Below, piece by piece: positions 1 through 64,000 of a DNA stretch of 64,000 nt (position 1 is the first letter of the stretch; each line of letters begins with the position of its first letter). The translations under genes were made by a program, and so were the position numbers. Origin of the DNA: Euzebya tangerina (GTDB lineage Bacteria; Actinomycetota; Nitriliruptoria; Euzebyales; Euzebyaceae); the NCBI RefSeq assembly GCF_003074135.1, contig NZ_PPDK01000001.1, positions 2,294,001 to 2,358,000 on the forward strand, in the 5' to 3' direction. The notes under the pieces are model-generated. The model ran no database searches, was not told the origin of the DNA, and worked only from the letters and a program-made list of their open reading frames with translations.

Positions 1-1
1 C

Positions 2-559
2 AAGCAGGCCGACGTCGTGCTCGCCATGTTCCTGCGGGACGAGTGCTTCGACGACGAGCACATCGCCCGCAACTTCGAGTACTACGACCCACTCACCACC
101 GGGGACTCCTCACTCTCGACGTCGGTGCAGTCGATCATCGCCAGCCGGATCGGCAACGCCAGCAAGGCCATCGAGTACTTCCGCTACGGCGTCTTCATGG
201 ACCTGGCCGATGTCGCCGGGAACACCAGTCACGGGGTCCACGTCGCCGCGGCCGGTGGCGTGTGGATGTCGATCGTGTACGGCTTCGGCGGTCTGACCGA
301 CACGGCAGAGCGGTTGACCTTCCGACCGCGACTGCCCTCGTCCTGGGACCACCTGCACTACTCGTTGATGTGGCAGGGGCATCGCCTCGACGTGGCGGTC
401 GAGCGGAGCGAGGTGATCTACCAGCTGAACTCGGGCCCCGACCTGGTGATCGACCACGAGGGCCACTCGGTGACCTTGACCGCCGGGGTCGAGGAGCGCT
501 GTCCGATCACCTCGGTGTGGGATGACCAGCACCGGGGTGAGGTGGAGTCGGTCGCCTGA
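2..559 (+). CDS. Glycoside hydrolase family 65 phosphorylase, C-terminal part
   Basis: This is the last ~185 residues of a GH65 enzyme; the frame is open to the left edge, so the start lies outside the window. It begins KQADVVLAM, the signature at the end of the (alpha/alpha)6 barrel of maltose, trehalose and kojibiose phosphorylases. GDSSLSTSVQSIIASRIG and the small C-terminal beta-sandwich (RLTFRPRLPSSW) follow. Family members cleave alpha-glucobioses with phosphate to give beta-glucose-1-phosphate; the catalytic Glu lies upstream and cannot be checked. Substrate specificity cannot be read from this part. The protein is probably cytosolic. The gene converges on the DUF1707 gene, with a 49-base repeat between them. 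Confidence 0.9.
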   Translation, partial: KQADVVLAMFLRDECFDDEHIARNFEYYDPLTTGDSSLSTSVQSIIASRIGNASKAIEYFRYGVFMDLADVAGNTSHGVHVAAAGGVWMSIVYGFGGLTDTAERLTFRPRLPSSWDHLHYSLMWQGHRLDVAVERSEVIYQLNSGPDLVIDHEGHSVTLTAGVEERCPITSVWDDQHRGEVESVA

Positions 560-573
560 CCGGCCGGGATTCG

Positions 574-622
574 GCACGATCGGGGCCTGACCCACGCCAG
601 GGCGGAGTTCTGCACGATCGTG
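574..622 (+). repeat. Dispersed 49-base intergenic element, copy 1
   Basis: This copy starts GCACGATCGGGGCC, carries ACCCAC near base 17 of the element and ends TGCACGATCGTG. Two further copies of exactly the same length lie at 35118 and, inverted, at 56260. The outer CACGATCG and CGATCGTG segments are complementary, so the element could fold with a loop of about 30 bases. It lies between the converging GH65 and DUF1707 genes. Its function is unknown. Confidence 0.75.
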
Positions 623-635
623 GCCCGGAAAGCCC

Positions 636-1133
636 TCAGAACCAGCTGCCGTCGTCCTCGTCAGGCTCCTTGGTGCCGTTCCACACCGCGTACGCGCCTG
701 GAATGACCCCGAGCCCCGTGCCCATGATGGGCCAGACGGGCCAGAAGTAGCCGCCGAAGTCCGTGACCGCCCAGATCATGGTGAAGAAGAGCGCCAGCGT
801 CAGCCAGCCGACGATCATCGACTTTGCGGCGGCCCTCCGCCGGGCAGCTGACGGGTCAACCGGCGGTTCTACCACTGCCGGCCGACCGTCGGCGTCCAGG
901 GCCGGCAGGTCGTCGAGGATGCCGGCCAGGTCCGACTGCTTCCGCGCGGCCATGGTGCGCTCGAGCCGGTCCTCGTACTCGAGCATGTCCAGCCGCCCGT
1001 CGGCCAGATGGCGACCGAGGAGGCGTGACACCTCCTGCCGGGCGGCGTCGTCGATCCTGAGGTCAGCCCGGTTGCCCGATCGGGGCACGGCCGCACTCGA
1101 CTCCGACGGCGGCTGGGCGTCGAAGGCGGACAT
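636..1133 (-). CDS. DUF1707 and 2TM-domain membrane protein
   Basis: A 165-residue protein. Residues ~24-77 (LRIDDAARQEVSRLLGRHL, then DGRLDMLEYEDRL) match the DUF1707 SHOCT-like domain found at the N-terminus of actinobacterial membrane proteins. Two hydrophobic segments follow at ~108-150 (GWLTLALFFTMIWAV and a GTGLGVIPGAYAVW segment), and the tail is acidic. DUF1707 proteins have no established biochemical role. Start is the ATG at 1133, directly before the domain. The gene stands alone, converging on GH65 and diverging from the EamA transporter. Confidence 0.8.
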   Translation of the reverse strand: MSAFDAQPPSESSAAVPRSGNRADLRIDDAARQEVSRLLGRHLADGRLDMLEYEDRLERTMAARKQSDLAGILDDLPALDADGRPAVVEPPVDPSAARRRAAAKSMIVGWLTLALFFTMIWAVTDFGGYFWPVWPIMGTGLGVIPGAYAVWNGTKEPDEDDGSWF

Positions 1134-1168
1134 CGGCTCCTAGCATATTCCCCAGGCGGGCCGTCCGG

Positions 1169-2236
1169 GTGGGCACCGTCGAGAGCGGTGCCCCGTCACA
1201 TGGCCCCTACGCTCGGTTCATCCTCATCTCACCCAGTCCAGCAGTCACCACGGCTCGTCTTCGACGGTTCGGCGCGTCAGTGCGCTCGATCGGGGAGCGG
1301 TTTCCGCTGGCCCTGGTCGCACTTGGCGTCCTGCTGTACTCCACCGGTCCCGTGATGTTGCAGGCGTCATCGGTGTCGGGCCCGGTGTTCAGCTTCTGGC
1401 GCCTGTGGCTCGGCACCGCGGTCCTGTGGGTCGCGGTAGGTGTGGTCCACCTGCGCTCGCGTGTCGGCGCCGGCCCGCGCCATCGCCGCGAGGTCACACC
1501 TCCCGGCAGGGCCGGCTGGCGCTGGCCGGTCATCGCCGGTGTGTTCTTCGGCGTCCACCAGTTGATGTTCATGTCTGCGGTCAAGATGACGACCGTCGTC
1601 GATGTCGCGTTGATGAACGCGCTGGCGCCGATCATCACCGCGCTGGGCGCCTGGTGGTTGTTCCGCGAGCGGCCCGGCGGCCGGTTCTGGGCCTGGTCCC
1701 TGATCGCCATCGCTGGCGGGGCGTACCTGGCTGTGGGCGCATCCTCCGGGCCTGCGGGGAACATCGGGGGGATGACGCTCGCGGTCCTGAACGTCGCCTT
1801 CTTCGCGGGCTTCTTCCTCGCGTCCAAGCGCAGTCGGGGCCAGATCGGCGTGTTGCCGTTCCTGGCTGGGACGATGGGGACGGCGGCCCTGGTCGTGACC
1901 AGCTGGATCCTGGTCTCCTCGACCGACGTCGGGACGGTCACCTCAACCGACCTCTGGTTGACGTTTGCGGTGGCCGTGGGACCTGGTGCGATCGGACACT
2001 TCGTCATGACCTGGCCGCTGGCCTTCGTCCCGGCGAACATCCCGCCCGTCATGCGATTGGCCCAGCCCGCCATCGCCGGGATCCTGGCCTGGATGATCGT
2101 CGGCGAAGCACTCACCTGGACCCACCTGCTGGGCGGGTTGGTCGTCGTGGTCGGCGCAGCCGGGGCGATCAGCTCGCGGGACGGCAAGCGGCTGCGCATC
2201 GAGGCCAGGCGATCCGCCCCACAGCCGGCTCGCTAG
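1169..2236 (+). CDS. EamA/DMT-family transporter
   Basis: Up to 355 residues with about ten membrane segments in two homologous halves, the layout of EamA (drug/metabolite transporter superfamily) permeases. Conserved spots include STGPVMLQASSVSGPVFSFWRL in the first half and PPVMRLAQPAIAGILAWMIVGE in the second, the typical end-of-repeat motif. The substrate cannot be read from sequence. The GTG at 1169 gives a long hydrophilic leader of ~37 residues; the in-frame GTG at 1280 (VRSIGERFPLAL) starts just before the first membrane helix and is an equally likely start. The gene converges on the CBS-domain gene with four bases between them. Confidence 0.85.
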   Translation: MGTVESGAPSHGPYARFILISPSPAVTTARLRRFGASVRSIGERFPLALVALGVLLYSTGPVMLQASSVSGPVFSFWRLWLGTAVLWVAVGVVHLRSRVGAGPRHRREVTPPGRAGWRWPVIAGVFFGVHQLMFMSAVKMTTVVDVALMNALAPIITALGAWWLFRERPGGRFWAWSLIAIAGGAYLAVGASSGPAGNIGGMTLAVLNVAFFAGFFLASKRSRGQIGVLPFLAGTMGTAALVVTSWILVSSTDVGTVTSTDLWLTFAVAVGPGAIGHFVMTWPLAFVPANIPPVMRLAQPAIAGILAWMIVGEALTWTHLLGGLVVVVGAAGAISSRDGKRLRIEARRSAPQPAR

Positions 2237-2240
2237 GACA

Positions 2241-2639
2241 CTAGACCGACAGCTCGCTGAGCACGTCCCGTGCCGAGAGCACGCCAACCGGTCGGCCTGT
2301 GCTGTCGACCACCACCAGGTGTCGTGTCCCACCGGCGACCATCTTCTTGATGCCGTCCTGGATGGGTGCGGTCGACTCGATGGTCAGGATGTCCCCCTTC
2401 GCCCGGTCAGCCAGGGCGGTGTGGCTCAGGCGATCGTCGTCGGCGAACGCCGTCACGATGTCTCGTTCGCTGAGGACCCCCACGAGTTCGTCGCCATCGG
2501 TGACCAGGAGCAGGCCGATCCCGCGGTCGCGCAAGGTCTTCGCAGCCGTGTCCAGTGACTCCTCCTTGTCGAGGGTCACGAACCAGTCAGTCATGCAGGC
2601 GCTGACGGGTTGTCTGAGGCTTCGCTCGGCGTCGCTCAT
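2241..2639 (-). CDS. CBS-domain pair protein
   Basis: A 132-residue protein made almost entirely of two CBS motifs (about 15-65 and 78-130). The first contains DRGIGLLLVTDGDELVGVLS followed by ERDIV, the second GTRHLVVVDSTGRPVGVLSARD. Stand-alone CBS pairs bind adenine nucleotides such as AMP, ATP or SAM and act as sensors or partner regulators; the ligand here is unknown. ATG at 2639. No enzyme partner is adjacent. Confidence 0.9.
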   Translation of the reverse strand: MSDAERSLRQPVSACMTDWFVTLDKEESLDTAAKTLRDRGIGLLLVTDGDELVGVLSERDIVTAFADDDRLSHTALADRAKGDILTIESTAPIQDGIKKMVAGGTRHLVVVDSTGRPVGVLSARDVLSELSV

Positions 2640-2699
2640 CCGGCGTGCACACTAACAGGGTGGACACGCCAGTCAGCAGCCCATTCCTGACGCTGTTGG

Positions 2700-3386
2700 T
2701 CACCTCGGACGACCCCCGGCGGCACCTCGACGAGCCAGTCCAGCCGTTGCCGCACGGCTGACCGCGAAGATGGGACTCCAGATCCGGGCCACCGATCCCT
2801 CCAGCGGGACCATGGCCTTGCCGCCGAGGTCGGTCACCACCTCACGATCGTCCGCGACGGCGGCCCCGACGGCGTCCCGAAGCTCAGGCCCGTAGGTACT
2901 GGCGTCATCCGGATGCGGGAAGTGCTCCGGGTCGGCGAGGACCAGTGGCCTGACGATTCCCACGCCGCAGGCGATGCCATTCCCGGGATCCAGCGTGGAG
3001 ATGAGTGCCGCAACCTCGACCATCACCCCCGGCTCCGCTGCACCAGCGGCTCCCAGCACGCGTCGGCTGGCCGGGTCGTCCGGGGGATCGGACAGGTCGC
3101 TGGGGCACAGGGTCATCGTGGTCACCAGCAGACCGCCACCGTCGGGGATCTCGAGCAATCCCGCGACCGTGATCAGGTCGGGGCTGGTGGCCGCCACCCG
3201 GACGGTCCCGGCCAACTCCGTGAAGGTCTTGGGTGCGAGATCGGCTGGGTCGAGGATCGGGACGTCGGCCAGTGGCCCCTCACCCCGTGGCCACTGCGCC
3301 AGTATCTCCGGGATCTCGGTCATGCGGGGCCGCAGCGTCGCCCGCACGGCATCCAGATCTGGGGGGAGGATCGGTTGAGGAGACAT
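2700..3386 (-). CDS. Hypothetical protein, 228 residues
   Basis: I do not recognise a family. The frame is open upstream to 3908, but the segment beyond 3386 is Arg/Gly-rich shadow of the amidase on the other strand. The ATG at 3386 ([18 protein letters not shown]) gives a normal-composition protein. It has no membrane segment or signal peptide and several DP-rich stretches ([19 protein letters not shown]-like). Residues ~60-150 alternate beta-like strands ([34 protein letters not shown]). It is transcribed divergently from the amidase with ~105 bases between starts. Confidence 0.6.
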
Positions 3387-3491
3387 CGACGGCCCAGAGT
3401 AGGGTCGGGCGCCTTGCACACCTCGGCGACAACCGGTCACTCGCCCACACGGGGCGCGAGCCCAGCCCCGGCCGTCCTGGCGGAGGGGCCG

Positions 3492-4862
3492 ATGGCCGCG
3501 TGGGACGGGGTGCGGACGGCTCAGGCGATTGCCGAGGGTGAGGTCAGCCGGCGTGAGGTGGTGGACGCGGCCATCCAACGGGCAATCGCCGTCGATGGGC
3601 ACCTGCACGCGTTGGTCACGCCGGCGTTCGAGGCCGCCCGCCGGTTGGCTAACCGTCCTGGTGTCGGGCGACTTGCGGGTGTGCCGACCGTGGTGAAGGA
3701 CCTGAGCGAGTGGGCGGGCCACCGAACCACCTTCGGAACGCGCGCCTCCGGACAATTCATCTCTCGGCGCACCACGCCCGAGGTGGTCGAGCTGCTGGCG
3801 ACCGGCCTCGTACCGATCGGCAAGTCCACGGCCCCCGAGCATGGCATGGTCCCGACGGCCGAGCCAATCGGCTTCCCGGCGACGCGGAACCCGTGGAACA
3901 CCGAGCACTCCACGGGTGGGTCATCCAGCGGCTCGGGTGCGCTGGTCGCCGCCGGAGTGGTGCCGATCGCCCATGCCACGGACGGGGGCGGCTCGATCCG
4001 GATTCCCGCGGCGTGCTGCGGCGTCATCGGGCTGAAGCCCAGCGATCGTCGGATGGTCGACATCGAGGGCAACCGGGAGATGCCGGTCCACCTGCTGTGC
4101 AACTCGGTGCTGACCCGGACGATGCGTGACACCGCCGCGTACGTCGCGGCCGCGGAGGAGCACGACCCCTCACCGGTCTTCCCACGGGTCGGACACGTCA
4201 CCGATCCCGGTCCGGACCGTCTGCGCGTGGCCGTCGTCGCCACCTCCACCATCGCCACCGTGAGCGCACAGGTGCAGCGCGCCACGCGGCAGACGGGCGA
4301 TGCGCTGGCGGACCTCGGCCACCGGGTGACCGAGATCCGGATGCCCTACGACGAGGAGCGGCTGGCCGACGACTTCCTGCTGTACTGGGGCCTGCTGGCT
4401 GCGACCCTGCCCGCGGTCGACCGGCGGGTCCTCGGTCGCTCGACCGACACGGGCTTGTTCGATCCCTGGACCAGGGGCCTGGCCGTCCATGCGCGGCGCA
4501 ACGCCCTGGCCGTGCCGGGCGCCATCCGTCGCCTTCGAGCGGCGAAGCGGATGTACGCCGACCTGATGAGTCGCTATCACGTGCTGCTCAATCCGACGCT
4601 TGCAACCACGGCCCCGAGGCTGGGCTGGCTTGACGTCACGCTGCCGTTCGAGGATCTGCGGGCAAGGCTGTACGCGTTCACCCCGTTTGCGGCCATGTTC
4701 AACGTGACGGGAGTCCCGGCCATCTCGCTGCCGATGGCCATCGGTGCAGATGACCTGCCGATCGGGATCCAGCTGGCGGCCGGGCCGGGCGAGGAGCGGG
4801 TCCTGATCGAGCTCGGTCTCGCGCTGGAGGATGCCGTCGGGTTCAACCGCCCTGTGGTGTGA
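3492..4862 (+). CDS. Amidase signature family amidohydrolase
   Basis: A 456-residue cytosolic serine amidohydrolase of the amidase signature family (GatA/AmiE-type fold). The Ser-cisSer-Lys triad is visible: Lys69 in GVPTVVKD, cis-Ser ~144-145 in the glycine/serine loop TGGSSSGSG, and nucleophile Ser168 in [10 protein letters not shown]. The family hydrolyses carboxamides; the substrate cannot be inferred, and no gatB or gatC lies nearby, so it is unlikely to be the aminoacyl-tRNA amidotransferase. The ATG at 3492 was chosen because upstream sequence overlaps the divergent gene's frame and lacks family similarity. A thiolase gene follows 48 bases later on the same strand. Confidence 0.88.
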
Positions 4863-4909
4863 CCGCTGGTTAGACCCGTCTGGGGGTTGCTGCAAGACTA
4901 CGGAGCCTG

Positions 4910-6142
4910 ATGGCTGAGCTTCACGACGTCCTGATCTGCACGCCGCTGCGCACCCCCGTCGGCGGGTACGGCGGCGTCTTCCGCGACGTGCCGGTGACCA
5001 CGCTCGCGTCAACGGTGCTCTCGACGGTCGTGCAGCGAAGCGGTGTGCCGGTCGACGCGGTCGACGACGTACTCCTGGGTCAGTGCTACCCCAATGGCGA
5101 GGCCCCCGCCATCGGTCGCGTTGCCGCCCTCGACGCCGGGCTGCCCGTCGCGGTGACCGGTCTGCAGATCGATCGGCGCTGCGGGTCCGGTCTCCAGGCG
5201 GTCTTGGATGCGGCGATGCGGATCCAGACCGGCGTCGCCGACGTCGTGATCGCCGGCGGTGCCGACTCGATGTCCCAGGCCGAGCACTACGTCCTGGGCG
5301 CGCGCTGGGGGCTGAAGGGCCGCCCGGCGGACTTCGCCGACCGGCTGGCCCGTGGGCGCGTGACGGCCGGAGGGCACAACCACCCCGTTCCAGGCGGGAT
5401 GATCGAGACGGCCGAGAACCTGCGGGCCGACTACCAGATCAGCCGGGAGGACCAGGACGCGCTGGCCGCCCAGTCGCACCGTCGGGCGGTCGCGGCCCAG
5501 GAGGCCGGCCTGTTCGATGAGCAGATCGTCCCGGTGTCGGTGCCCCAACGGAAGGCGGATCCGCTGGAGGTGACGACGGACGAGCACCCCCGGCCCGACT
5601 CGACGCCGGAGGCGTTGGCGTCGCTGCGGCCGATCATGGGCCGAACGGTGGAGGGGGCGACGGTGACGGCGGGCAACGCCTCGGGCCAGAACGACGGGGC
5701 GGCGATGTGTGTGGTGGCCTCCCGCGCCGCGGTGGAGGAGCACGGGTTGACTCCGTTGGCGAGGCTGGTCAGCTGGGGCCTCGGTGGTGTCCGCCCCTCG
5801 CACATGGGGCTCGGACCCGTACCGGCGACGGTGCTTGCACTGGAACGGGCGGGGCTCTCGCTGGCGGACATGGACCTGATCGAGTTGAACGAGGCGTTCG
5901 CCGCCCAGGTGCTGGCAGTCACCTCGGAGTGGGGCTTCGGGCCCGGCATCGAGGGGCCCGACTGGGAGCGGACGAACGTGAACGGGTCGGGGATCTCGCT
6001 GGGCCATCCGGTGGGGGCGACGGGGGCGCGGATCCTCTCGACGATGCTCCACGAGATGCACCGACGGGACGCCCGGTTGGGGCTGGAGACGATGTGCATC
6101 GGGGGCGGGCAGGGCCTGGCGGCCATCTTCGAGAAGGTCTGA
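4910..6142 (+). CDS. Thiolase (acetyl-CoA C-acetyltransferase)
   Basis: A 410-residue thiolase-fold enzyme joining or cleaving acyl-CoA and acetyl-CoA. The nucleophile Cys91 is in DRRCGSGLQAV, the His motif is NGSGISLGHPVGATGARI, and the second Cys is in MCIGGGQGLAAIFE near the end. Full length for the family. It could serve beta-oxidation, acetoacetyl-CoA formation or aromatic-ring degradation; nothing adjacent decides this, though TesB and paaABCD elsewhere in the window also handle acyl-CoAs. ATG at 4910. Confidence 0.92.
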   Translation: MAELHDVLICTPLRTPVGGYGGVFRDVPVTTLASTVLSTVVQRSGVPVDAVDDVLLGQCYPNGEAPAIGRVAALDAGLPVAVTGLQIDRRCGSGLQAVLDAAMRIQTGVADVVIAGGADSMSQAEHYVLGARWGLKGRPADFADRLARGRVTAGGHNHPVPGGMIETAENLRADYQISREDQDALAAQSHRRAVAAQEAGLFDEQIVPVSVPQRKADPLEVTTDEHPRPDSTPEALASLRPIMGRTVEGATVTAGNASGQNDGAAMCVVASRAAVEEHGLTPLARLVSWGLGGVRPSHMGLGPVPATVLALERAGLSLADMDLIELNEAFAAQVLAVTSEWGFGPGIEGPDWERTNVNGSGISLGHPVGATGARILSTMLHEMHRRDARLGLETMCIGGGQGLAAIFEKV

Positions 6143-6186
6143 CCCGCGGAGCCCGCAGCGTCTGTCGACCGGCACGGCCGGTCGAT

Positions 6187-6276
6187 CTCGTGGCGGGGAA
6201 CCTGACCTCGTGGCGGGGAACCTGACCTCGCGGCGGGGAACCTGACCTCGTGGCGGGGAACCTGACCTCGTGGCGG
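6187..6276. repeat. 20-base tandem repeat between thiolase and tesB
   Basis: About four and a half copies of a 20-base unit (CCTGACCTCGTGGCGGGGAA) run head to tail in the 194-base gap between the thiolase stop and the thioesterase start. Copies differ at one position (a T to C change in the third). Period 20 is not a multiple of three, so it is not coding repeat. The array lies 61 bases before the tesB ATG and may sit in its promoter region. Confidence 0.95.
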
Positions 6277-6336
6277 TCCCGTAGGACCTGTGCGCAGCTT
6301 CCCTCATGAGCGGCCCATCAGGCAGACTGCACGCCC

Positions 6337-7188
6337 ATGGCTGATTCCGTCTCCTCGCTGCTGTCCCTGCTCGACATCGAGACGCTGGACGTCGACCTGT
6401 ACCTCGGGGAGGCCCCCAAGACCGACGTCCAGCGCGTCTTCGGTGGCCACGTCGCCGCGCAGGCCCTCGTCGCCGCCGTGCGAACGGTCGACGAGAAGCG
6501 CCAGGTCCACTCACTGCACTCCTACTTCCTGCGGCCCGGTGACCCCAAGCACAACATCATCTTCCATGTCGACCGCATTCGCGAAGGCCGGTCCTTCACC
6601 ACCCGACGGGTTGTGGCCAAGCAGCAGGGCAAGGCCATCTTCCACCTCTCGGTCTCCTTCCAGATCGCCGAGGACGGGCCGGAGCACGCCGACCCCATGC
6701 CGGACGTTCCCTCCCCGGACGAGTTGCAGACCATGCAGCAGCTCTTCGCCGGCGCAGGCGTGGACTGGAAGCCGCCGTTTCCGGAGTGGAGCTCGGTCGA
6801 CCTGCGCTACGTCACGCCGGCCAACGAGGTCGCGCGGGCCCGGTCAGGGCGGCTCCAGGCGTGGTTCCGAGCGCTCGACCACGTCCCCGAGGTACCGCAC
6901 CTGCATGTGTGCGTGCTCACCTACATGTCCGACATGTCCCTCCTCGGCACCACCATCACGCCACACGGCGGCATACCCGGGAACCACAACTACCGGATGG
7001 CCTCGCTCGATCACGCCATGTGGTTCCACCGCCCCTTCCGGGCCGATGAGTGGCTGCTCTACGACATGCGATCCTCCAACGCCTTCGGTGCCCGGGGCCT
7101 CGCTCACGGCCAGCTCTTCACCGAAGGCGGCACCTTGGTCGCCACCGTCATGCAGGAAGGCCTGATCCGGCCGATGAAGAAGAGCTGA
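6337..7188 (+). CDS. tesB: Acyl-CoA thioesterase II
   Basis: A 283-residue double-hotdog thioesterase hydrolysing acyl-CoA to free acid and CoA in the cytosol. The first hotdog has VFGGHVAAQALVAAVRTV and SYFLRPGDP; the second has LDHAMWFHRPF, the segment carrying the catalytic Asp, and ends with VATVMQEGLIR, which carries the catalytic Gln of the TesB Asp-Thr/Ser-Gln network. Length matches the E. coli protein. ATG at 6337; a 20-base tandem repeat lies upstream. An MFS permease follows 41 bases downstream, possibly co-transcribed. Confidence 0.93.
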   Translation: MADSVSSLLSLLDIETLDVDLYLGEAPKTDVQRVFGGHVAAQALVAAVRTVDEKRQVHSLHSYFLRPGDPKHNIIFHVDRIREGRSFTTRRVVAKQQGKAIFHLSVSFQIAEDGPEHADPMPDVPSPDELQTMQQLFAGAGVDWKPPFPEWSSVDLRYVTPANEVARARSGRLQAWFRALDHVPEVPHLHVCVLTYMSDMSLLGTTITPHGGIPGNHNYRMASLDHAMWFHRPFRADEWLLYDMRSSNAFGARGLAHGQLFTEGGTLVATVMQEGLIRPMKKS

Positions 7189-7229
7189 GGGAGGGAACCC
7201 CTCACGCCCGAGAACGGTTACGACACTAG

Positions 7230-8438
7230 GTGACCACTCCAACCCCCGTGGCGCACAGCGCGCAGGCCGACCCCGACGGTCGATGGCGGGCGCTGGCCAT
7301 CCTGTCGATCGCCATGGTCCTGGCGATGACCACCTGGTTCAGCGCGGCCGCCGTCCTGCCACAGCTCCGCGACGTCATCGGGATCAGCGACGCCCAGGGC
7401 GGGCTGCTCACCATCGCCGTCCAGCTGGGGTTCGTCACCGGCGCGCTCATCTCGGCCGCGACCAACCTCGCCGACCTCCTGCCGGCCAGACGGCTGGTCC
7501 TGCTCGGCACGATTGGCGCCGCCGTGGCGAACCTCGGCCTGCTCGTGATCGACAGCTTCACTGGCGCCGTGGCCGTCCGGTTCGCGGTTGGCGTCAGCCT
7601 GGCCGGTGTGTACGGGCCGAGCCTCAAGGCCATGGCGACCTGGTTCCGCGCTGGCCGTGGCACTGCGCTCGGCGTGATGGTCGGCGCGCTGACCCTGGGG
7701 TCGGCCACCCCCCATCTCGTCAACGGCATCGGTGGCGCCGACTGGCGGACCGTCATCGTGGCAACCAGCGTCCTGACCGTGCTGGGTGGCGTGATCGCCG
7801 AGGTCGGCATCTCCGACGGACCGTTCCCGTTCCCTCGGACCGTCTTCGACCCCACGAAGCTGGGGCTGGTCTTCACCAACCGGAAGGTCCGCCTCGCCAG
7901 CATGGGCTACTTCGGGCACATGTGGGAGTTGTACGCCATGTGGGCCTGGTTCGCCGTCTTCTACGCCGACGTGGTCGACGACAACACCCGGACCGCGGCC
8001 CTCGCGACGTTCGCCGTCATCGGCATCGGGGCTCTCGGCAGTTGGGTCGGCGGTGTCATCAGCGATCGCATGGGGCGGACGACCGCCACGACCATCGCCA
8101 TGCTCTGCAGCGGCGCCATGGCCCTTGTGGTCGGGGCCCTGGTGGACGCCAGTCCGGCGCTGGTCCTCGCCCTCGGCCTGTTCTGGGGCTTCTGGGTGGT
8201 GGCGGACTCGGCGCAGTTCAGCGCCCTGGTCACCGAACACGCCGACCAGCGCTACGTCGGCACCGCCGTGACGATGCAGTTGGCGATCGGGTTCACGCTC
8301 ACGGTGATCACCATCTGGTTGGTGCCACTGGTCCGCGACGCGTCTGGGTGGTGGCTGGCATTCGCCATCCTGGTCCCAGGCCCCGCGCTCGGCGTCTGGG
8401 CGATGCAGCGCCTGCGTCGACTCCCGGCCGGCACCTGA
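7230..8438 (+). CDS. Major facilitator superfamily transporter
   Basis: A 402-residue integral membrane protein with twelve predicted helices in two six-helix halves. Helix 1 (LAILSIAMVLAMTTWFSAAAV) and the loop between helices 2 and 3 (TNLADLLPARRLVLLG) resemble the cyanate/nitrate-type MFS group; the second half has GVISDRMGRTTATTIAM, the equivalent loop. Substrate is unknown. GTG start at 7230. It follows tesB closely on the same strand. Confidence 0.88.
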   Translation: MTTPTPVAHSAQADPDGRWRALAILSIAMVLAMTTWFSAAAVLPQLRDVIGISDAQGGLLTIAVQLGFVTGALISAATNLADLLPARRLVLLGTIGAAVANLGLLVIDSFTGAVAVRFAVGVSLAGVYGPSLKAMATWFRAGRGTALGVMVGALTLGSATPHLVNGIGGADWRTVIVATSVLTVLGGVIAEVGISDGPFPFPRTVFDPTKLGLVFTNRKVRLASMGYFGHMWELYAMWAWFAVFYADVVDDNTRTAALATFAVIGIGALGSWVGGVISDRMGRTTATTIAMLCSGAMALVVGALVDASPALVLALGLFWGFWVVADSAQFSALVTEHADQRYVGTAVTMQLAIGFTLTVITIWLVPLVRDASGWWLAFAILVPGPALGVWAMQRLRRLPAGT

Positions 8439-8462
8439 CCGTCAGCGACACGCTCGCGCCTC

Positions 8463-8699
8463 CTAGCGTCGCGCGACCGCCCCGACCAGGTAGCCGATCC
8501 ACCGGACTGCGGCCATGAACAACACCCAGGAGACGACGAACTGCACCCAGGCGTTCAGGGCGTCGAACACGAAGAGCGAGGCAATCGCAGCGACCACCAC
8601 AACGGTCCCGATGCTGCTGGGCACCCGTCGACGCACCCGGACCTGCTCGGCGGCGTTGGCGTGGAACCGCTCGGGGAGGAAGATCTGCGGGACGGACAT
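8463..8699 (-). CDS. Small membrane protein, 78 residues
   Basis: An unrecognised small protein. A basic, hydrophilic N-terminus (EQVRVRRRVPSS) is followed by two hydrophobic segments (GTVVVVAAIASLFVFDAL and VSWVLFMAAVRWIGYLVGAV). ATG at 8699. It lies just downstream of the GH13_18 gene on the same strand (14 bases), so it may be the last gene of the kinase-GH13_18 operon. Confidence 0.6.
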   Translation of the reverse strand: MSVPQIFLPERFHANAAEQVRVRRRVPSSIGTVVVVAAIASLFVFDALNAWVQFVVSWVLFMAAVRWIGYLVGAVARR

Positions 8700-8713
8700 G
8701 GGGCGCTCCCAGC

Positions 8714-10267
8714 CTAGCCAGCGCTGATGCTGAAGGTGTGGTCAGCCAGATCGGCCTGCAAGGTCGCGCTGCTCCCAGCGCCCGTCCACGTCATCGTCAG
8801 CTGGTCCGTGCCGGACAGGGTCACCTCCAGTTCGCCGTGGAAGGCAGCCGAGGTGTTTCGCAGTCGGAGCATCTCCAACTGGCGCTGGACCACCGGCTGC
8901 CGCAGGCCCGCCTCCACCTCCTCGAGCGTGAGGTTCGTGCGGTTGATCTCCTTGTGCCCACCAGCCCCCGCGCGGTCGGCTGCCTCGTAGTCGTTCGTGC
9001 CGGCGAACAGGTCCAGGTACCAGATCTGCGGGGTACCCGGCATGAAGAGCTGGATCGCCCGAGCCAGCAGCAACCGCTGCTCGTCCTCACCAAGGGCACT
9101 GAAGAAGGTGGCGTTGACCTGGTAGTAGGAGATCTTGTTGCCATCCGGGCCGTACAGGTTCTTCACCCGTCCGCCGCGGTCCAACAGCCGGTCGATCACC
9201 GCCTCGATCGTGGCATCGGGAAGCAACCCCGCCGCGTCAGGACCGCCGCGCAGATCGATCACCGGGATGCCGTCGTGGCAGCCCAGCATGTTCACGGTCG
9301 CCAGGTCGCGATCCTGGATCTCGGTGATCCACCGCACGAGGTTGGTCCCGTCGCCCGAGTCGAGTGCGTCGATCAGCAACCCCGGGAAGAAGAAGTCATA
9401 CACGGGATAGCCCCGGTCGGAGAGCTCCTCGTGCACCTTGGTCCCGTACTCCGAGTGGATCTCCGGCAGCAGGATCAGCCCCACCTCCTCCGCCATGCCC
9501 CGAAGCCGATCCAGGTACTCCCACGTCCCGGGGGTGTTGAAGAAGTTGGTCCGTCCGACCTCCTTGTGCAGGTACGCGAACGCGTCCAGCCGCAGGATCT
9601 TCGCGCCGAGCTCGGCCAATCGCCGGAAGGTCTTGGCGTAGAAGTCCCACACCGCTTCAGAGCTGGCGTTGAGGTCCATCTGCCCCAGATACGTACGCTC
9701 GCCGTCGACGACCTCGACCTTCTGGTAGAAGGTGTTCCAGTAGTAGCGGTCAGAGCCGTCCGGGAATCGGACCGCCAGGATCGGCAGCCCTGGCTTGCGC
9801 ATGAACAGCTTGTCCAGGTGCTCGGGGTTCGGCACGACGTACCCGTCGTCGTGCATCTCGCCGTTGCCCTCCCAGAACGCGTTCCAGTCGATGAAGAAGT
9901 CGACGTACGGCGAGTCGTCGCCACGCTCGAGCATGTCCTGGAACTGGGGCGAGCCGACCGAGAGGTGGTTCAGGACCAGATCGAACTTGAGTTGGATCCC
10001 CAGTTCCTGCAGGGCAGCGATGTCGGCGGGGCTGGCCATGTCGGCATCCAGCTCGTAATCGATCACCGAGAACCCGCGGTCCAGGTCGCTGTGGAACACG
10101 CTGGGCAGCAGGTAGAAGAGACCGAACACATCGGCGAACTCGGGTCGCTGGAGGACGGCGACCATGGCGGAGAGGTCACCGCCGATCGAGTCCGGGTACG
10201 CGTTCAGCATCACCGCGTTCGGCAGGCTGGCCTTCATCGAGGGAGTGCTCGGCGAGGGTGCCGTCAT
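8714..10267 (-). CDS. GH13_18 glycoside phosphorylase (sucrose-phosphorylase-like)
   Basis: A 517-residue alpha-amylase-fold enzyme of the subfamily containing sucrose, sucrose-6-phosphate, glucosylglycerate and glucosylglycerol phosphorylases. Visible catalytic residues: nucleophile Asp228 (KILRLDAFAY), acid/base Glu269 (LLPEIHSEYG) and stabiliser Asp332 (GCHDGIPVIDL). Further subfamily hallmarks are SYYQVNATFFSALG and the C-terminal FMPGTPQIWYLDLFAGTND. These enzymes transfer the glucosyl unit to phosphate, yielding alpha-glucose-1-phosphate. The acceptor sugar cannot be fixed from sequence. The gene overlaps the upstream kinase gene by four bases (ATGA), implying translational coupling. 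No signal peptide; cytosolic. Confidence 0.85.
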   Translation of the reverse strand: MTAPSPSTPSMKASLPNAVMLNAYPDSIGGDLSAMVAVLQRPEFADVFGLFYLLPSVFHSDLDRGFSVIDYELDADMASPADIAALQELGIQLKFDLVLNHLSVGSPQFQDMLERGDDSPYVDFFIDWNAFWEGNGEMHDDGYVVPNPEHLDKLFMRKPGLPILAVRFPDGSDRYYWNTFYQKVEVVDGERTYLGQMDLNASSEAVWDFYAKTFRRLAELGAKILRLDAFAYLHKEVGRTNFFNTPGTWEYLDRLRGMAEEVGLILLPEIHSEYGTKVHEELSDRGYPVYDFFFPGLLIDALDSGDGTNLVRWITEIQDRDLATVNMLGCHDGIPVIDLRGGPDAAGLLPDATIEAVIDRLLDRGGRVKNLYGPDGNKISYYQVNATFFSALGEDEQRLLLARAIQLFMPGTPQIWYLDLFAGTNDYEAADRAGAGGHKEINRTNLTLEEVEAGLRQPVVQRQLEMLRLRNTSAAFHGELEVTLSGTDQLTMTWTGAGSSATLQADLADHTFSISAG

Positions 10268-10917
10268 GAGACGGGGATGACGTCGTAGTCGCGGGTGATG
10301 ATGAAGTCCGCCAGGTTCCGGTGACCCGCGATGATCTTGTGCTCGGTCTTCAGGACGTTCTCGATGAAGGGGTCGCCCACCTCATCGCCGCGGTTCCGCT
10401 TCTGTCGGTGCTCCAGGGTGTCGACCCGATTTCGCGCGATGAAGACCCGCGTGTCGACGTGCTTCAGCAGGCTGGTGTAGGTGCCCTCTGCGATGACGAC
10501 GGCCACGCCTCGAAGGTCGACGGTCTCCTCCTCGACGGTGTTCGCGTCGTAGTCGATCAACGGCTTCGTGATCTCGTCGTCGCCCGCCAGCGCATCGAGG
10601 AGGTTGCCTTCGAGCACGTCGAACCGCACCTCGACGTGCGGGCCCAGCCACGAGTCGTCCTCACGCCGTTTGGCATCGTTGGACTTCGGCGGCAGGACGA
10701 AGTAGTCGTCCTGGCCGAGGACGACGGAGGTGATGCCGTGCGGCTCGAGGGCCTCGGCGATGGCGGTGCCGGTCTCGGACTTGCCGCTGCCCGACTCGCC
10801 CGCAACGGTGATCACGTAGCGTCCATCTCGCGCCCTGATCGGCTCGACCAGACTCGGGACGATGGCCGCCGCGGCGGCTCGATGATGGTCTTCCAGAACG
10901 ATGACGTCACCCTTCAT
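10264..10917 (-). CDS. P-loop kinase, uridine kinase/phosphoribulokinase-like
   Basis: A 217-residue P-loop NTPase. Walker A is GESGSGKS at 40-47, followed by SVVLGQDDYFVLPPKSND, the Asp-Asp-Tyr/Phe motif of the uridine kinase/phosphoribulokinase family, and VVIAEGTYTSLL, the Walker B-like strand of that family. The lid carries RNRVDTLEHRQKRNRGDE. It presumably phosphorylates a small sugar or nucleoside hydroxyl with ATP. It is the first gene of an operon with the GH13_18 phosphorylase, so a sugar or glycerol-type substrate released or used by that enzyme is a reasonable guess, not shown. ATG at 10917. Confidence 0.75.
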   Translation of the reverse strand: MKGDVIVLEDHHRAAAAAIVPSLVEPIRARDGRYVITVAGESGSGKSETGTAIAEALEPHGITSVVLGQDDYFVLPPKSNDAKRREDDSWLGPHVEVRFDVLEGNLLDALAGDDEITKPLIDYDANTVEEETVDLRGVAVVIAEGTYTSLLKHVDTRVFIARNRVDTLEHRQKRNRGDEVGDPFIENVLKTEHKIIAGHRNLADFIITRDYDVIPVS

Positions 10918-10971
10918 GGCTGGACCGTAAACCGTTTCGATCGGCCAGCGAAAGGGATCGCCGGAATTGCC

Positions 10972-11550
10972 CTACGTCGAGGAGTTGTGAGCGGCCCAGG
11001 CATCCTCGTACCACGGGGGTCGTTCGGGGACCGGGCCAGGTGGATCGAAGTGCTCAGCCGCCTGCGCTGTGAGGTCGTACTGCAGGGCATGACCCACACC
11101 GGCGGGGAACACGACGTCGCGGTCCGGACGCCTGACGAATCCCATCCGCTCGTACATCCGACGGGCAGTGTCCATCCACTCCATGGTGTAGATCGCCACA
11201 CGGTGGTGGCCATCCCGGCGCCCGCGGTCGAGGCACGCCTGCACCAGGGCACGCCCGACACCCCGCCCCTGGGCCGAGGTCGCGACACCCAGCATGCGGA
11301 ATCCGCAGTCGCCGGCGCCGGCGTTCTCGAAGTGCTCCTGGCCGGCCTCGACGTAGGTGACCGATCCGAGCAGGTCCGGCCCGTCCACTGCCACCAGGAC
11401 GGCGGCCCCCGCATCGACTCGGGCACCGGTGTCGCGGATCTGGGCGCGGTAGGGGCCCTCGATGGTGCCTTCTCGGTCGTAGGCGGCGATGACGATCGCG
11501 CCGACGGCCTCGTACTCCTCAGGGCGAACGGGTCGGATCTCCAGCGTCAT
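10972..11550 (-). CDS. GNAT-family N-acetyltransferase
   Basis: A 192-residue acetyl-CoA-dependent acetyltransferase. The acetyl-CoA binding motif A is visible as FRMLGVATSAQGRGVGRAL (Arg/Gln-x-x-Gly-x-Gly/Ala type), and motif B as YERMGFVRRPD. The N-terminus MTLEIRPVRPEEYEAVGAIV is the usual first GNAT strand and helix. Substrate unknown. ATG at 11550. The gene lies 54 bases upstream of the kinase start on the same strand and is divergent from hisN. Confidence 0.88.
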   Translation of the reverse strand: MTLEIRPVRPEEYEAVGAIVIAAYDREGTIEGPYRAQIRDTGARVDAGAAVLVAVDGPDLLGSVTYVEAGQEHFENAGAGDCGFRMLGVATSAQGRGVGRALVQACLDRGRRDGHHRVAIYTMEWMDTARRMYERMGFVRRPDRDVVFPAGVGHALQYDLTAQAAEHFDPPGPVPERPPWYEDAWAAHNSST

Positions 11551-11636
11551 CCAGGCCCGAACGGTACTCGTCCGCAGCGCCAGGCGTCCGTTGCGACCGG
11601 CCCGGCCAGTGCCGCGGCCGCCTAGAGTGCCGTCGC

Positions 11637-12401
11637 ATGCAGGATCTCCTCGAGTTCGCGGTCGACGCCGCTCGGCAGGCAGGCGTGTTCACCCTGACCC
11701 ACTTCCGCCGCGCCGGGCTGGTGGTGGACCACAAGTCCGATGACAGCCCGGTCACCGCGGCCGACCGCGGAGCAGAGACGCTCCTGCGTCAGCTGATCGC
11801 GGACCGCTACCCCGACGACGGCATCATCGGCGAGGAGCAGGACCGTGTGCCCGGGACGTCCGGGCGGACCTGGATCATCGACCCGATCGACGGGACCAAG
11901 TCCTTCGTCCACGGCGTGCCGCTCTTCACCAACCTGGTGGCATGCCGCGACCAGGACGGCCCACTGGTGGGGGTGATCAACACACCCGCACTGGAGGAGG
12001 CCACCTGGGCCGGTCGTGGACTCGGCTGCTTCCACCAGAACAGCCGTGTCCGCCTGACCGAGACCGGATCGCTGGCCGACGCCTACGTCATGACCAGCGG
12101 GACGGAGTGGTGGCCGCCGTCGCTGCGGCACCTGCTGCTCGATCCCCCGTTCACGCTGCGGACCTGGGGGGACGGTTACGGCTACTCGCTGGTGCTGACG
12201 GGACGGGCCGACGCGATGCTGGACCCGCAGGCGGCGGTGTGGGACCTGGCCCCCCTCCCGGTCCTGGCGGCCGAGTCGGGCGCGCGCCTGACCGGGGTCG
12301 ACGGGTCGGAGGAGATCGACTCGGGCTCGGCGGTCCTGAGCAACGGCCTGATCCACGACGAGCTGCTGGCCGCGCTGTCAACCTCCCATGGCACGGATTG
12401 A
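11637..12401 (+). CDS. hisN: Histidinol-phosphatase, inositol-monophosphatase family
   Basis: A 254-residue Mg-dependent phosphatase of the IMPase fold. Metal ligands appear as Glu66/Glu67 (IIGEE), Asp82 and Asp85 (IDPIDGTKSF) and the C-terminal Asp in AVWDLAPL. The overall pattern, with short spacing and GDGYGYSLVLTGRADAMLDP, resembles HisN, which makes histidinol in actinobacteria, more than SuhB or CysQ. No other his gene lies near, so other phosphomonoester substrates are possible. ATG at 11637; single gene. Confidence 0.8.
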   Translation: MQDLLEFAVDAARQAGVFTLTHFRRAGLVVDHKSDDSPVTAADRGAETLLRQLIADRYPDDGIIGEEQDRVPGTSGRTWIIDPIDGTKSFVHGVPLFTNLVACRDQDGPLVGVINTPALEEATWAGRGLGCFHQNSRVRLTETGSLADAYVMTSGTEWWPPSLRHLLLDPPFTLRTWGDGYGYSLVLTGRADAMLDPQAAVWDLAPLPVLAAESGARLTGVDGSEEIDSGSAVLSNGLIHDELLAALSTSHGTD

Positions 12402-12441
12402 CCGATTTCGTCGATGTCGGACCTGTGGCGGCCGGTCAATC
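12396..12441. other. Inverted repeat at the hisN stop codon
   Basis: Nine-base arms GATTGACCG (12396-12404) and CGGTCAATC (12433-12441) flank 28 bases, with the left arm covering the hisN stop codon. It could act as a transcription terminator between the converging hisN and alpha/beta-hydrolase genes, but the loop is long and there is no T run. Confidence 0.4.
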
Positions 12442-12498
12442 TGTGCGGGCGCGGCCTGCTGACCTGCGGCTCTGGCAGAACGTGACGGCCCGCCACGC

Positions 12499-13233
12499 TC
12501 AGTTCTGGTCGATCTGTGACACCGACCCCGGCAACGCGGCCATCCAGGACACCAGCACTGACGCCGCCTCCGCGAACACCTCGTCCTCGGTGCGGCCGTC
12601 CATCTTCCGCGGCTTGAAGGAGTGATCGGCTGCGGCCAGCACGTGCGTCGTGCAGAGCCCAGCAGGCATGTGCTCCGACACGTTCGCCTCGAGCGTGTCC
12701 GTCGGGGCCATCGGGTCCCGACTGCCACACAGCAGCAAGACCGGCACGGTCAGGTCCGGCCAGTGGTCGACCCGCAGCCGGTCCTGCCGGCCCGGCGGGT
12801 GGAGGGGATAGGCCAGGCAGGCCACGCCGTCCACCGGCAAGGACGGGTCCTCGGCCGCCACGATGCTGGCGATCCGGCCGCCCATCGACCGGCCGCCGAT
12901 GACCAGCGGCCGGCCCTCGGCGATGCGCGGCGACAGCGCGGCGATCACATCACGCCATGCCGACACCAGCCGAGGTGCCGGGTCGGGTCGCTTCCGACCC
13001 ATCTCGGTGTAGGCGAAGTTGAACAGGGCGGTCGGGTGGCCTGCGGCGACCAGATCGGCGGCGTGGCGCTGCATGTGGCGGTGGGCCATGGACGTTCCGG
13101 CCCCGTGGGCCAGGATCACCGCAGCCCGCCCCCGCTCCCCGTCGGGCCAGACCTGCGCGGTGGTGGCCTCCGCTGCCTGCGGCGGGCTCAACGGGACGGT
13201 CACCAGTTCGGGTGCGCGCTCACTCGTACACAT
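12499..13233 (-). CDS. Alpha/beta-hydrolase, KANL3/Tex30-like
   Basis: A 244-residue alpha/beta-hydrolase of the dienelactone hydrolase-like clan. Nucleophile Ser in the elbow GRSMGGRIAS, Asp in LLLCGSRDPMAP, His in LAAADHSF. An oxyanion strand VILAHGAGTSMAHR precedes. Substrate unknown; cytosolic. The ATG at 13233 lies inside a 12-base palindrome, so the in-frame GTG at 13203 (VTVPLSPPQ) is an alternative start that would leave the operator in untranslated sequence. A weak AGAAG purine stretch precedes the ATG. Confidence 0.8.
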   Translation of the reverse strand: MCTSERAPELVTVPLSPPQAAEATTAQVWPDGERGRAAVILAHGAGTSMAHRHMQRHAADLVAAGHPTALFNFAYTEMGRKRPDPAPRLVSAWRDVIAALSPRIAEGRPLVIGGRSMGGRIASIVAAEDPSLPVDGVACLAYPLHPPGRQDRLRVDHWPDLTVPVLLLCGSRDPMAPTDTLEANVSEHMPAGLCTTHVLAAADHSFKPRKMDGRTEDEVFAEAASVLVSWMAALPGSVSQIDQN

Positions 13234-13277
13234 GTGTAGCTTCTACCGGAAAATCCGGGTCAACCTACACATGTGGA
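13227..13277. promoter_or_regulatory. Twin palindromic operator between divergent genes
   Basis: A perfect 12-base palindrome TACACATGTGTA (13227-13238) is repeated with one mismatch as TACACATGTGGA (13266-13277). Their centres are 39 bases apart. Between them is CCGGA-AAA-TCCGG (13247-13259), another inverted repeat. The block separates the hydrolase (minus) and YdcF (plus) genes, so one dimeric regulator could control both. The regulator itself is not adjacent. Confidence 0.6.
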
Positions 13278-13338
13278 CAACCTCGCGGCGGCAAAGCCGG
13301 GCCGTCGACGGGCGCCCGCGCGGTACCGTCGAGGGACT

Positions 13339-13992
13339 GTGACACGCCGTCTGTTTGCCCTCCTGAGCTGGCTGCTCCTGGCCGCCGTGCTCTACGTCGG
13401 CGTGACCTTCGGGCAGGTGTGGTGGACGGCGACCCACGATGAGGCCACGCCGTCCCAGGCCATCGTGGTGCTGGGTGCCGCACACTACGACGGCCGTCCC
13501 TCGCCGGTCTTCCAGGCCAGGCTGGACCACGCCGCGACGCTGTACCGGCAGGGCCTGGCCCCTCGCGTCGTGGTGACGGGTGGGCAGGGCTCCGGTGACT
13601 CGGTCAGCGAAGGCTGGGCGGGCTACACCTACCTCACCAGCCTCGGCGTCCCCGACGAGGACCTGCAGTTGGAGACGGGAGGTCGGACGTCGTATGAGTC
13701 CCTCGCGGCCTCCGCCCGATTCCTGGCCCGCGACGGGATCGCGGACGTGATCCTCGTCTCAGACGGCTGGCATCTGCGTCGATCCGTCGCGATCGCGGAC
13801 GAGGTGGGGCTGCAGGCCCGGCCATCGCCAGCCCCCGGCTCGCCCTACTCCGACGATGCGGCGCGTCGTCAGATGCTCCGCGAGACCGCGGGACTGGCCG
13901 TCGGTCAGATCATCGGCTTCCGCCGGTTGGATCGCCTGACTGGCCTCGCGGCCGATGAGTCGATCCAGGGCGCGGTGACATCGGCGTCCTGA
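13339..13992 (+). CDS. YdcF/SanA/ElyC-family (DUF218) protein
   Basis: A 217-residue protein with an N-terminal membrane anchor or signal (FALLSWLLLAAVLYVGVTF), then the DUF218 domain: SQAIVVLGAAHYDGRPSPVFQARLD is split across the first strand, followed by RVVVTGGQGSGDSVSEG, GRTSYESLAAS and VILVSDGWHLRRSV. Family members such as ElyC and SanA affect envelope integrity at the outer face of the membrane; the reaction is unknown. The GTG at 13339 is preferred because GAGGGA lies just upstream and the anchor begins directly; the frame is open further up to 13273. Confidence 0.85.
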   Translation: MTRRLFALLSWLLLAAVLYVGVTFGQVWWTATHDEATPSQAIVVLGAAHYDGRPSPVFQARLDHAATLYRQGLAPRVVVTGGQGSGDSVSEGWAGYTYLTSLGVPDEDLQLETGGRTSYESLAASARFLARDGIADVILVSDGWHLRRSVAIADEVGLQARPSPAPGSPYSDDAARRQMLRETAGLAVGQIIGFRRLDRLTGLAADESIQGAVTSAS

Positions 13993-14016
13993 GTGCTCTG
14001 TGGCAGGCTGTCGACG

Positions 14017-14832
14017 ATGCCGGACAAGCCCGCCCCAACCGCTGACGACCTCCACAGCCGCCTCGACGGGGCGGTCGCCGACATGACGGAGCTCACCCGA
14101 TCGCTGCTGTTCGCCGAGATCTCGATGATCGCCTATCTGGAGCCCGAAGAGGCCACCGACCCCTTCGCGATCCTGGGGTTCGACGAGGTCGAGTTCATCG
14201 ACCGGGACGGCGCCCAGGCCTACCTCGTCTACACCGACCACGATCTGGTGGTGGCCTGCCGCGGGACCGAGCCCGGCGACTGGAACGACGTCAGGGCTGA
14301 CGCCAACGCCCTCCACGACCTGGCCGAGACCGTCGGGCGTGTGCACCGGGGCTTCAAGCGGGAGGTCGACGAGCTCTGGCCGCAGATCCTGGACGGCCTG
14401 ATGGGATCGGCCGACGGCCCCGGACACGACGTGTGGTTCACCGGCCACTCGCTCGGCGGGGCGATGGCCATGATCAGCGCCGGTCGCTGCCTCATGGCTG
14501 ACGTGCCGATCGATCCGATCCAGACGATCACGTTCGGTGCACCGCGGGTGGGCACCAGGCGGTACGTCCAGCACGCCGACATCGACGTCCTCCGCTGGGT
14601 CAACAACAACGACATCGTCCCGCGGGTCCCGCCCACCTGGATGGGCTACCGACACCGAGGGACGCTGAAGTACCTGGACTCCAACGGGGTGCACCGGCGC
14701 ATGAAGCGGCAGGAGATCGCCAAGGACCGGTGGGACGGGTTCGTCCGAGCACTCAAGCGGGGACGGGTGGACAACATCTCCGACCACCTGATCGCCGACT
14801 ACGTGACCCACCTGGCCGCGAACCAGCGCTGA
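14017..14832 (+). CDS. Class 3 lipase family protein
   Basis: A 271-residue alpha/beta-hydrolase of the lipase class 3 family (Rhizomucor lipase-like). The nucleophile elbow is FTGHSLGGAMAM; the strand before it and the lid region contain RGTEPGDWNDVRADANA and HRGFKREVDELW, typical of the family. Asp is likely in NNNDIVPRVPP and His in the C-terminal region (HRGTLKYL or DHLIADYV). No signal peptide, so it is probably intracellular. The ATG at 14017 is preferred over the GTG at 13993. It follows the YdcF gene by 24 bases. Confidence 0.85.
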   Translation: MPDKPAPTADDLHSRLDGAVADMTELTRSLLFAEISMIAYLEPEEATDPFAILGFDEVEFIDRDGAQAYLVYTDHDLVVACRGTEPGDWNDVRADANALHDLAETVGRVHRGFKREVDELWPQILDGLMGSADGPGHDVWFTGHSLGGAMAMISAGRCLMADVPIDPIQTITFGAPRVGTRRYVQHADIDVLRWVNNNDIVPRVPPTWMGYRHRGTLKYLDSNGVHRRMKRQEIAKDRWDGFVRALKRGRVDNISDHLIADYVTHLAANQR

Positions 14833-14851
14833 GTCCGGCCACGGTGGCCGG

Positions 14852-15544
14852 CTATCCCAACGGTGAGTCGGGCAACGCGTCCCCGTCGGCCAGGTCGACC
14901 GGTGGACCGCCCTCACCCCAGAAGTGATGCAGTGGGTCGACGCGGACGGCGTCGAGACAGGCCGAGAGTGGTTGACGGCGGCGCCGGCCCCGCACCAGGA
15001 CGGGCCACCACTCACCCTGGATCGCACGACGGTAGAGGTGCCACCGGCCATCCTCGGTCCGACGCAACTGCATCAGCGGCCTGCGGACCAGCCCCTGCGA
15101 CCGCCGTGCCGCGGGAACCATCCAATCGACGGTGAGCACGTTCCGCCAGGTCGACACCTCGAAGGCATCCAGTGGGAAGTGGCGGCGACGCCAGGTCTCG
15201 ATGACGGCCTCGGCTCGGTCCATGACGCCGACGTCGTCGACCTCCCGGGCCGGCCCGATCGCCGCGAGGCCCGAGTGGCCGCCCTCCGCCCAGGCATCCG
15301 CGACGAGCCGCAGCTGTCGTGGGGTGATCGAGGCGCTGGCAGCCAGGAACTCGAACTCCGCGACGTCCCGACTCCTGGCCTTGTCGGCCCGCTTCGCGAG
15401 CCGGCGAAGCTGTGTCGGCGTGAGCGCTTCGAGCGGGGAGCGCTGCGGCCGACCCTCGGGATGGACAGCACGGCCGCGGCCGCTCACCGATCCAGCCCCA
15501 CGCCCATCACGGCTGGGGTGACCGCCGGGCACCTGTCCTTCCAT
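14852..15544 (-). CDS. Hypothetical protein, 230 residues
   Basis: I do not recognise the family. The N-terminal ~30 residues from the ATG at 15544 are Gly/Arg-rich and basic. Then comes a helical segment LTPTQLRRLAKRADKARSRD, and a C-terminal half with LMQLRRTEDGRWHLYRRAIQGEWWPVLVRGRRRR is split by tryptophans. It has no membrane segment. The high Arg content may reflect nucleic-acid binding, but this is a guess. The ATG at 15544 has GGAAGG about 8 bases upstream and a promoter-like hairpin region beyond it; the frame stays open to 15703 but that part reads as low-complexity. Confidence 0.5.
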   Translation of the reverse strand: MEGQVPGGHPSRDGRGAGSVSGRGRAVHPEGRPQRSPLEALTPTQLRRLAKRADKARSRDVAEFEFLAASASITPRQLRLVADAWAEGGHSGLAAIGPAREVDDVGVMDRAEAVIETWRRRHFPLDAFEVSTWRNVLTVDWMVPAARRSQGLVRRPLMQLRRTEDGRWHLYRRAIQGEWWPVLVRGRRRRQPLSACLDAVRVDPLHHFWGEGGPPVDLADGDALPDSPLG

Positions 15545-15601
15545 CGCGTGGCCTTCCGGTGCGCCGCTGTCGTTTGCGCTGCACGTGCCTTGTCTCCTAC
15601 A

Positions 15602-15628
15602 CCCGTTATAGAGCAACGGGCTGTAACA
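15602..15628 (-). promoter_or_regulatory. Inverted repeat and TGTTACAG box upstream of the 15544 gene
   Basis: CCCGTT and AACGGG arms (about 15602-15620) flank seven bases, with TATAAC on the minus strand as a possible -10 element. Immediately upstream on the minus strand is TGTTACAG (15621-15628), the same 8-mer that forms the arms of the inverted repeat before paaA at 22345. Confidence 0.4.
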
Positions 15629-15668
15629 TGCACGACCCGAGCGTGAGGTCGTGGGGGGCGGCGAGCGG

Positions 15669-16208
15669 TCACCGAACGAGGTCGGCAGCCCGATCGAGGA
15701 CACCGGCCAGTCCCGGATCCGCCATCACCGAGGCCTCCTCCCACGCAAACCAGCGGCACTCCGGGGACTCATCCGGTCCGGGGACAGGGGGGTCAGGTGG
15801 TGCGGTCAGGGCGTACCGCAGGTCCAGGTGGCGGTGGCCCCGGCCACCGTCGTGGGCATCCACGTGGATCAGCCGTGGCTCGTCGAACAGGTGCCTGACC
15901 GCCAACCCCGTCTCCTCGATCGCCTCGCGCACGGCGCCCTCGTGCGGCCACTCCGCGCCATCGACGTGACCACCTGGTTGCAGCCACACGCCCAAGCGCT
16001 TGTGCTTCAGCAGCACGATCCCCTCCCGCCGGACGACCAGGGCACTGCCGGTCACGTGAGTCGCTGCCGCATGCTCATCGAAGGGGCGAGCCAGCTGCTC
16101 CAGACCAGCGAGGACCTCCACCTGCGACGCGGCTTCGCGGGCATTCACCGGGGCGAGTGCGGCGACCGCGGCCCGGGTGGCAGCCACCCGTTCATCCGCG
16201 CCACTCAC
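15669..16208 (-). CDS. Nudix hydrolase
   Basis: A 179-residue Nudix-fold pyrophosphohydrolase. The full Nudix box is present: [23 protein letters not shown] fits G-x5-E-x7-REUxEExGU (given here as its consensus, ~residues 95-117). Around it are [18 protein letters not shown] and [11 protein letters not shown], the usual first strand and closing element. It removes nucleoside-diphosphate-linked moieties; the substrate is not deducible. The GTG at 16208 overlaps the malic enzyme stop codon (GTGA), so it is translationally coupled as third gene of the dtxR-malic enzyme operon. The frame upstream of this start is shadow sequence. Confidence 0.88.
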
Positions 16209-17647
16209 GCCGAGCGGGCCAGACCGGCCCCCGCTGCCGTCTCGGCAACCGCCGCCGCCACCGCAGGGACCACGCGACGATCCAGGGGAGACGGGATGAT
16301 GTGGGTGGGAGACCGCTCGGCGTCGGTGACGATGTCGGCGATCGCTTCCGCGGCCGCCAACGTGACGCGGTCGTCGACGGCGCTGGCCCGGACGTCCAGC
16401 AGGCCGCGGAACAGGCCGGGGAAGCACAGGACGTTGTTGATCTGGTTGGGGAAGTCACTACGTCCGGTGGCGACCACGGCGGCGATCTCGCCGGCGATCC
16501 TGGGGTCGATCTCCGGCGTCGGGTTGGCCATCGCGAACACGATCGGGTCGTCGGCCATCAACCGAAGGTCGTCGAGGGTGATCGTGTTCGGACCGGACAG
16601 ACCGATGAAGACGTCAGCGCCGGCGAGTGCCACCGTCTTGTCGCCTTGCAGGTCCCGAGGGTTGGTCTGCTTGCCCAAGCGGCGGAAGATGGGGTCCCGG
16701 GCGTCCTTGCGGCGGGCGGTGACGATGCCAGCGCGGTCGACGCCCACCACATCCGTCACACCCGCGGCCATCAGCAGGTTCGCCACCGCGATCCCGGCCG
16801 CACCGATGCCCTGGACCACCACTCGGAGCTCTGGCCCGATCGACTTGCCCACCACACGCAGGGCGTTGCGCAACGCCGCGAGGACCACCACGGCCGTCCC
16901 GTGCTGGTCATCGTGGAACACCGGGATGTCCAACCGGCGGCGCAGCTTGCCCTCAACCTCGAAGCAGCGTGGTGCCGAGATGTCCTCCAGGTTGATCCCG
17001 CCGAAGCCGGTGGCCAGTGCCGCGATCATGTCGACCAGTCGGTCCGGGTCGCGTTCGTCCAGGCAGATCGGGTAGGCGTCCACCCCGGCCAGGTCCCGCA
17101 GCAGGATCGCCTTGCCCTCCATGACCGGCAGGGCCGCCAGGGGGCCGATGTCACCCAGTCCCAGAACGGCTGAGCCATCGCTCACCACCGCCACGGCGTT
17201 CCCCTTGATGGTCAGGTCGTAGGCCGCTGCCGGGTCGTCGGCGATGTCCAGGCACGGTCGGGCCACTCCCGGCGTGTAGACGAATGCCAGGTCCTCGAGG
17301 TCGGCCACCTGCGAGGTCGCGGTCACGGCCAGCTTCCCGCCGGCATGCCGGTCCAGCACCACGTCGGTGTGATCGAGCACCACCATCCCGTCCACGGCCC
17401 GCAGCGCGGCGACCACCGACGCTGCGTGCGCCTTGCTGCTGGCTCGGAACCCCGCCCGGAGAACTGCCTCGGGCGAGGTGGGCGTCCGCACCACGGGGGC
17501 GTCGACGGGCAGACCCCCTGCCGCGCGGATGATGGCGTTCACGGCCTCAACCCGTGCGGCACCGCCCAACTGCACCACGTGGGTGTGGCTGATGGACACC
17601 GGTGAGGCCACCGACGCCGAGGCGTCGGCCTGCTCAGGATCGCTCAC
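16205..17647 (-). CDS. NAD(P)-dependent malic enzyme with N-terminal ACT domain
   Basis: A 480-residue enzyme converting malate to pyruvate and CO2 with NAD(P) reduction and a divalent metal. Residues ~12-95 form an ACT-like regulatory domain. The malic-enzyme catalytic domain follows, with [42 protein letters not shown] and [18 protein letters not shown] (metal site Asp-Asp). The NAD-binding Rossmann strand [17 protein letters not shown] follows. The ACT domain suggests allosteric control by an amino acid or similar ligand. The GTG at 17647 overlaps the dtxR stop (GTGA). The much longer open frame upstream (to 18316) is antisense shadow of dtxR and was not used. Confidence 0.9.
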
Positions 17648-18306
17648 GAAGTCTGGATCCAGACCAGCCCGGCCGTGGACGGGGAGAGGTCGACCGAGCC
17701 GCCTTCCAACTCGAGCGTCACGCCGTCCGGCGTCTCGACACAGCGTGCCGCCGCCCCTGGTCGGACCCCGTGGTCGTGCAAACCCCGCATGATCTCGACG
17801 TTGACCTGCAGCTGCTCGGAGATGCGGGCGATCGTGCCAGCCTTCCCGTCTGCGGCAGCCTTGGCCACCGTCGGAAGATCTGACCACACCTGGGTTGCAT
17901 CGCCGTCGGGGATAGGATTGCCGAAGGGGGACGTGTCCGGGTCGCCGAGCAGATCGATGAGTCGCTCCTCGACAGTGTCGGAGATGACGTGTTCCCAGCG
18001 GCAGGCCTCGTTGTGCACCTCCTCCCAGGACAGTCCGATGACATCGGTCAGCAGTCGCTCGGCGAGTCGGTGCTTGCGCATCACACTCGCAGCCATGTGG
18101 CGCCCGGTCTCGGTCAAGGTGACGCGCCGATCGGGGTTCAACACGACCAGACCATCGTCCTCCAATCGGGCCACGGTCTCGCTGACCGCAGGAGCCGAGA
18201 CCCCCAACCGCTCGACCAGGCGCGCGCGAAGTGCCGGGACGCCCTCCTCCTCGAGTTCCCACACGGTTCGCAGGTACATCTCGGTGGCGTCGATCAGTGG
18301 CGTCAT
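17644..18306 (-). CDS. DtxR/IdeR-family iron-dependent repressor
   Basis: A 220-residue metalloregulator: N-terminal winged helix, dimerisation domain and C-terminal SH3-like domain (from ~145). All metal ligands fall at the DtxR numbering: Met10, His79, Glu83, His98, Cys102, Glu105, His106 (MRKHRLAE, WEEVHNEACRWEH). Met10 and Cys102 are features of the iron-sensing DtxR/IdeR branch rather than MntR. The ATG at 18306 gives this exact register. It is the first gene of a coupled operon with malic enzyme and a Nudix hydrolase. I see no clear 19-base iron box in the 84-base upstream gap. Confidence 0.92.
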   Translation of the reverse strand: MTPLIDATEMYLRTVWELEEEGVPALRARLVERLGVSAPAVSETVARLEDDGLVVLNPDRRVTLTETGRHMAASVMRKHRLAERLLTDVIGLSWEEVHNEACRWEHVISDTVEERLIDLLGDPDTSPFGNPIPDGDATQVWSDLPTVAKAAADGKAGTIARISEQLQVNVEIMRGLHDHGVRPGAAARCVETPDGVTLELEGGSVDLSPSTAGLVWIQTS

Positions 18307-18390
18307 CGCCGACCAATCTACCGCTCGGCGTCCGTCCCTTGGCAAGGCCTGCGGGGCACGGCGGGCCCGGTCCACTAGGTTCGGGTCATC

Positions 18391-18955
18391 ATGGCGACCG
18401 TCCGCGCGATGTATGTGGATCTGACCGATTCGTCCTCCGCGCTGGCGTGGTCCTGGTTGCAGGTCGTCGACCCGTTGCAGCGCGTGGAGCTGCGGCCCTT
18501 CTGTGCGGCTGTTCCCGAGCCGTGGGACTGTGCGACGCCGCCGCTGTCGTTGGAGCTGTTGATGCTGCTGGAGCAGGCGCGTGACGTGCATCCGCCACGC
18601 CATGCGAGACGTGGCGGATGCCGCCTTCGCCCACGTCGGTCGGCCAGGCCACCCCTCGGCCATGGGCAAGCCCCATGTATCGCTCTCGACCTGGCTATCG
18701 GTCTGGTCGGCAACCGGGCTCTCGAGCGAGGTCTACGACCGGCGCCGTGACCGGCTCCGGGCCGAGGTCGGGTACTGGCAAACCGAGGCCGTCGAGGAGT
18801 ACGGCATCGATGCGGTGCCCACGCTGCTGGCGGACGACGGCACCACCGTCCTGCTCCGCCTCGATCCGGAGGTGGTCGAGCCCACCCGCGCCGACGAGCT
18901 GTGGCAGCACGTGCGTCAGCGGTTGGACGCGGTCAGCGGCGGGGTCGACCGTTAG
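18391..18955 (+). pseudogene. DsbA/FrnE-like thioredoxin-fold protein, frameshifted
   Basis: Two overlapping frames together read as one protein. The first frame (from ATG 18391) gives MATVRAMYVDLTDSSSALAW through SLELLMLLEQARDVHPP, then loses sense. The second frame, from about 18593, gives HAMRDVADAAFAHVGR through YGIDAVPTLLADDG, with the cis-Pro loop of a thioredoxin fold. A one-base shift lies between about 18590 and 18600. The N-terminal site reads SSALAWSW, with no Cys-x-x-Cys, so even the intact form would lack a disulfide redox centre. It could be a real pseudogene or a sequence error. prfB starts 12 bases downstream. Confidence 0.55.
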
Positions 18956-18966
18956 GGTTTGCGAGC

Positions 18967-20125
18967 ATGGCCACCGATCATCACGAGGCGCTCGCGGAGT
19001 ACCGGCAGAAGCTCGCTGAAGTCAAGGAGTATCTTTGACACCGATACGCAGCGGGCGCGCCTGGCGGAACTGCAGATAGAGGCTGCACAACCTGATCTGT
19101 GGGACGACCCGCAGGCGGCCCAGCAAGTGACCAAGGAGCTGTCGGCCGTGGAGGACGATGTCCGCGTCTATGACTCCTTCGCCGGCCGTCTCGAGGATCT
19201 CGAGGTCCTCAACCAGTTGGCGGTGGAGGAGGACGATGCGGCGGCCTCCGCAGAGGTCGAGGCGGCGCTCGACGGACTCGCCACCGACTTCGCCGAGCTC
19301 GAGATCAGGGTGCTGCTCTCCGGGGAGTACGACGCCCGGGACGCTGTCGTCACCGTGCATGCCGGAGCTGGAGGCACCGACAGCCAGGACTGGGGGGAGA
19401 TGCTGTGGCGCATGGTGCGACGATGGGCGGAGACCAGGCGCTTCACCGTCGAGTTGTACGAGACCCAGTGGGGCGATGAGGCCGGGATTCGCTCCGCCAC
19501 CTTCGCGGTCAAGGGTTCGCGTGCCTACGGCTGGCTGCGCAGCGAGCACGGCGTGCACCGACTGGTCAGGATCAGCCCGTTCGACTCGCAGGCCCGTCGG
19601 CACACGGCCTTCGCGTCGATCGACGTCATCCCCGAGATCGACGAGGCCAACGAGGACGTCACGATCGAGCCGGACGACCTGCGCGTGGACGTCTACCGCT
19701 CCTCCGGTCCCGGAGGACAGGGTGTGAACACCACCGACTCGGCGGTTCGGCTGACCCACATCCCGACCGGCATCGTGACCAGTTGCCAGAACGAACGCTC
19801 CCAGTTGCAGAACAAGGCGACGGCGATGGCCCTGCTGAAGACACGACTGGCCCAGCTGGAGCGGGAGAAGCGAGAGGCCGAGTTGGCCGAGGTCCGCGGC
19901 GAGCAGCGGTCGGTGGAGTGGGGCTCACAGATCCGCTCCTACGTGCTACACCCCTATCAGATGGTGAAGGACCACAGGACCGACTTCGAGACGGGTAACA
20001 CCGCGGCCGTTCTCGATGGTGACCTCGACGGGATGATGACCGCCTTCCTGCAGTGGGAGGCGCGTCAGAACGTGGACGCGGGCCGTGTCACGGCCGGTGG
20101 TGCCGGAGCGGATGGTGGCCAGTGA
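18967..20125 (+). CDS. prfB: Peptide chain release factor 2, programmed +1 frameshift
   Basis: RF2 recognises UGA and UAA and triggers peptide release on the ribosome. The real start is ATG 18967: MATDHHEALAEYRQKLAEVK plus EYL, then an in-frame TGA at 19036-19038. A +1 shift at CTT (19033-19035) resumes at GAC 19037 with DTDTQRARLAELQIEAAQ, giving 385 residues. Hallmarks: the GGQ loop SSGPGGQGVNTTDSAVRL and tripeptide anticodon SPF in RISPFDSQARRHT. A plain reading that skips the frameshift would give an artificial N-terminus rich in Arg/Ser. The gene's stop overlaps the next start by GTGA, heading a four-gene operon. Confidence 0.96.
19024..19039 (+). promoter_or_regulatory. prfB frameshift site
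   Basis: The bases AAGGAGTATCTTTGAC match the classic RF2 autoregulatory site: an internal Shine-Dalgarno (AGGAG) three bases before the slippery CTT codon, then TGA followed by C. When RF2 is scarce the ribosome pauses at TGA, and the SD contact pushes it +1 onto TTT. Confidence 0.95.
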
Positions 20126-20778
20126 CCCCACCGGATCAGTTGGCTCGTGCGGTCGAGCCAGTCACGCAGTCACCACCGCAGTCGCGCCCGCCGGGAGTCT
20201 CGGGTCAGCCACAGCAGCTGAGCGTCCTCGGCAGCGGGCGCCGCTCCCTCTTCGACCGGGTTCGCCCGACGGAGATCGCGGCGGTCGGTCGGAAGCTGCG
20301 GGGTCCGGGCGGTATGGCCCTGGCCAGCTTGCAGTCCACCGGGGTCACCGGCGGGACCCTTCGCACCGCAGACGACGTGATCGTCGGTGGTCGAGCCTTC
20401 GGCACGCCCCGGCCAGCGTGGTTCGCCGCGACCGAGGGGGCGGCCATCGGGCAGGCGTATGGGATCGCCACGGTGCGGGGTCAGCGCGGAATCGGCGGGC
20501 ACTCCTGGTGCATCGTCCGCAGTCGCGCGCTCCGCCTGGGGCCTGCGCTCGAGGCCGTGACGGCGATCGGCGACCTGGATCCCGTCGGCCTCATCCTCAT
20601 CATCGTCGGGCCGACCGGGAGCGAGGAGCGGATGGTTGGCCTGCTCGAGGCCTGCGGCGTGATCACCTCGAGGGCTGACAACAACGACGCCTGGTCCGTC
20701 GTGTCGGCGCTGGATCACGCCGCGCGACGCAGCCGCAGCACGGCCACCGCGGTCGTCGCCACCCGGGACGGCTCGTGA
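20122..20778 (+). CDS. Degenerate transketolase-like protein, N-terminal (TPP-domain) half
   Basis: A 218-residue protein whose residues ~55-210 follow the N-terminal domain of transketolase/DXS-type enzymes. ATEGAAIGQAYGIATV sits where HSSTSISAALGMA-type sequence is expected, and ALRLGPALEAVTAIGDL with LILIIVGP sits where the TPP motif GDG...N lies. There RSR replaces GDG and VGP replaces the N-D-N region, so TPP and Mg binding look lost. The first ~45 residues are Pro/Gln-rich. The GTG at 20122 overlaps the prfB stop (GTGA); its own stop overlaps the next start the same way. Fold assignment is by eye; function unknown. Confidence 0.5.
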   Translation: MTPPDQLARAVEPVTQSPPQSRPPGVSGQPQQLSVLGSGRRSLFDRVRPTEIAAVGRKLRGPGGMALASLQSTGVTGGTLRTADDVIVGGRAFGTPRPAWFAATEGAAIGQAYGIATVRGQRGIGGHSWCIVRSRALRLGPALEAVTAIGDLDPVGLILIIVGPTGSEERMVGLLEACGVITSRADNNDAWSVVSALDHAARRSRSTATAVVATRDGS

Positions 20779-21563
20779 CGGCGCTCGACGTCGACAGCAA
20801 GGTCCTCGAGTCCCGCACCGCAGCGATGGCGGTGTCCGCCGTGCTGGTGCAACTCGCTGGTGAGCACAGCAACTTCACGGTCCTCTGCGGTGAGGACGTG
20901 GGGCCGGCCGAGGCCTTTGCGAGGACCTGGCCGGAGCGACTGCTGACCGTCCCACCCCTGGCCGCTCGGGTGGCCGTCGCCGAGGGCGTCCGGCGGGCCG
21001 GCGGTCAGGCCGTCGTCGTCCTGGAGGCCGGCATCGAGCAGTTGCCCGTCCACGCCGACGGCGGGGTCGTCATGCTCAGCCAACGGGATGATCACATCCG
21101 GTTGGCCTTCAGGGCCGGCATCCACGTCGTCCAGCCAGCCTGGGTGCCGGACGTCCCGCGGCTGCTGGGTGGTGCGCTGCAGGCTGGGTACACCACGCTC
21201 CTCCGACCGCCGGACGTGCTCGGTGCGATCGAGGATGCGCCGGCACCCACCTCGATCGGCGCCCACCGGATGTTCCACCGTGGCAGTGACGGGCTGGTCA
21301 TCGGGGCCGGCCGGACGGCCGCCATCTGTCGCGAGGTCGGGCTGGTGCTGGCACGGGCCGACATCGGGATCACGACGATGGACCTGCACACGGTCACCCC
21401 GGAATCCGGCTTGGACGCTGGGATCCTCGCCGACCACCTCCTGGTCGGGCCGCTGGACAGCCCCAGGGCGGCAGCGATGGCCGCCGTTGCGGTGGATGAC
21501 AAGATCTCCTCGGTGGTGCGGTCGGTGAAGGACGTCCTGGGCCTGCGCGGCACGCGCCGCTGA
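20775..21563 (+). CDS. Degenerate transketolase-like protein, C-terminal half
   Basis: A 262-residue protein resembling the pyrimidine-binding and C-terminal domains of transketolase/DXS. WPERLLTVPPLAARVAVAEG sits where PERFFDVGIAEQ is usual, so the catalytic Glu that activates TPP appears replaced by Ala. GSDGLVIGAGRTAAICREVG with ITTMDLHTVTPES matches the C-terminal domain (G...viG.G..a..A, then the v.d...v.P strand). Together with the gene before it, this gives a split, apparently non-TPP transketolase fold. GTG at 20775, GTGA overlap; the stop TGA overlaps the ATG of the DUF2071 gene (TGATG). Confidence 0.5.
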   Translation: MTALDVDSKVLESRTAAMAVSAVLVQLAGEHSNFTVLCGEDVGPAEAFARTWPERLLTVPPLAARVAVAEGVRRAGGQAVVVLEAGIEQLPVHADGGVVMLSQRDDHIRLAFRAGIHVVQPAWVPDVPRLLGGALQAGYTTLLRPPDVLGAIEDAPAPTSIGAHRMFHRGSDGLVIGAGRTAAICREVGLVLARADIGITTMDLHTVTPESGLDAGILADHLLVGPLDSPRAAAMAAVAVDDKISSVVRSVKDVLGLRGTRR

Positions 21564-22300
21564 TGCCGGTGAGGTACCCCGACGCCTCGCCCCATGTGAT
21601 CGGGCAGCCTGCGGTCACCCAGGTCTGGGAAGACATCACGATGCTGCACTGGCGGGTGGATCCTGGGCACCTGCAGACCCTGCTGCCGGACGGTGTCGTG
21701 CCGGACATCGCCGACGGCTCGGCCTGGGCGTCGTTGGTCCCATTCCGCATGACCCGACTGACCGCACCGCCCCTGCCGCCGCTGCCCTACGTCGGCCGCT
21801 TCTGCGAGACCAACATCCGCACCTACGTCGACGGGCCGGATGGTCCGGCGGTGTGGTTCTTCTCGCTTGACATCCCGGTGCTGGCCGGCTTGCCGGTTGC
21901 CCGACTCGTCTTCGGACAGCCCTACACCTGGTCGCGCATGGGGATGCGCCGTCGCGGCGAGGAGATTCGCTACATCTGTCGACGGCGCTACCCCACGGCC
22001 GAGCACGGCGACGTGCCCCGGCCACGAAGCCGCGTTGGGGTCCGGCTCGGGTCTGCGCTGGACCTCGACGACGTCGATCGGTTCCTGCTGAACCGCTGGG
22101 GCGCCTACTCGGTGATCCGTGGGAGACTGCACCACGCCCCCGTGGCCCACGACCCGTGGCCGGTCCGTGCGGCGACTATCACGGTGCTGGACGACCAGTT
22201 GGCCGCGGCAGCGGGGGTCCCCATCTCGACGGTGGAGCGCGTGCACTACGCGTCAGCGGCTCGCGGAGTCAGCTTCGATTGGCCGCAGCCCAGCGGGTGA
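21563..22300 (+). CDS. DUF2071 (YqjF-like) protein
   Basis: A 245-residue protein of the DUF2071 family, related in fold to acetoacetate decarboxylase-like proteins. Typical segments are MLHWRVDPGHLQTLLPDGV, WASLVPFRMTRL, FCETNIRTYVDGPDGPAVWF and SLDIPVLAGLPVARLVFGQPY. No enzymatic role is established for the family. Its ATG overlaps the stop of the transketolase-like gene, making it the last gene of the prfB operon; a GC-rich hairpin follows at 22315. Confidence 0.88.
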   Translation: MPVRYPDASPHVIGQPAVTQVWEDITMLHWRVDPGHLQTLLPDGVVPDIADGSAWASLVPFRMTRLTAPPLPPLPYVGRFCETNIRTYVDGPDGPAVWFFSLDIPVLAGLPVARLVFGQPYTWSRMGMRRRGEEIRYICRRRYPTAEHGDVPRPRSRVGVRLGSALDLDDVDRFLLNRWGAYSVIRGRLHHAPVAHDPWPVRAATITVLDDQLAAAAGVPISTVERVHYASAARGVSFDWPQPSG

Positions 22301-22314
22301 CCGCCCCGCGTGCC

Positions 22315-22339
22315 GATCGGCCCTTGAGACGGGCCGATC
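22315..22339 (+). terminator. Hairpin after the prfB operon
   Basis: GATCGGCCC and GGGCCGATC arms with a seven-base loop lie 14 bases after the DUF2071 stop and just before the paa promoter region. There is no T run, as is common for high-GC actinobacterial terminators. Confidence 0.6.
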
Positions 22340-22344
22340 CGACA

Positions 22345-22382
22345 TGTTACAGTTTCTGCGGACACGGGTAGATTCTGTAACA
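22345..22382. promoter_or_regulatory. Inverted repeat operator/promoter of paaABCD
   Basis: TGTTACAG (22345-22352) and CTGTAACA (22375-22382) form a perfect 8-base inverted repeat around 22 bases, 28 bases before the paaA ATG. TAGATT at 22369 could be a -10 element, so a bound regulator would cover the promoter. No paaR or paaX-type gene lies in the window. Confidence 0.65.
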
Positions 22383-22410
22383 CGACAAAGCTGGACGCAG
22401 GAGTTGGACA

Positions 22411-23382
22411 ATGAGCACCACCGCACCACCCGCTGAGACGACCGCCGAATCCCTGTCGGAGGAGGACCGGACCACCGCATTCGTCGAGCACGTCCAAGGC
22501 GGCGGGCAGATCGAGGCTGATGAGTGGATGCCGGAGGAGTATCGCCGGCTGGCCATCAAGTTCATCGAGATGCACGCCAACTCCGAGATGATGGGCGCTC
22601 TCCCCGAGCGGGAGTGGATCGCGCGGGCTCCCACACTCCGCCGCAAGATGTCGCTGACCGCCAAGGTCCAGGACGAGGTGGGCCACGGCCACATGATCTA
22701 CCGCGTCGCAGAAGACCTCGGGAAGCCCCGTCCGGAGATGCTCGCCGACCTCCTGGCAGGGCGGACGAAGTTCCACAACGTCTTCCACTACCCGACCAAG
22801 TCCTGGGGTGATGTGGCGGTCATCGGCTCCCTGGTCGACGGGGCGGCGATCATCACCCAGACGGCGCTGCTGACCACGTCACTCGCCCCCTACGCCCGCG
22901 TCATGAAGCGGGTGTGCGCCGAGGAGAGCTTCCACCAGCGACACGGCGAGGACCTGCTGCTCGAGTTGGCCTCCGGCACGCCCGAGCAGCGCGAGATGCT
23001 GCAGGAGGCGGTGGACCGCTGGTGGGTGCCGATCATGCACTTCTTCGGCCCGAAGACCCCGGCCGAGAAGGACCGGCTGCTGTACTGGCGCATCAAGACG
23101 GAGACCAACGAGACCCTCCGCCAGCGCTTCTTCGACCGCTACGTGCCCAAGCTGTGGGATCTGGGCATCACCATCCCCGACGAGGCGCTGTCCTACCATC
23201 CTGCGGCTGACGAGTGGACCTGGACCGAGCCGTCATGGGACGAGCTCCGCGAAGTGGCCCGCGGGAACGGCCCGATGACCGCGACCCGGTTGTCCTGGCG
23301 GATCTGGATGACCGACGCCAATGCCTGGGCCCGCGAGGTCATGGACCTGCCGGCTCTGGCAACCGCGCAGGAGGCTGCCTGA
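22411..23382 (+). CDS. paaA: Phenylacetyl-CoA epoxidase catalytic subunit PaaA
   Basis: A 323-residue di-iron oxygenase subunit that epoxidises the ring of phenylacetyl-CoA with O2 as part of PaaABC(D)E. The helical bundle has the expected carboxylate/His ligands in FIEMHANSEMMGALPE, AKVQDEVGHGHMIYRVAE and KRVCAEESFHQRHGEDL. Length and the C-terminal EWTWTEPSWDEL match the family. ATG at 22411 behind an inverted-repeat promoter. It heads a tight operon with paaB, paaC and paaD. Confidence 0.97.
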   Translation: MSTTAPPAETTAESLSEEDRTTAFVEHVQGGGQIEADEWMPEEYRRLAIKFIEMHANSEMMGALPEREWIARAPTLRRKMSLTAKVQDEVGHGHMIYRVAEDLGKPRPEMLADLLAGRTKFHNVFHYPTKSWGDVAVIGSLVDGAAIITQTALLTTSLAPYARVMKRVCAEESFHQRHGEDLLLELASGTPEQREMLQEAVDRWWVPIMHFFGPKTPAEKDRLLYWRIKTETNETLRQRFFDRYVPKLWDLGITIPDEALSYHPAADEWTWTEPSWDELREVARGNGPMTATRLSWRIWMTDANAWAREVMDLPALATAQEAA

Positions 23383-23383
23383 G

Positions 23384-23707
23384 ATGAGCCGCTTCCCCGT
23401 TCTCCAACGACGGCGTGAGGACTCCGACTGGGAGACCGTCGGCTACGTCCACGCCCCCGACCGCGAGATGGCGCTCGGCTTCGCCCTGCACTCCTTCTTC
23501 CGCCACGGCGAGGGCGTCAACTGCGCCATCGACGACGGCGGTGAGATCGTGACGGTCACCGATCCACGCGACGTGGTCGCCCACACCGACAAGTCCTACC
23601 GCGTCTCGGCCGGCTACCCCCTCGGGCCGAAGCGACGCAAGGCCGAGCAGCGCATCGCTGAACTCGGCGTCCGAGTTGAGGGTGTCCGACCAGGTGACGA
23701 CGTATGA
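23384..23707 (+). CDS. paaB: Phenylacetyl-CoA epoxidase subunit PaaB
   Basis: A 107-residue small subunit of the epoxidase that bridges PaaAC heterodimers. The core YVHAPDREMALGFALHSFFR and TDPRDVVAHTDKSYR are family-typical. The ATG at 23384 lies one base after the paaA stop; the open frame extends upstream inside paaA but is not coding there. The end overlaps the paaC start (ATGA). Confidence 0.96.
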   Translation: MSRFPVLQRRREDSDWETVGYVHAPDREMALGFALHSFFRHGEGVNCAIDDGGEIVTVTDPRDVVAHTDKSYRVSAGYPLGPKRRKAEQRIAELGVRVEGVRPGDDV

Positions 23708-24555
23708 GTACCGTCACGCCAGTTGATCCCGCGCCGCGTGAGGCTGCCCCCCGTCTCACCAACGTTCCTGCCGCGACCCGGCCCGGGTGGACGCCACCCG
23801 ACGACCCGCGCCTCGCGTTCGTGCTGTCGATGGCCGATGACGAACTCATGATCGGGCATCGCCACGCACACTGGACCGGGGTTGCACCCACGCTCGAGGC
23901 GGACCTTGCGTTCTCCTCGCTGGCGCAGGACGAGATCGGACACGCCGCGATCTGGTACGGCGTCGCCGAGGAGCTGACCGGCCAGGACGAGGACACGCTG
24001 GCCTTCGGTCGCGCCCCCGCCGCCTACCGGCACGCGACGCTGCTCGAAGCCGAGCCGGGCGATTGGGCGTTCACGTTGGTCCGTCAGCACGCCTACGACC
24101 TCTTCGACCACCTCCGCCTGGACGCGCTGACCGACTCGGAGGACGCCTCCATCGTCGGTGTCCTGGGCCCCATCCTCCGCGAGGAACGGCTGCATCGGGC
24201 GCACGCTCGCGCGTGGCTGTCCCGCGCCGTGGAGGGGTCGGCGGTGGGCCGCGACCGGGTCCTGGCGGCAGCAGACCAGGTGTTGGGCCAGGCAGGCGGG
24301 CTGTTCGAGACACTTCCCTGGGAGGAGGAGCTGGTCAAGGACGGCACCCTGCCGCTGATGATGGGCGACCTCCGCGAGCCGTGGATCGCCGCGCTCCGCG
24401 AGGACTACGACAGCTTCGGCATCCCCGAGGCGGTGGACGGGCTCGACCTGGCCGGTGGCCTCGGCGGTCGGCAGGGGACCCACACCTCGGTGTTCCTGCC
24501 GCTGTGGCAGGAGATGACCGCCCTGTTCCGTGACCACCCGGGAGCGACGTGGTGA
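23704..24555 (+). CDS. paaC: Phenylacetyl-CoA epoxidase subunit PaaC
   Basis: A 283-residue ferritin-like subunit structurally paired with PaaA. It has LSMADDELMIGHRHAHWTG, FSSLAQDEIGHAAIWYGVAEEL and PILREERLHRAHARAWL, helical-bundle segments equivalent to those of PaaA. In the family this subunit is structural, with degenerate metal sites. ATG at 23704 overlapping paaB; its end overlaps paaD by seven bases. Confidence 0.96.
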   Translation: MSTVTPVDPAPREAAPRLTNVPAATRPGWTPPDDPRLAFVLSMADDELMIGHRHAHWTGVAPTLEADLAFSSLAQDEIGHAAIWYGVAEELTGQDEDTLAFGRAPAAYRHATLLEAEPGDWAFTLVRQHAYDLFDHLRLDALTDSEDASIVGVLGPILREERLHRAHARAWLSRAVEGSAVGRDRVLAAADQVLGQAGGLFETLPWEEELVKDGTLPLMMGDLREPWIAALREDYDSFGIPEAVDGLDLAGGLGGRQGTHTSVFLPLWQEMTALFRDHPGATW

Positions 24556-25061
24556 GCAGTGACGTGGTGAACGAGACGGCCATCCTGGAGGAGGTTCGCG
24601 CGGCCGTCGCCGGTGTCGAGGACCCGGAGATGCAGCCGATCACCGTCGGTGAGTTGGGGATGCTGGTCGAGGTGTCCGTCGACGGCCCCACCGCCGTCGT
24701 CGACATCATGCCGACCTTCACCGGGTGCCCGGCGACGGCCTACATCGGCGCCGATGTCGAACAGGCCGCGGTGGCCGTGGAGGGGATCGATCGGGCTGTG
24801 GTCCGCTGGCGCCGCGATCTCTCATGGGGCCCGGAGCGGATCACGGAGGCCGGCAGGATCAAGCTGGCCGAGACCGGCATCGCACCACCCGGCTCTGGTC
24901 AGACGCAGCAGAACTCGCTGCTGGGCATCGGCGGCGTCCGCTGCCCCTACTGTGGGTCACGGAACACCAGGGCCGACTCGCCGTTCGGCTCGGCCCCCTG
25001 CCGCTCGACGCACTCCTGTCGGGACTGCAAGACACCCTTCGACGCGATCAAGCCGATCTGA
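24549..25061 (+). CDS. paaD: Phenylacetate degradation protein PaaD
   Basis: A 170-residue protein: an N-terminal MIP18/DUF59 domain (ILEEVRAAVAGVEDPEMQPI, FTGCPATAYIGADVE) and a C-terminal four-Cys zinc-ribbon-like tail (CPYCGSRNT, CRDCKTPFDAIKPI). PaaD is thought to help Fe-S maturation of the PaaE reductase. GTG at 24549 (a second GTG follows directly). No paaE gene follows: the next gene is on the opposite strand. Confidence 0.95.
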   Translation: MVSSDVVNETAILEEVRAAVAGVEDPEMQPITVGELGMLVEVSVDGPTAVVDIMPTFTGCPATAYIGADVEQAAVAVEGIDRAVVRWRRDLSWGPERITEAGRIKLAETGIAPPGSGQTQQNSLLGIGGVRCPYCGSRNTRADSPFGSAPCRSTHSCRDCKTPFDAIKPI

Positions 25062-25749
25062 CGTCCGTTCCCTCCCGCGCCTCGGCACGCAGGATCGTGG
25101 TACCCCAGAGCCACAGGACGAGCGCCGCGCCGAGGTGCCAGACGCCGTGTAGCTGGAGCAGACTGTCCGGGTCGCAGACCGGTCCACCCGTTCGCCCGAG
25201 GATGTTCAGGGCCGCCGCGGGGAGGAGCACGCCGAGGACCCGCTTGGCCGGCCGGGTGAGACCCAACACACGTGGGCCACTCACCGAGCGCCGATCTGCC
25301 ACAACCGTGAGCACCACAGCCGCAGAGGCGAACAGACCCGCCAGGAGCTGACCCCACCGCGGTGTGACGATGGTCAGCCAGCTCGAGACGGCGAGCAGGA
25401 CGCAGAGCACGACCGACCGCGATCGCCGCGTCCGCAGACCCAGGCGGTCCACCTCGACGAGCACGATCACCAGGAGCACACCCACGATCGGCACGTCGTG
25501 AGCGGGCGCGGCCCACTGGGGCTGCGGGCCGTGGTAGGCAACGCTTCCCACGCCGACGCCGAGGACGAGGAGCGCGTACGCGACCTTGGTGAACGAGGTG
25601 CGCCGGTCCCGACCCAGGGTGGGAGCCAGCAGCAGGAGGCCGGCCACGATGAAGGCCAGACTGGTGATCGCGTTGACCGGCTGTGCGAGCAGCCCGCTCT
25701 GCGCGATCGCCTCACAATCACCAAGGCCCAAGTCCCGCACGCCGGTCAC
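25048..25749 (-). CDS. Ceramidase-like (CREST superfamily) membrane protein
   Basis: A ~233-residue protein with about seven hydrophobic helices. CREST-type landmarks are visible: NAITSLAFIVAGLLLL (helix 2), GVGSVAYHGPQPQ with APAHDVPIVG (His and His-Asp metal ligands) and LHGVWHLGAALVLW (His-x3-His near the C-terminus). CREST members are zinc-dependent membrane hydrolases such as alkaline ceramidase. The substrate here is open, as ceramides are rare in bacteria. The GTG at 25749 (VTGVRDLGLGDCEA) was chosen; the frame stays open to 25875 with Arg/Pro-rich sequence. It overlaps the end of paaD by 14 bases. Confidence 0.65.
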   Translation of the reverse strand: MTGVRDLGLGDCEAIAQSGLLAQPVNAITSLAFIVAGLLLLAPTLGRDRRTSFTKVAYALLVLGVGVGSVAYHGPQPQWAAPAHDVPIVGVLLVIVLVEVDRLGLRTRRSRSVVLCVLLAVSSWLTIVTPRWGQLLAGLFASAAVVLTVVADRRSVSGPRVLGLTRPAKRVLGVLLPAAALNILGRTGGPVCDPDSLLQLHGVWHLGAALVLWLWGTTILRAEAREGTDVRSA

Positions 25750-25864
25750 CGGCCCAGCGGAGGGACGAGGTGGTCGGACTGGACGTGGTGTTCCGACTGA
25801 GAGCCCATCAGGTGCCTGGCAGTCTACGGCCCGCCGACGTGGGGCTTGACGGCAGAATGCGGCC

Positions 25865-27418
25865 ATGGACGCCAACCGCTCAGCGCCGATGATCGAGGAC
25901 CCTGATCACCACCCTCGGGTTCTGCTCCGTCAGCCGATGGCCTGGATCATCGCCGGCTTGACTCTTGCCGTGGCCACCCAGACGACTGCCGGACCGGACC
26001 CGGAGCGGCTCGCCGTTGCCTTCGCGGTCGCAGGAATATGCCTCGTCTCGGCTGGCCTGCCCGACCGGTTGGTCAGCGTGACGGCCGCCGGTGCACTCTC
26101 TGTGGCAGCGGCGATCGTGGTCCGCACCGGAACCGATGTGCTGCTGTGGATCTCGTTGGCGCTGGCTGCCGCCCTGGTCCTCGGGGGCCTGTGGCTGACC
26201 GTCTGGCATCTGCGCGGGTCCAACCGGGGGGTCCGCCTCGTGCTCGGCTTGTTGATGCTCGGATCCGGCCTGCTCCTCGCGCTGTTCAACCGTCAGGTGA
26301 TCTCGCTCGGACTCACCTTGATCGGCGTGCTCGTCGTCGCCGTACTGGTGGTCGGTCTCTATCGGGCCTGGCAGGACCACGACCCGTCGGAGCACCTGGG
26401 ACTGGTCACGGTGGTCCGAGCCGCCGAGACCTGGTTGGCCGAGCGGCCGGCCGACGCCGACGATCCAGCGGCCGTTCGCCGGAAGCTCCTCTTCGAGGGC
26501 CGCGAACGACGACGACGGACCATCAGGTTCACGATGTTGATGGTCTTCGCGTCAGCCATCGCCTCGCTCGGGGTGCTGACGGACTCGACGGCCGTCGTCA
26601 TCGGCGCGATGCTCATCGCCCCCTTGCTCACACCCCTCATGGGTATGTCGCTCTCACTGGTCAGCGGGTGGGCGCGACCACTCGCCGACACGGCCCTGGT
26701 TGCACTTCTGGGCATCGTCGTCGCCATCGTGGTGGGGTTCCTCCTCAGCGCAGCAGGTGGTCAGGGGGTGGACGTCGCCACGAACGGACAGATCACGTCG
26801 CGCGTCTCGCCCACACTGCTCGACCTGGGCATCGCGATGTTCGCCGGTGCAGCGGGCGCGTACGCGTTGTCACGCCAGGACGTCGCCGACTCACTGCCCG
26901 GCGTGGCCATCGCGATCGCACTGGTCCCGCCCTTGACGGTGATCGGCATCGCGCTCGAGCAGGGCGAGGTCGGCGATGCACTCGGCGCGACGCTGCTGTT
27001 CGTAACCAACGCCCTCGCCATCCTGGTCCTCGGGGCGGTCACCTTCGTCCTGACGGGCTCCGCCGTCGCGGCACGACCCAGCGAGGATGGGCCGGACGTG
27101 CGCACCTGGGCGCTCGGCGTCGCCGCTCTGGGCGTCGTCGTGTTCGGCGGCTTGGCGCTGAACGGCTTCCTGCAGAACACGCAGAGCTTGATCGAGGCCG
27201 ATGTCGCAGAGGCCACCCTTCAGTGGCTGGCCGATCACGAGGACCTGGAGCTGGACGAGGTGGTCCTCGATGGCGGGCAGATCATCGTCGTGCTCACCGG
27301 GCCGACCGAGCCGCGGAACGTGGAGGTTCTGGTCACCGAGGCAGAGGCGGTCAGCCCTGACACCTTCGAGATCGACGTGCGGCTGAACGTGCAGCAGCGG
27401 CTATCCGGTGATCCGTGA
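25865..27418 (+). CDS. DUF389 membrane protein
   Basis: A 517-residue protein with about ten or more membrane helices. The DUF389/TIGR00341 core is clear: FASAIASLGVLTDSTAVVIGAM, then LLTPLMGMSLSLVSGWARPL and later ALVPPLTVIGIALEQGEVGDALGATLLF. An extra N-terminal block of six hydrophobic segments (residues ~20-160) precedes it. A soluble C-terminal tail carries DEVVLDGGQIIVVLTGP. Family function is not known, perhaps transport. ATG at 25865; alone before the holin-like gene. Confidence 0.85.
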   Translation: MDANRSAPMIEDPDHHPRVLLRQPMAWIIAGLTLAVATQTTAGPDPERLAVAFAVAGICLVSAGLPDRLVSVTAAGALSVAAAIVVRTGTDVLLWISLALAAALVLGGLWLTVWHLRGSNRGVRLVLGLLMLGSGLLLALFNRQVISLGLTLIGVLVVAVLVVGLYRAWQDHDPSEHLGLVTVVRAAETWLAERPADADDPAAVRRKLLFEGRERRRRTIRFTMLMVFASAIASLGVLTDSTAVVIGAMLIAPLLTPLMGMSLSLVSGWARPLADTALVALLGIVVAIVVGFLLSAAGGQGVDVATNGQITSRVSPTLLDLGIAMFAGAAGAYALSRQDVADSLPGVAIAIALVPPLTVIGIALEQGEVGDALGATLLFVTNALAILVLGAVTFVLTGSAVAARPSEDGPDVRTWALGVAALGVVVFGGLALNGFLQNTQSLIEADVAEATLQWLADHEDLELDEVVLDGGQIIVVLTGPTEPRNVEVLVTEAEAVSPDTFEIDVRLNVQQRLSGDP

Positions 27419-27471
27419 CCGTCCGGAGGTGATGGGTACATCCCCGCCGCTCGGGTGCGAGGCTGGCTGAC

Positions 27472-27828
27472 ATGAGGTGGATTCTCGTCAAGGTCGCCAT
27501 CAACGCCGCCGCGCTCTGGGCAGCTGCGGCTCTGGTCACTGGCATCGAGCTCACGTCGGAGTTCTGGGGGGTGGTCGGTGTGGCCGTCTGGTTCGGCCTG
27601 GTCAACGCCATCATCAGGCCGGTCGCGAGGTTCCTGTCGTTCCCCTTCCTGATCGTCACGCTGGGCCTGTTCACGCTGGTGATCAACGCCGCGATGCTCC
27701 TGCTCACCGACTGGCTCTCCGTCGGCTTGCAGGTCTCCGGCTTCACCACGGCGCTGCTCGGCGCGCTGGTCGTCTCCCTCGTGAGTTGGGTGCTCTCGGT
27801 GTTCCTTCCGGAGAAGGATCGCGACTGA
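27472..27828 (+). CDS. Phage-holin-family small membrane protein (superfamily IV)
   Basis: A 118-residue four-helix membrane protein matching the family annotated as mycobacterial-type holin: MRWILVKVAINAAALWAAAAL, then FWGVVGVAVWFGLVNAIIRP, FPFLIVTLGLFTLVINAAML and LLGALVVSLVSWVLSVFLP. The name comes from topology; no phage genes lie nearby and the protein is probably a housekeeping envelope protein. ATG at 27472. Confidence 0.85.
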   Translation: MRWILVKVAINAAALWAAAALVTGIELTSEFWGVVGVAVWFGLVNAIIRPVARFLSFPFLIVTLGLFTLVINAAMLLLTDWLSVGLQVSGFTTALLGALVVSLVSWVLSVFLPEKDRD

Positions 27829-27854
27829 CCGGTGCGGCCTGGTAGTCGTGGGGC

Positions 27855-28622
27855 ATGTTGATCGGAGCCCACGTCGACCAGGCCGACCCGCTCGGCACCG
27901 CGTCGGAGATCGGTGCAGATTGCGTCCAGATCTTCCTCGGCAACCCGCAGGGGTGGAAGCGGCCACCGCCGCGTGAGGATGCCGAGCAGTTGGCCGCCGC
28001 CGAGGTGCCGATCTACGTGCACGCGCCGTACCTGGTCAACGTCGCCAGTGCCGAGAGCCGCATCCGAATCCCGTCCCGCAAGATCCTGCAGCAGCACTGC
28101 GATGCAGCTGCGGCCATCGGCGCAGAGGCAGTGATCGTGCACGGCGGGACGGTCACCGGCGACGAGGACGTGGCCGAGGGATTCGACCGCTGGCGCAAGG
28201 CCCTGGTCCAGCTGGACTCAGAGGTCCCCGTCCTGATCGAGAACACGGCCGGCGGGGACAACTCCGTCGCGCGGCTGATCGAGTCGATCCGTCAGCTGTG
28301 GGACGTGATCGGCGACATCGAGGTCGCGGGCCGGACACCGGGGTTCTGCGTGGACACCTGTCACTCGTGGTCGGCGGGGCTGGACGTGGTCGCCTCCGTG
28401 GAGGAACTCATCGACATCACGGGTGGGATCGACCTCCTCCACTGCAACGACAGCCGCGACGAGCAGGGCTCCAGCCGGGACCGCCACGAGACGTTGACCA
28501 AGGGGCAGATCCCGGACGAGCAGATCCTCCAAGCTGTGCGGGTCGCGGGGGCGCCGGTGATCTGTGAGACCCCGACCGAGTCGGTGGCCGACGACATCAC
28601 CTGGCTTCGGGAGAACCTCTGA
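27855..28622 (+). CDS. nfo: Deoxyribonuclease IV (AP endonuclease)
   Basis: A 255-residue TIM-barrel endonuclease that cuts 5' of abasic sites in base-excision repair, with a three-Zn centre. Motifs: [78 protein letters not shown]. These supply the expected His/Asp/Glu ligands. ATG at 27855, 26 bases after the holin-like gene. Confidence 0.93.
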
Positions 28623-28678
28623 TGTGAGCGAATACATGTTCGTTTAACGCCATCTAGCTCCAGAGGATGATTGGACGC

Positions 28679-29820
28679 GTGGATCAGGCGGGAGAGGTAG
28701 CTACATCAGTGGCACAACTCCAAACGTCTTGCGGCCGGTTTCGACCCTGATGCCATCCCCACGGCCGACGTCAGGGGCACTCTCGCTGACCTCGGTCATG
28801 CCAAGCGGCTCATCGATGGCATGTTGACGCTGCTGGCTCGTCGAACCGTTGAGACCATCCTGAACGCCGACGGTCGGACAGCAAGCCGCCGGGCCGCTGA
28901 AGCATTGGCACGGACGACCGGGGACCACGACCAGCCAGGCCCGCACGGCCATGCAGACCTCAGAGCGCCTGGCCGACCAACCCGACGTCGGCGACGCCGT
29001 CCGGTCCGGTGAGCTCTCCGGGCAGCAGGCCGACGCGGTCAGCGACGCGGCCCAGGCTGACCCGGACGCAACGACCGAGCTGCTGGCGGCGGCGAGTAGC
29101 CAGTCGCTGCAGGACCTCCGTCGCACCTGTCGGGACCACAAAGCTGCAGCCGACCCCAATCCCGATCGCACCCGTCAACGGCACTACCAGAACCGGTCCT
29201 GTCTCACGTTCACCGAGTCCGACGGCCAGTGGCGGGCCATTCTGTCCGGCCCCTCCGACTTCGGCGCCCGCTTCGAGGCCGCCGTCCGAGCCGAACACGA
29301 CGTGCAGTTCCGCATCGACGCCGAAGCCCTTCGGCGCGGCTCCGTCGAGCGCGGAGAGACCTGCACCATCGCCGGTGTCGGTCGGGTCAGCCTCTCCGCG
29401 GTCAAACGATTGATCCCCGACGCCCACCTGGCCTACGTCATCCGCGATGCCACCAACATCAGCGTGGCCCACCTCGGCCGACAAGCCACCGCCCACCAAC
29501 GCACCGCGCTGGCGGCCCGCGGCTACGAGTGCGAAGTCCCCACCTGCCGGGCCACCCACCTCCTGGAGATCGACCACATCCAGGACTGGGCCTTCTCCAA
29601 ACGCACGGCCCTGGACCAACTGGCCTGGCTCTGCACCCACGACCACGAGCAGAAATCCCGCGGCACCCACCACCTCACCGGCCCACCCGGCAACCGAACC
29701 TGGCGGCTCACTGATGGCATAGCCGTCAGCCACGGCAAGCCAACCAGACCCACGACGCCCACACAGCGGCGGCAGGCCCCAACGGACCGAGCTGGACCGC
29801 GTCAGCCAGCCCTGATCTGA
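28679..29820 (+). pseudogene. DUF222/HNH endonuclease-like protein (13E12 family), frameshifted twice
   Basis: Three frames join into one DUF222-HNH protein. Frame one from GTG 28679 gives MDQAGEVATSVAQLQ; after AAA near 28722 the reading moves to RLAAGFDPDAIPTADVRGTL through AEALARTTG. After the GGGG run at 28920-28923 it moves to TTTSQARTAMQTSERLAD and on to the HNH domain (CEVPTCRATHLLEIDHI, WLCTHDHEQKSRGTHH). Each shift is one extra base in a homopolymer. The last part, from ATG 28951 (289 residues), could still be made alone but lacks most of DUF222. 13E12 proteins are multicopy in actinobacteria, with unclear role. Confidence 0.75.
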
Positions 29821-29883
29821 ACGGCTGGTGTCCTCCGAGGCGTGGCCATCGTCAGGCGGCCCCGGAACCGCCATCTGGCTTGG

Positions 29884-30549
29884 TCAGGCCAGGTCGAACT
29901 GCGCCTCCACAGTCACCGAGATCGTGATGGGCTCCGGTGTGATCCGGATGGCGGTTGGGGGCTCCTCCTCGCCGCCAGACACCGTGCCGGCACGGCTCGC
30001 AGACATGAACGCTTCGGGAGCACGCTCTGGTCCTTCCGCTAGGCGAAGGCCGGGCTCGGCGATCCAGACCACACGACCGACCTCGACCCCAAGCCCCGCC
30101 GCGTAGGCCGCTGCGCGCCGCCGACAATCCGCCGCCGCAGCCGCTCGGACGTCGTCCCAACCCGGTGCGTCCGGCTGGATCCGCCAATCCGGCCCGGACA
30201 CCCGCACGTCATCAAGGCCCGCAAGTGCCGAGAACAGTCGGGTCAGCCCGTCAGCCTCCGGCGCGCATGCCAGTGTGGTCTGACGGGTGGCGCTGTACCC
30301 GACCAGGCGACGGCCGCCGCTGCGCGGGAACTCGTACTCGGCCGTCGTGCGCAGCGACGTGGTCACCGCCTGTCGCACCACCTCCTCCCGCTCGTCCGCC
30401 ACGATCCGGTCCACGACATCTGACTGCTCAGCACAGCGGCGGACGGCGTCGGACTGCTTCGGGGCGCGGGCGTGGACGATCACCGACACGCCGGCCTCGG
30501 TTGGCGGCAACTGGGCCTCCGCGTGGCCTCTGACGATGATCTCAGCCAT
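29884..30549 (-). CDS. SIMPL-domain (DUF541) protein
   Basis: A 221-residue protein spanning one SIMPL domain: IIVRGHAEAQLPPTEAGVSV at the N-terminus, GYSATRQTTLACAPEADGLTRL in the middle and TPEPITISVTVEAQFDL at the end. Bacterial relatives (YggE) are linked to oxidative stress, usually exported. This one has no signal peptide, so it is probably cytosolic. ATG at 30549, divergent from ftsE. Confidence 0.85.
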   Translation of the reverse strand: MAEIIVRGHAEAQLPPTEAGVSVIVHARAPKQSDAVRRCAEQSDVVDRIVADEREEVVRQAVTTSLRTTAEYEFPRSGGRRLVGYSATRQTTLACAPEADGLTRLFSALAGLDDVRVSGPDWRIQPDAPGWDDVRAAAAADCRRRAAAYAAGLGVEVGRVVWIAEPGLRLAEGPERAPEAFMSASRAGTVSGGEEEPPTAIRITPEPITISVTVEAQFDLA

Positions 30550-30675
30550 GGTTGAATGCTAGGACGGGCCGAGGTTGTGGGGTGCCGATCGGCCATTGGC
30601 CCACCTCACGGCCGTGTGCCTCCTGCGGTGTTACGTTCGGCTGGTGAGCCCTTCCCAACCTGCTCGCGTCCCTTC

Positions 30676-31362
30676 ATGATCAAGTTCGACAAGGTCTCGA
30701 AGACCTACAAGCAGACGATCCGCGCCCTCGACGATGTCACCCTCGAGATCACCAAGGGCGAGTTCGTCTTCCTCGTCGGCGCCTCGGGGTCCGGCAAGAG
30801 CACCTTCATCAAGCTGCTGCTGAAGGACGTCGCACCCGACTCCGGCGAGATCGTCGTGGCCGGCAAGCAGCTGAACGGCATGCGCCCCTGGCGGGTTCCT
30901 GCGTTCCGGCGTGAGCTGGGCTGCGTCTTCCAGGACTTCAAGCTGCTCGAGTCAAAGACCGTGTTCGAGAACGTCGCTTTCGCCCAGGAGGTGACCGGCA
31001 AGGTCCCCGGGCAGATCCGCGTCGACGTGCCCGACGCTCTGGAGGTCGTCGGTCTGTCGCACAAGCACGAGGCGATGCCGCACGAGCTCTCCGGCGGGGA
31101 GCAACAGCGCGTCTCGATCGCCCGGGCCATCGTCAACCGGCCGCGGATCATGCTGTGCGACGAGCCCACCGGGAACCTCGACCCCGAGACCTCCGTCGGG
31201 ATCATGAAGCTGCTGGACCAGATCAATCGGGCGGGCACGACGATCCTGATGGCCACGCACGACTCCCACATCGTCGACTCCATGCGCAAGCGTGTGGTCG
31301 AACTGCAGGATGGCCACATGGTGCGTGACCAGGTCCGCGGCACCTACGGGTACGCCGGCTGA
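30676..31362 (+). CDS. ftsE: Cell division ATP-binding protein FtsE
   Basis: A 228-residue ABC ATPase. Walker [10 protein letters not shown] (~35-43), Q-loop [10 protein letters not shown], signature [15 protein letters not shown], Walker [14 protein letters not shown]-loop MATHD. With FtsX it transduces ATP hydrolysis across the membrane to activate peptidoglycan hydrolases at division. The ATG at 30676 matches the family start [11 protein letters not shown]; the open frame further upstream is non-homologous. ftsX follows after two bases. Confidence 0.96.
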
Positions 31363-31364
31363 CC

Positions 31365-32243
31365 ATGCAGACACGCTGGCGCTATCTGTTCGGCGAGGTG
31401 GGGATCGGCCTTCGCCGCAACCTGCTCATGACCCTCGCCACGATCCTCACGGTCACCGTGACCGTCACGATGGTCGGTGCAGCCCTGCTGGTGCAGCGGC
31501 AGGTCACCAAGGCCCAGGACGTGCTGTACGCCGATGTCGAGGTGTCGATCTTCCTGACCGACGACGTCACGCCGGAGCAGCGCACGACGCTGGAGGAGGA
31601 TCTGCGGGGGACCCCGGTCGTCGCCGACGTGTTCTACGAGTCCAAGGAGCTCGCCTTCGAGAACGCCCAGCAGATCTTCGCCGAGGAGCCGGTGGTCCTC
31701 CAGGGACTCAGCCCCGATGTACTGCCGGAGTCCTTCCGCGTCTCGCTGACCGATCCGGAGGAGTTCGACGTCATCGCCTCGCAGTTCTCCGGGCGACCGG
31801 GGATCGACGTCATCCAGGACCAGCGCGACGTGCTGGACGAGTTCTTCGCGATCATGCGAAAGGTTCGGCAGTTCGTCCTCTACGTGGCGGTCCTGATCGC
31901 CCTGGCCGCCACCGCGCTCGTGGCCACGACCATCCGGCTGACCGCCTTCGCCAGACGTGAGCAGACCGCGATCATGAAGCTGGTGGGGGCCACCAACTGG
32001 TACATCCGTCTGCCGTTCGTTATCGAGGGGATCACCGCCAGTGTGATCGGTGCCCTCGGTGCGTTGGCTCTGCTGTTGCTCGGCATGCGCTTCTACGTCC
32101 AGGACCTCCGCGAGCAGATCGAGTTCCTGCCGTTCATCGGCGCGACCGACGTGTGGGCGGTGTTCCCGATCCTGCTGATCGGCTCGGTCGTCGTCGGTGC
32201 CGCCGTCAGCGTGCTTGCGCTTCGACGCTTCCTGGCGGTCTGA
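31365..32243 (+). CDS. ftsX: Cell division protein FtsX
   Basis: A 292-residue permease-like partner of FtsE: cytosolic N-terminus (RYLFGEVGIGLRRNLLMT), helix 1, a large extracellular loop (~residues 45-165), then three helices, with TIRLTAFARREQTAIMKLVG between helices 2 and 3 as the FtsE coupling segment. The extracellular loop is the part that contacts hydrolase partners; the next gene encodes a coiled-coil M23 peptidase that is a natural candidate. Confidence 0.95.
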   Translation: MQTRWRYLFGEVGIGLRRNLLMTLATILTVTVTVTMVGAALLVQRQVTKAQDVLYADVEVSIFLTDDVTPEQRTTLEEDLRGTPVVADVFYESKELAFENAQQIFAEEPVVLQGLSPDVLPESFRVSLTDPEEFDVIASQFSGRPGIDVIQDQRDVLDEFFAIMRKVRQFVLYVAVLIALAATALVATTIRLTAFARREQTAIMKLVGATNWYIRLPFVIEGITASVIGALGALALLLLGMRFYVQDLREQIEFLPFIGATDVWAVFPILLIGSVVVGAAVSVLALRRFLAV

Positions 32244-32330
32244 GCCCAAGTGCGCCCACGCTGGTGGCCGGAGCCACCTCGTCCGAACGTCCACGCCACG
32301 CAGAGCGAGCAGGCGTTACGCTACGAGTCC

Positions 32331-33671
32331 GTGATTTCGGCTCTTCCCCAGGGCGCGCTTTCCCGTGTGCTCACCGTTCTCGCGCTGGTCGCCCTGCTGA
32401 TGCCTGCGACCGGCGCCCGTCCGGTGTCCGCGCAGTCCCAAGCGGACCTCGACGAGCTGGAAGGCCAGATCGAGGAGCAGGAGGAGCAGGTCCAGGCCAT
32501 CGACGGCCAGATCGAGATCTCCATCGCCCAGCTGAACGAGATCATCGGCGAGCAGCGCGAGCTGCAAGCACAGCTGGACGCCCTCAACGACGAGCTGGCC
32601 GGTGCGCAGACCGAGCTCGACAACCGGGAACGGATCCTCGCCGCCACCACCGCTGAGTTGGAGGCGACAGCGGCCCGGCTGGACCGCACGCGGGACGAGC
32701 TGGTCGACCAGCAGCAGACGCTCGAGGACCGCGTCCGGCAGTCCTACATCTCCGCGCGGCCCGACTCCGCCTTCCCGCTGATCGCCGTCGGTGATGCGGC
32801 GTCGTTCACCCAGGCGACGACGTACCTGCAGGCCATCCAGAGCCGTGACCGTGCTGGCTTCGAGCAGGTCGCCGTGCTGGAGACCCGCATCGCGGCCGAC
32901 GAGGCCGAGCTCGAGCGGCTGCGAGGCCGGCAGGACGACGATCGGGCAGCTGCCCAGGTCGAGCGCGACCGCGTCGCCGGTCTGGTGGCCCAGCAGGAGG
33001 CACTGGTCGCCGAGGTGCAGCAGCGCGCTGCCGACAAGCAGACCGTGCTGGCGGGCCTCGAGGCCGATCGGGACACCGCCGAGGCCCTGATCGCGGAGTT
33101 CGAGGCCGAGTCCGCCGAGATCGAGCGCGAGCTCGCCGCAGCAGCGGCAGCCGAAGAGGAGCGACGTCGGCAAGCAGCCGCAGCCGCAGCGGCAGCGGCA
33201 TCATCGAACGGCTCTGGCTTCACCAACTCCGGCGGCTCATCAGCGCCGGACGTGGTCAGCGGCGGCGGAAGCGCCGGTGTCTCGACCGGCGGCCGGTTCA
33301 TCCTCCCGGTCGGCGGTCGCATCTCCTCGGAGTTCGGGTACCGCGTCCACCCGATCTCCGGGTCGACCCGCCTCCACGCCGGCATGGACATCGCCGCGGG
33401 CACCGGGACACCCATCGGAGCTGCCGGCTCCGGCACCGTCATCTTCACCGGCTGGCGCGGCGGGTACGGCAACACGGTCATCGTCGATCACGGTGGTGGC
33501 ATCACGACGCTCTACGCCCATCAGTCACGGATCGGTGCCAGCGTCGGCCAATCGGTCTCGACCGGCCAGGTCATCGGCTACGTCGGCTCGACGGGCTACT
33601 CCACCGGTCCCCACCTCCACTGGGAGGTCCGCGTCGGTGGAAGTCCGACGAACCCACGCGGCTACATCTGA
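32331..33671 (+). CDS. EnvC-like M23 peptidase with coiled coil
   Basis: A 446-residue exported protein: signal peptide (VISALPQGALSRVLTVLALV, then LLMPATGARPVSAQSQ), a long Glu/Gln/Ala-rich coiled coil (~40-285), an Ala-rich and Ser/Gly-rich linker, and a C-terminal LytM/M23 domain (~315-446). Zn ligands are in RLHAGMDIAAG and GPHLHWEVR, giving an active-looking H-x3-D and H-x-H, unlike degenerate EnvC itself. It probably cleaves peptidoglycan stems under FtsEX control. GTG at 32331 chosen because the signal peptide starts there. Order ftsE-ftsX-M23-ctpA is seen in other Gram-positive bacteria. Confidence 0.9.
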   Translation: MISALPQGALSRVLTVLALVALLMPATGARPVSAQSQADLDELEGQIEEQEEQVQAIDGQIEISIAQLNEIIGEQRELQAQLDALNDELAGAQTELDNRERILAATTAELEATAARLDRTRDELVDQQQTLEDRVRQSYISARPDSAFPLIAVGDAASFTQATTYLQAIQSRDRAGFEQVAVLETRIAADEAELERLRGRQDDDRAAAQVERDRVAGLVAQQEALVAEVQQRAADKQTVLAGLEADRDTAEALIAEFEAESAEIERELAAAAAAEEERRRQAAAAAAAAASSNGSGFTNSGGSSAPDVVSGGGSAGVSTGGRFILPVGGRISSEFGYRVHPISGSTRLHAGMDIAAGTGTPIGAAGSGTVIFTGWRGGYGNTVIVDHGGGITTLYAHQSRIGASVGQSVSTGQVIGYVGSTGYSTGPHLHWEVRVGGSPTNPRGYI

Positions 33672-33738
33672 TCGGCGTAAAGAGTCCCTCAAGCCACCCG
33701 CGGGCCCGGGCGGGCACTGGCAGGCTGGCTGAGACGTC

Positions 33739-35106
33739 ATGACCGACCATGAACCCTCCGCGCCTCCGCCTCCACCTCCGCCGCCCCGCGGTCGGTGGGG
33801 TCAGCCGCAGCTGACAGCGCCCGTCCTGGGGCCGGACGGGATGCCGGCTGACGAGAACTCTGGCCACGCCACGCCCGAGCCGGGGACTGCGCCGGAGGCA
33901 GGGCCCGCCGGGTTCGGACCAGCGCCCGGGCGTTCACGACGCAGTTGGAAGATCCGGCTGCTCTCAGTGGGCATGATCCTGTCGATCCTGGCCGGTGCCG
34001 GGATGGTCGGGTACCGGCTGGGCCAGGACAGCGCACGGGATTCCGTGCCGGCCGAGATCGCCAACATCCCGTTGCTGCTGGACCTGATCGAGCAGGATGC
34101 CGTGGACGCGGTGCCGCAGGAGGAGTTGGTCGACGCGGCCATCGAAGGGGTCCTCGAGCAGCTGGACGACCAGTACGCCGTCTTCTACGACCCGGAGCGC
34201 TATCTGGCCATCAACGCCGACCTGGACGGCGAGTTCGTCGGCATCGGCGTGACCATCGAAGAGCAGTCGGACGGCGTCTACATCACCGGTGTGCTGCCCA
34301 GCTCGCCGGCCGAGGACGCAGGCATCGAGGCGGGGGAGCGGATCGTCTCCGTCGACGGGACCAGCACCCTGGACGGCGCCACCAGCGGTGATGTGATCGA
34401 GCTGATCGCCGGCGAGGAGGGGACGCAGCGGGTCCTGGTCCTCGACAGCGGTGAGGCGGGAGAGCGCGAGCTGACCCTGACCCTCCGCGAGCTCGATCTG
34501 CCGCAGGTCTTCGCCGAGGTCCGGGACTCGGGCTACGGCTATGTGGCCGCTGCAGGCTTCTCGCGCATGGTGGCGGAGCAGATGGAGGAGGAGGTGCAGG
34601 GGATGCTCGACGCGGACGTCCCCGGCATCGTCCTCGACCTCCGCGGCAATCCGGGCGGGCTGCTGAACGAGGCCGTCGAGGTCGTCTCCCTGTTCGCCGA
34701 GGAGGGTGAGGTCGTCAGCGTCGAGAGCCGGGGCGGGTTCGACGAGCGAGACGTCGACGGCAACGCCATCGCCCCGAACGTGCCGCTGGTGGTCCTGGTG
34801 GACGGCAACTCGGCGTCGGCCTCCGAGATCGTGGCCGGGGCCCTGCAGGACCTCGACCGCGCCGAGATCGTGGGCGAGACCACCTTCGGGAAGGGGACCG
34901 TCCAGACGATCCAGGACCTCGCGGGCGGCGCGGGTGTGAAGTTCACCACGGCACGCTACTTCACCCCGAGTGGCGACTCGATCGAGGGGGTCGGGGTCGA
35001 GCCGGACATCCAGGCGGAGGGAGACCGGGATCCGGAGTCGGAGACGGATCCGGTGTTGGACGTGGCCGAGGACGTCCTGGCCGATCTGGTGGCCGGCGAC
35101 AACTAG
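33739..35106 (+). CDS. ctpA: S41-family C-terminal processing peptidase
   Basis: A 455-residue membrane-anchored protease. A cytosolic Pro/Gly-rich N-terminus (eight prolines at ~8-16), an anchor LSVGMILSILAGAGMVGYRLG, a PDZ domain (VGIGVTIEEQSDGVYITGVL, SPAEDAGIEAGERI) and the S41 core. Catalytic Ser is in VDGNSASASEIVAGAL and Lys in GETTFGKGTVQT. C-terminal processing proteases degrade or trim envelope proteins, often peptidoglycan hydrolases, which fits the M23 gene 67 bases upstream. ATG at 33739. Confidence 0.93.
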   Translation: MTDHEPSAPPPPPPPPRGRWGQPQLTAPVLGPDGMPADENSGHATPEPGTAPEAGPAGFGPAPGRSRRSWKIRLLSVGMILSILAGAGMVGYRLGQDSARDSVPAEIANIPLLLDLIEQDAVDAVPQEELVDAAIEGVLEQLDDQYAVFYDPERYLAINADLDGEFVGIGVTIEEQSDGVYITGVLPSSPAEDAGIEAGERIVSVDGTSTLDGATSGDVIELIAGEEGTQRVLVLDSGEAGERELTLTLRELDLPQVFAEVRDSGYGYVAAAGFSRMVAEQMEEEVQGMLDADVPGIVLDLRGNPGGLLNEAVEVVSLFAEEGEVVSVESRGGFDERDVDGNAIAPNVPLVVLVDGNSASASEIVAGALQDLDRAEIVGETTFGKGTVQTIQDLAGGAGVKFTTARYFTPSGDSIEGVGVEPDIQAEGDRDPESETDPVLDVAEDVLADLVAGDN

Positions 35107-35117
35107 CCGGGAATTGC

Positions 35118-35166
35118 GCACGATCGGGGCCTAACCCACATATCGGCCGGTTCGTGCACGATCGTG
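35118..35166 (+). repeat. Dispersed 49-base intergenic element, copy 2
   Basis: Same layout as the copy at 574: GCACGATCGGGGCC start, ACCCAC, TGCACGATCGTG end, with a diverged middle. Lies between ctpA and smpB, ending 39 bases before the smpB ATG, so it is either in the 3' end of the ctpA transcript or in the smpB leader/promoter. Confidence 0.75.
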
Positions 35167-35205
35167 TCGCCCATCGAGCTGGCGGGCCCCCGATACCCTG
35201 GGGGC

Positions 35206-35676
35206 ATGGCCCGCAAGCAGCCGTCCAACGACACCATCGCGGTCAACCGCCGTGCTCGGTTCGACTACACGATCAGCGACACCTACGAGTGTGGGATGGT
35301 GCTGCAGGGGACCGAGGTCAAGAGCCTGCGTGCCGGGAAGGCCTCGATCGCCCAGGCCTTCGCAACCGTTCGGGGCGGTGAGTTGTGGCTCTACATGGCC
35401 GAGATCGCCGAGTACGAGTTCGGCAACATCAACAACCACGAGCCCCAACGCCGCCGGAAGCTGCTGGCCCACAAGCACGAGATCAAGCAGATGACCGACT
35501 TCACCCAGGAACAGGGGCGCACGCTCGTCCCGATGAAGCTCTACTGGAAGGACGGGCGTGCCAAGGTCCTGATCGGCACCGGCGTCGGGAAGTCCACCGT
35601 CGACAAGCGGCAGGACCAGGCCAAGAAGGACGCGAAGCGTGAAGTCGAACGAGCCCTGAAGGCGAGGAGTCGATAA
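35206..35676 (+). CDS. smpB: SsrA-binding protein
   Basis: A 156-residue tmRNA partner that carries alanyl-tmRNA to stalled ribosomes. Family segments: NRRARFDYTISDTYECGMVL, GTEVKSLRAGKASIAQAF, NINNHEPQRRRKLLAHKHEI, LVPMKLYWKDGRAKVLIG, and a basic C-terminal helix (DQAKKDAKREVERALKA) that enters the mRNA channel. ATG at 35206 with TGGGGG upstream. Its RNA partner ssrA is about 9 kb away at 44826. Confidence 0.96.
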   Translation: MARKQPSNDTIAVNRRARFDYTISDTYECGMVLQGTEVKSLRAGKASIAQAFATVRGGELWLYMAEIAEYEFGNINNHEPQRRRKLLAHKHEIKQMTDFTQEQGRTLVPMKLYWKDGRAKVLIGTGVGKSTVDKRQDQAKKDAKREVERALKARSR

Positions 35677-35682
35677 CGAGGG

Positions 35683-36210
35683 ATGATCCAGTGGCTGGCG
35701 GTCGTGCTCTGGGGGCTGACAGCCCTGATCGCTGGCGGAGTCGCGGTCCGACGCGGACAGACCCCGGTGGATCAGCCGCTGCTCCCGGCCATCGCGCTCG
35801 GAGCCCTGTTCGGGTCCGTGGGGGCCGGCGTCGGCCTCACGACCACCCTCCAGTTCGCGGTGGCCGCGGGCGTTGCCCTCGGCCTCATCGTGCTGCTGTG
35901 GCGCTGGCGCACCCTGATGATCGAGGACAACCTCCCGCCCGGCGTCGGAGGCCGTCGGCTGATCGGGGTTGACGGCCGAGTTGTCGCCGCGATCCGTCCA
36001 GAGGAACCGGGCACGATCCGGGTCGGCGAGGAGACCTGGCGAGCCCGCCTCGCAGCGGGCGCCCCTGGCGTGGTCACCGAAGGGGCAGCCGTTCGGGTCG
36101 TCGCCATCGAGGGCATCCACGTGGTGGTCTCTCCGCTCGACGAGCAGTCGGTCCCGATCACCTCGCCCCACGAACCACAACACCAATCACCTGAAGATGG
36201 AGGTCAGTGA
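35683..36210 (+). CDS. NfeD-family membrane protein
   Basis: A 175-residue protein: three hydrophobic segments in the first ~75 residues (WLAVVLWGLTALIAGGVAV, LLPAIALGALFGSVGAGVGL, FAVAAGVALGLIVLLW) and a C-terminal OB-fold (GVDGRVVAAIRPEEPGTIRV, GAAVRVVAIEGIHVVV). NfeD proteins work with the stomatin/SPFH protein encoded next door, which overlaps by one base. ATG at 35683, six bases after smpB. Confidence 0.88.
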   Translation: MIQWLAVVLWGLTALIAGGVAVRRGQTPVDQPLLPAIALGALFGSVGAGVGLTTTLQFAVAAGVALGLIVLLWRWRTLMIEDNLPPGVGGRRLIGVDGRVVAAIRPEEPGTIRVGEETWRARLAAGAPGVVTEGAAVRVVAIEGIHVVVSPLDEQSVPITSPHEPQHQSPEDGGQ

Positions 36211-37229
36211 TGCCATTCATCGTTCTCGGCGTTCTCGCCCTAATCCTGATCCTGGTGGCCACCCGAGCCGTCAAGATCGTCCGACCCTACCAACGTGGGC
36301 TGGTCGAACGCTTCGGTCGCTACAAGGCCACCAGGGATCCGGGCTTCAACGTCATCATCCCGTTCGTCGACACCATCGAGTTGATCGACATGCGGGAACA
36401 GGTCGTCGACGTCCCCCCGCAGGAGGTGATCACCGAGGACAACGTCGTCGTGTCCGTCGATGCGGTCGTCTACTACGAGGCCACCGACCCCAAGCGGTTG
36501 GTCTACAACGTCGCCGACTTCCTGACCGCCATCACCAAGCTGGCCCAGACCAACCTGCGAAACCTGGTCGGCGACCTCGAGTTGGACAAGGCGTTGACGT
36601 CGCGGGACCGGATCAACACCCGGCTGCGAGAGGTGTTGGACGAGGCAACCGACAAGTGGGGCGTCCGGGTGGTCCGGGTTGAGATCCAGCGGATCGACCC
36701 GCCGTCGGAGGTGGTGGAGGCCATGCACGCCCAGATGCGCGCTGAGCGTGACCGACGCGCGACGGTCACCGAGGCGAATGGGTACCGCGAGGCCGCCATC
36801 GCCCGGGCCAACGGTGAGAAGGAGGCCTCCGTCCTGGCCGCCGAAGGTCGCAAGGAGGCGGCGGTCCTGGATGCCGAGGGTGAGGCGCGCGCGATCGAGT
36901 TGCGGGCTGATGCTGACAAGCTTCGTCTGCAGCGCCTCGGCGAAGGTGAGGGCGAGGGTGCCCAAGCCCGACTGACGGGGATCCGCGAGGCCGGGGCCGA
37001 CCAGGCAGTCCTGACCGTTGAGTACCTCTCCGCGCTGGAGCGAATCGGCGATGGTCGCGCGACCAAACTGGTGATCCCGGCCGAGTTCCAGGGGCTGCTC
37101 GGGACCGTCAAAGCCATGACGGAGATGGTGCGGGACGGCGATACGGAGGAGGTGCGGCCCAAGGAAGGCCTGCCCGTGCCTGACGCCGATGAGCGCGTCG
37201 ATGGACTGCGACCCCCGGTCGACCACTGA
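36210..37229 (+). CDS. SPFH/Band 7 (stomatin-like) protein
   Basis: A 339-residue membrane scaffold protein of the QmcA/stomatin type. One N-terminal anchor (PFIVLGVLALILILVATRAV), the SPFH domain (VRPYQRGLVERFGRYK, then DMREQVVDVPPQEVITEDNV) and a long helical region with repeated Ala/Glu/Arg (~190-270: YREAAIARANGEKEASVLAA). These proteins form membrane microdomains, and in operons with NfeD influence envelope homeostasis. ATG at 36210 (GTG 36207 also possible). The end overlaps the DUF2510 gene start by one base. Confidence 0.92.
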   Translation: MPFIVLGVLALILILVATRAVKIVRPYQRGLVERFGRYKATRDPGFNVIIPFVDTIELIDMREQVVDVPPQEVITEDNVVVSVDAVVYYEATDPKRLVYNVADFLTAITKLAQTNLRNLVGDLELDKALTSRDRINTRLREVLDEATDKWGVRVVRVEIQRIDPPSEVVEAMHAQMRAERDRRATVTEANGYREAAIARANGEKEASVLAAEGRKEAAVLDAEGEARAIELRADADKLRLQRLGEGEGEGAQARLTGIREAGADQAVLTVEYLSALERIGDGRATKLVIPAEFQGLLGTVKAMTEMVRDGDTEEVRPKEGLPVPDADERVDGLRPPVDH

Positions 37230-37831
37230 TGGCCGGCGTTGCAGGACGGTCGCGGGTCGTCACCCGCGCCGACGCGCCGGCGCCCGGCTGGTACCCCGAC
37301 CCCAGCCAGCCGGCACGCCTGCGCTGGTGGGATGGAACGGACTGGACGGATCACCGTCGCGTCGGTCCGGCGACGCTCTCGCTGGACCACATGCCGGGGG
37401 CGGGCACTGAACGGTCGACGTCGGAACAGGGGTCGCGCGGCGGCTCGTCCTCGGGTGCGCTGGGGATGGCGACGGCGACGGGTCTGCGATCGGGCCTGAA
37501 GACGGAGGCCCGACGCCAGTCGTCCGGTGCCTCGTCGGGGGATGCCCCGTTCACCAAGAACGACGCCAAGGCGATGGTCAACGACCTGAAGCGGTCGACT
37601 CGCGGTGAGCTCGAGCGGGCGACGAACCAGCTGACGAAGCAGGCCAGCGACCTCCGCAGCCAGCTGGAGCCGCTCATCACCGAGTACGGCACGAAGGCGC
37701 TCCGCTGGGTTCGCCGCATCGGGGTGATCCTGGCGGTCTTGTACGTCGCGTACCTGATCATCTCGGCGCAGGTGCAGACCTCCCTCGTGGAGTGGGTCGG
37801 TGACCGGCTCGACGCGCTGCTGAGCGAGTAG
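37229..37831 (+). CDS. DUF2510 membrane protein
   Basis: A 200-residue protein with an N-terminal DUF2510 motif (APGWYPDPSQPARLRWWDG), a Ser/Gly-rich linker, a helical region (NDLKRSTRGELERATNQLTK) and a single membrane helix near the C-terminus (IGVILAVLYVAYLIISA). DUF2510 is common in actinobacterial membrane proteins; function unknown. ATG at 37229 overlaps the stomatin stop, making it the third gene of the NfeD-stomatin operon. Confidence 0.85.
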   Translation: MAGVAGRSRVVTRADAPAPGWYPDPSQPARLRWWDGTDWTDHRRVGPATLSLDHMPGAGTERSTSEQGSRGGSSSGALGMATATGLRSGLKTEARRQSSGASSGDAPFTKNDAKAMVNDLKRSTRGELERATNQLTKQASDLRSQLEPLITEYGTKALRWVRRIGVILAVLYVAYLIISAQVQTSLVEWVGDRLDALLSE

Positions 37832-37842
37832 GGTCACCGCCG

Positions 37843-38934
37843 ATGGGTCGTGACGTGGACGTCTCCCCGGTCCAGGCGAAGGACCGCCGCGAGGCTGGTG
37901 ATTTCGCCCGGTCGCTGGTCGGCCACCTCTCATCGGCGATGACGGTGAACGCCCTCAGGCTTGGCCAGCTGTTGGGACTGCTCGAGCCCCTCACCAACAC
38001 CTGGATGACCGTCGCGGAGTTGGCTGTGGCGACCGGCACCCACCAGCGGCACCTGACGGAGTGGGCCGGCCTGCTCACGACGGCGGGGGTCCTGGAGGCC
38101 GACGAGAGCGGGGCTGAGGTCCGCTTCCACTTGCCGACTGCACATGCGGCTGCGCTGACGCTCCCCACGCCGTACAACATCAGCCCGATGGTGGCCATGG
38201 CCACCACGTCGGCTGCCACGCTCGAGGCTCAGGCGGAGACCTTTCGGACCGGCGGCGGGATCGGGTATGCGGACCGAGTACTGGATCCGGACATCACCGT
38301 GGACGCGCTGACCCGGAACCGGTACGACGCCCTGCTCATCGACAGCTACCTCGGGCAGGTCGATGAGCTGACCGCTCGACTCACCGAGGGGGCGCGGGTG
38401 CTCGAGCTCGGCTGTGGACGAGGCCATGCGTCCCGGCTCATCGCGAGGGCATTCCCCGCCTCGACCGTGGTCGGGCTCGACATCTCCGAGGCAGCGATTC
38501 ACGCGGCCGGGGCCGCGGCAGCCGAGGCGGGCCTGGCCAACGCGAGCTTCGTGGTCGGCTCGGCCACCGAGCCCCCATCCGGCCCCTGGGACGTGATCGT
38601 TGCGTTGGACGTCATCCACGACCTGGCGGAGCCCTTCGCGGCCCTGACAGCCACCCGGGCAGTGCTGGCCGATGACGGACGGTTCGTGATGATCGACTCG
38701 GGTGCGCCACCAACCCTTGCCGAACGGTCCGAGCTCCCGTGGGCCCCGATGATGTACGGCGTCTCGCTGGCGCACTGCATGTCGGTGTCGCTGGCTCAAG
38801 GCGGGGAGGGCCTGGGGGCCATGTGGGGCCGCGAGGCGGTGCAGGACGCGCTCGCACGTGCGGGTTTCCAGGACGTCGCTGCGCATCAGCTCAAAGGCAA
38901 CCCCATGGACCTCATGTACGTGGCGTCGCGCTGA
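37843..38934 (+). CDS. SAM-dependent methyltransferase with winged-helix N-terminus
   Basis: A 363-residue class I methyltransferase of the Rv2258c type. Residues ~25-115 form a winged-helix dimerisation region (SSAMTVNALRLGQLLGLLEP, TVAELAVATGTHQRHLTEW). The SAM fold follows: motif I VLELGCGRGHASRLIA, motif II VVGLDISEAAI, motif IV DVIVALDVIHDL. Substrate unknown; small molecules are likely for this type. ATG at 37843, 11 bases after the DUF2510 gene. Confidence 0.85.
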   Translation: MGRDVDVSPVQAKDRREAGDFARSLVGHLSSAMTVNALRLGQLLGLLEPLTNTWMTVAELAVATGTHQRHLTEWAGLLTTAGVLEADESGAEVRFHLPTAHAAALTLPTPYNISPMVAMATTSAATLEAQAETFRTGGGIGYADRVLDPDITVDALTRNRYDALLIDSYLGQVDELTARLTEGARVLELGCGRGHASRLIARAFPASTVVGLDISEAAIHAAGAAAAEAGLANASFVVGSATEPPSGPWDVIVALDVIHDLAEPFAALTATRAVLADDGRFVMIDSGAPPTLAERSELPWAPMMYGVSLAHCMSVSLAQGGEGLGAMWGREAVQDALARAGFQDVAAHQLKGNPMDLMYVASR

Positions 38935-38963
38935 CGTCGACTGGGGAGGCGAGCCGCTCGTCG

Positions 38964-39548
38964 TCAGACGGACCCCCCGAGGCCCCGCCAGATCAAGGTG
39001 GCCGTGCGGGTCGGCCAGTGCTCGTCGACCGGTGTCCCCGCCAGCCGCTGGCCGTACAGGGACCCCGTGCACGTCGCGGCGGCGTGCTCCAGGTCACCGG
39101 AGGCGTCGAGCAGGCCCAGCTCGACAGCACGGCCGAGGATGTGCCGTAGCCGATCACGTCGTGGGGTGACGATCCGACTGCGGTAGAGGTCGAGCAACTC
39201 CCCGCCCTCCAACTGCAGCATCGCCCCGACCAGGGCGACGCCGCCGGGGCGGGTCACACCGTCCGCGAAGGCGGCGAGTTCAGCGATCAGGTCCGCGTGG
39301 GGGTCCTCGGTGTCAGGCCGGTCCGCTGCTCGGGACATGCTGGCGATGGCCGCGGTGGCGAGGTCCGCCTTTCCCGACCATCGTCGGTAGACGGCCTGGC
39401 GGCTCGTCCCGGCGGCCTCGGCAACGGCGGCGACCGAGAACGCGTCGTAGCCACGTTGTGCCAACTGATCCTGAGCGGCCTGCAGGACCGCCACGTCGAT
39501 CGAGCTGTCACGGGGCCGGCCTGCGTGAGATCTGTGCTGCATCTTCAC
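38964..39548 (-). CDS. TetR-family repressor
   Basis: A 194-residue regulator. DNA-binding helix-turn-helix at ~18-62 (DVAVLQAAQDQLAQRGYDAF, VAAVAEAAGTSRQAVYRRWS) and a TetR_C-type ligand domain. Transcribed divergently from the DJ-1/PfpI gene across a 58-base gap holding a 19-base imperfect palindrome, so it probably represses itself and that gene. ATG at 39548. Confidence 0.9.
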   Translation of the reverse strand: MKMQHRSHAGRPRDSSIDVAVLQAAQDQLAQRGYDAFSVAAVAEAAGTSRQAVYRRWSGKADLATAAIASMSRAADRPDTEDPHADLIAELAAFADGVTRPGGVALVGAMLQLEGGELLDLYRSRIVTPRRDRLRHILGRAVELGLLDASGDLEHAAATCTGSLYGQRLAGTPVDEHWPTRTATLIWRGLGGSV

Positions 39549-39563
39549 AGTCTATCGCTAGTA

Positions 39564-39582
39564 TTACGCAACAGTAGTGTAA
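39564..39582. promoter_or_regulatory. TetR operator between tetR and DJ-1/PfpI gene
   Basis: A 19-base imperfect palindrome of form TTACnCnACnGTnGnGTAA, centred 25 bases upstream of the tetR start and ~34 bases upstream of the DJ-1/PfpI start, the size and position usual for TetR operators. Confidence 0.6.
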
Positions 39583-39606
39583 CGATACGACCCACGGGAG
39601 TGTGTG

Positions 39607-40347
39607 ATGGCTGGATCAGGTGGAGAAGACGACGGACGAAAGCGGGTTCTGCTGGTTGCCTCGAACCCGGCGGTCTCGGACCAGACCGGGTGGCCCATCG
39701 GCTTCTGGTGGGCCGAGCTGGTGCACCCGTACTGGGCCTTCGCGGAGGTTGGGTACGACATCGTGATCGCCAGCCCCGATGGCGGGAGCCTCCAGGCCGA
39801 CGCCTACTCCGACCCGGAAGACGAGTCCGGGTACAGCGCCCATGATTTCCTCTCCCTCGGCTTCAAGCACAGTCCGCGACACGCGCAGTTGTTGGAGGAC
39901 ACGCCGGCGCTCGGCGACCTCGACGTGTCGACCTTCGACGGGGTGCTCTTCATCGGAGGGCAGGGCCCGATGTACACCTTCATGGGCTCTGCTGTGATAG
40001 CCGAGACCCTTCGCACCTTCTACGAGTCAGGAAAGCCGACCGCGGTGATCTGCCACGCGACGTGTGCACTGCTCGAAGCCACTGACTCGAGCGGCGAGCT
40101 GATCGTGGCCGGCAAGACCTGGACTGGCTTTGCCAACAGCGAGGAGCAGTACGCCGATCAGGCCGCCGGGCAGCAGATCCAGCCGTTTCGCATCGAGGAC
40201 CGCGCGGCCGCCATGGAGAGCACGAACTTCATCGTCAACAAGCCGTTCGCGTCGTTCGCCGTGCAGGACGGCAACCTGATCACGGGTCAGCAGCAGAACT
40301 CCGGGACTGCGGCCGCCGAGCTGGTCATCCGCGCGCTGGGCGTCTGA
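39607..40347 (+). CDS. DJ-1/PfpI-family protein (Hsp31-like)
   Basis: A 246-residue class I glutamine amidotransferase-like protein. The nucleophile elbow is AVICHATCALLEA; the strand before has GVLFIGGQGPMYTFMG, and the N-terminus KRVLLVASNPAV. Length and the long loops (AYSDPEDESGYSAHDFLSLG) fit the Hsp31/glyoxalase III-like group, which detoxifies or repairs carbonyl damage. Exact Cys identity within CHATC is not certain by eye. ATG at 39607 with GGGAG upstream. Likely controlled by the divergent TetR. Confidence 0.85.
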   Translation: MAGSGGEDDGRKRVLLVASNPAVSDQTGWPIGFWWAELVHPYWAFAEVGYDIVIASPDGGSLQADAYSDPEDESGYSAHDFLSLGFKHSPRHAQLLEDTPALGDLDVSTFDGVLFIGGQGPMYTFMGSAVIAETLRTFYESGKPTAVICHATCALLEATDSSGELIVAGKTWTGFANSEEQYADQAAGQQIQPFRIEDRAAAMESTNFIVNKPFASFAVQDGNLITGQQQNSGTAAAELVIRALGV

Positions 40348-40396
40348 GCCAGGACCGCGATTGACGTCCGGCCGGAGGTGCGGAGACTCGCAGGTC

Positions 40397-40975
40397 ATGG
40401 ACGTCGACTGGGACTCGCCGACGACGTGGCCCGACTGGCTGACGGCACCCATCACGCTCGCCGAGCCCGACGCTCGCTGGCTCCGGGCGGGCGGCGCTGA
40501 GGCCGCGCGACTCACCCATCTGCTCGGCGACATGGCCGACGGGCCGGTCGAGCACATCGGCTCCACTGCCGTGCCAGGACTACGTGCCAAGCCAGTCCTC
40601 GACTTCGCGGTCGCCAGTGCGCAGCGGGATGCGGCCGCGGAGTGGATGGCAGCGGCTCTCGGACCGGACTGGGTGCTGGTTCCCGACAGGCTGCACCCAC
40701 TCCCGGTCCGTCTCCTGATCCGGGTCGTGGACGACCGCCGGCACACCCACCTCCAGATTCTCCACGCGGGCGATCCACATCTTGAGCGGCTGGTCGGCTT
40801 TCGTGATGCCCTTCAGGCGGACATCCAGGCCAGGCGGGCCTACGAGCACGTCAAGAATGCAGCGGCCGAGGCCCATGGCGAGGACCGTGCCCGCTACACG
40901 GCGCGGAAGGCCGAGATCGTCGCCTCGATCTTGCGAGGCGTCGGGATCGAGCCGGCAGAGGAGCACGTCGTTTGA
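40397..40975 (+). CDS. GrpB-family (UPF0157) protein
   Basis: A 192-residue protein of the nucleotidyltransferase-like GrpB family. The signature VEHIGSTAVPGLRAKPVLDF (~52-71) is complete, with HTHLQILHAG later. Proposed roles for relatives are nucleotidyl transfer or CoA-linked modification, none proven. ATG 40397 chosen; the frame is open to 40361. Confidence 0.85.
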   Translation: MDVDWDSPTTWPDWLTAPITLAEPDARWLRAGGAEAARLTHLLGDMADGPVEHIGSTAVPGLRAKPVLDFAVASAQRDAAAEWMAAALGPDWVLVPDRLHPLPVRLLIRVVDDRRHTHLQILHAGDPHLERLVGFRDALQADIQARRAYEHVKNAAAEAHGEDRARYTARKAEIVASILRGVGIEPAEEHVV

Positions 40976-40995
40976 TCCACCGACTCCGCCTACTC

Positions 40996-42354
40996 CTACG
41001 ACAGGGTGGTGGCGTCGGCGACAGACCAGCCCCCTGTTGCCTGACCACCGATGACAGCGATCTCCACACGACGCTCAGCTGTCGTCAGCGTGACTAGGGT
41101 GAGGGGTTCGGTCGTGGCGGACTCGACAGGGCCCATGATGGACTCGACCGTTGAAGTGCCGTCCTCGATCGTTGGGATCCCGAAGCGGTCGGTGAAGGCG
41201 TCCACGGAGAAGCCAGGCATCACCCCACCGGCCGTCAGGGCCACCAATCTGTCCGCGTCACCAGCGTCGTAGGCGGCGAGCCACGCAAGGGCCACTCCCT
41301 CTGCCGAGTCCAGTCCGGCGCTCGGGCTGGCTGCCAACTGACTGCACGCTGGTCGAGAATCGTCAAGTCGCTGGCTGGCCCGCGGGATCAGTTGTGGCTC
41401 TTGTATGAAGTCAGCGTCATCTGGCGAGGCCTGCGACAGACTGCTCAAGACACCAAATGGCGCCGCCGAGCGGCTGAAGCCAGAGGGCGAGCGCCACCAC
41501 ACCGCTATGCCAGTCGCCCGTAGAGCTTCGTCCACGTAGCCGATTGGCGCTGACTTATCCACGCACCCATTCGCATCCGCCCGCATGACGGGGTCGTCAA
41601 CGTCCTGAGCCGTCGGCATCTGCCGGCTCTCACCATTGTCGTCCGGATCAATCGAAGCAGCTATCGCTACCTGGAATGGCTCTAGGGAGCCGGTCATCCT
41701 TGCCGCAAGCGAATCGCCGGGCGGACGGAGGACAACCGCCACATTGTCCTGGACGCGCGCGCTTGTGTCCCCGATCTCGACGCTGGCGACACCATTCGGG
41801 ACGATGGCCGCCCACACGTCCGGGGCGGGGTCGTAGTCGCCGTCAACCAACTCCAACGGGAGGTGGCCACGCAACTCGAAGACAGCCTCCGTGGCGCAGG
41901 CCCCCGTCAACCCGTCTGCCACGCCGGTGACAAGGAGACAGATCGCGTCGGATGCGTCCCGAGTTACGTAGAAGGACAGACCCTCAACCGAGGTGGCCAG
42001 ACGCATGTCGGGCTCCTCTGGCAGCAATGCCGCTGCCCAGGACTGGGACGCCTCGGGAGGCGGCACATCGTCCGCGTCGGCGGCGCGATCGAGCACGTAC
42101 AGCGGCCCGTCCGGATCGGCCGCTGCCGAGCCGGACCGCATGTCCAGTGGTTCGGCGATCTGGCCAGGTCCGCGACTGAGCAGCAATGTTGCCAGACCCA
42201 CGGTGAGTAGCGTCGCGACCAGGACCAGCGGAGCCGCGGGCGGCACGCCTCGCCGACGCGACCGCTCCCAGGCCGCATCCAGCTCCAGGGGTCGCGACGG
42301 GCTCGGAGCCGCCAGGTGGAGTCGACGACTGAGGTCGTCCTTGTTGGTGTTCAT
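40996..42354 (-). CDS. Membrane protein paired with sigma factor (possible anti-sigma)
   Basis: A 452-residue protein: cytosolic N-terminus (~1-38, SRRLHLAAPSPSRPLELDAAWERSRR in two parts), one membrane helix (APLVLVATLLTVGLATLLLS), and a ~390-residue external domain rich in acidic residues with no family I recognise. It starts with an ATGA overlap on the preceding ECF sigma gene, the arrangement expected for an anti-sigma factor or sensor. No zinc-binding anti-sigma motif (H-x3-C-x2-C) is visible. Confidence 0.6.
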   Translation of the reverse strand: MNTNKDDLSRRLHLAAPSPSRPLELDAAWERSRRRGVPPAAPLVLVATLLTVGLATLLLSRGPGQIAEPLDMRSGSAAADPDGPLYVLDRAADADDVPPPEASQSWAAALLPEEPDMRLATSVEGLSFYVTRDASDAICLLVTGVADGLTGACATEAVFELRGHLPLELVDGDYDPAPDVWAAIVPNGVASVEIGDTSARVQDNVAVVLRPPGDSLAARMTGSLEPFQVAIAASIDPDDNGESRQMPTAQDVDDPVMRADANGCVDKSAPIGYVDEALRATGIAVWWRSPSGFSRSAAPFGVLSSLSQASPDDADFIQEPQLIPRASQRLDDSRPACSQLAASPSAGLDSAEGVALAWLAAYDAGDADRLVALTAGGVMPGFSVDAFTDRFGIPTIEDGTSTVESIMGPVESATTEPLTLVTLTTAERRVEIAVIGGQATGGWSVADATTLS

Positions 42355-42965
42355 CGGTCTGCTCCTTCGTCTTCCAACGCCTTGCGCCCAGTGATGCCGG
42401 CGGCGGGCTCGCTGGCGCTGTTCGCGGTGGTGCTACCGCCTAGTTGGGGTGGTGTGGAAGTCGCCTGCCGGTCGCCGTTGACCGGGACGTCGGACCGGGT
42501 CTCGACAAGGCGTGGCCGCAGTCGTGCGGTAGCGCGGGAGAGGCGGCTACGAACGGTGCCTGGGGCGATGCCGAGTTCATCGGCGATCTCGACGGAGGCG
42601 AAGCCGAGGTGATGTCGCATGATCACGATCCGCCGGTCAATCGGTGCCAGACGTTGGAGTGCACGCTGGGGGTCCACTGAGTCGGACCGATCCGGTGCCG
42701 GACAGACCTGGGAGTTTGAGGACGTCAGCAGCCGCCGGGCCGCCCGCCCGACCGCGTTACGTCGATGATGGGAGCGGGCTCGATTGAAGGCGACGGTGAA
42801 CAGCCACCGGTCGGGACGGCGCATCTCCCGGACGGCGTCCCAGCGTCGACACAACTCCACCACAGCGTCTTGCGCGAGATCTTCGGCGAGGTCATGATCG
42901 CCGCAGAACAGCCCGAGGGCGCCGACCAGTCGGGGGTGTACCTCCTCACAGAACGCAATGAGGTC
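42351..42965 (-). CDS. ECF RNA polymerase sigma factor, start disturbed
   Basis: About 204 residues of an ECF sigma factor: sigma-2 from DLIAFCEEVHPRLVGALGLF and DHDLAEDLAQDAVVELCRRWD, then sigma-4 with LAPIDRRIVIMRHHLGFASV and EIADELGIAPGTVRSRLSRA. The reading frame has no ATG, GTG or TTG near the domain start; the first start codons in frame lie far upstream inside vapB. ATG 42991 (MATSPGPRP) is well placed but in another frame, one base off. So either a frameshift near 42965-42985 has hit the gene or the sequence has an error there. The coordinates given cover only the recognisable in-frame part. Confidence 0.65.
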   Translation of the reverse strand, partial: DLIAFCEEVHPRLVGALGLFCGDHDLAEDLAQDAVVELCRRWDAVREMRRPDRWLFTVAFNRARSHHRRNAVGRAARRLLTSSNSQVCPAPDRSDSVDPQRALQRLAPIDRRIVIMRHHLGFASVEIADELGIAPGTVRSRLSRATARLRPRLVETRSDVPVNGDRQATSTPPQLGGSTTANSASEPAAGITGRKALEDEGADR

Positions 42966-43032
42966 GGGCGGGGTCCGGGAGATGTGGCCATGTGAGGTGC
43001 AGACGCACGACCACCCTCGGGTGTTGCAGAAT

Positions 43033-43063
43033 GAGGTGTCACCTCGCTGCCCATATTTATGGG
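43033..43063. promoter_or_regulatory. Two inverted repeats upstream of vapBC
   Basis: GAGGTG-T-CACCTC (43033-43045) and CCCATA-TT-TATGGG (43050-43063) lie side by side 20 bases before vapB. VapBC complexes usually bind such repeats to repress their own operon. The same stretch is the upstream region of the divergent sigma gene. Confidence 0.6.
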
Positions 43064-43082
43064 TTGCAGTATCGTAGGCGCT

Positions 43083-43316
43083 GTGAAGACCACGGTTGAG
43101 ATCCCCGACGCGCTGTTCGCCGAAGCGAAGCTGGAGGCCGCCAGGCGGGGTGTCACCTTCAAGGCACTCATCGAGGAGGGTCTCGTGCAGGTACTTCGAC
43201 CGGACGGGGCTGGTCACGACTTCACTCTCCCGGATGCCTCTGTCGGAGGTCGGGGAGCGAGGGAATGGCATTCGTTGTCGCACGATGAGCGACTGGCCCT
43301 GATCTACGACACGTGA
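43083..43316 (+). CDS. vapB: VapB-like antitoxin
   Basis: A 77-residue antitoxin: ribbon-helix-helix-like N-terminus (VKTTVEIPDALFAEAKLEAA, then RRGVTFKALIEEGL) and an extended C-terminus (HDFTLPDASVGGRGAREW) to wrap the toxin. GTG at 43083 chosen because the domain starts directly there. Its stop overlaps the toxin start (GTGA). Confidence 0.88.
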   Translation: MKTTVEIPDALFAEAKLEAARRGVTFKALIEEGLVQVLRPDGAGHDFTLPDASVGGRGAREWHSLSHDERLALIYDT

Positions 43317-43753
43317 TCGCCGTCGATACCAACGTGCTGGTCTACGCACACCGGTCAGACTCGCCACTTCATGCGCAGTCGGCTGCCGTGGTGAAACGCC
43401 TGGCCGAGGGCGAAGGCCGATGGGCCATACCGTGGCCGTGCATCCACGAGTTCTACTCGACGGTGACCCATGCGAGGATCTACGACCCGCCGTCATCCCC
43501 ATCTCAGGCGGCCGACCAACTGGACGCTTGGGTCGGCTCGCCGACGTTGCGTCTGCTGGGGGAGGGTCGCGACCACCTGAGGCGGCTCGTCGACTTGGCC
43601 ATGGCAGCGGACGTGAGCGGCCCGCGGATCCACGACGCCCGCATAGCCGCCATCTGCATTTCCCATGGTGTGGATCACCTCGTCACGCTGGACCGGGACT
43701 TCTCACGATTCCAAGGTCTGTCACTGCGGAGCCCACTCGATCTGGCGGACTGA
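43313..43753 (+). CDS. vapC: VapC toxin, PIN-domain ribonuclease
   Basis: A 146-residue PIN ribonuclease. Acidic metal-binding residues are in place: Asp5 (IAVDTNVLVY), Glu46 (CIHEFYST), Asp108 (RIHDARIAA) and Asp127/Asp129 (VTLDRDFSRF). VapC toxins cleave tRNA or rRNA when free of antitoxin. GTG at 43313 in the vapB stop. The last 79 bases overlap the converging membrane-protein gene. Confidence 0.92.
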   Translation: MIAVDTNVLVYAHRSDSPLHAQSAAVVKRLAEGEGRWAIPWPCIHEFYSTVTHARIYDPPSSPSQAADQLDAWVGSPTLRLLGEGRDHLRRLVDLAMAADVSGPRIHDARIAAICISHGVDHLVTLDRDFSRFQGLSLRSPLDLAD

Positions 43754-44640
43754 GCAGCGCGGACCAGCGCCCAGGCGAAGACCAGATAGCCCGCGAGCCA
43801 GCCGCCACCACCCAGCAGCGCCTGGGTGAGGTCCCCGACGGTTGCCGGATCACTGACCAGCTCGATCAAGCCGTAGGTCAGGCCGGCAGCCAGTGGCACC
43901 AGCACGAACAGGCCGAACCGAGCCCAGCGAACCGGCTGCTGCACGCTGAGCAGGGCCAGACCCTCCCCCCGAAGCCGAGTCAGTCCCCAGTGGCACAGGC
44001 CCATGAGCGCCGGAAGGAGGCCGATGGCGATCGGCGCCTGAACCGCGATCGTGACGAACGAGAAGAGCGCTGCCACCCCGAGCACGACGCTGTGCCGCCG
44101 CGAAGGCGAGGACGTGGGCACGGGTAGGACGGCCAACACGGCATGGCCGGCGGCCAGCACAGCCGTGCCCACCGAGATGGCGACCCCGAGCTGCAGCGTC
44201 GACCAGTCGATCTGCTCCGGCCCGTCGGCCAGCCACCACGTCGGCCACCAGGCTCCGAGGAACACGCCCAGCCCGATCAGCCATCCCGCCAGGCCTGCGG
44301 CCGACCCGTCCCGCAGGCGCCGACCGATCACCCACCAGCAGACCATGATCGACATGAGCATGTGCCACGCCAGCGAGGTGTAGGAGACGGTGAACACGGG
44401 CGCCTCGTACAGGACCGGCACCAGCAGCCCCTCCACCGCGAAGCCGAACACAGCGCCGGCCAACGCGACCCCCGGCAAGCTGTCGACCTGATAGTGGCGC
44501 AGTGTCCAGAGGAAGCACGCCGTGGGAAGGGCGTAGAAGGCGATCAGGGCCGGGCTGACAGCGTCGATCGGGTAGTACAGCAGTTCACTCACTGCAACGA
44601 GTGCCGTGGCCGAGGCAACGAGGGAGAGGATGGTTCGCAT
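43675..44640 (-). CDS. Multi-pass membrane protein
   Basis: A 321-residue protein with about eight hydrophobic helices (LSLVASATALVAVSELLYYP, LIAFYALPTACFLWTL, LAGAVFGFAVEGLLVPVLY, among others) and a basic C-terminal tail. I recognise no family. ATG at 44640. The end overlaps vapC by 79 bases on the other strand, which is unusual; vapC may have inserted next to this gene, or the tail of one of the two is not original. Confidence 0.7.
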   Translation of the reverse strand: MRTILSLVASATALVAVSELLYYPIDAVSPALIAFYALPTACFLWTLRHYQVDSLPGVALAGAVFGFAVEGLLVPVLYEAPVFTVSYTSLAWHMLMSIMVCWWVIGRRLRDGSAAGLAGWLIGLGVFLGAWWPTWWLADGPEQIDWSTLQLGVAISVGTAVLAAGHAVLAVLPVPTSSPSRRHSVVLGVAALFSFVTIAVQAPIAIGLLPALMGLCHWGLTRLRGEGLALLSVQQPVRWARFGLFVLVPLAAGLTYGLIELVSDPATVGDLTQALLGGGGWLAGYLVFAWALVRAAQSARSSGLRSDRPWNREKSRSSVTR

Positions 44641-44825
44641 GGTGTGACGCTAGGAGCACGGGATCGCCCGCACCTCCGGCGAATCCCCGGACCCGACCCG
44701 GATCTGGCCCTGAGAAACTGCCCCGTCCCACGGGCGCTGGTACGGTGAGAGGCTCCTCCTCGTCAGTTGACAGGACGAGGTGGGCTTGACAACTCCACAG
44801 CGCGTTCACGCACAACTCCCCTCTC

Positions 44826-45179
44826 GGGGGCGACTGGTTTCGACGGGTGTCGATCGACCGCGAGAGAGCGAGCCGAGGATGTAGGGCTGCCTCGTTAAAC
44901 CGCTCTACAACACATATGTGCTGAAGATAACTTCGCACTGGCAGCTTAACTAAGCTCCTGTCCGCCCGAGCCACCGCCTGAGGCAAGGGACCGGGCAACG
45001 CAACCAGGCTCAACCGCCGGACCGTCTCTCATGGGTTCGGCGGGACACCTAATCGTGAGGTACGGCGGACGGCAGGTCTGAGCCAAGGATGCCCCCGCCC
45101 GACAATCATCTTGGTTCTACGCTCGTAGCGCTCTCGGGGACGAGACATTCGGACGGGGGTTCGACTCCCCCCGCCTCCA
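44826..45179 (+). ncRNA. ssrA: Transfer-messenger RNA
   Basis: tmRNA, one-piece. The 5' end GGGGGCGACTGGTTTCGACGG pairs with CGCCTCC-A (45172-45179) to form the tRNA-like acceptor stem, and the T-arm GGTTCGACTCC is clear. CCA is not encoded. The tag frame, from GCT 44920, reads AEDNFALAA then TAA (44947), with a second stop TAA shortly after. With SmpB it rescues stalled ribosomes and marks proteins for proteolysis. The 185-base gap before it holds a TTGACA at 44786 (possible -35) and a short hairpin (44758-44780), with no clear -10. Confidence 0.96.
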
Positions 45180-45262
45180 CTGGTCTTTGGCCGTGCCTAC
45201 GGTCCGATGACGACTTGGTGTGGTGAGTGGACGCGCTTGGCGTTGCTGGTTACACCTATTCC

Positions 45263-47530
45263 ATGGACGCGCTGCCAGCCGGGACTCTTCTCGGCAACTA
45301 CCGTGTCCGGCGGGTTGCCGGGCGTGGGGCTGTCGGCGTGGTCTACGAGGCCGAGCACATGGTGTTGGGCCGCACGGTCGCGGTGAAGATGCTGAACCCG
45401 CGGCACGCCGACCAGACGGTGTTCCGCCAGCGATTCACCCGGGAGGGACGGGGCGCGGCCTCTGTCCAGCATCCGAACATCATCACCGTCTTCGACGCCG
45501 GTGAGCACGATGGCCGTCCGTACCTGGTCATGGACTTCGTCGACGGTCCCGACCTGGAAGAGGTGCTGGCCAGCCGCGGCGGTCGGTTGCCACCCGGAAC
45601 GGCCCTCGGCATCTGCCGTGCCGTCGCCGATGCCCTCGACGCGGCCGCGAGCCAGGGCTTCGCCCATCGCGACGTCAAGCCGGCGAACATCCTGCTGGAG
45701 CAGTGGGGGAGCGGTGAGGACGAGGCGGCCCTGATGCCGCCGCACGTCTACCTGACGGACTTCGGGCTGATCAAGTCCTCCGGCGAGGTATCGGTCACCC
45801 AGACCGGCAGCTTCGTCGGAACCCTGCTGTACATGTCGCCGGAGCAGATCCAGGGCGGAGCCGTCCCGGCCAGCGACCAGTACTCGTTGGCGTGTGTGCT
45901 GTGGGAGTGCTTGACCGGCGCGCCACCCTTCAAGCCCGAGAACGACGAACCGCTGTCCCTGCTGTCGGCCCATCTCCACACGCCCCCGCCCGTGTTCTCC
46001 GAGAGTCCCGGGTTCGGCGCGCACGCCATGCTGGACGCCGTCTTCCGGCGGGCTCTGGACAAGGACCCGGATGCTCGATACGACAGTGCCGGACAGTTCG
46101 TCGACGCAGTGGCCGCGGGGCTGAACGCACCCGACTCCACGGTGGTCTTCCCCGTGATGGAGCCGACTCCACCGCTGCCGCAGAACCTCCCACCGGAGCT
46201 CCCACCCGACAAGGAGATCGTCGAAGCGTCGGATGGTCCGGGCGTACCGCCAGCACACTCGACCGAGGAGTCGTCACCCCCGGCGTCGGACATTTCGGCG
46301 GCCCGGACCGAGGAGCGTGCCCGGCCGCCGTCGATGGTGCCGCCGCCAGCCCCACTCTCGGGTCCGCCGATCGCTCCACCGGTGGCTTCCTACACCGCCG
46401 GAGAGCTGCCGGCTGAGGGCACCCATCGCCCTCGTGACCCGGCACGACGGAGGGTCTTGGCGCTGGTTGCCTCGGCGGTGGTGATCGCCGGCGTGCTGGC
46501 CGCCCTCGCCCTCCGCCAGACCGCTGATGAGCCGACGCCAGCCCCCTCGCCGGTTGCCGCAGCGGCACCGGCGACCTCGTCTGGGCCGAGTCCCTCCGTC
46601 GAGCCAGTTGCCACCTCGGTCGAGGCAACCGCGACCCCGGTCGTCGCATCGGCCACCTCGCCGCCCGAGCCCACGTCGCTCGCTGACCAGGGTCGGATCG
46701 CCTTCGTCGGCGGCGGCGACATCTGGGTCAGCCACGTCGACGGGACGGCGGCCATCAACATCACCGAGGGAGCGTACGAGAACCCGGCCCAGCCGGCCTG
46801 GCGACCAGGGACGCAGTCGTTGGTGTTCTCCTCCGAGGTCGGCCTGCAGTTGGCCGATCTGTCGGGCGGGGATGACGCCATCACCATCGCAACGCTGACG
46901 AACAACGGCCGACACTCCGACCCGGCCTGGTCGCCCGATGGCACCCGCCTGTTGGTCAGCGTCCCGGTTGAGGGAGACGACCGCGACCTGGCCTTGCTCG
47001 AGCCCGGCGGCACGCCGCAGCCGATCGGCTTGGTCCAGGAGTTGGAGGGAGAGCGGGATCAGGTGCTGGCCCAACGACCGACCTGGCAGCCGGATGAGAG
47101 CCTCATCGCCTTCCAACTGACCGACGATGACGGGCCGCGGATCTGGATCGCCTCACCCGACGGATCGAATCCTGCTCCGTTGACGGGAGCGCCCGAGGGC
47201 CGGGCGTACCACCCGGCGTTCCAGCCGGGAGACGGAGCAACGCTGCTGTTCAGCCACACCCCCTCCGACACCGGAGTGACCGAGCTGTGGCGCGCCGACC
47301 TGAACACCTTCGAGGTCAGCCGCCTCGATACCGAGGACGGGGTCGATGTCGAGAACGCGGATTACTCCCCCTGCGGCGATGTGGTGGTGACCGAGGTTGG
47401 GACGGGGGACATCGACGAGTTCGGGCTGGTGGCTGCAGATGGGGCCATGGAACCCGCGGTTCGGATACCGGCTCCGCCCTCGGTGAACGGCATCACCGAC
47501 CCGGCGTGGCAGGGCCAGAGCTGTCCGTAG
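45263..47530 (+). CDS. Ser/Thr protein kinase with extracellular beta-propeller
   Basis: A 755-residue PknB-type kinase. Kinase domain ~10-275: Gly loop AGRGAVGVVY, Lys42 (VAVKML), catalytic HRDVKPANILL (Asp137), DFG at 166-168, activation segment to MSPEQ. Then a Pro/Ser/Glu-rich linker, one membrane helix (~400-420, VLALVASAVVIAGVLAALAL), a Pro/Ala/Thr-rich stalk, and an outer domain with PD40/TolB-like repeats (RIAFVGGGDIWVSHVDG, DPAWSPDGTRLL, SLIAFQLTDDDGPRIW). The propeller probably senses an envelope signal. ATG 45263 chosen; GTG 45227 is also in frame. No phosphatase lies nearby. Confidence 0.92.
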   Translation: MDALPAGTLLGNYRVRRVAGRGAVGVVYEAEHMVLGRTVAVKMLNPRHADQTVFRQRFTREGRGAASVQHPNIITVFDAGEHDGRPYLVMDFVDGPDLEEVLASRGGRLPPGTALGICRAVADALDAAASQGFAHRDVKPANILLEQWGSGEDEAALMPPHVYLTDFGLIKSSGEVSVTQTGSFVGTLLYMSPEQIQGGAVPASDQYSLACVLWECLTGAPPFKPENDEPLSLLSAHLHTPPPVFSESPGFGAHAMLDAVFRRALDKDPDARYDSAGQFVDAVAAGLNAPDSTVVFPVMEPTPPLPQNLPPELPPDKEIVEASDGPGVPPAHSTEESSPPASDISAARTEERARPPSMVPPPAPLSGPPIAPPVASYTAGELPAEGTHRPRDPARRRVLALVASAVVIAGVLAALALRQTADEPTPAPSPVAAAAPATSSGPSPSVEPVATSVEATATPVVASATSPPEPTSLADQGRIAFVGGGDIWVSHVDGTAAINITEGAYENPAQPAWRPGTQSLVFSSEVGLQLADLSGGDDAITIATLTNNGRHSDPAWSPDGTRLLVSVPVEGDDRDLALLEPGGTPQPIGLVQELEGERDQVLAQRPTWQPDESLIAFQLTDDDGPRIWIASPDGSNPAPLTGAPEGRAYHPAFQPGDGATLLFSHTPSDTGVTELWRADLNTFEVSRLDTEDGVDVENADYSPCGDVVVTEVGTGDIDEFGLVAADGAMEPAVRIPAPPSVNGITDPAWQGQSCP

Positions 47531-47537
47531 GTCGCGG

Positions 47538-49271
47538 TCAGAACTTCTGCAGACGGCGCTGGACCCAGCTTCCCAGCGAGACTGCGACGGCGACCGCCCA
47601 GACCATTGCCGTCACCACGGAGCCGGCGTCCAGCCGGCCCTGCGTGGTCACCACCGGAACCAGCAGGCCGATCAACGCGAGCAGCGGGCCTCGCAGCAGG
47701 TGGAAGGCGAGACGGCCGTAGCCGGATCCACCGCTGTACAGCCATAAGCCATCGGCCGGCGGACCGGAGGCGGGCACGGCAGCGGCCGAGATCAGGATCG
47801 TGGTCATCGCAGCCGTGACCAGGGGTGACCACGGCCCCAGCGCAGCTGGCAGCCAGCCCACCGTGGCGAAGATCGCGACGACGGCCGTGGCGAGGACCCA
47901 GAGCACCACAGCTGGGACGGCGAGGTGGGCCGGTCCGACTGTCGTGACGGGCTCGGGGAGCGTTCGCAGGGCGAAGCGCTGCTCATCCTCGACCCGCAGT
48001 GGCTCGATGATCACACCGGCCGCCGCGTAGGCCAGTCCGACGGCCAGCGGGACCGCCAGGAGTCTCGGGTCCAACTCCCCCTCCGCCAGTGCCCCGCCGG
48101 CCATCGAGGCAACACCCTCGATCCCGGTGCCGAGGGCCGCAGCTGCACCGATCAGCCACAAGGCGGCCTGCACGATCCGCCGAGGCTGCCGCAGCAGGAC
48201 CGTCAGGCCGATCCACGGGATCAGCAGTTGTCGGCGTCGAGGCATCGGCAGGCGTCGTCGCGACCGGCCGATCAGTGCTCGGACCACACGATCGCGGGCC
48301 TGCGCGGCGCCGCGGAAGTCGGCGAAGTACACGGCGGCCGCGGTCACCTGAGCACTCGTCGCCGAGCGGCGGCGCAGCTCCTCGAGCGGCACTGCGCCGG
48401 CACGCCGCCAGGCCATGGCGACCAGAAGGACGGCGAATCCGACGAGAACGCCCGCCGCGATCACGCCGGGCAGCTGCTCGACCACGACCCCGGACCCTGC
48501 CCGCAGCCGGGTCGACGCTTCCTCCGGCGCGTGGGCCGATCCGAGCAGCGCAGCGGTGGCCCAGCCCCAGGGACCACTGGCCAGCGTCGCCCGCACGACC
48601 GGGCGGCCAGGAAGGGCTCCGAGCGACACCAGCGCCAGAGCTGCGCCGAGGATGATCAGCAGGGGGCCGCCAGCTCGCACGAGCAGGCGTGCCGCCGACC
48701 GGTGGACCTCGACCAGCCAGCCGAGCGACGCCAGCAGCAGCCCGTAGGCCGCGCCACACGCGGCCGCCGTGCCGAGCAGTCGAGCGGCCACGCCGGGATC
48801 CTGCGCATCCAGCCCGATGGTCAGGAGGTAGCTGACTGCCAGACCGACCATGGCCAGCGCACCGACGACCGCGGCGACCACGAAGGCTCGTCCGAGTCGA
48901 GGGGTGATCAGACGGCGACGCGCGAACGGCAGGCTGAACAGCCACGCGACGTCGGCCCGGGCCACCACCACCGGGCCGGTCCAGGCCGCCAGGCGGAGTC
49001 CCGCGATGGTGAGCATCGCGAGGGCGATCGGCAGAGCGGCGGCGATCCGGTTGTCCAGCGCTGCGATCTGGTCGGCCGGCATCCGGCTGACGAAGTCGAA
49101 CGCCTGGGTGACGCTGTAGACCAGCGGGATGCCGATGAACAGCGCCAGATAGGCCTGGTACAGCTGGTCGCCCAGCGTGGCCTTCCGATGCCGGTCCTGG
49201 ACCCGCTTGCGCAGCCGGCGGGTGTCGGCGAGGACGGCATCGGGGTTGGTGAACTCGGCCAGCGTGCTCAT
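47538..49271 (-). CDS. ABC transporter permease-like protein (DUF6297 type)
   Basis: A 577-residue integral membrane protein with some twelve hydrophobic segments in two halves and a cytosolic loop around residue ~300-345 (VYFADFRGAAQARDRVVRAL). It lies 10 bases downstream of an ABC ATPase gene on the same strand, so it is the likely permease of an exporter. DUF6297 is my best guess for family. ATG at 49271. Confidence 0.75.
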   Translation of the reverse strand: MSTLAEFTNPDAVLADTRRLRKRVQDRHRKATLGDQLYQAYLALFIGIPLVYSVTQAFDFVSRMPADQIAALDNRIAAALPIALAMLTIAGLRLAAWTGPVVVARADVAWLFSLPFARRRLITPRLGRAFVVAAVVGALAMVGLAVSYLLTIGLDAQDPGVAARLLGTAAACGAAYGLLLASLGWLVEVHRSAARLLVRAGGPLLIILGAALALVSLGALPGRPVVRATLASGPWGWATAALLGSAHAPEEASTRLRAGSGVVVEQLPGVIAAGVLVGFAVLLVAMAWRRAGAVPLEELRRRSATSAQVTAAAVYFADFRGAAQARDRVVRALIGRSRRRLPMPRRRQLLIPWIGLTVLLRQPRRIVQAALWLIGAAAALGTGIEGVASMAGGALAEGELDPRLLAVPLAVGLAYAAAGVIIEPLRVEDEQRFALRTLPEPVTTVGPAHLAVPAVVLWVLATAVVAIFATVGWLPAALGPWSPLVTAAMTTILISAAAVPASGPPADGLWLYSGGSGYGRLAFHLLRGPLLALIGLLVPVVTTQGRLDAGSVVTAMVWAVAVAVSLGSWVQRRLQKF

Positions 49272-49281
49272 CGAGACGCGA

Positions 49282-50004
49282 TCATGTCAGTCCGAGTTCG
49301 GCGGCCTCGGGAGAGGCGTCGATGACATCCCAGTCGCCCTCGGCGACGACGTGGCCGTGCTCGAGCAGCACCACCCGGTCCGCCAGTTGGCGGGCGAAGG
49401 CGGGGGAGTGGGTGGAGAGCAGCACCGCTGCGCCACGGTTGCGGGTCCGGTCGAGGCGGTGGGCCAGCAGGCTCTGCGCGGCAGGGTCCAGCCGTAGAAC
49501 CGGCTCGTCCAGCACGAGCACCTTGAAGGGCCGGATGAACGCGCAGGCCAGTTGGGTGCGCTGCTGCAGACCAGCGGACAACTCCTCGGGGACGTGGTCG
49601 CGATGGGCATCAAGCCCGAACTGATCGATGATCTGCCCCAGCCGCCGGTCGAAGGTGTCCTCGTCCAGTCGCTCGCCGAGCCCGTGGCCGACCGCGGTCA
49701 GCTCGATGTGCTCCTCGACGGTCATGTCGGCGTAGAAGACGGGGGAGTCCGAGACGTAGGCCAGCGCCCGCCTGGCCGTGGTGGCCTCCGGCTCGGTGAA
49801 CGGGTCGGCGCCTGTCACGCGGACCGTCCCGGACGTAGGTGGAACCAGACCTGCGATGGCGGTCAGGGCGGTGGTCTTGCCGGAGCCGTTGTGGCCCAGC
49901 AGGGCGACGCACTCACCTGCGTCGAGGTGCAGGTCCAGACCGTCGAGCGCAACGGCCGTGCCGTAGGTGCGACGCAGCTGGGTGACCGTCAGCAGGCTAG
50001 ACAC
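49282..50004 (-). CDS. ABC transporter ATP-binding protein
   Basis: A 240-residue ATPase of the ABC-2/exporter type. Walker A GHNGSGKTT (~36), Q-loop region YVSDSPVFYADMTVEEHI, signature ELSAGLQQRTQLACAFI (LSAGL for LSGGQ), Walker B VLVLDEPVLRLDP, H-loop LLSTHSPAF. GTG 50004 is chosen: upstream sequence (to 50106) crosses a strong hairpin and lacks homology. Partner permease follows at 49271. Confidence 0.88.
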   Translation of the reverse strand: MSSLLTVTQLRRTYGTAVALDGLDLHLDAGECVALLGHNGSGKTTALTAIAGLVPPTSGTVRVTGADPFTEPEATTARRALAYVSDSPVFYADMTVEEHIELTAVGHGLGERLDEDTFDRRLGQIIDQFGLDAHRDHVPEELSAGLQQRTQLACAFIRPFKVLVLDEPVLRLDPAAQSLLAHRLDRTRNRGAAVLLSTHSPAFARQLADRVVLLEHGHVVAEGDWDVIDASPEAAELGLT

Positions 50005-50051
50005 CGGCTCGATGCTACGCGGGGCGTGATCCGGTGCCTGCTCGGTCGGGA

Positions 50052-50092
50052 TGGGTGGACTTCCCACCCCGAGTGAGTGGGAAGTCCACCCA
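50052..50092 (-). terminator. Strong hairpin between helicase and ABC genes
   Basis: A perfect 16-base-pair stem (TGGGTGGACTTCCCAC and its complement) with a nine-base loop. It lies 39 bases past the helicase stop and 48 bases before the ABC ATPase start, both on the minus strand. No T run. Confidence 0.7.
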
Positions 50093-50130
50093 CCACGCCT
50101 GGGCACCGCCGGCTTGCGGTTGGAGGGCCG

Positions 50131-51666
50131 CTAGAGCAGACGGCGGGTCACGCTTCGAGCGACGTCGGCCACCTCGGCCAGGAAGTCCTCCTGAGCCCCG
50201 TTCGCCGGGTCCTCCCTGGTGTCGATGGCGTAGGCGATGACCAGTCGCGCCGCCCTGCCGTCGGGCTTCAGGCGCAGCACCCGACCCAGCCGCTGGATCA
50301 TCTGCCGTCGGGTCCGGAAGGCCGCCAGCACCACGGCGAGCTCGGCATCGGGCACATCGACGCCCTCATCCAGCACGCGGGGGGCGGTGACGGCCTGCAG
50401 GTTGCCGTTCGCGAACTGAGCCAGCCGAATCCGTCGCTTGTCGCCGGGCAGGTCGCCGTGGATCTCCTCCGCCTGGACGCCACCCCGCCGGAGCGCAACC
50501 GCCGCCTGCTCCGCTTGCTCGACGGTGTCGGTGAACACCAACGTCCTGGTCCCGGCCGTCGCCAACCCGCCGGCCAGCGACTGCACGACCGCCAGCTTCG
50601 CGCCCGCCTGCGCCGCCACATCCCGCCGGCCCCGCAGCGCCGACAGGTACGCCCGGGCCGCGACCACCTCTCGGGCGACGCGGGTGTTCGGTCGACCCTC
50701 CGCGCCGGCGGACAGCTTCGCCGCCGCCGCGATCAGCTCCAGCGGTGACTTGGGCAGCCCGTGGGCGACCAGCTCCCGACGATGGTCCCGCACCCGGGCG
50801 TCGGCCTTGTCGTAGGCCGACCGCTCCCCAGCAGTCAGCGGTACGCCCACCAGCTCGATGTCGAACGGGGCGATCACCCCGTCGCCAGCGGCGTCGGCGA
50901 AGGTGTACTCGGCCACGACCCCGCCGAAGTACGGCCCGAGCACGTCGATCAGCCCGTCGTCGTTGCGCTCGTAGGTGGCCGTCAGCGCCAACCGCATCAG
51001 GAAGTCCGGTTTGAGCGCCTCACCCCAGGTCGGTGCCCCGTAGCGGTGGGCCTCGTCGGCAACCAGCAGACCCACGGCGCCGTGCGGCAACTCGACCGGG
51101 ACGGCGGCCGCAGAGTGTGGCGTTGCGATCACCACGTCGAACTCGAACAGGTCGTCGGGACATCCGCCGCCGAGCTGCCCGACGCGGGCACCGGGGATGA
51201 GGGTGCGGATCTGTGAGCGCCACTGTCCCAGCAGGTCCAAGGTCGGCACGATCACCAGTGCCCGGCCACCCTGTGCCAGGCAGGCTCGGACGGCGGCGAT
51301 CGCCAGTCGGGTCTTCCCGGTGCCCGTCACCGCCTCGACGACGCCCTGGCAGCCGGCGGTGGCCCAGGCGGCGAACGCGTCGATCTGCCAGTCGCGTAGG
51401 TCGAGGCCCTCCAGCGGCGAGGCCGTGCTGACCGGCGGCGCAGCATCCGGCTCGGTGAAACAGGGGTCGACGGACCACACCTGTCGGCCCAGGACCTCCT
51501 CCCGCGTGAACTGGCCGTCACGGGTCAGCGCACGCTCGACCAGGGTTCTCGAGGCCCGGCCCGCGCCCGCAGCCTTGACGGCCCGGACAAGCGCGGGCAG
51601 CGGCGTCGGCCCGCGGTCGGTCAGGACGTCGGCGATCACAGCAGCCAGAGCGTCGGTGGAGGTCAC
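50131..51666 (-). CDS. DEAD/DEAH-box helicase, XPB/SSL2-like
   Basis: A 511-residue SF2 helicase: N-terminal winged-helix-like region (~1-80), Walker A VEAVTGTGKTRLA, DEAH box LLVADEAHRYG, motif III LALTATYER, then lobe 2 with LVFTDTVEQAEQ and motif VI QRLGRVLRLKPDG. A long insert with helices lies between lobes (~275-335). Probable role in DNA repair or recombination; substrate unknown. GTG 51666 chosen; ATG 51720 also in frame. Confidence 0.85.
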   Translation of the reverse strand: MTSTDALAAVIADVLTDRGPTPLPALVRAVKAAGAGRASRTLVERALTRDGQFTREEVLGRQVWSVDPCFTEPDAAPPVSTASPLEGLDLRDWQIDAFAAWATAGCQGVVEAVTGTGKTRLAIAAVRACLAQGGRALVIVPTLDLLGQWRSQIRTLIPGARVGQLGGGCPDDLFEFDVVIATPHSAAAVPVELPHGAVGLLVADEAHRYGAPTWGEALKPDFLMRLALTATYERNDDGLIDVLGPYFGGVVAEYTFADAAGDGVIAPFDIELVGVPLTAGERSAYDKADARVRDHRRELVAHGLPKSPLELIAAAAKLSAGAEGRPNTRVAREVVAARAYLSALRGRRDVAAQAGAKLAVVQSLAGGLATAGTRTLVFTDTVEQAEQAAVALRRGGVQAEEIHGDLPGDKRRIRLAQFANGNLQAVTAPRVLDEGVDVPDAELAVVLAAFRTRRQMIQRLGRVLRLKPDGRAARLVIAYAIDTREDPANGAQEDFLAEVADVARSVTRRLL

Positions 51667-51825
51667 GTCATCACGGTAGGCGGGTGGTGCGACAGTCCAA
51701 CGTGCGCTGTGCACAACCACGGCCCCGCGGCCCTGAGCGTGACGGCTCTTCTGACCGGGAGCGGGGTGCGTGCAACGCTCAGGCGCCGACGCGCCGGCCC
51801 CGGACCCACGCGTTCCGCGCCGGCC

Positions 51826-52641
51826 TCAGGCGTCCTGGACAGGGCGGGAGCGACGACGGCGTGGCCGCCACCCTCGCCGCTTGCGGTCCCGCGAGCGTTC
51901 CTCCGCCTCCCTGGTCTGGCTCGCCTCGACCATCAGCTCGTGCAGCCGGTCACCCTCGGGGCCGGCGGGCCGCTGATGCAGCTCGGCCAGCGGACCAGTC
52001 GGCCCGTACACCAGCAGCCGGTTGCCCGGCTCGACGGATGTGTCCCCGCGCGGGGCACCCAGATAGACCCCGTTGGGCCGTTCCACGCCGAGGACCAGCA
52101 TCCCCTCGTCGGTCAGCCGTGAGTCCGCCAAGGTCTGTCCCGACATCCAGTGCCCCTCGTCGACCTTGATCCGGTCCACCCCGTAGTGCATGCCCAGGTG
52201 CAGCAGGCCGTGGTAGTCGCCGACGTCCAGATCGGTGTACCGCCGCAGGACCAGCTCGGCGATCTTCGCGATGGCTCGGGAGAAGCGCTGGCTGCGCGCC
52301 AACATCAGCAGCACCAACAACCCGACGATGACGGCGGCCAGCGCCACGACCGTGTTCCCGAACGTGTCGATGCTGCCCAGCGCGCGCGAGAGCGAGGCGA
52401 TCCCGGTCACCAGACCGGCGTTGCCGATCAGCATGAGGGTCAAGTAGATCTGGCGGCGGGCGGGGTGGCCCATGACCTGCTCCGCCTCGCGGGTCCCGAG
52501 CCCGGTGGACGACAGCGCCGAACGGGCCTGGAAGTGCGCGACCTGGGGGCTCATCCCGGTGAGGGTGAGGGCCACGGCCGCCACGCGGGTCACGAGCAGC
52601 GACAGCAGCACCACGACGAACAGGATCAGCAGGCCGTCCAT
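51826..52641 (-). CDS. Membrane protein with TrkA-C (RCK_C) domain
   Basis: A 271-residue protein: helix 1 (LLILFVVVLLSLLVTRVAAV), a short loop with SALSSTGLGTREAEQVMGHP, helices 2-3 (LTLMLIGNAGLVTGIASLS, VVALAAVIVGLLVLLMLA), then an RCK_C domain (WMSGQTLADSRLTDEGMLVL, GDTSVEPGNRLLVYGPTG) and a very basic tail. The SALSSTGLG-type loop recalls K+-channel or Trk pore regions. A cation-regulated channel-like role is plausible but not shown. ATG at 52641, two bases after the thioesterase stop. Confidence 0.75.
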   Translation of the reverse strand: MDGLLILFVVVLLSLLVTRVAAVALTLTGMSPQVAHFQARSALSSTGLGTREAEQVMGHPARRQIYLTLMLIGNAGLVTGIASLSRALGSIDTFGNTVVALAAVIVGLLVLLMLARSQRFSRAIAKIAELVLRRYTDLDVGDYHGLLHLGMHYGVDRIKVDEGHWMSGQTLADSRLTDEGMLVLGVERPNGVYLGAPRGDTSVEPGNRLLVYGPTGPLAELHQRPAGPEGDRLHELMVEASQTREAEERSRDRKRRGWRPRRRRSRPVQDA

Positions 52642-52643
52642 GA

Positions 52644-53474
52644 TCAGTCCTCCGCAGCCGTGTCGAGCAGCAGCGACTGGCTGCCGCGTCCGAGGGGCCC
52701 CTGCACATCGTGGATCACCGAGGTGGCCAGCCCCACCCCGTGGTTGGTGAGGGTTGTCCGCGCGTCCAGCCCGATCCACTCGCCTGCGGGCAGGCGGGTC
52801 AGGTACACCGTGAGGTCGGGGTTGATGAACAGGCCCTGGAAGCGGGCCGAGATCCCGTTCCCACTGTCCGCTGCCGTCAGAACCCGCGCCAGCGGGGTCG
52901 TCGGTTCACTGTCCAGCAGCGGGTATCGCATGCGCAGCCACGCGATGGAGGGTCCGGGGGCCGACCAGCCGCCGCGGACGAATCGGGTCTCGATCGCCTG
53001 GATGTATCCGGTGTGCCGCACTTCCCGGAAGAAGGACGTGGACTCCTCGGCGGCGTCGGGCCCGGGGATGGGATCACCCTCGACGACCGGACCGTGGATC
53101 ACCCCCGAGCCGTCGTCGGCTGGGATCACCGGCAGCTCGCCGGTGCGGATGCGCCAGGCCCGAGCCGAAAGCAGGTGGCCGCCCTGGTCGTCGTGCAACT
53201 CGGCCTCCAGCAGCTCCACCTTGTGGCCAGGTCGGGCGACCCCGGTCGTGACGTGCAACCGCGTGATCGGGACGGGGCGGCGGATCTCGACGGTGAGCCT
53301 GACGACCTGGGCGTCGTCCCGCGCGTGGTGGGCCAGCACGGTCTGGCCGATGAGGGCAGCGGGCGGGCCCCCGTGCTGGGCTCTGGGGTCCCAGGGGCCC
53401 CGTGTGTGATCGGTGGCGGTGACGGTTCGCTGCGCGTCGTCGTGGTCCTCGAGGACGAAGAAGGATTCGGACAC
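52644..53474 (-). CDS. Thioesterase-family (TesB-like double hotdog) protein
   Basis: A 276-residue acyl-CoA thioesterase-like protein. GPWDPRAQHGGPPAALIGQTV is the hotdog-1 helix start, LTVEIRRPVPITRL the central strand; hotdog 2 has INPDLTVYLTRLPAGEWIGL followed by the last helix. Catalytic residues are not certain by eye. ATG 53474; divergent from selD. Confidence 0.8.
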   Translation of the reverse strand: MSESFFVLEDHDDAQRTVTATDHTRGPWDPRAQHGGPPAALIGQTVLAHHARDDAQVVRLTVEIRRPVPITRLHVTTGVARPGHKVELLEAELHDDQGGHLLSARAWRIRTGELPVIPADDGSGVIHGPVVEGDPIPGPDAAEESTSFFREVRHTGYIQAIETRFVRGGWSAPGPSIAWLRMRYPLLDSEPTTPLARVLTAADSGNGISARFQGLFINPDLTVYLTRLPAGEWIGLDARTTLTNHGVGLATSVIHDVQGPLGRGSQSLLLDTAAED

Positions 53475-53530
53475 GGGCTGATAGTAACGACCAGGTGGGG
53501 TGGTCGAGCCGTGTGGTTAGGGTGGAGGCA

Positions 53531-54616
53531 ATGAGCGCCCCGACCCCGGCCCCATCAGCCGCCACGACGAGGCGTCTGACCGAGTTCAGCCACGGCGCGG
53601 GGTGTGGCTGCAAGATCGGTCCGGATGAGCTTGCCGACGTCCTCGGCCGACTGGCACCGCCTCGACATCCCGACCTCCTGGTGGGGTCCGACACCGGCGA
53701 TGACGCTGCGGTGTGGCGGTTGGGTCCCGACCGCGCCCTGGTCCTGACCACGGACTTCTTCACGCCACTGGTCGATGATCCGCGGACCTGGGGACGGATC
53801 GCCGCCACGAACGCCGCCAGCGACGTCTACGCGATGGGCGGGACACCGCTGATCGCGCTCAACCTGGTGGCCTGGCCGGTCGACCAGCTCGGCCCGGAGA
53901 TCCTGGCGGAGGTGCTCCAGGGCGGCGCCGACGCCGCCGCCGATGGCGGGTGGTTGGCGGTCGGTGGCCACTCGATCGACGACCCCGAGCCGAAGTACGG
54001 CCAGGCCGTGGTCGGCGAGGTCCACCCCGACCAGATCATGACCAACGCGGGCCTGCGCCGCGATGACGTCCTGGTCCTGACCAAGGCGCTCGGTACCGGG
54101 GCGATCACCACGGCGGTCAAGTTCGAGAAGGCCGAACCCGAGTGGGTGTCCTCGGCCATCGTGTCGATGTGCACCTTGAACAAGGTCGCAGCCCTGGCGG
54201 GGGTCGCCGCCGGTGTCACGGGAGCCACTGACATCACCGGCTTCGGGCTCCTCGGACACCTGAAGAAGATGGCCGCGGCAAGCGGCGTGGACGTGGCGAT
54301 CGACGCCGCCACCGTGCCCGCCCTACCGGGTGCCCGCGAGGCGCTCGGCCGTGGCATGATCTCCGGCGGCACCCGGCGCAACCGGACCTGGGCCGAGGAC
54401 GTCGTCACGATCGGTGAGGGGGTGTCGGAGGAGGACATCTGGCTCCTCGCGGACGCTCAGACCTCCGGCGGCCTGCTGCTGGGCGTGGCCACCGATCAGG
54501 TCGAGCAGGTGCTGTCGACGCTGAAGGACGCTGAACTGCCGGCGGCAGCGATCGGGCGGGTCACCGGCGCCGGCGTCGGTCACATCAGCATCCGCGGCGC
54601 GAGCGCCGCAGGCTGA
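53531..54616 (+). CDS. selD: Selenide, water dikinase
   Basis: A 361-residue ATP-dependent enzyme making selenophosphate for selenocysteine or selenouridine. Catalytic Cys25 with Cys27 and Lys28 is in HGAGCGCKIG; the codon is TGT, so it is the Cys form, not Sec. Also GSDTGDDAAVW, TTDFFTPLVDDP, and ATDITGFGLLGHL. ATG at 53531; the frame is open to 53495. No selA, selB or mnmH lies in the window. A GTG-started methyltransferase follows two bases after. Confidence 0.95.
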   Translation: MSAPTPAPSAATTRRLTEFSHGAGCGCKIGPDELADVLGRLAPPRHPDLLVGSDTGDDAAVWRLGPDRALVLTTDFFTPLVDDPRTWGRIAATNAASDVYAMGGTPLIALNLVAWPVDQLGPEILAEVLQGGADAAADGGWLAVGGHSIDDPEPKYGQAVVGEVHPDQIMTNAGLRRDDVLVLTKALGTGAITTAVKFEKAEPEWVSSAIVSMCTLNKVAALAGVAAGVTGATDITGFGLLGHLKKMAAASGVDVAIDAATVPALPGAREALGRGMISGGTRRNRTWAEDVVTIGEGVSEEDIWLLADAQTSGGLLLGVATDQVEQVLSTLKDAELPAAAIGRVTGAGVGHISIRGASAAG

Positions 54617-54618
54617 CC

Positions 54619-55434
54619 GTGGCGGCCAACGACACCTACCTCCACGGTCACGCCGAGCCGGTGCTGCGCAGCCATAGGTGGCGCACCGTGGAGAACTCCG
54701 CCGCCTACCTGCTGCCCCATCTCCGGGAGGGCCAGGACGTCCTCGACGTCGGCTGTGGGCCGGCCACGATCACGATCGACATCGCGACCCGGTTCCCGAC
54801 CAGTCGCGTCGTCGGGATCGACCCGGTCGGTGCTGTCCTCGAGGGCGTTCCGACGACTGAGATCCCCGCCAACCTCACCCTGCGGGTCGGTGACATCTTC
54901 GACGAGGACCTGCCCGCCGGCAGCGCCGATGTGGTCCACGCTCATCAGGTCCTGCAGCACCTGGCCGATCCCGTCGACGCGCTCCGGCGGATGCGACGCC
55001 TGTGCCGCCCCGGTGGCGTGGTCGCGGTCCGAGATGTGGACTACGGGGCCATGAGCTGGGCTCCTTCCGATCCCGAGCTCGATGCCTGGTACACCGCGTA
55101 CGCCGAAGCTGCGACGCGCGACGGGCATCAGCCGAACGCCGGTCGGCACCTGCTGGGCTGGGCGCTCGACGCCGGCTTCACCGATGTCACTGCCTCCGCC
55201 TCGGTGTGGTGCTTCGCCACCCCGACGGAGCGCGCGTGGTGGGCAGAGATGTGGGCCGACCGCGTGACTGATCCCGCGTCCCGCCTCAGCGGGCGGTTGG
55301 AGCAGACCGGCCGTGGGGCCGACGAACGCGCCGCGATGGCCGCGGCCTGGCACCGCTGGGCTGCCGCCCCCGACGGGTGGTTCGCCGCGGTCCACGGTGA
55401 GCTGATCGCCCGCGTACCCTCGTCCGCTCCATGA
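54619..55434 (+). CDS. Class I SAM-dependent methyltransferase
   Basis: A 271-residue methyltransferase of the UbiE/COQ5-like group. Motif I VLDVGCGPATITIDIA (~41-56), motif II VVGIDPVGA, motif IV ADVVHAHQVLQHLADP and motif V LCRPGGVVAVRDVDYGAM. Substrate unknown. GTG 54619 lies two bases after the selD stop, so it is probably co-transcribed; a selenium-linked methylation role is speculative. Confidence 0.85.
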   Translation: MAANDTYLHGHAEPVLRSHRWRTVENSAAYLLPHLREGQDVLDVGCGPATITIDIATRFPTSRVVGIDPVGAVLEGVPTTEIPANLTLRVGDIFDEDLPAGSADVVHAHQVLQHLADPVDALRRMRRLCRPGGVVAVRDVDYGAMSWAPSDPELDAWYTAYAEAATRDGHQPNAGRHLLGWALDAGFTDVTASASVWCFATPTERAWWAEMWADRVTDPASRLSGRLEQTGRGADERAAMAAAWHRWAAAPDGWFAAVHGELIARVPSSAP

Positions 55435-55450
55435 ACGCAGGGCGGACCTC

Positions 55451-55903
55451 GTGACCCAGGCGCCGATGAGCGGCCGGCTCGACCTGCCCGGTGACATCCG
55501 CGACGAGATGTTGATCCACGCCCGCAGCGACGTGCCATACGAGACCTGCGGGCTCCTCGCGTCCGACGCCGACGGGAACCTGGCCGGTCACTGGCCGGTG
55601 GCCAACGCCGACCGGTCGATGACGTGGTTCAGGATGGACCCGAAGGATCAGCTGCGGGCGATGCGGGCCATGGACGATGCGGAACTCGAGTGGTCCGGCA
55701 TCTGGCACTGCCACACCCACACCGAGCCCTTTCCCTCGCCGACCGACATCGACCAGTCGGTGCACTGGCCCGGCATCGTCGCGGTGATCGTGTCGCTGCA
55801 GGACCCCGATCCGGTCATCCGGGCCTTCGACATCGCTGACGGCGAGGTGACCGAACGAGTTCTCACTGTTGATGGGAAGGAACAGGACCGCGGCGCTGTT
55901 TAG
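55451..55903 (+). CDS. mec: JAMM/MPN+ peptidase, Mec type (CysO-cysteine peptidase)
   Basis: A 150-residue zinc metallopeptidase. JAMM residues: Glu31 (YETCGLL), His86 and His88 (WHCHTHTEPFPS), Ser96 and Asp99 (SPTD), with the seven-residue spacing of H-x7-S-x2-D. In the CysO pathway Mec releases cysteine from the CysO C-terminus. Its neighbours cysO and cysM support that role. GTG at 55451, 16 bases after the methyltransferase stop. Confidence 0.9.
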   Translation: MTQAPMSGRLDLPGDIRDEMLIHARSDVPYETCGLLASDADGNLAGHWPVANADRSMTWFRMDPKDQLRAMRAMDDAELEWSGIWHCHTHTEPFPSPTDIDQSVHWPGIVAVIVSLQDPDPVIRAFDIADGEVTERVLTVDGKEQDRGAV

Positions 55904-55964
55904 CCTCATCAGCACCACGTCCGTCCACCGACGGCGCTGTTGATCTCGAAAGGTATTCAGTTCC

Positions 55965-56243
55965 ATGGCCGTCTCGGTCCGCGTCCCCACCGTTCTCCGC
56001 AAGCACACCGACGGCAACGCCACGGTGGAGGGAGATGGCGCAACCATCACCGCTCTGCTGGCCGACCTCGCTGACCGCCACGCCGGTCTGACCCAGGCCA
56101 TCACCGCCGAGGACGGCGGGCTGGCCGGCTTCATCAACGTCTACCTGAACGACGAGGACATCCGCTTCATGGACGGTGTGGACACTGAACTGCGTGACGG
56201 CGACGAGTTGAGCCTGCTGCCGGCCGTCGCGGGTGGCAGCTGA
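55965..56243 (+). CDS. cysO: CysO sulfur carrier (MoaD/ThiS family)
   Basis: A 92-residue ubiquitin-fold protein (SVRVPTVLRKHTDGNATVEG, LAGFINVYLNDEDIRFMDG, DGDELSLLPAVAGG). The C-terminal Gly-Gly is followed by one extra Ser (VAGGS), so the carrier needs trimming before thiocarboxylate formation, plausibly by the neighbouring Mec. Thiocarboxylated CysO donates sulfur to O-phosphoserine with CysM. ATG at 55965. Confidence 0.92.
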   Translation: MAVSVRVPTVLRKHTDGNATVEGDGATITALLADLADRHAGLTQAITAEDGGLAGFINVYLNDEDIRFMDGVDTELRDGDELSLLPAVAGGS

Positions 56244-56259
56244 GGTCGGCAACGGGAGC

Positions 56260-56308
56260 CACGATCGTGCAGCTTGCAGCCGTGGCGTGGGTTGGCCCCC
56301 GATCGTGA
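56260..56308 (-). repeat. Dispersed 49-base intergenic element, copy 3
   Basis: Read on the minus strand it is TCACGATCGGGGGCC, then ACCCACGCCA, ending GCACGATCGTG, the same 49-base length as the copies at 574 and 35118. It fills the gap between cysO and cysM, ending seven bases before the cysM ATG. Confidence 0.75.
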
Positions 56309-56314
56309 CCGATC

Positions 56315-57259
56315 ATGCTTGCCAGCAGCCTCGCTGATGCGGTCGGGCGGACCCCGCTGGTCCACCTGCCGAACCTCTCTCCGCCCGGCTACGAGATCTA
56401 TCTGAAGCTGGAGGGACTGAATCCCACCGGCTCGATCAAGGACCGCGTTGCGGCCTATCTGCTGGCCGCGGCCGAGAAGGCCGGACGGTTGCAGCCCGGC
56501 GCTCGGATCCTCGAGCCGACCAGCGGCAACACCGGCATCGCCCTGGCCGCGCTGTGTGCCCCGAGGGGGTACAAGCTGACCTGTGTACTGCCCGAGAACA
56601 CCTCGGCCGAGCGCACGCAGTTGCTGGAGCTCTACGGTGTTGACATCGTCTACTCGCCGGCGACCGAGGGGTCCAACGGCTCCGTCCGCGTAGCCCGTGA
56701 GATGGCCGAGGGCGACCCGGACGTGTTCATGCCCTTCCAGTACGGCAACCCCGCCAACCCACGTGCCCACTACGAGACCACCGGCCCGGAGATCCTGGCC
56801 GACCTGCCCGATGTCGCTGCGGTCGTGGCCGGTCTCGGCACCGGCGGGACGGTCACCGGTGTGGGGCGTCGCCTGTGGCAGGCCAACCCGGACATCAAGA
56901 TCTTCGCCGCCGAGCCCGAGTACGGGGACCTGGTCTACGGCCTGCGCAATCTGGACGAGGGCTACGTGCCCGAGGTGCTCGACCAGTCGGTGTTGTCCAG
57001 TCGCATCAAGGTGAACTCCCTGAAGGCCCTGACGGCCACACGGGAGTTGGCTGCGGCCGAGGGGATCTTCGCCGGGGTGTCCACCGGCGCCTCGCTTGCC
57101 GTCGCACAGCGCATCTGCGACCCGCGTCGACTTCCACAGGGGTCGAAGGTGGTGGCCATCTCACCGGACGGCGGGTGGAAGTACCTCTCGACCGGGGCCT
57201 ACGCGCCGGGGGACACGGCTCAGATCGCTGAGAAGATCTCGGGCACCCTCTGGGCCTGA
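56315..57259 (+). CDS. cysM: Cysteine synthase CysM (CysO-dependent)
   Basis: A 314-residue PLP enzyme. PLP Lys42 in NPTGSIKDR; substrate loop EPTSGNTGIALA; phosphate-binding GLGTGGTVTGVG; C-terminal SPDGGWKYLSTG. CysM of the O-phosphoserine/CysO type uses the carrier encoded next to it. ATG at 56315. The Mec-CysO-CysM order is typical for actinobacteria. Confidence 0.93.
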   Translation: MLASSLADAVGRTPLVHLPNLSPPGYEIYLKLEGLNPTGSIKDRVAAYLLAAAEKAGRLQPGARILEPTSGNTGIALAALCAPRGYKLTCVLPENTSAERTQLLELYGVDIVYSPATEGSNGSVRVAREMAEGDPDVFMPFQYGNPANPRAHYETTGPEILADLPDVAAVVAGLGTGGTVTGVGRRLWQANPDIKIFAAEPEYGDLVYGLRNLDEGYVPEVLDQSVLSSRIKVNSLKALTATRELAAAEGIFAGVSTGASLAVAQRICDPRRLPQGSKVVAISPDGGWKYLSTGAYAPGDTAQIAEKISGTLWA

Positions 57260-57303
57260 GCCTCGTGGACCGACCGTTCGAGGGGACAGGGAGGAGCAGT
57301 TGT

Positions 57304-57317
57304 GGAACGATCGGTTC
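57304..57317. promoter_or_regulatory. TetR operator, tetR copy
   Basis: GGAACGATCGGTTC, close to the perfect palindrome before the SDR gene (57988), lies 20 bases before the tetR ATG. Confidence 0.6.
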
Positions 57318-57337
57318 GTAACGGCTAGTCTTGCGTC

Positions 57338-57943
57338 ATGGCCCGCCCACGAACGTTCGACCCAGACTCGGTTCTGGACCGAGCTGCCGAGATCTTCGTG
57401 GAGCAGGGTTTCGCGGCCGTCGGCATCGAGACCCTGACCGACGAGCTGGGGCTCTCCCGGAGCTCGATCTACGGCGCCTTCGGATCCAAGCAGGGGCTGT
57501 GGCTGCAGGCGCTCGGTCGCTACCGCCACCACGCCCTCGAAGGGCTTCGAGAGGTGCTGTCTGCAGAGGGGGACGTCCTGCCCGCGGTCACGGCCCTGCT
57601 CGACGCGATTCGCGTGTCCGTCGAGGAGGGTGTGGACGCCCGTTGTCTGGTCGTGCTCGCCGCCTGCGAGCGGGGCGCGACGGATCCCGACACCGCAGCC
57701 GAGGTGTCCCAGCAGTTCGCGGCGATCGACACGCTCCTGCACGACGCGCTGGTCCGAGCCGTGAGCCGGGGCGAGCTTGCCCCGGATGTCGACGCCGGAG
57801 GGCTGGCCTCGCTGATCTCGGCAGTCATCTCCGGCGTCCGGGTGAAGGCAGCCGCCGAGGGGGCCAACCCGGTGGCCATCCGAGCCCTGCATCACATGAC
57901 CGGACTGCTCGACGCCGCTCGATCCGCGCCGGCCACGGTCTGA
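57338..57943 (+). CDS. TetR-family repressor
   Basis: A 201-residue TetR regulator: helix-turn-helix ~10-55 (SVLDRAAEIFVEQGFAAVGI, LTDELGLSRSSIYGAFGSKQ) and an all-helical ligand domain. Related operator sequences stand before this gene and before the SDR gene downstream, so it probably controls both. ATG at 57338. Confidence 0.92.
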   Translation: MARPRTFDPDSVLDRAAEIFVEQGFAAVGIETLTDELGLSRSSIYGAFGSKQGLWLQALGRYRHHALEGLREVLSAEGDVLPAVTALLDAIRVSVEEGVDARCLVVLAACERGATDPDTAAEVSQQFAAIDTLLHDALVRAVSRGELAPDVDAGGLASLISAVISGVRVKAAAEGANPVAIRALHHMTGLLDAARSAPATV

Positions 57944-57987
57944 GCTCCGAGCCGGTGGCGCGCCCTACCTATTGCTACCCAGATAAC

Positions 57988-58001
57988 GGAACGATCGTTC
58001 C
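57988..58001. promoter_or_regulatory. TetR operator, SDR copy
   Basis: GGAACGATCGTTCC, a perfect 14-base palindrome 20 bases before the SDR ATG, matching the site in front of tetR. Confidence 0.75.
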
Positions 58002-58021
58002 CTAACCAGAGAGGACATGAC

Positions 58022-58750
58022 ATGACCCGCACCGCACTCGTCACCGGAGGAAGTCGGGGGATCGGACGCGCCACAGCGCTCGCCCTCGCCGACGACGGAC
58101 TCGACGTCGCCATCACGTACCGTTCCTCAGCCGATGCCGCGGACGCCGTCGTCGAGGAGATCGCGGGGCGCGGTCGACGCGCCATCGCCATCCAGTCGGA
58201 TCAGAGCAACACCGGCCAGACTGCGGCGGCCGTGGACCGGACGGCGCAGGAGTTCGGCGGACTGGACGTCGTGGTCCTGAACGCCGGGGTCGCTGAGGGT
58301 CGACCGCTACCTGATGCCGACGACGAGCTGTACGACCACATCATGGACACCAACGTGAAGGGTGTCTTCGCCGCTGCCCGTGCGGCCAGCCACCACCTGG
58401 GGGAGGGCGGCCGGATCGTCGTGCTGGGCTCCATCAACGCCGACGTGGCCTTCGTCCCCGGCATGACGCTGTACGCGACCTCCAAGGCCGCGGTGCAGGG
58501 CATGGTCCGCGGGTTGGCGCACGACTTCGCCGCGCAGGGCACAACCGTCAACGCCGTGCAGCCCGGCCCCGTCGACACCGACATGAACCCGGCGGACGGT
58601 CCCATGGCCGAGATGCTGACGCCGATGGTCGCGCTGAAGCGCTACGGACGGGCGGAGGAGATTGCCGCCCTGGTTCGCTTCCTCGCCTCGGAGGAGTCGA
58701 GCTACATCACGGGGGCAGCTCTCACGATCGACGGCGGCGTGACGGTTTAG
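58022..58750 (+). CDS. Short-chain dehydrogenase/reductase
   Basis: A 242-residue classical SDR oxidoreductase. Cofactor motif TGGSRGIG (~8), NAG at VLNAG, catalytic Ser in GSINADVAF, Tyr/Lys in YATSKAA. The acceptor is unknown. Expression is probably set by the TetR next door (operator 57988). ATG at 58022; its end overlaps the stop of the converging PH-like gene by four bases. Confidence 0.92.
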   Translation: MTRTALVTGGSRGIGRATALALADDGLDVAITYRSSADAADAVVEEIAGRGRRAIAIQSDQSNTGQTAAAVDRTAQEFGGLDVVVLNAGVAEGRPLPDADDELYDHIMDTNVKGVFAAARAASHHLGEGGRIVVLGSINADVAFVPGMTLYATSKAAVQGMVRGLAHDFAAQGTTVNAVQPGPVDTDMNPADGPMAEMLTPMVALKRYGRAEEIAALVRFLASEESSYITGAALTIDGGVTV

Positions 58751-59193
58751 CGCCGCGCCGTCGTGGGCTCCCGCACCACAAGACCGAGCGCCCGCGCCTC
58801 CGCGACGAAGCGTTCCGCCTGTGGGGTGGTCGCCGTGGACCGGCACAGCAGCACCTCCTCGTGAGATGTGTTGGCGACCAGCCGGTGCGCTGGTCGGCCA
58901 GCGTGGTGGCGGGAGACCCAGCGGAGGTCCGTCACCTCGCTCACTCGGAGTGCAGCGGATGGGGAGGCGATGGTCTCCGGCGTGACGCGCAGCCCCTGGC
59001 CAGCCAGGCGGCTGCTCTGCCATGCCACGATGATCCCGGCCAGCACCAGGGCCACGTACCCCTCCGTGGCGTTGTCCGGTCTGAACACCACGGCAGTTGT
59101 CCCGGGGAGGGCCAGCGCGACGATGGCCAGCCCCAGGTTGATCGCCGTCTGGCGACGGGCCCAGCGGAACGGGACGAAGCCCTCGCGGATCAG
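58747..59193 (-). CDS. PH-like membrane protein, probable CTG start
   Basis: About 148 residues. Two membrane segments (INLGLAIVALALPGTTAVVF, EGYVALVLAGIIVAWQS) lead into a small soluble domain (GLRVTPETIASPSAALRVSE, AERFVAEARALGLVVREP), the arrangement of bacterial PH-like proteins. With GTG 59091 the first helix would be lost; CTG at 59193 overlaps the stop of the M20 gene as CTGA, the same coupling geometry as the GTGA/ATGA overlaps in this window, and restores it. The start is an inference. Confidence 0.55.
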   Translation of the reverse strand: MIREGFVPFRWARRQTAINLGLAIVALALPGTTAVVFRPDNATEGYVALVLAGIIVAWQSSRLAGQGLRVTPETIASPSAALRVSEVTDLRWVSRHHAGRPAHRLVANTSHEEVLLCRSTATTPQAERFVAEARALGLVVREPTTARR

Positions 59194-60404
59194 AGCGCCT
59201 GCAGGTTCCGGATGGCGGTGGCCATCACCGCCACGCCGATGGGCAGGGCCGACTCGTCGAGATCGAAGCGCGGACTGTGCAACGGCGCCTCGATCCCGAG
59301 CTCGGCATTTCCCACGCCTAGCCGATACATGCAGATCTCGACGCCGGTATCGCCGAAGTGGAAGAAGTCCTCCGACCCCATCGACGGCTCGTCCTCGAGG
59401 ATCACGTTCTCGGGGCCCAGCACCTCTGTTGCGGCGGTGGCCACGACCGCAGTCGGACGGGGGTCGTTCAGGCCCACCGGGTAGCCATTGGTGACCTCGA
59501 CCGTGGCGGTGGCGCGGTGGGTCTGGGCGACGGAGTCGGTCAGCTCGGCCACGCGCTTCAGCAGGAACTGCCGGATGGACTTGTCGAGTGACCGCACGGT
59601 CAGCTCGAGCCGGACCTCGTCAGCGATCACGTTGGGGCGCGTCCCGCCGTGGATGGAGCCGAACGTCAGTACGACGGGCTTGACCGGATCGATCTCCCGG
59701 GTCAGCAGCTGCTGGGCCGCGGTGACGAGGTTCGCTGCGACCGGGATCGGGTCGATCGTCGTCTCCGGGTGGGCGGCATGGCCGCCCTGACCCTGGATCG
59801 TGATCGTGATCTCGTCCACCGACGCCGTGACCGGTCCGTGCCGGTAGGCGACCTTGCCGGCGGGGACGTGGCTGGCGCAGTGCAGCGCGAGGATCGCGTC
59901 GTGGCTCACACCCTGCAGGGCACCGGCCTGGACCATCGGCAGAGCGCCGCCGTCTCGCTCCTCAGCCGGCTGGAAGTAGAGCCGAACCGGCTTTGCCGGA
60001 CGCGCGACCGTGGCCAGCAGCTCGGCCACACCCAGCTGGACGGCGACGTGTCCGTCGTGCCCGCAGGCGTGCATGACCCCGTCGTTGCGTGACCGGTAGC
60101 CCTCGCGCCCCTCCGCCTCGGTGATGGGCAGGGCGTCCATGTCAGCGCGCAGCCCCACCGCACCGTCCTGGCTGCGGCTGCCCGGGATGGTGGCGACGAT
60201 GGCCGTCCGCAACACCCGGCGATGCTCGATCCCCATCGCGTCCAGGACCCCTTCGACGTAGGCGCAGGTGGCGTGCTCCTGGCCTGACAACTCCGGACCT
60301 GCGTGGATCGTGCGCCGGTGCGCGGTGACCCGCCGGGCCAGCCCCTCGGCCGCAGAGAGGATCTCGGCGGCGCTCAGCTCTGCCAGCTCTCCGGGTCCGT
60401 CCAT
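59190..60404 (-). CDS. M20-family amidohydrolase
   Basis: A 404-residue metallo-amidohydrolase of the M20D (hippurate hydrolase/aminoacylase) type. Zn-binding motifs: RADMDALPITEAEG, HACGHDGHVAVQLG, FQPAEERDGGALPM, and IQGQGGHAAHPETTIDP in the dimerisation lid, with DEPSMGSEDFFHFG near the end. Cleaves N-acyl or related bonds; substrate open. ATG 60404 is used (upstream open frame is antisense of murA). Downstream gene is coupled by CTGA. Confidence 0.9.
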   Translation of the reverse strand: MDGPGELAELSAAEILSAAEGLARRVTAHRRTIHAGPELSGQEHATCAYVEGVLDAMGIEHRRVLRTAIVATIPGSRSQDGAVGLRADMDALPITEAEGREGYRSRNDGVMHACGHDGHVAVQLGVAELLATVARPAKPVRLYFQPAEERDGGALPMVQAGALQGVSHDAILALHCASHVPAGKVAYRHGPVTASVDEITITIQGQGGHAAHPETTIDPIPVAANLVTAAQQLLTREIDPVKPVVLTFGSIHGGTRPNVIADEVRLELTVRSLDKSIRQFLLKRVAELTDSVAQTHRATATVEVTNGYPVGLNDPRPTAVVATAATEVLGPENVILEDEPSMGSEDFFHFGDTGVEICMYRLGVGNAELGIEAPLHSPRFDLDESALPIGVAVMATAIRNLQAL

Positions 60405-60494
60405 GGAGCCATACTGCCTGCCGGTGCCCGGACGTGGGCCGGTCGTCCGAATCTCCTGCCCGACCGGGAGGCGACCCTCGCCTACTCTCGCATC

Positions 60495-61796
60495 ATGACT
60501 GACACCTGGGAGGTCCGGCCCTCCGGTCCGCTGTCCGGCGACGTCGAGGTTGCCGGATCCAAGAACGCCGTCACCAAGCACATGGTTGCTGCGCTGCTGG
60601 CCGACACCCCCTCGACCATCAACAACGTCCCCGACGTCGGCGATGTCACCATCACCGCCAGCATCCTGCGCTCGCTCGGCGTGGGCGTGGAGCGGTCGGG
60701 CAAGGCCGTCACGATCGACCCCAGCGGACCGCTGGACCGGGAGGTGTCGGTCGAGTACACGGGTCTGAACCGGATCTCCATCCTGCTCCTGGGCCCGCTG
60801 GTGCACCGCAGCGGTGAGGCGTTCGTGCCCATGCCGGGGGGCGACAAGATCGGCCGCCGACCCATCGACTTCCACGTGGATGCACTGACGGCATTCGGTG
60901 CGACGGTCGAGGAGACCGAGAAGGGTGTCATCGCCCGGGCCAGTCGGCTTCGCGGCGCCCGAATCGACCTGCCCTACCCCTCGGTGATGGCGACCGAGGC
61001 CGTCCTCATCACCGCCTCGTTGGCGGAGGGGCGGACGGTGCTGACCGGCGCGGCCACCGAGCCCGAAGTGCTGGAGTTGGCCCTGTTCCTGCAGCGCATG
61101 GGGGCCCAGATCCAGCGGCAGCCCGGCCGACGGTTCGTCATTGACGGTGTCAGCACGATGCACGGGGCATCCACGACCCTCGCGGGGGACCGCCTGGAGG
61201 CGTTCAGCTACCTGGTGGCCGGGCTGATCTCCGGGGGGCAGGTTCGGGTGAAGGGTTGCCCACAGGCGTCGCTGACGATCGCCCTGACGACGCTCCAGTC
61301 GATGGGAGCCGACCTGCAGATCACCGACGAGTACGTCGCAGCCCGTCAGACCCTGCCGCTGCAGTCCGTGGCCATCCACACCGACACCCACCCGGGGTTC
61401 GCCACGGATTGGCAATCGCCGCTGCTGGTGCTGATGACCCAGGCCGAGGGTATGAGCGTCCTGCACGAGACGGTCTTCGAGGATCGTGTGAAGTACCCGG
61501 CAGACGTCATCGACGCCATGGGCGGGGAGATCGAGATGTTCAACACCTGCCTCGGCGGGCCGAACTGCCGGTTTGCGGACCGCAACGCCAAGCACTCCGT
61601 CGTGGTCAAGGGCATCAGCAAGCTGGTGGGGGCCGAGGTGGAGATCCCCGACGTCCGGGCCGGCTTCTCCGGTGTCATCGCAGCGTCAGTTGCCGATGGG
61701 ATGTCCCGCATCTCCGGTGTTCGACACCTGGAGCGGGGCTATGACAACCCCTTCGACCGCTTGAGCGGTCTGGGGCTGGACCTGGCTCGAATGTAG
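60495..61796 (+). CDS. murA: UDP-N-acetylglucosamine 1-carboxyvinyltransferase, Asp active site
   Basis: A 433-residue enolpyruvyl transferase making the first committed peptidoglycan intermediate. GSKNAVTKHMVAALL with Lys23, NNVPDVGDV, and the active loop PMPGGDKIGRRPIDFH: Asp117 stands where E. coli has Cys115, as in mycobacteria. This substitution is known to make the enzyme insensitive to fosfomycin. Also CPQASLTIALTTLQSMGA and the end ERGYDNPFDRLSGLG. ATG 60495 chosen; divergent from the M20 gene. Confidence 0.93.
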   Translation: MTDTWEVRPSGPLSGDVEVAGSKNAVTKHMVAALLADTPSTINNVPDVGDVTITASILRSLGVGVERSGKAVTIDPSGPLDREVSVEYTGLNRISILLLGPLVHRSGEAFVPMPGGDKIGRRPIDFHVDALTAFGATVEETEKGVIARASRLRGARIDLPYPSVMATEAVLITASLAEGRTVLTGAATEPEVLELALFLQRMGAQIQRQPGRRFVIDGVSTMHGASTTLAGDRLEAFSYLVAGLISGGQVRVKGCPQASLTIALTTLQSMGADLQITDEYVAARQTLPLQSVAIHTDTHPGFATDWQSPLLVLMTQAEGMSVLHETVFEDRVKYPADVIDAMGGEIEMFNTCLGGPNCRFADRNAKHSVVVKGISKLVGAEVEIPDVRAGFSGVIAASVADGMSRISGVRHLERGYDNPFDRLSGLGLDLARM

Positions 61797-61818
61797 GGCC
61801 ACGTCGCCATGGCTGCGG

Positions 61819-63300
61819 TCACAGCGGCACGCTGGCCAGGACAGCGCATGAGGCCCGGTCGGTGACCACGACCACTGCCCGATCGGTCGTTGGGGAGCCC
61901 GTGACGACCAGGTGGGCGAGCGCGGCCTGGCCTTGATAGACCACGGTCTCGATCACGACGATGATGGAGGGGTCGCCGACGCCGGCAGCCCCGGCACACC
62001 GGGCGGGAGGCGTGCCGTCGGCGAATGGCGCGGAGGCCTGCAGTTGGGCGAGATGGTCACCGGCCCGCACGCGGGCCTGCTCACCCGACAGGCCCAGCTG
62101 CGCGGCCGTCTCGGGCCGACCGGTGTAGCGGGCGCGGGCAGTGTCGGGACCCGCAATCTCGGCGTCCGTGTCGATGATCGCTGGTGAGGTCGGCGCGAGG
62201 ATGGGCGCGGGCGCGTCACCGCCGCTGTCTTCCGCCGGTGGCTCCACCGGTGTGCCCGGTGTAGCCGGGTCGGGCGTGTTGGGGGCGCCCGGGGCGGGGG
62301 CGACCGGATCGGGGTCGGCTGGGTCGGGGTCACCCTGGTCGGGCTGGCCCGGCGCGGGTTGAGGTGTCTGTGGGGCCTCGCCCCCGTTGACCGGAGCCGG
62401 GCCGTCCGCCGCCTCTGCCTCCTCGGTCGGAGGCGGTGCCGGGAGTGGGGCCGGGGCTGGTGGCGGGGCGTCAGCCTCGTCACGAATGCTTGGGTTCTCG
62501 CCGGACGCCGTACCCGCGCCGGCCGCCTCACCCGGCCCGGAGGAGCCGGTGGTGTCGCCGCCGTCGGAACTGGACCGGTCGGGCAGGCTGTCGTCGGCGT
62601 CTGCCTGGTCCGCCGCCTGGCTGTCGAACTCCTGGAAGTCCTGGCCACCCCGGTCGTCGAACGGGGTCTCGTCCTCGCCGGTTGGTCCTGGCCCCGCTTG
62701 CCGTGAGGGTGTAGGCGTCGCCGCAGCCCCCGCCGCCCCGCTGGCCTGGAGTGAGGTCTCGGCCTCGGCCTGCTCGCCGGCCTGCTGCCCCTCCTCGGCC
62801 GTGGGAGCCGCCGACTGGGACTGATCGAGGGGTTGGCGCAGGAAGGTGACCCCCAGCCCGGCCGTCACCGCCAGGACCAGCAGGACCGCCAGGGACCGGA
62901 CCAGCCGGTCGACGCCACTCCAGCGGGACCGTCGGGACTGGTTCCCGCCGGCTCGGCCGCCGCCCGTCGACCCCCACGCCGCCACCGGTCGAGGTCGTCG
63001 CGTCCGCCCGTCCGTTGCTGCAGGTCCTGCTGAGCTCCCGCTGCTGGCGGTCTCGGAGAGGCGTGCGGTCAGCGCCTGGTCCAGCCGCCCTGCGAAGCCC
63101 TCGGCTGGCGCCGGTGCCACCGCCTCGGCCAGCGAGGACATGGTTTCGGCCAGCCGGTCAACCCGCTCAGCGACAGCGGCGTCCGTGGCCACCACTCGGT
63201 CGATGCGAGCCTCGGTGGCGTCGTCCACATCACCGGCAAGCCATGCGGCCAGCAGGTCGTCGGAGGGGGGCGGGGTTCGCCGGGGGGTTGGCTCAGTCAC
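61819..63300 (-). CDS. Anti-sigma factor, single-pass membrane protein
   Basis: About 493 residues. N-terminal cytosolic part (~1-110: SDDLLAAWLAGDVDDATEAR, DRLAETMSSLAEAVAPAPAE) resembles zinc-less anti-sigma domains; one membrane helix (~140-160, LAVLLVLAVTAGLGVTFL); a Pro/Ala/Glu/Asp-rich low-complexity outer region of ~200 residues; a small C-terminal domain (ARVRAGDHLAQLQASAPFA, IIVVIETVVYQGQAALAHLV). GTG 63300 overlaps the sigma gene end by eight bases; the frame is open to 63378. Confidence 0.75.
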   Translation of the reverse strand: MTEPTPRRTPPPSDDLLAAWLAGDVDDATEARIDRVVATDAAVAERVDRLAETMSSLAEAVAPAPAEGFAGRLDQALTARLSETASSGSSAGPAATDGRTRRPRPVAAWGSTGGGRAGGNQSRRSRWSGVDRLVRSLAVLLVLAVTAGLGVTFLRQPLDQSQSAAPTAEEGQQAGEQAEAETSLQASGAAGAAATPTPSRQAGPGPTGEDETPFDDRGGQDFQEFDSQAADQADADDSLPDRSSSDGGDTTGSSGPGEAAGAGTASGENPSIRDEADAPPPAPAPLPAPPPTEEAEAADGPAPVNGGEAPQTPQPAPGQPDQGDPDPADPDPVAPAPGAPNTPDPATPGTPVEPPAEDSGGDAPAPILAPTSPAIIDTDAEIAGPDTARARYTGRPETAAQLGLSGEQARVRAGDHLAQLQASAPFADGTPPARCAGAAGVGDPSIIVVIETVVYQGQAALAHLVVTGSPTTDRAVVVVTDRASCAVLASVPL

Positions 63301-63937
63301 GTGCGGGTCGGGTCGGTGATGGTCGGTCGGGTCGGGCATTGGACGGATCAGCGGCCGCCGTTGTTCCGGAGCGGCCATCCAGACGACGCCAGGCGGTGTC
63401 CAGTGCGGCGGTCGCGCGGTGGATCCGCGACTTCACCGTGCCGACGGCGACGTTCGTCCGCTCGGCGATCTCGCGGTAGGAGAAGCCGAGGAACACGTGC
63501 ATCACCAGGGCCGTCCGCTGGTCCTCCTGCAGCTCCGCGAGCGCCTCGCGGAGGTCCAGGCGCAACTCCGCATCGCGGATGGCGTCGGCAACGGGCCCAC
63601 CCGGCGAGACGGGTGCCCGGTCGGAGCGGTCGAGGTGTTCGGGGTCGACCCCCGCGGACTGCGGTCGACGGGCTCGGCGGCGGTGGATGTCGTGGCAGAC
63701 GTTGGTGGTCAGCCGGTACATCCAGGTGTTGAACGACGCGGTGCCGCGAAAGGAGGCGGCGTTGCGGTACAGCCGGACGAACGCCTCCTGGGTCGCGTCC
63801 TCAGCGTCGGCGTCGTTGCGGAAGAAGCGCCAGCAGATGGCATAGGTCCGCTCCCGGTGTCGGGACACAAGAGCGCTGAACGCCTGCGCGTCCCCCGCCA
63901 CGAACTGCGCCAGCAGCTCCTCGTCGCCGACTTCCAC
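63293..63937 (-). CDS. ECF RNA polymerase sigma factor
   Basis: A 214-residue sigma factor. Sigma-2 (~10-80: FVAGDAQAFSALVSRHRERT, WRFFRNDADAEDATQEAFVR, TASFNTWMYRLTTNVCHD) and sigma-4 (~125-185: ALAELQEDQRTALVMHVFLG, FSYREIAERTNVAVGTVKSR) are complete. It is coupled to the anti-sigma gene downstream, which should hold it at the membrane. ATG at 63937. Confidence 0.93.
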   Translation of the reverse strand: MEVGDEELLAQFVAGDAQAFSALVSRHRERTYAICWRFFRNDADAEDATQEAFVRLYRNAASFRGTASFNTWMYRLTTNVCHDIHRRRARRPQSAGVDPEHLDRSDRAPVSPGGPVADAIRDAELRLDLREALAELQEDQRTALVMHVFLGFSYREIAERTNVAVGTVKSRIHRATAALDTAWRRLDGRSGTTAAADPSNARPDRPSPTRPARD

Positions 63938-64000
63938 GACACCTCACGCTAACGGAGGGACCCGACCGGACACGGAACGTGTCGCGTCAGAACTGGGTGA

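Follow-up and report, generated by a model that had tools for sequence, protein, structure and literature searches.

Two adjoining genes in the window (the whole 64,000-nucleotide stretch of Euzebya tangerina DNA analysed here) probably constitute a self-contained module for sucrose entry, in which a kinase would make sucrose 6F-phosphate (S6FP) and a sucrose 6F-phosphate phosphorylase (SPP) would phosphorolyse it. In the proposed scheme, the kinase would use ATP to convert sucrose to S6FP by phosphorylating the fructose moiety at its 6-OH, and SPP would then convert S6FP and phosphate to glucose 1-phosphate and fructose 6-phosphate (F6P). One ATP per sucrose would thus be spent for two sugar phosphates, as compared with two ATP when sucrose is hydrolysed and its products are phosphorylated by two kinases. 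An earlier sequence-only reading of this DNA had suggested an ATP-saving sugar pathway in which the kinase either makes the phosphorylated acceptor or consumes the product; the pathway is supported as a reading, with sucrose as the sugar, and a role of the kinase on the side of the phosphorylated substrate is favoured.

The gene pair and the branch of its phosphorylase

Both open reading frames named in that reading, a GH13_18 phosphorylase and a P-loop kinase, were found, and the ATGA by which they overlap was read in the sequence (Table 1); the kinase gene is the upstream partner, and the overlap with the phosphorylase gene comprises four bases. Among the neighbouring genes scanned in the window there was neither a galactosidase nor an ABC transporter, the window yielded no identifiable sucrose transporter, and no sucrose-phosphate phosphatase is present beside the pair. 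Considered as a possible operon member, the GNAT gene located upstream (10972-11550) had no relative in the L066-L071 stretches (tblastn, E <=1e-3; flanks of 2.5-8 kb).

The phosphorylase scores just above the cut-off of the NCBIfam sucrose_gtfA model TIGR03852 (335 versus 334.4 bits), and matches PDB entry 6S9U, the SPP of Ilumatobacter coccineus (IcSPP, EC 2.4.1.329), with 876 bits, the next PDB chain scoring 320; identity to IcSPP amounts to 73.5% over a gap-free alignment of 506 columns. The catalytic residues D223, E264 and D327 (IcSPP numbering) are all conserved in the window phosphorylase, which in addition retains R152, K364, K373, Y376, Y377, Q378 and K434; by docking, R152, K364 and K434 contact the phosphate of F6P. 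K364, K373, Y376 and K434 occur in none of the nine other GH13_18 rows and R152 in one of them, the position of K364 being occupied in all nine by Arg, Gln or Asn and that of K434 by Arg, while Y377 and Q378 are also present in other GH13_18 rows and have no discriminating value. Loop A of the window protein (own numbering) reads K378-I-S-Y381-Y382-Q383 and thereby matches the KxxYYQ motif. A quick tree without bootstrap, in which the RgSPP-like L203 and L204 were included and RgSPP and TtSPP were absent (L209 being in neither this tree nor that of the kinase), placed the window phosphorylase with IcSPP in an SPP clade of 38 rows versus 9 others (SH-aLRT 99), the order within that clade not being settled by it.

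As judged from its sequence, the window phosphorylase is a member of the strict sucrose 6F-phosphate branch (IcSPP/RgSPP), and since KxxYYQ, R152, K364 and K434 are kept, its acceptor in the reverse direction is predicted to be F6P. According to the available part of PMC6720575, IcSPP was active with F6P alone out of more than 30 acceptors. The earlier statement that the specificity of this enzyme for its sugar or acceptor is not readable is contradicted by loop A and the retained F6P-site residues, and the clustering with plain sucrose phosphorylases, which the same reading had named as refuting its proposal, was not found in the tree. Three other specificities were rejected, the first two also on the key residues given above: plain sucrose phosphorylase, because loop A is KxxYYQ rather than N(L/V)D(I/L/V)YQ and the clade is apart from BaSP and related rows; glucosylglycerate phosphorylase, because Gln383 of loop A is kept (not Glu), identity to YcjM is 29.2% and YcjM is placed elsewhere in the tree; and glucosylglycerol phosphorylase, which was absent from the tree and compared by score (215 bits for the PDB chain versus 876 for IcSPP).

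Table 1. Features of the kinase-phosphorylase pair (positions of the window; roles cited to PMC6720575 and the motif cited to PMC7178133 are those given in the available parts of these papers)
Feature	Position	Strand	Basis
GH13_18 sucrose 6F-phosphate phosphorylase (SPP), predicted, 517 aa	8714..10267	-	6S9U score, IcSPP identity, SPP clade
P-loop kinase, short stand-alone form, AgaSK sucrose-kinase-domain homologue, 217 aa	10264..10917	-	AlphaFold fold, family tree, pairwise scores
ATGA overlap, kinase stop / phosphorylase start	10264..10267	-	read from sequence
Phosphorylase catalytic nucleophile Asp228 (IcSPP Asp223)	9584..9586	-	invariant in alignment; role: PMC6720575
Phosphorylase general acid/base Glu269 (IcSPP Glu264)	9461..9463	-	alignment; role: PMC6720575
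Phosphorylase transition-state stabiliser Asp332 (IcSPP Asp327)	9272..9274	-	alignment; role: PMC6720575
Phosphorylase Arg157 (IcSPP Arg152), predicted binding of the F6P phosphate group	9797..9799	-	docking and mutants in PMC6720575
Phosphorylase Lys369 (IcSPP Lys364), predicted F6P binding	9161..9163	-	alignment
Phosphorylase loop A K-x-x-Y-Y-Q, residues 378-383, strict-SPP signature	9119..9136	-	alignment; motif named in PMC7178133
Phosphorylase Lys439 (IcSPP Lys434), predicted F6P binding	8951..8953	-	alignment
Kinase Walker A GESGSGKS, residues 40-47	10777..10800	-	family alignment
Kinase D70-x-Y72 motif	10702..10710	-	D70 in 37/37, Y72 in 36/37 family members

A kinase related to the sucrose-kinase domain of AgaSK

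The AlphaFold model of the kinase (pLDDT 90) has a P-loop kinase fold, and the 50 Foldseek matches listed for it (TM approximately 0.6, identity 13-25%) include uridine-cytidine kinases and 3C8U, whose title is putative fructose transport system kinase. The protein exceeds the cut-off of the Pfam PRK/uridine kinase family (25.9 bits, cut-off 22) and that of no NCBIfam model, the best being the Udk-type NF004018 (43.1 versus 180 bits), while TIGR00235 (Udk) gave 42 versus 220.3 bits and no glycerate-kinase model was among the NCBIfam matches listed. An identity as Udk was rejected on these scores, which lie far under the curated cut-offs. That the gene encodes a nucleoside (uridine or cytidine) kinase and is a chance neighbour has next to no probability: the Pfam match and the uridine-cytidine kinases among the fold matches agree with it, but the shortfall from the Udk-type cut-off is 137 bits, co-occurrence and fusion with SPP extend across phyla, and the gene contexts give no hint of a nucleoside role.

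When compared by phmmer with the kinase domains of two AgaSK-like GH36-kinase fusions, L203 and L204, which stand in for RgAgaSK by architecture, the window kinase scored 52 and 59 bits, only moderately above its 43 bits with the Udk-type profile, and in the kinase tree it is separated from the AgaSK-like domains by the main split. Across the kinase family, 20 positions are kept in at least 36 of the 37 members, 13 of these lying outside G40-K46, D70 and Y72, and the Walker A residues G40, S42, G43, G45 and K46 are present in all 37; D70-x-Y72 we take, by analogy to uridine kinases, to be the probable catalytic base region. The window protein is a stand-alone open reading frame without a fused GH36 alpha-galactosidase, and so belongs to the AgaSK kinase family but is not itself an AgaSK. 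These comparisons identify it as a homologue of the AgaSK sucrose-kinase domain with a predicted fold of the uridine-kinase/PRK type; of the former description as an uncharacterised kinase of uridine-kinase type, the fold is retained and the word uncharacterised is not, given this homology. The isolated RgSK domain phosphorylates sucrose, according to the available part of PMC7688924, and homology to this assayed domain, together with the logic of the pathway, suggests that sucrose is also the substrate of the window kinase. For the position of the phosphate, it is the pathway logic that would indicate the fructose 6-position.

Linkage to SPP and the origin of sucrose 6F-phosphate

In six Acidimicrobiales/Ilumatobacter loci, the kinase encoded upstream of SPP matches the window kinase at 76-81%; the two genes adjoin each other in 6/6 of the Ilumatobacter-type loci and are the sole genes common to all six. 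Every Acidimicrobiia genome with a strict SPP (seven of 66) has the kinase overlapping or fused. In a Bacillota phylum (398 genomes scanned, the best seven candidates per genome being scored) the kinase is linked to SPP in all three SPP genomes, and in one Bacillota family (348 genomes) an SPP is found within 1.5 kb in each of the 24 kinase-bearing genomes. Kinase and SPP form a single open frame in six Acidimicrobiia genomes (that of G026 ending at a contig end) and, among 12 Bacillota regions whose full sequence was read, in four (L205, L206, L207 and L209, the last ending at a contig end). The GH36-kinase fusions L203 and L204 are situated directly before an SPP; the kinase is therefore joined to the raffinose-to-sucrose enzyme in some genomes and to the S6FP consumer in others. 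Gene calls were approximate (simple ORF selection), and since frames were merged or over-extended in L068 and L064, tblastn was used. The pairing of kinase and SPP is more than chance, and the coupling put forward by the sequence-only reading is real in that the pair recurs, adjacent or fused, in other genomes.

Of the Bacteroidota SPP loci, 18 contain a sucrose-type MFS gene; in 16 of these 18, a PfkB kinase is directly upstream of SPP (alignment ends 9-76 bp apart), and in the two exceptions without an adjoining PfkB, L132 and L133, the P-loop kinase is part of the cluster. It is a point against the pathway that, among the best 80 of 537 SPP loci, an uneven sample taken by top score, 54 are without a recognised kinase in the stretch examined: 28 of these have a sucrose-phosphate phosphatase and 26 none of these genes. 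For eight of the 26 the stretch extends fewer than 600 bases to one side, and L132, which is among the eight or the other 18, has a kinase further off.

Gene order bears on the proposal, considered highly improbable, that the kinase step follows that of the phosphorylase, the substrate being F6P (for a P-loop phosphofructokinase) or glucose 1-phosphate. The available part of PMC7178133 describes a putative phosphofructokinase gene in the SPP operon of T. thermosaccharolyticum, as this proposal would expect; against it, the kinase is 5' of SPP in the window, in the six Ilumatobacter-type loci and in the fusions (3' in L086), the homologous RgSK domain uses sucrose, and the origin of S6FP would be left unexplained. 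A kinase that makes S6FP would account for the origin of this unusual substrate.

The source of S6FP for SPP is called unknown in the literature; PMC7178133 proposes the phosphotransferase system (PTS) or uptake from a source that is not known, and the available part of PMC7688924 reports that AgaSK phosphorylates the glucose C6 of sucrose, a product that a strict S6FP phosphorylase could not use and that is a point against our pathway. These two statements underlie an improbable alternative, in which the kinase makes the glucose 6-position ester and S6FP is derived from PTS, import or sucrose-phosphate synthase (SPS). Of the 12 genomes in which a kinase, either P-loop or PfkB, is located at SPP, none had SPS over its cut-off, compared with 14 of 15 others, and four of the 12 contain synthase-family matches under the cut-off (110-206 bits, cut-off 576). 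Of the 13 kinase-SPP genomes searched, nine have an EIIC over cut-off, with strong matches in G042 and G043 (261 and 271 bits), G214 and G388, and PTS may be a source of sugar phosphate there; none passed in G013, G901, G903 and G066, and the sole EIIC of G000 is weaker (66 bits) and adjoins, by eye, EIIA and 1-phosphofructokinase genes, so that it looks fructose/mannitol-type. Moreover, the kinase is repeatedly fused to strict SPP in two phyla, and the AgaSK product of 2020 was assigned, according to the available text, by mass spectrometry, which alone cannot separate the two isomers. An idea that SPP and sucrose-phosphate phosphatase pairs in Pseudomonadota serve sucrose synthesis without SPS was dropped because all 14 genomes searched have the synthase over cut-off.

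Unlikely, if slightly less so, is a fructokinase supplying F6P, with the pair running towards S6FP synthesis or joining fructose use to S6FP use. It would agree with the 3C8U match, with G232, where a kinase of the same family is paired with a GT4 distantly like SPS and F6P supply would fit, and with two partial PF05116 matches in G000 (29 and 36 bits, above the low Pfam cut-off of 20.3), which leave room for an S6FP phosphatase. No such phosphatase adjoins the pair, however; strict SPP releases no fructose (PMC6720575, available part), and the GH36-kinase fusions fit sucrose rather than fructose, as does the reported action of the RgSK domain. The formation of S6FP from sucrose is the reading retained for the window kinase.

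That the kinase, as in G232, is also encountered away from SPP is a further point against the pathway. In six Acidimicrobiia genomes, the closest kinase relatives away from SPP are paired with a 700-aa protein of no recognised family, for which no match was obtained to Pfam (E <=0.1, for three members), to PDB by profile search, or to GH13_18 by a profile comparison that is weak (6 and 5 close rows). A broader proposal may hold, though we lean slightly away from it: the family would be a dedicated sucrose 6F-kinase supplying strict SPPs in organisms lacking SPS, the published glucose-6 regiochemistry of AgaSK would be wrong, the fused proteins would convert sucrose, ATP and phosphate directly to two glycolytic sugar phosphates, and the 700-aa partner would be a third S6FP-consuming family replacing the phosphorylase in several Acidimicrobiia.

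Comparison with known systems

Both kinds of enzyme are already known. IcSPP has the same loop A and F6P-site residues as the window phosphorylase; in the available part of its paper (PMC6720575) no description of an operon or genomic neighbourhood was found and a kinase is mentioned once, in general terms, the paired kinase being an addition of the current analysis. In the Rgaga1 locus of Ruminococcus gnavus E1, AgaSK is encoded directly upstream of SPP (PMC6521584); as judged on L203 and L204, this kinase shares its family, and this strict SPP its clade, with the window proteins. Rgaga1 is a raffinose locus that includes an ABC transporter, and its kinase carries a fused GH36 alpha-galactosidase, whereas the window kinase is short and stand-alone. 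In the models published for Rgaga1, as far as available, the product of AgaSK is the glucose-6 ester and the S6FP used by SPP is either imported or made by a PTS, so that the kinase next to SPP makes the wrong isomer for that SPP.

The two window genes, together with the fused forms, point to a likely source of S6FP, and provide small stand-alone enzymes suited to settling the regiochemistry. They also extend the range of the module beyond the small number of gut Firmicutes that were earlier thought to be its only hosts (PMC7688924, available part): the two-gene and fused kinase-SPP forms outside this group are new, as would be the 6F isomer as the kinase product. The fold and Walker A motif of the window kinase are common to the superfamily of uridine-cytidine kinase, phosphoribulokinase and pantothenate kinase, from which it differs in that its partners are sugar enzymes. 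The pathway of sucrose phosphorylase and fructokinase likewise consumes one ATP and yields glucose 1-phosphate and F6P; the proposed module would have the same net cost with the order reversed, sucrose being phosphorylated and then phosphorolysed.

Acceptor of the phosphorylase

The coordinates and description given in the sequence-only reading for the P-loop kinase and GH13_18 phosphorylase pair were correct, and both ORFs and their ATGA overlap were confirmed (see the table). The phosphorylase aligned with PDB entry 6S9U at 876 bits, the 15 other PDB chains listed scoring at most 320 bits. This structure is the sucrose 6F-phosphate phosphorylase (SPP) of Ilumatobacter coccineus, IcSPP. According to PMC6720575 it acted on sucrose 6F-phosphate (S6FP) and fructose 6-phosphate (F6P), and every other compound in a panel of over 30 acceptors gave no activity. 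Identity to IcSPP amounts to 372 of 506 columns (73.5%), and the alignment retains the reported F6P-site residues R152, K364, K434 and Q378 with the nearby Y377 (PMC6720575; IcSPP numbering), as well as K373 of loop A and the catalytic residues D223, E264 and D327. The same set was found in 80/80 related loci (K373 in 79/80), in 12/12 Bacillota SPPs (K373 in 11/12) and in 5/5 fused SPPs from Acidimicrobiia. K364, K373, Y376 and K434 occur in none of nine other GH13_18 rows and R152 in one, while Y377 (9/9) and Q378 (8/9) are common to both and do not discriminate.

Phylogenetic placement assigned the window phosphorylase to the SPP group: in a 47-row tree, 38 SPP rows stand apart (SH-aLRT 99) from the sucrose phosphorylase BaSP, the glucosylglycerate phosphorylase YcjM and seven Acidimicrobiia GH13_18 rows, this being a quick search without bootstrap in which BaSP and YcjM form long branches and the window sequence is placed only to the SPP group. 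Because similarity to IcSPP, the kept F6P-site residues and the tree split all point to F6P, the acceptor, previously held to be unreadable for this branch, is on sequence grounds readable as F6P.

Coordinates of the gene pair and of neighbouring or related features
Feature	Position	Strand	Remark
Kinase ORF	window 10264-10917	minus	217 aa; first of the pair
Phosphorylase ORF	window 8714-10267	minus	517 aa; after the kinase, ATGA overlap
GH65-family gene end	window 1-559		left edge; Pfam on gene end
GH65-family gene	L065:6276-9559
tmRNA gene	window 44826-45180		tag AEDNFALAA
Kinase-SPP fusions	L059-L064		Acidimicrobiia
Kinase-SPP fusions	L205, L206, L207, L209		one Bacillota family
Kinase in one frame behind another domain	L208:5696-7846		separate SPP gene after
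~700-aa protein, kinase alongside	L054:9353-11452, L057:14722-16830, L058:5601-7775, L229:4565-6664, L055, L056
~700-aa protein, no intact kinase alongside	L230, L231
GT4 after kinase	L162:1652-3609		G232, Bacillota
PfkB-family kinase	L073:7045-7983		directly upstream of SPP; GPH-type sucrose transporter beside
PF05116 phosphatase	L080:2787-3617, L118, L111		after SPP

At the left edge of the window, the HAD gene ahead of the GH65-family gene is beta-phosphoglucomutase-like by eye.

Kinase family and its linkage to SPP

The window kinase lies slightly above the cut-off of the Pfam PRK model and matched no NCBIfam model above cut-off; its AlphaFold model (pLDDT 90) resembles pantothenate kinase, phosphoribulokinase and uridine-cytidine kinase at TM ~0.6. 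Across 37 family members, 20 positions are conserved in 36 or more. One branch of the kinase tree (support 100/100) divides the family into a short group of 17 rows, comprising the window, Ilumatobacter-type, Syntrophomonadaceae and Flavobacteria kinases together with kinases paired with other enzymes, and a mostly insert-bearing group of 20 rows, to which the kinase-SPP fusions and AgaSK-like domains belong. Since ties to SPP occur on both sides of this split, the sequences suggest an early origin of the association with SPP within the family.

Strict SPP (at least 59% identity) was found in 7/66 Acidimicrobiia genomes, all seven with the kinase, the two genes overlapping in the window genome and forming one open frame in G013, G026 (cut by a contig end), G042, G043, G056 and G065. 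Six named Acidimicrobiales/Ilumatobacter loci carry the kinase followed by SPP; these are the only two genes shared by the whole set, and the window neighbours GNAT, MFS and HisN-like were not found there. A search of one Bacillota phylum (398 genomes) detected SPP (E <=1e-100) in three genomes and the kinase (E <=1e-20) in four, including all three SPP genomes, where the two genes are adjacent. In the family of G214 (348 genomes), the kinase (E <=1e-5) occurs in 24 genomes, with SPP at most 1.5 kb away in 24/24; among the 12 regions read whole, L205, L206, L207 and L209 (cut by a contig end) encode kinase-SPP fusions, and L203 and L204 encode GH36-kinase fusions of 932 and 938 aa followed by SPP. 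In L208, the kinase follows a ~420-residue stretch that is serine beta-lactamase-family-like by eye. The kinase is present in 5/87 genomes of the G388 family, G388 itself, the one genome inspected, carrying an ABC transporter, GH36, kinase and SPP. The trees require at least three label changes for the fused state, the starred branches alone forcing one, and fusion likely arose repeatedly, as judged from these sequences.

Source of sucrose 6F-phosphate and other kinase partners

From homology and gene context, on which every function proposed here for the kinase is based, the kinase would convert sucrose and ATP to S6FP and ADP; by the IcSPP chemistry, transferred by homology, the phosphorylase would then convert S6FP and phosphate to glucose 1-phosphate and F6P, at a cost of one ATP per two sugar phosphates. 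In 27 SPP genomes, chosen together before any synthase result, sucrose-phosphate synthase scored above cut-off in 0/12 genomes with a kinase (P-loop or PfkB) at SPP versus 14/15 others, the two groups being taxonomically clustered and the genomes not independent. The exception among the 15 is a planctomycete (557 bits, slightly under the 576 cut-off), and weaker matches (110-206 bits) occur in four of the 12.

The best 80 SPP loci fall into four sets: ten with the P-loop kinase, 16 with a PfkB kinase immediately ahead of SPP (9-76 bp between alignment ends), 28 with a sucrose-phosphate phosphatase and 26 with none of these. Among the ten, L133 has the kinase at a distance of 5.7 kb, and L086 has it downstream, together with a weaker match to PfkB 2 kb off. 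Loci with SPP followed by the PF05116 sucrose-6F-phosphate phosphatase are mostly gammaproteobacterial, and the genomes searched from them contain sucrose-phosphate synthase. Because PfkB is present in 16 of 18 Bacteroidota loci with a sucrose-type MFS gene, and in the other two (L132 and L133) the gene cluster includes the P-loop kinase, this looks like a swap of kinase type at the same step. The PfkB-family enzyme of the 16 loci, encoded beside a GPH-type sucrose transporter, is predicted to act as another sucrose 6F-kinase, unrelated to the first. The L073 genome, the one of these 16 searched whole, gave only distant P-loop kinase matches (best 6e-13).

As the origin of S6FP, PMC7178133 names either a PTS or import of unknown provenance, and transported S6FP feeds SPP in the scheme of PMC6521584. 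PTS EIIC genes were above cut-off in 9/13 genomes searched, and a PTS is a possible source in general. The only EIIC of the window genome is adjoined, by eye, by EIIA and a 1-phosphofructokinase gene, and is therefore by context not a sucrose PTS.

SPP is not the sole partner of the kinase, which is also paired with a 700-aa protein without assigned family in six Acidimicrobiia genomes and with a GT4 in G232, a genome outside the three SPP genomes among the 398; the kinase would thus serve more than one enzyme or have a broader substrate than assumed. The ~700-aa protein occurs in 8/66 Acidimicrobiia genomes; in those six, its gene immediately follows that of a kinase belonging to the nearest relatives (57-60%) of the window kinase not paired with SPP. 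It matched no Pfam family (E <=0.1) and no PDB sequence; the GH13-like motifs DVVPHTD, FDFMRGDMAH, FAEAFL and TADKDDP were seen by eye, a likeness that profile comparison did not support. The protein may represent a new family acting on S6FP or sucrose. The GT4 scored 212 and 204 bits against MshA and sucrose-phosphate synthase, respectively, both below cut-off.

Comparison with AgaSK

The literature search, most subscription journals being outside its coverage, returned no kinase-SPP fusion and no report of this kinase outside Firmicutes. The GH36-kinase fusions followed by SPP in L203 and L204 are like the layout described for AgaSK, the alpha-galactosidase-sucrose kinase of Ruminococcus gnavus. 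These two loci stand in here for RgAgaSK and RgSPP; to their AgaSK-like domains the window kinase shows a moderate similarity (52-59 bits). According to PMC7688924, AgaSK and its isolated kinase domain yield S6P by mass spectrometry, and the phosphorylation site is stated to be glucose C6; fusion of the kinase to an SPP strictly specific for S6FP does not readily fit with a glucose ester as product.
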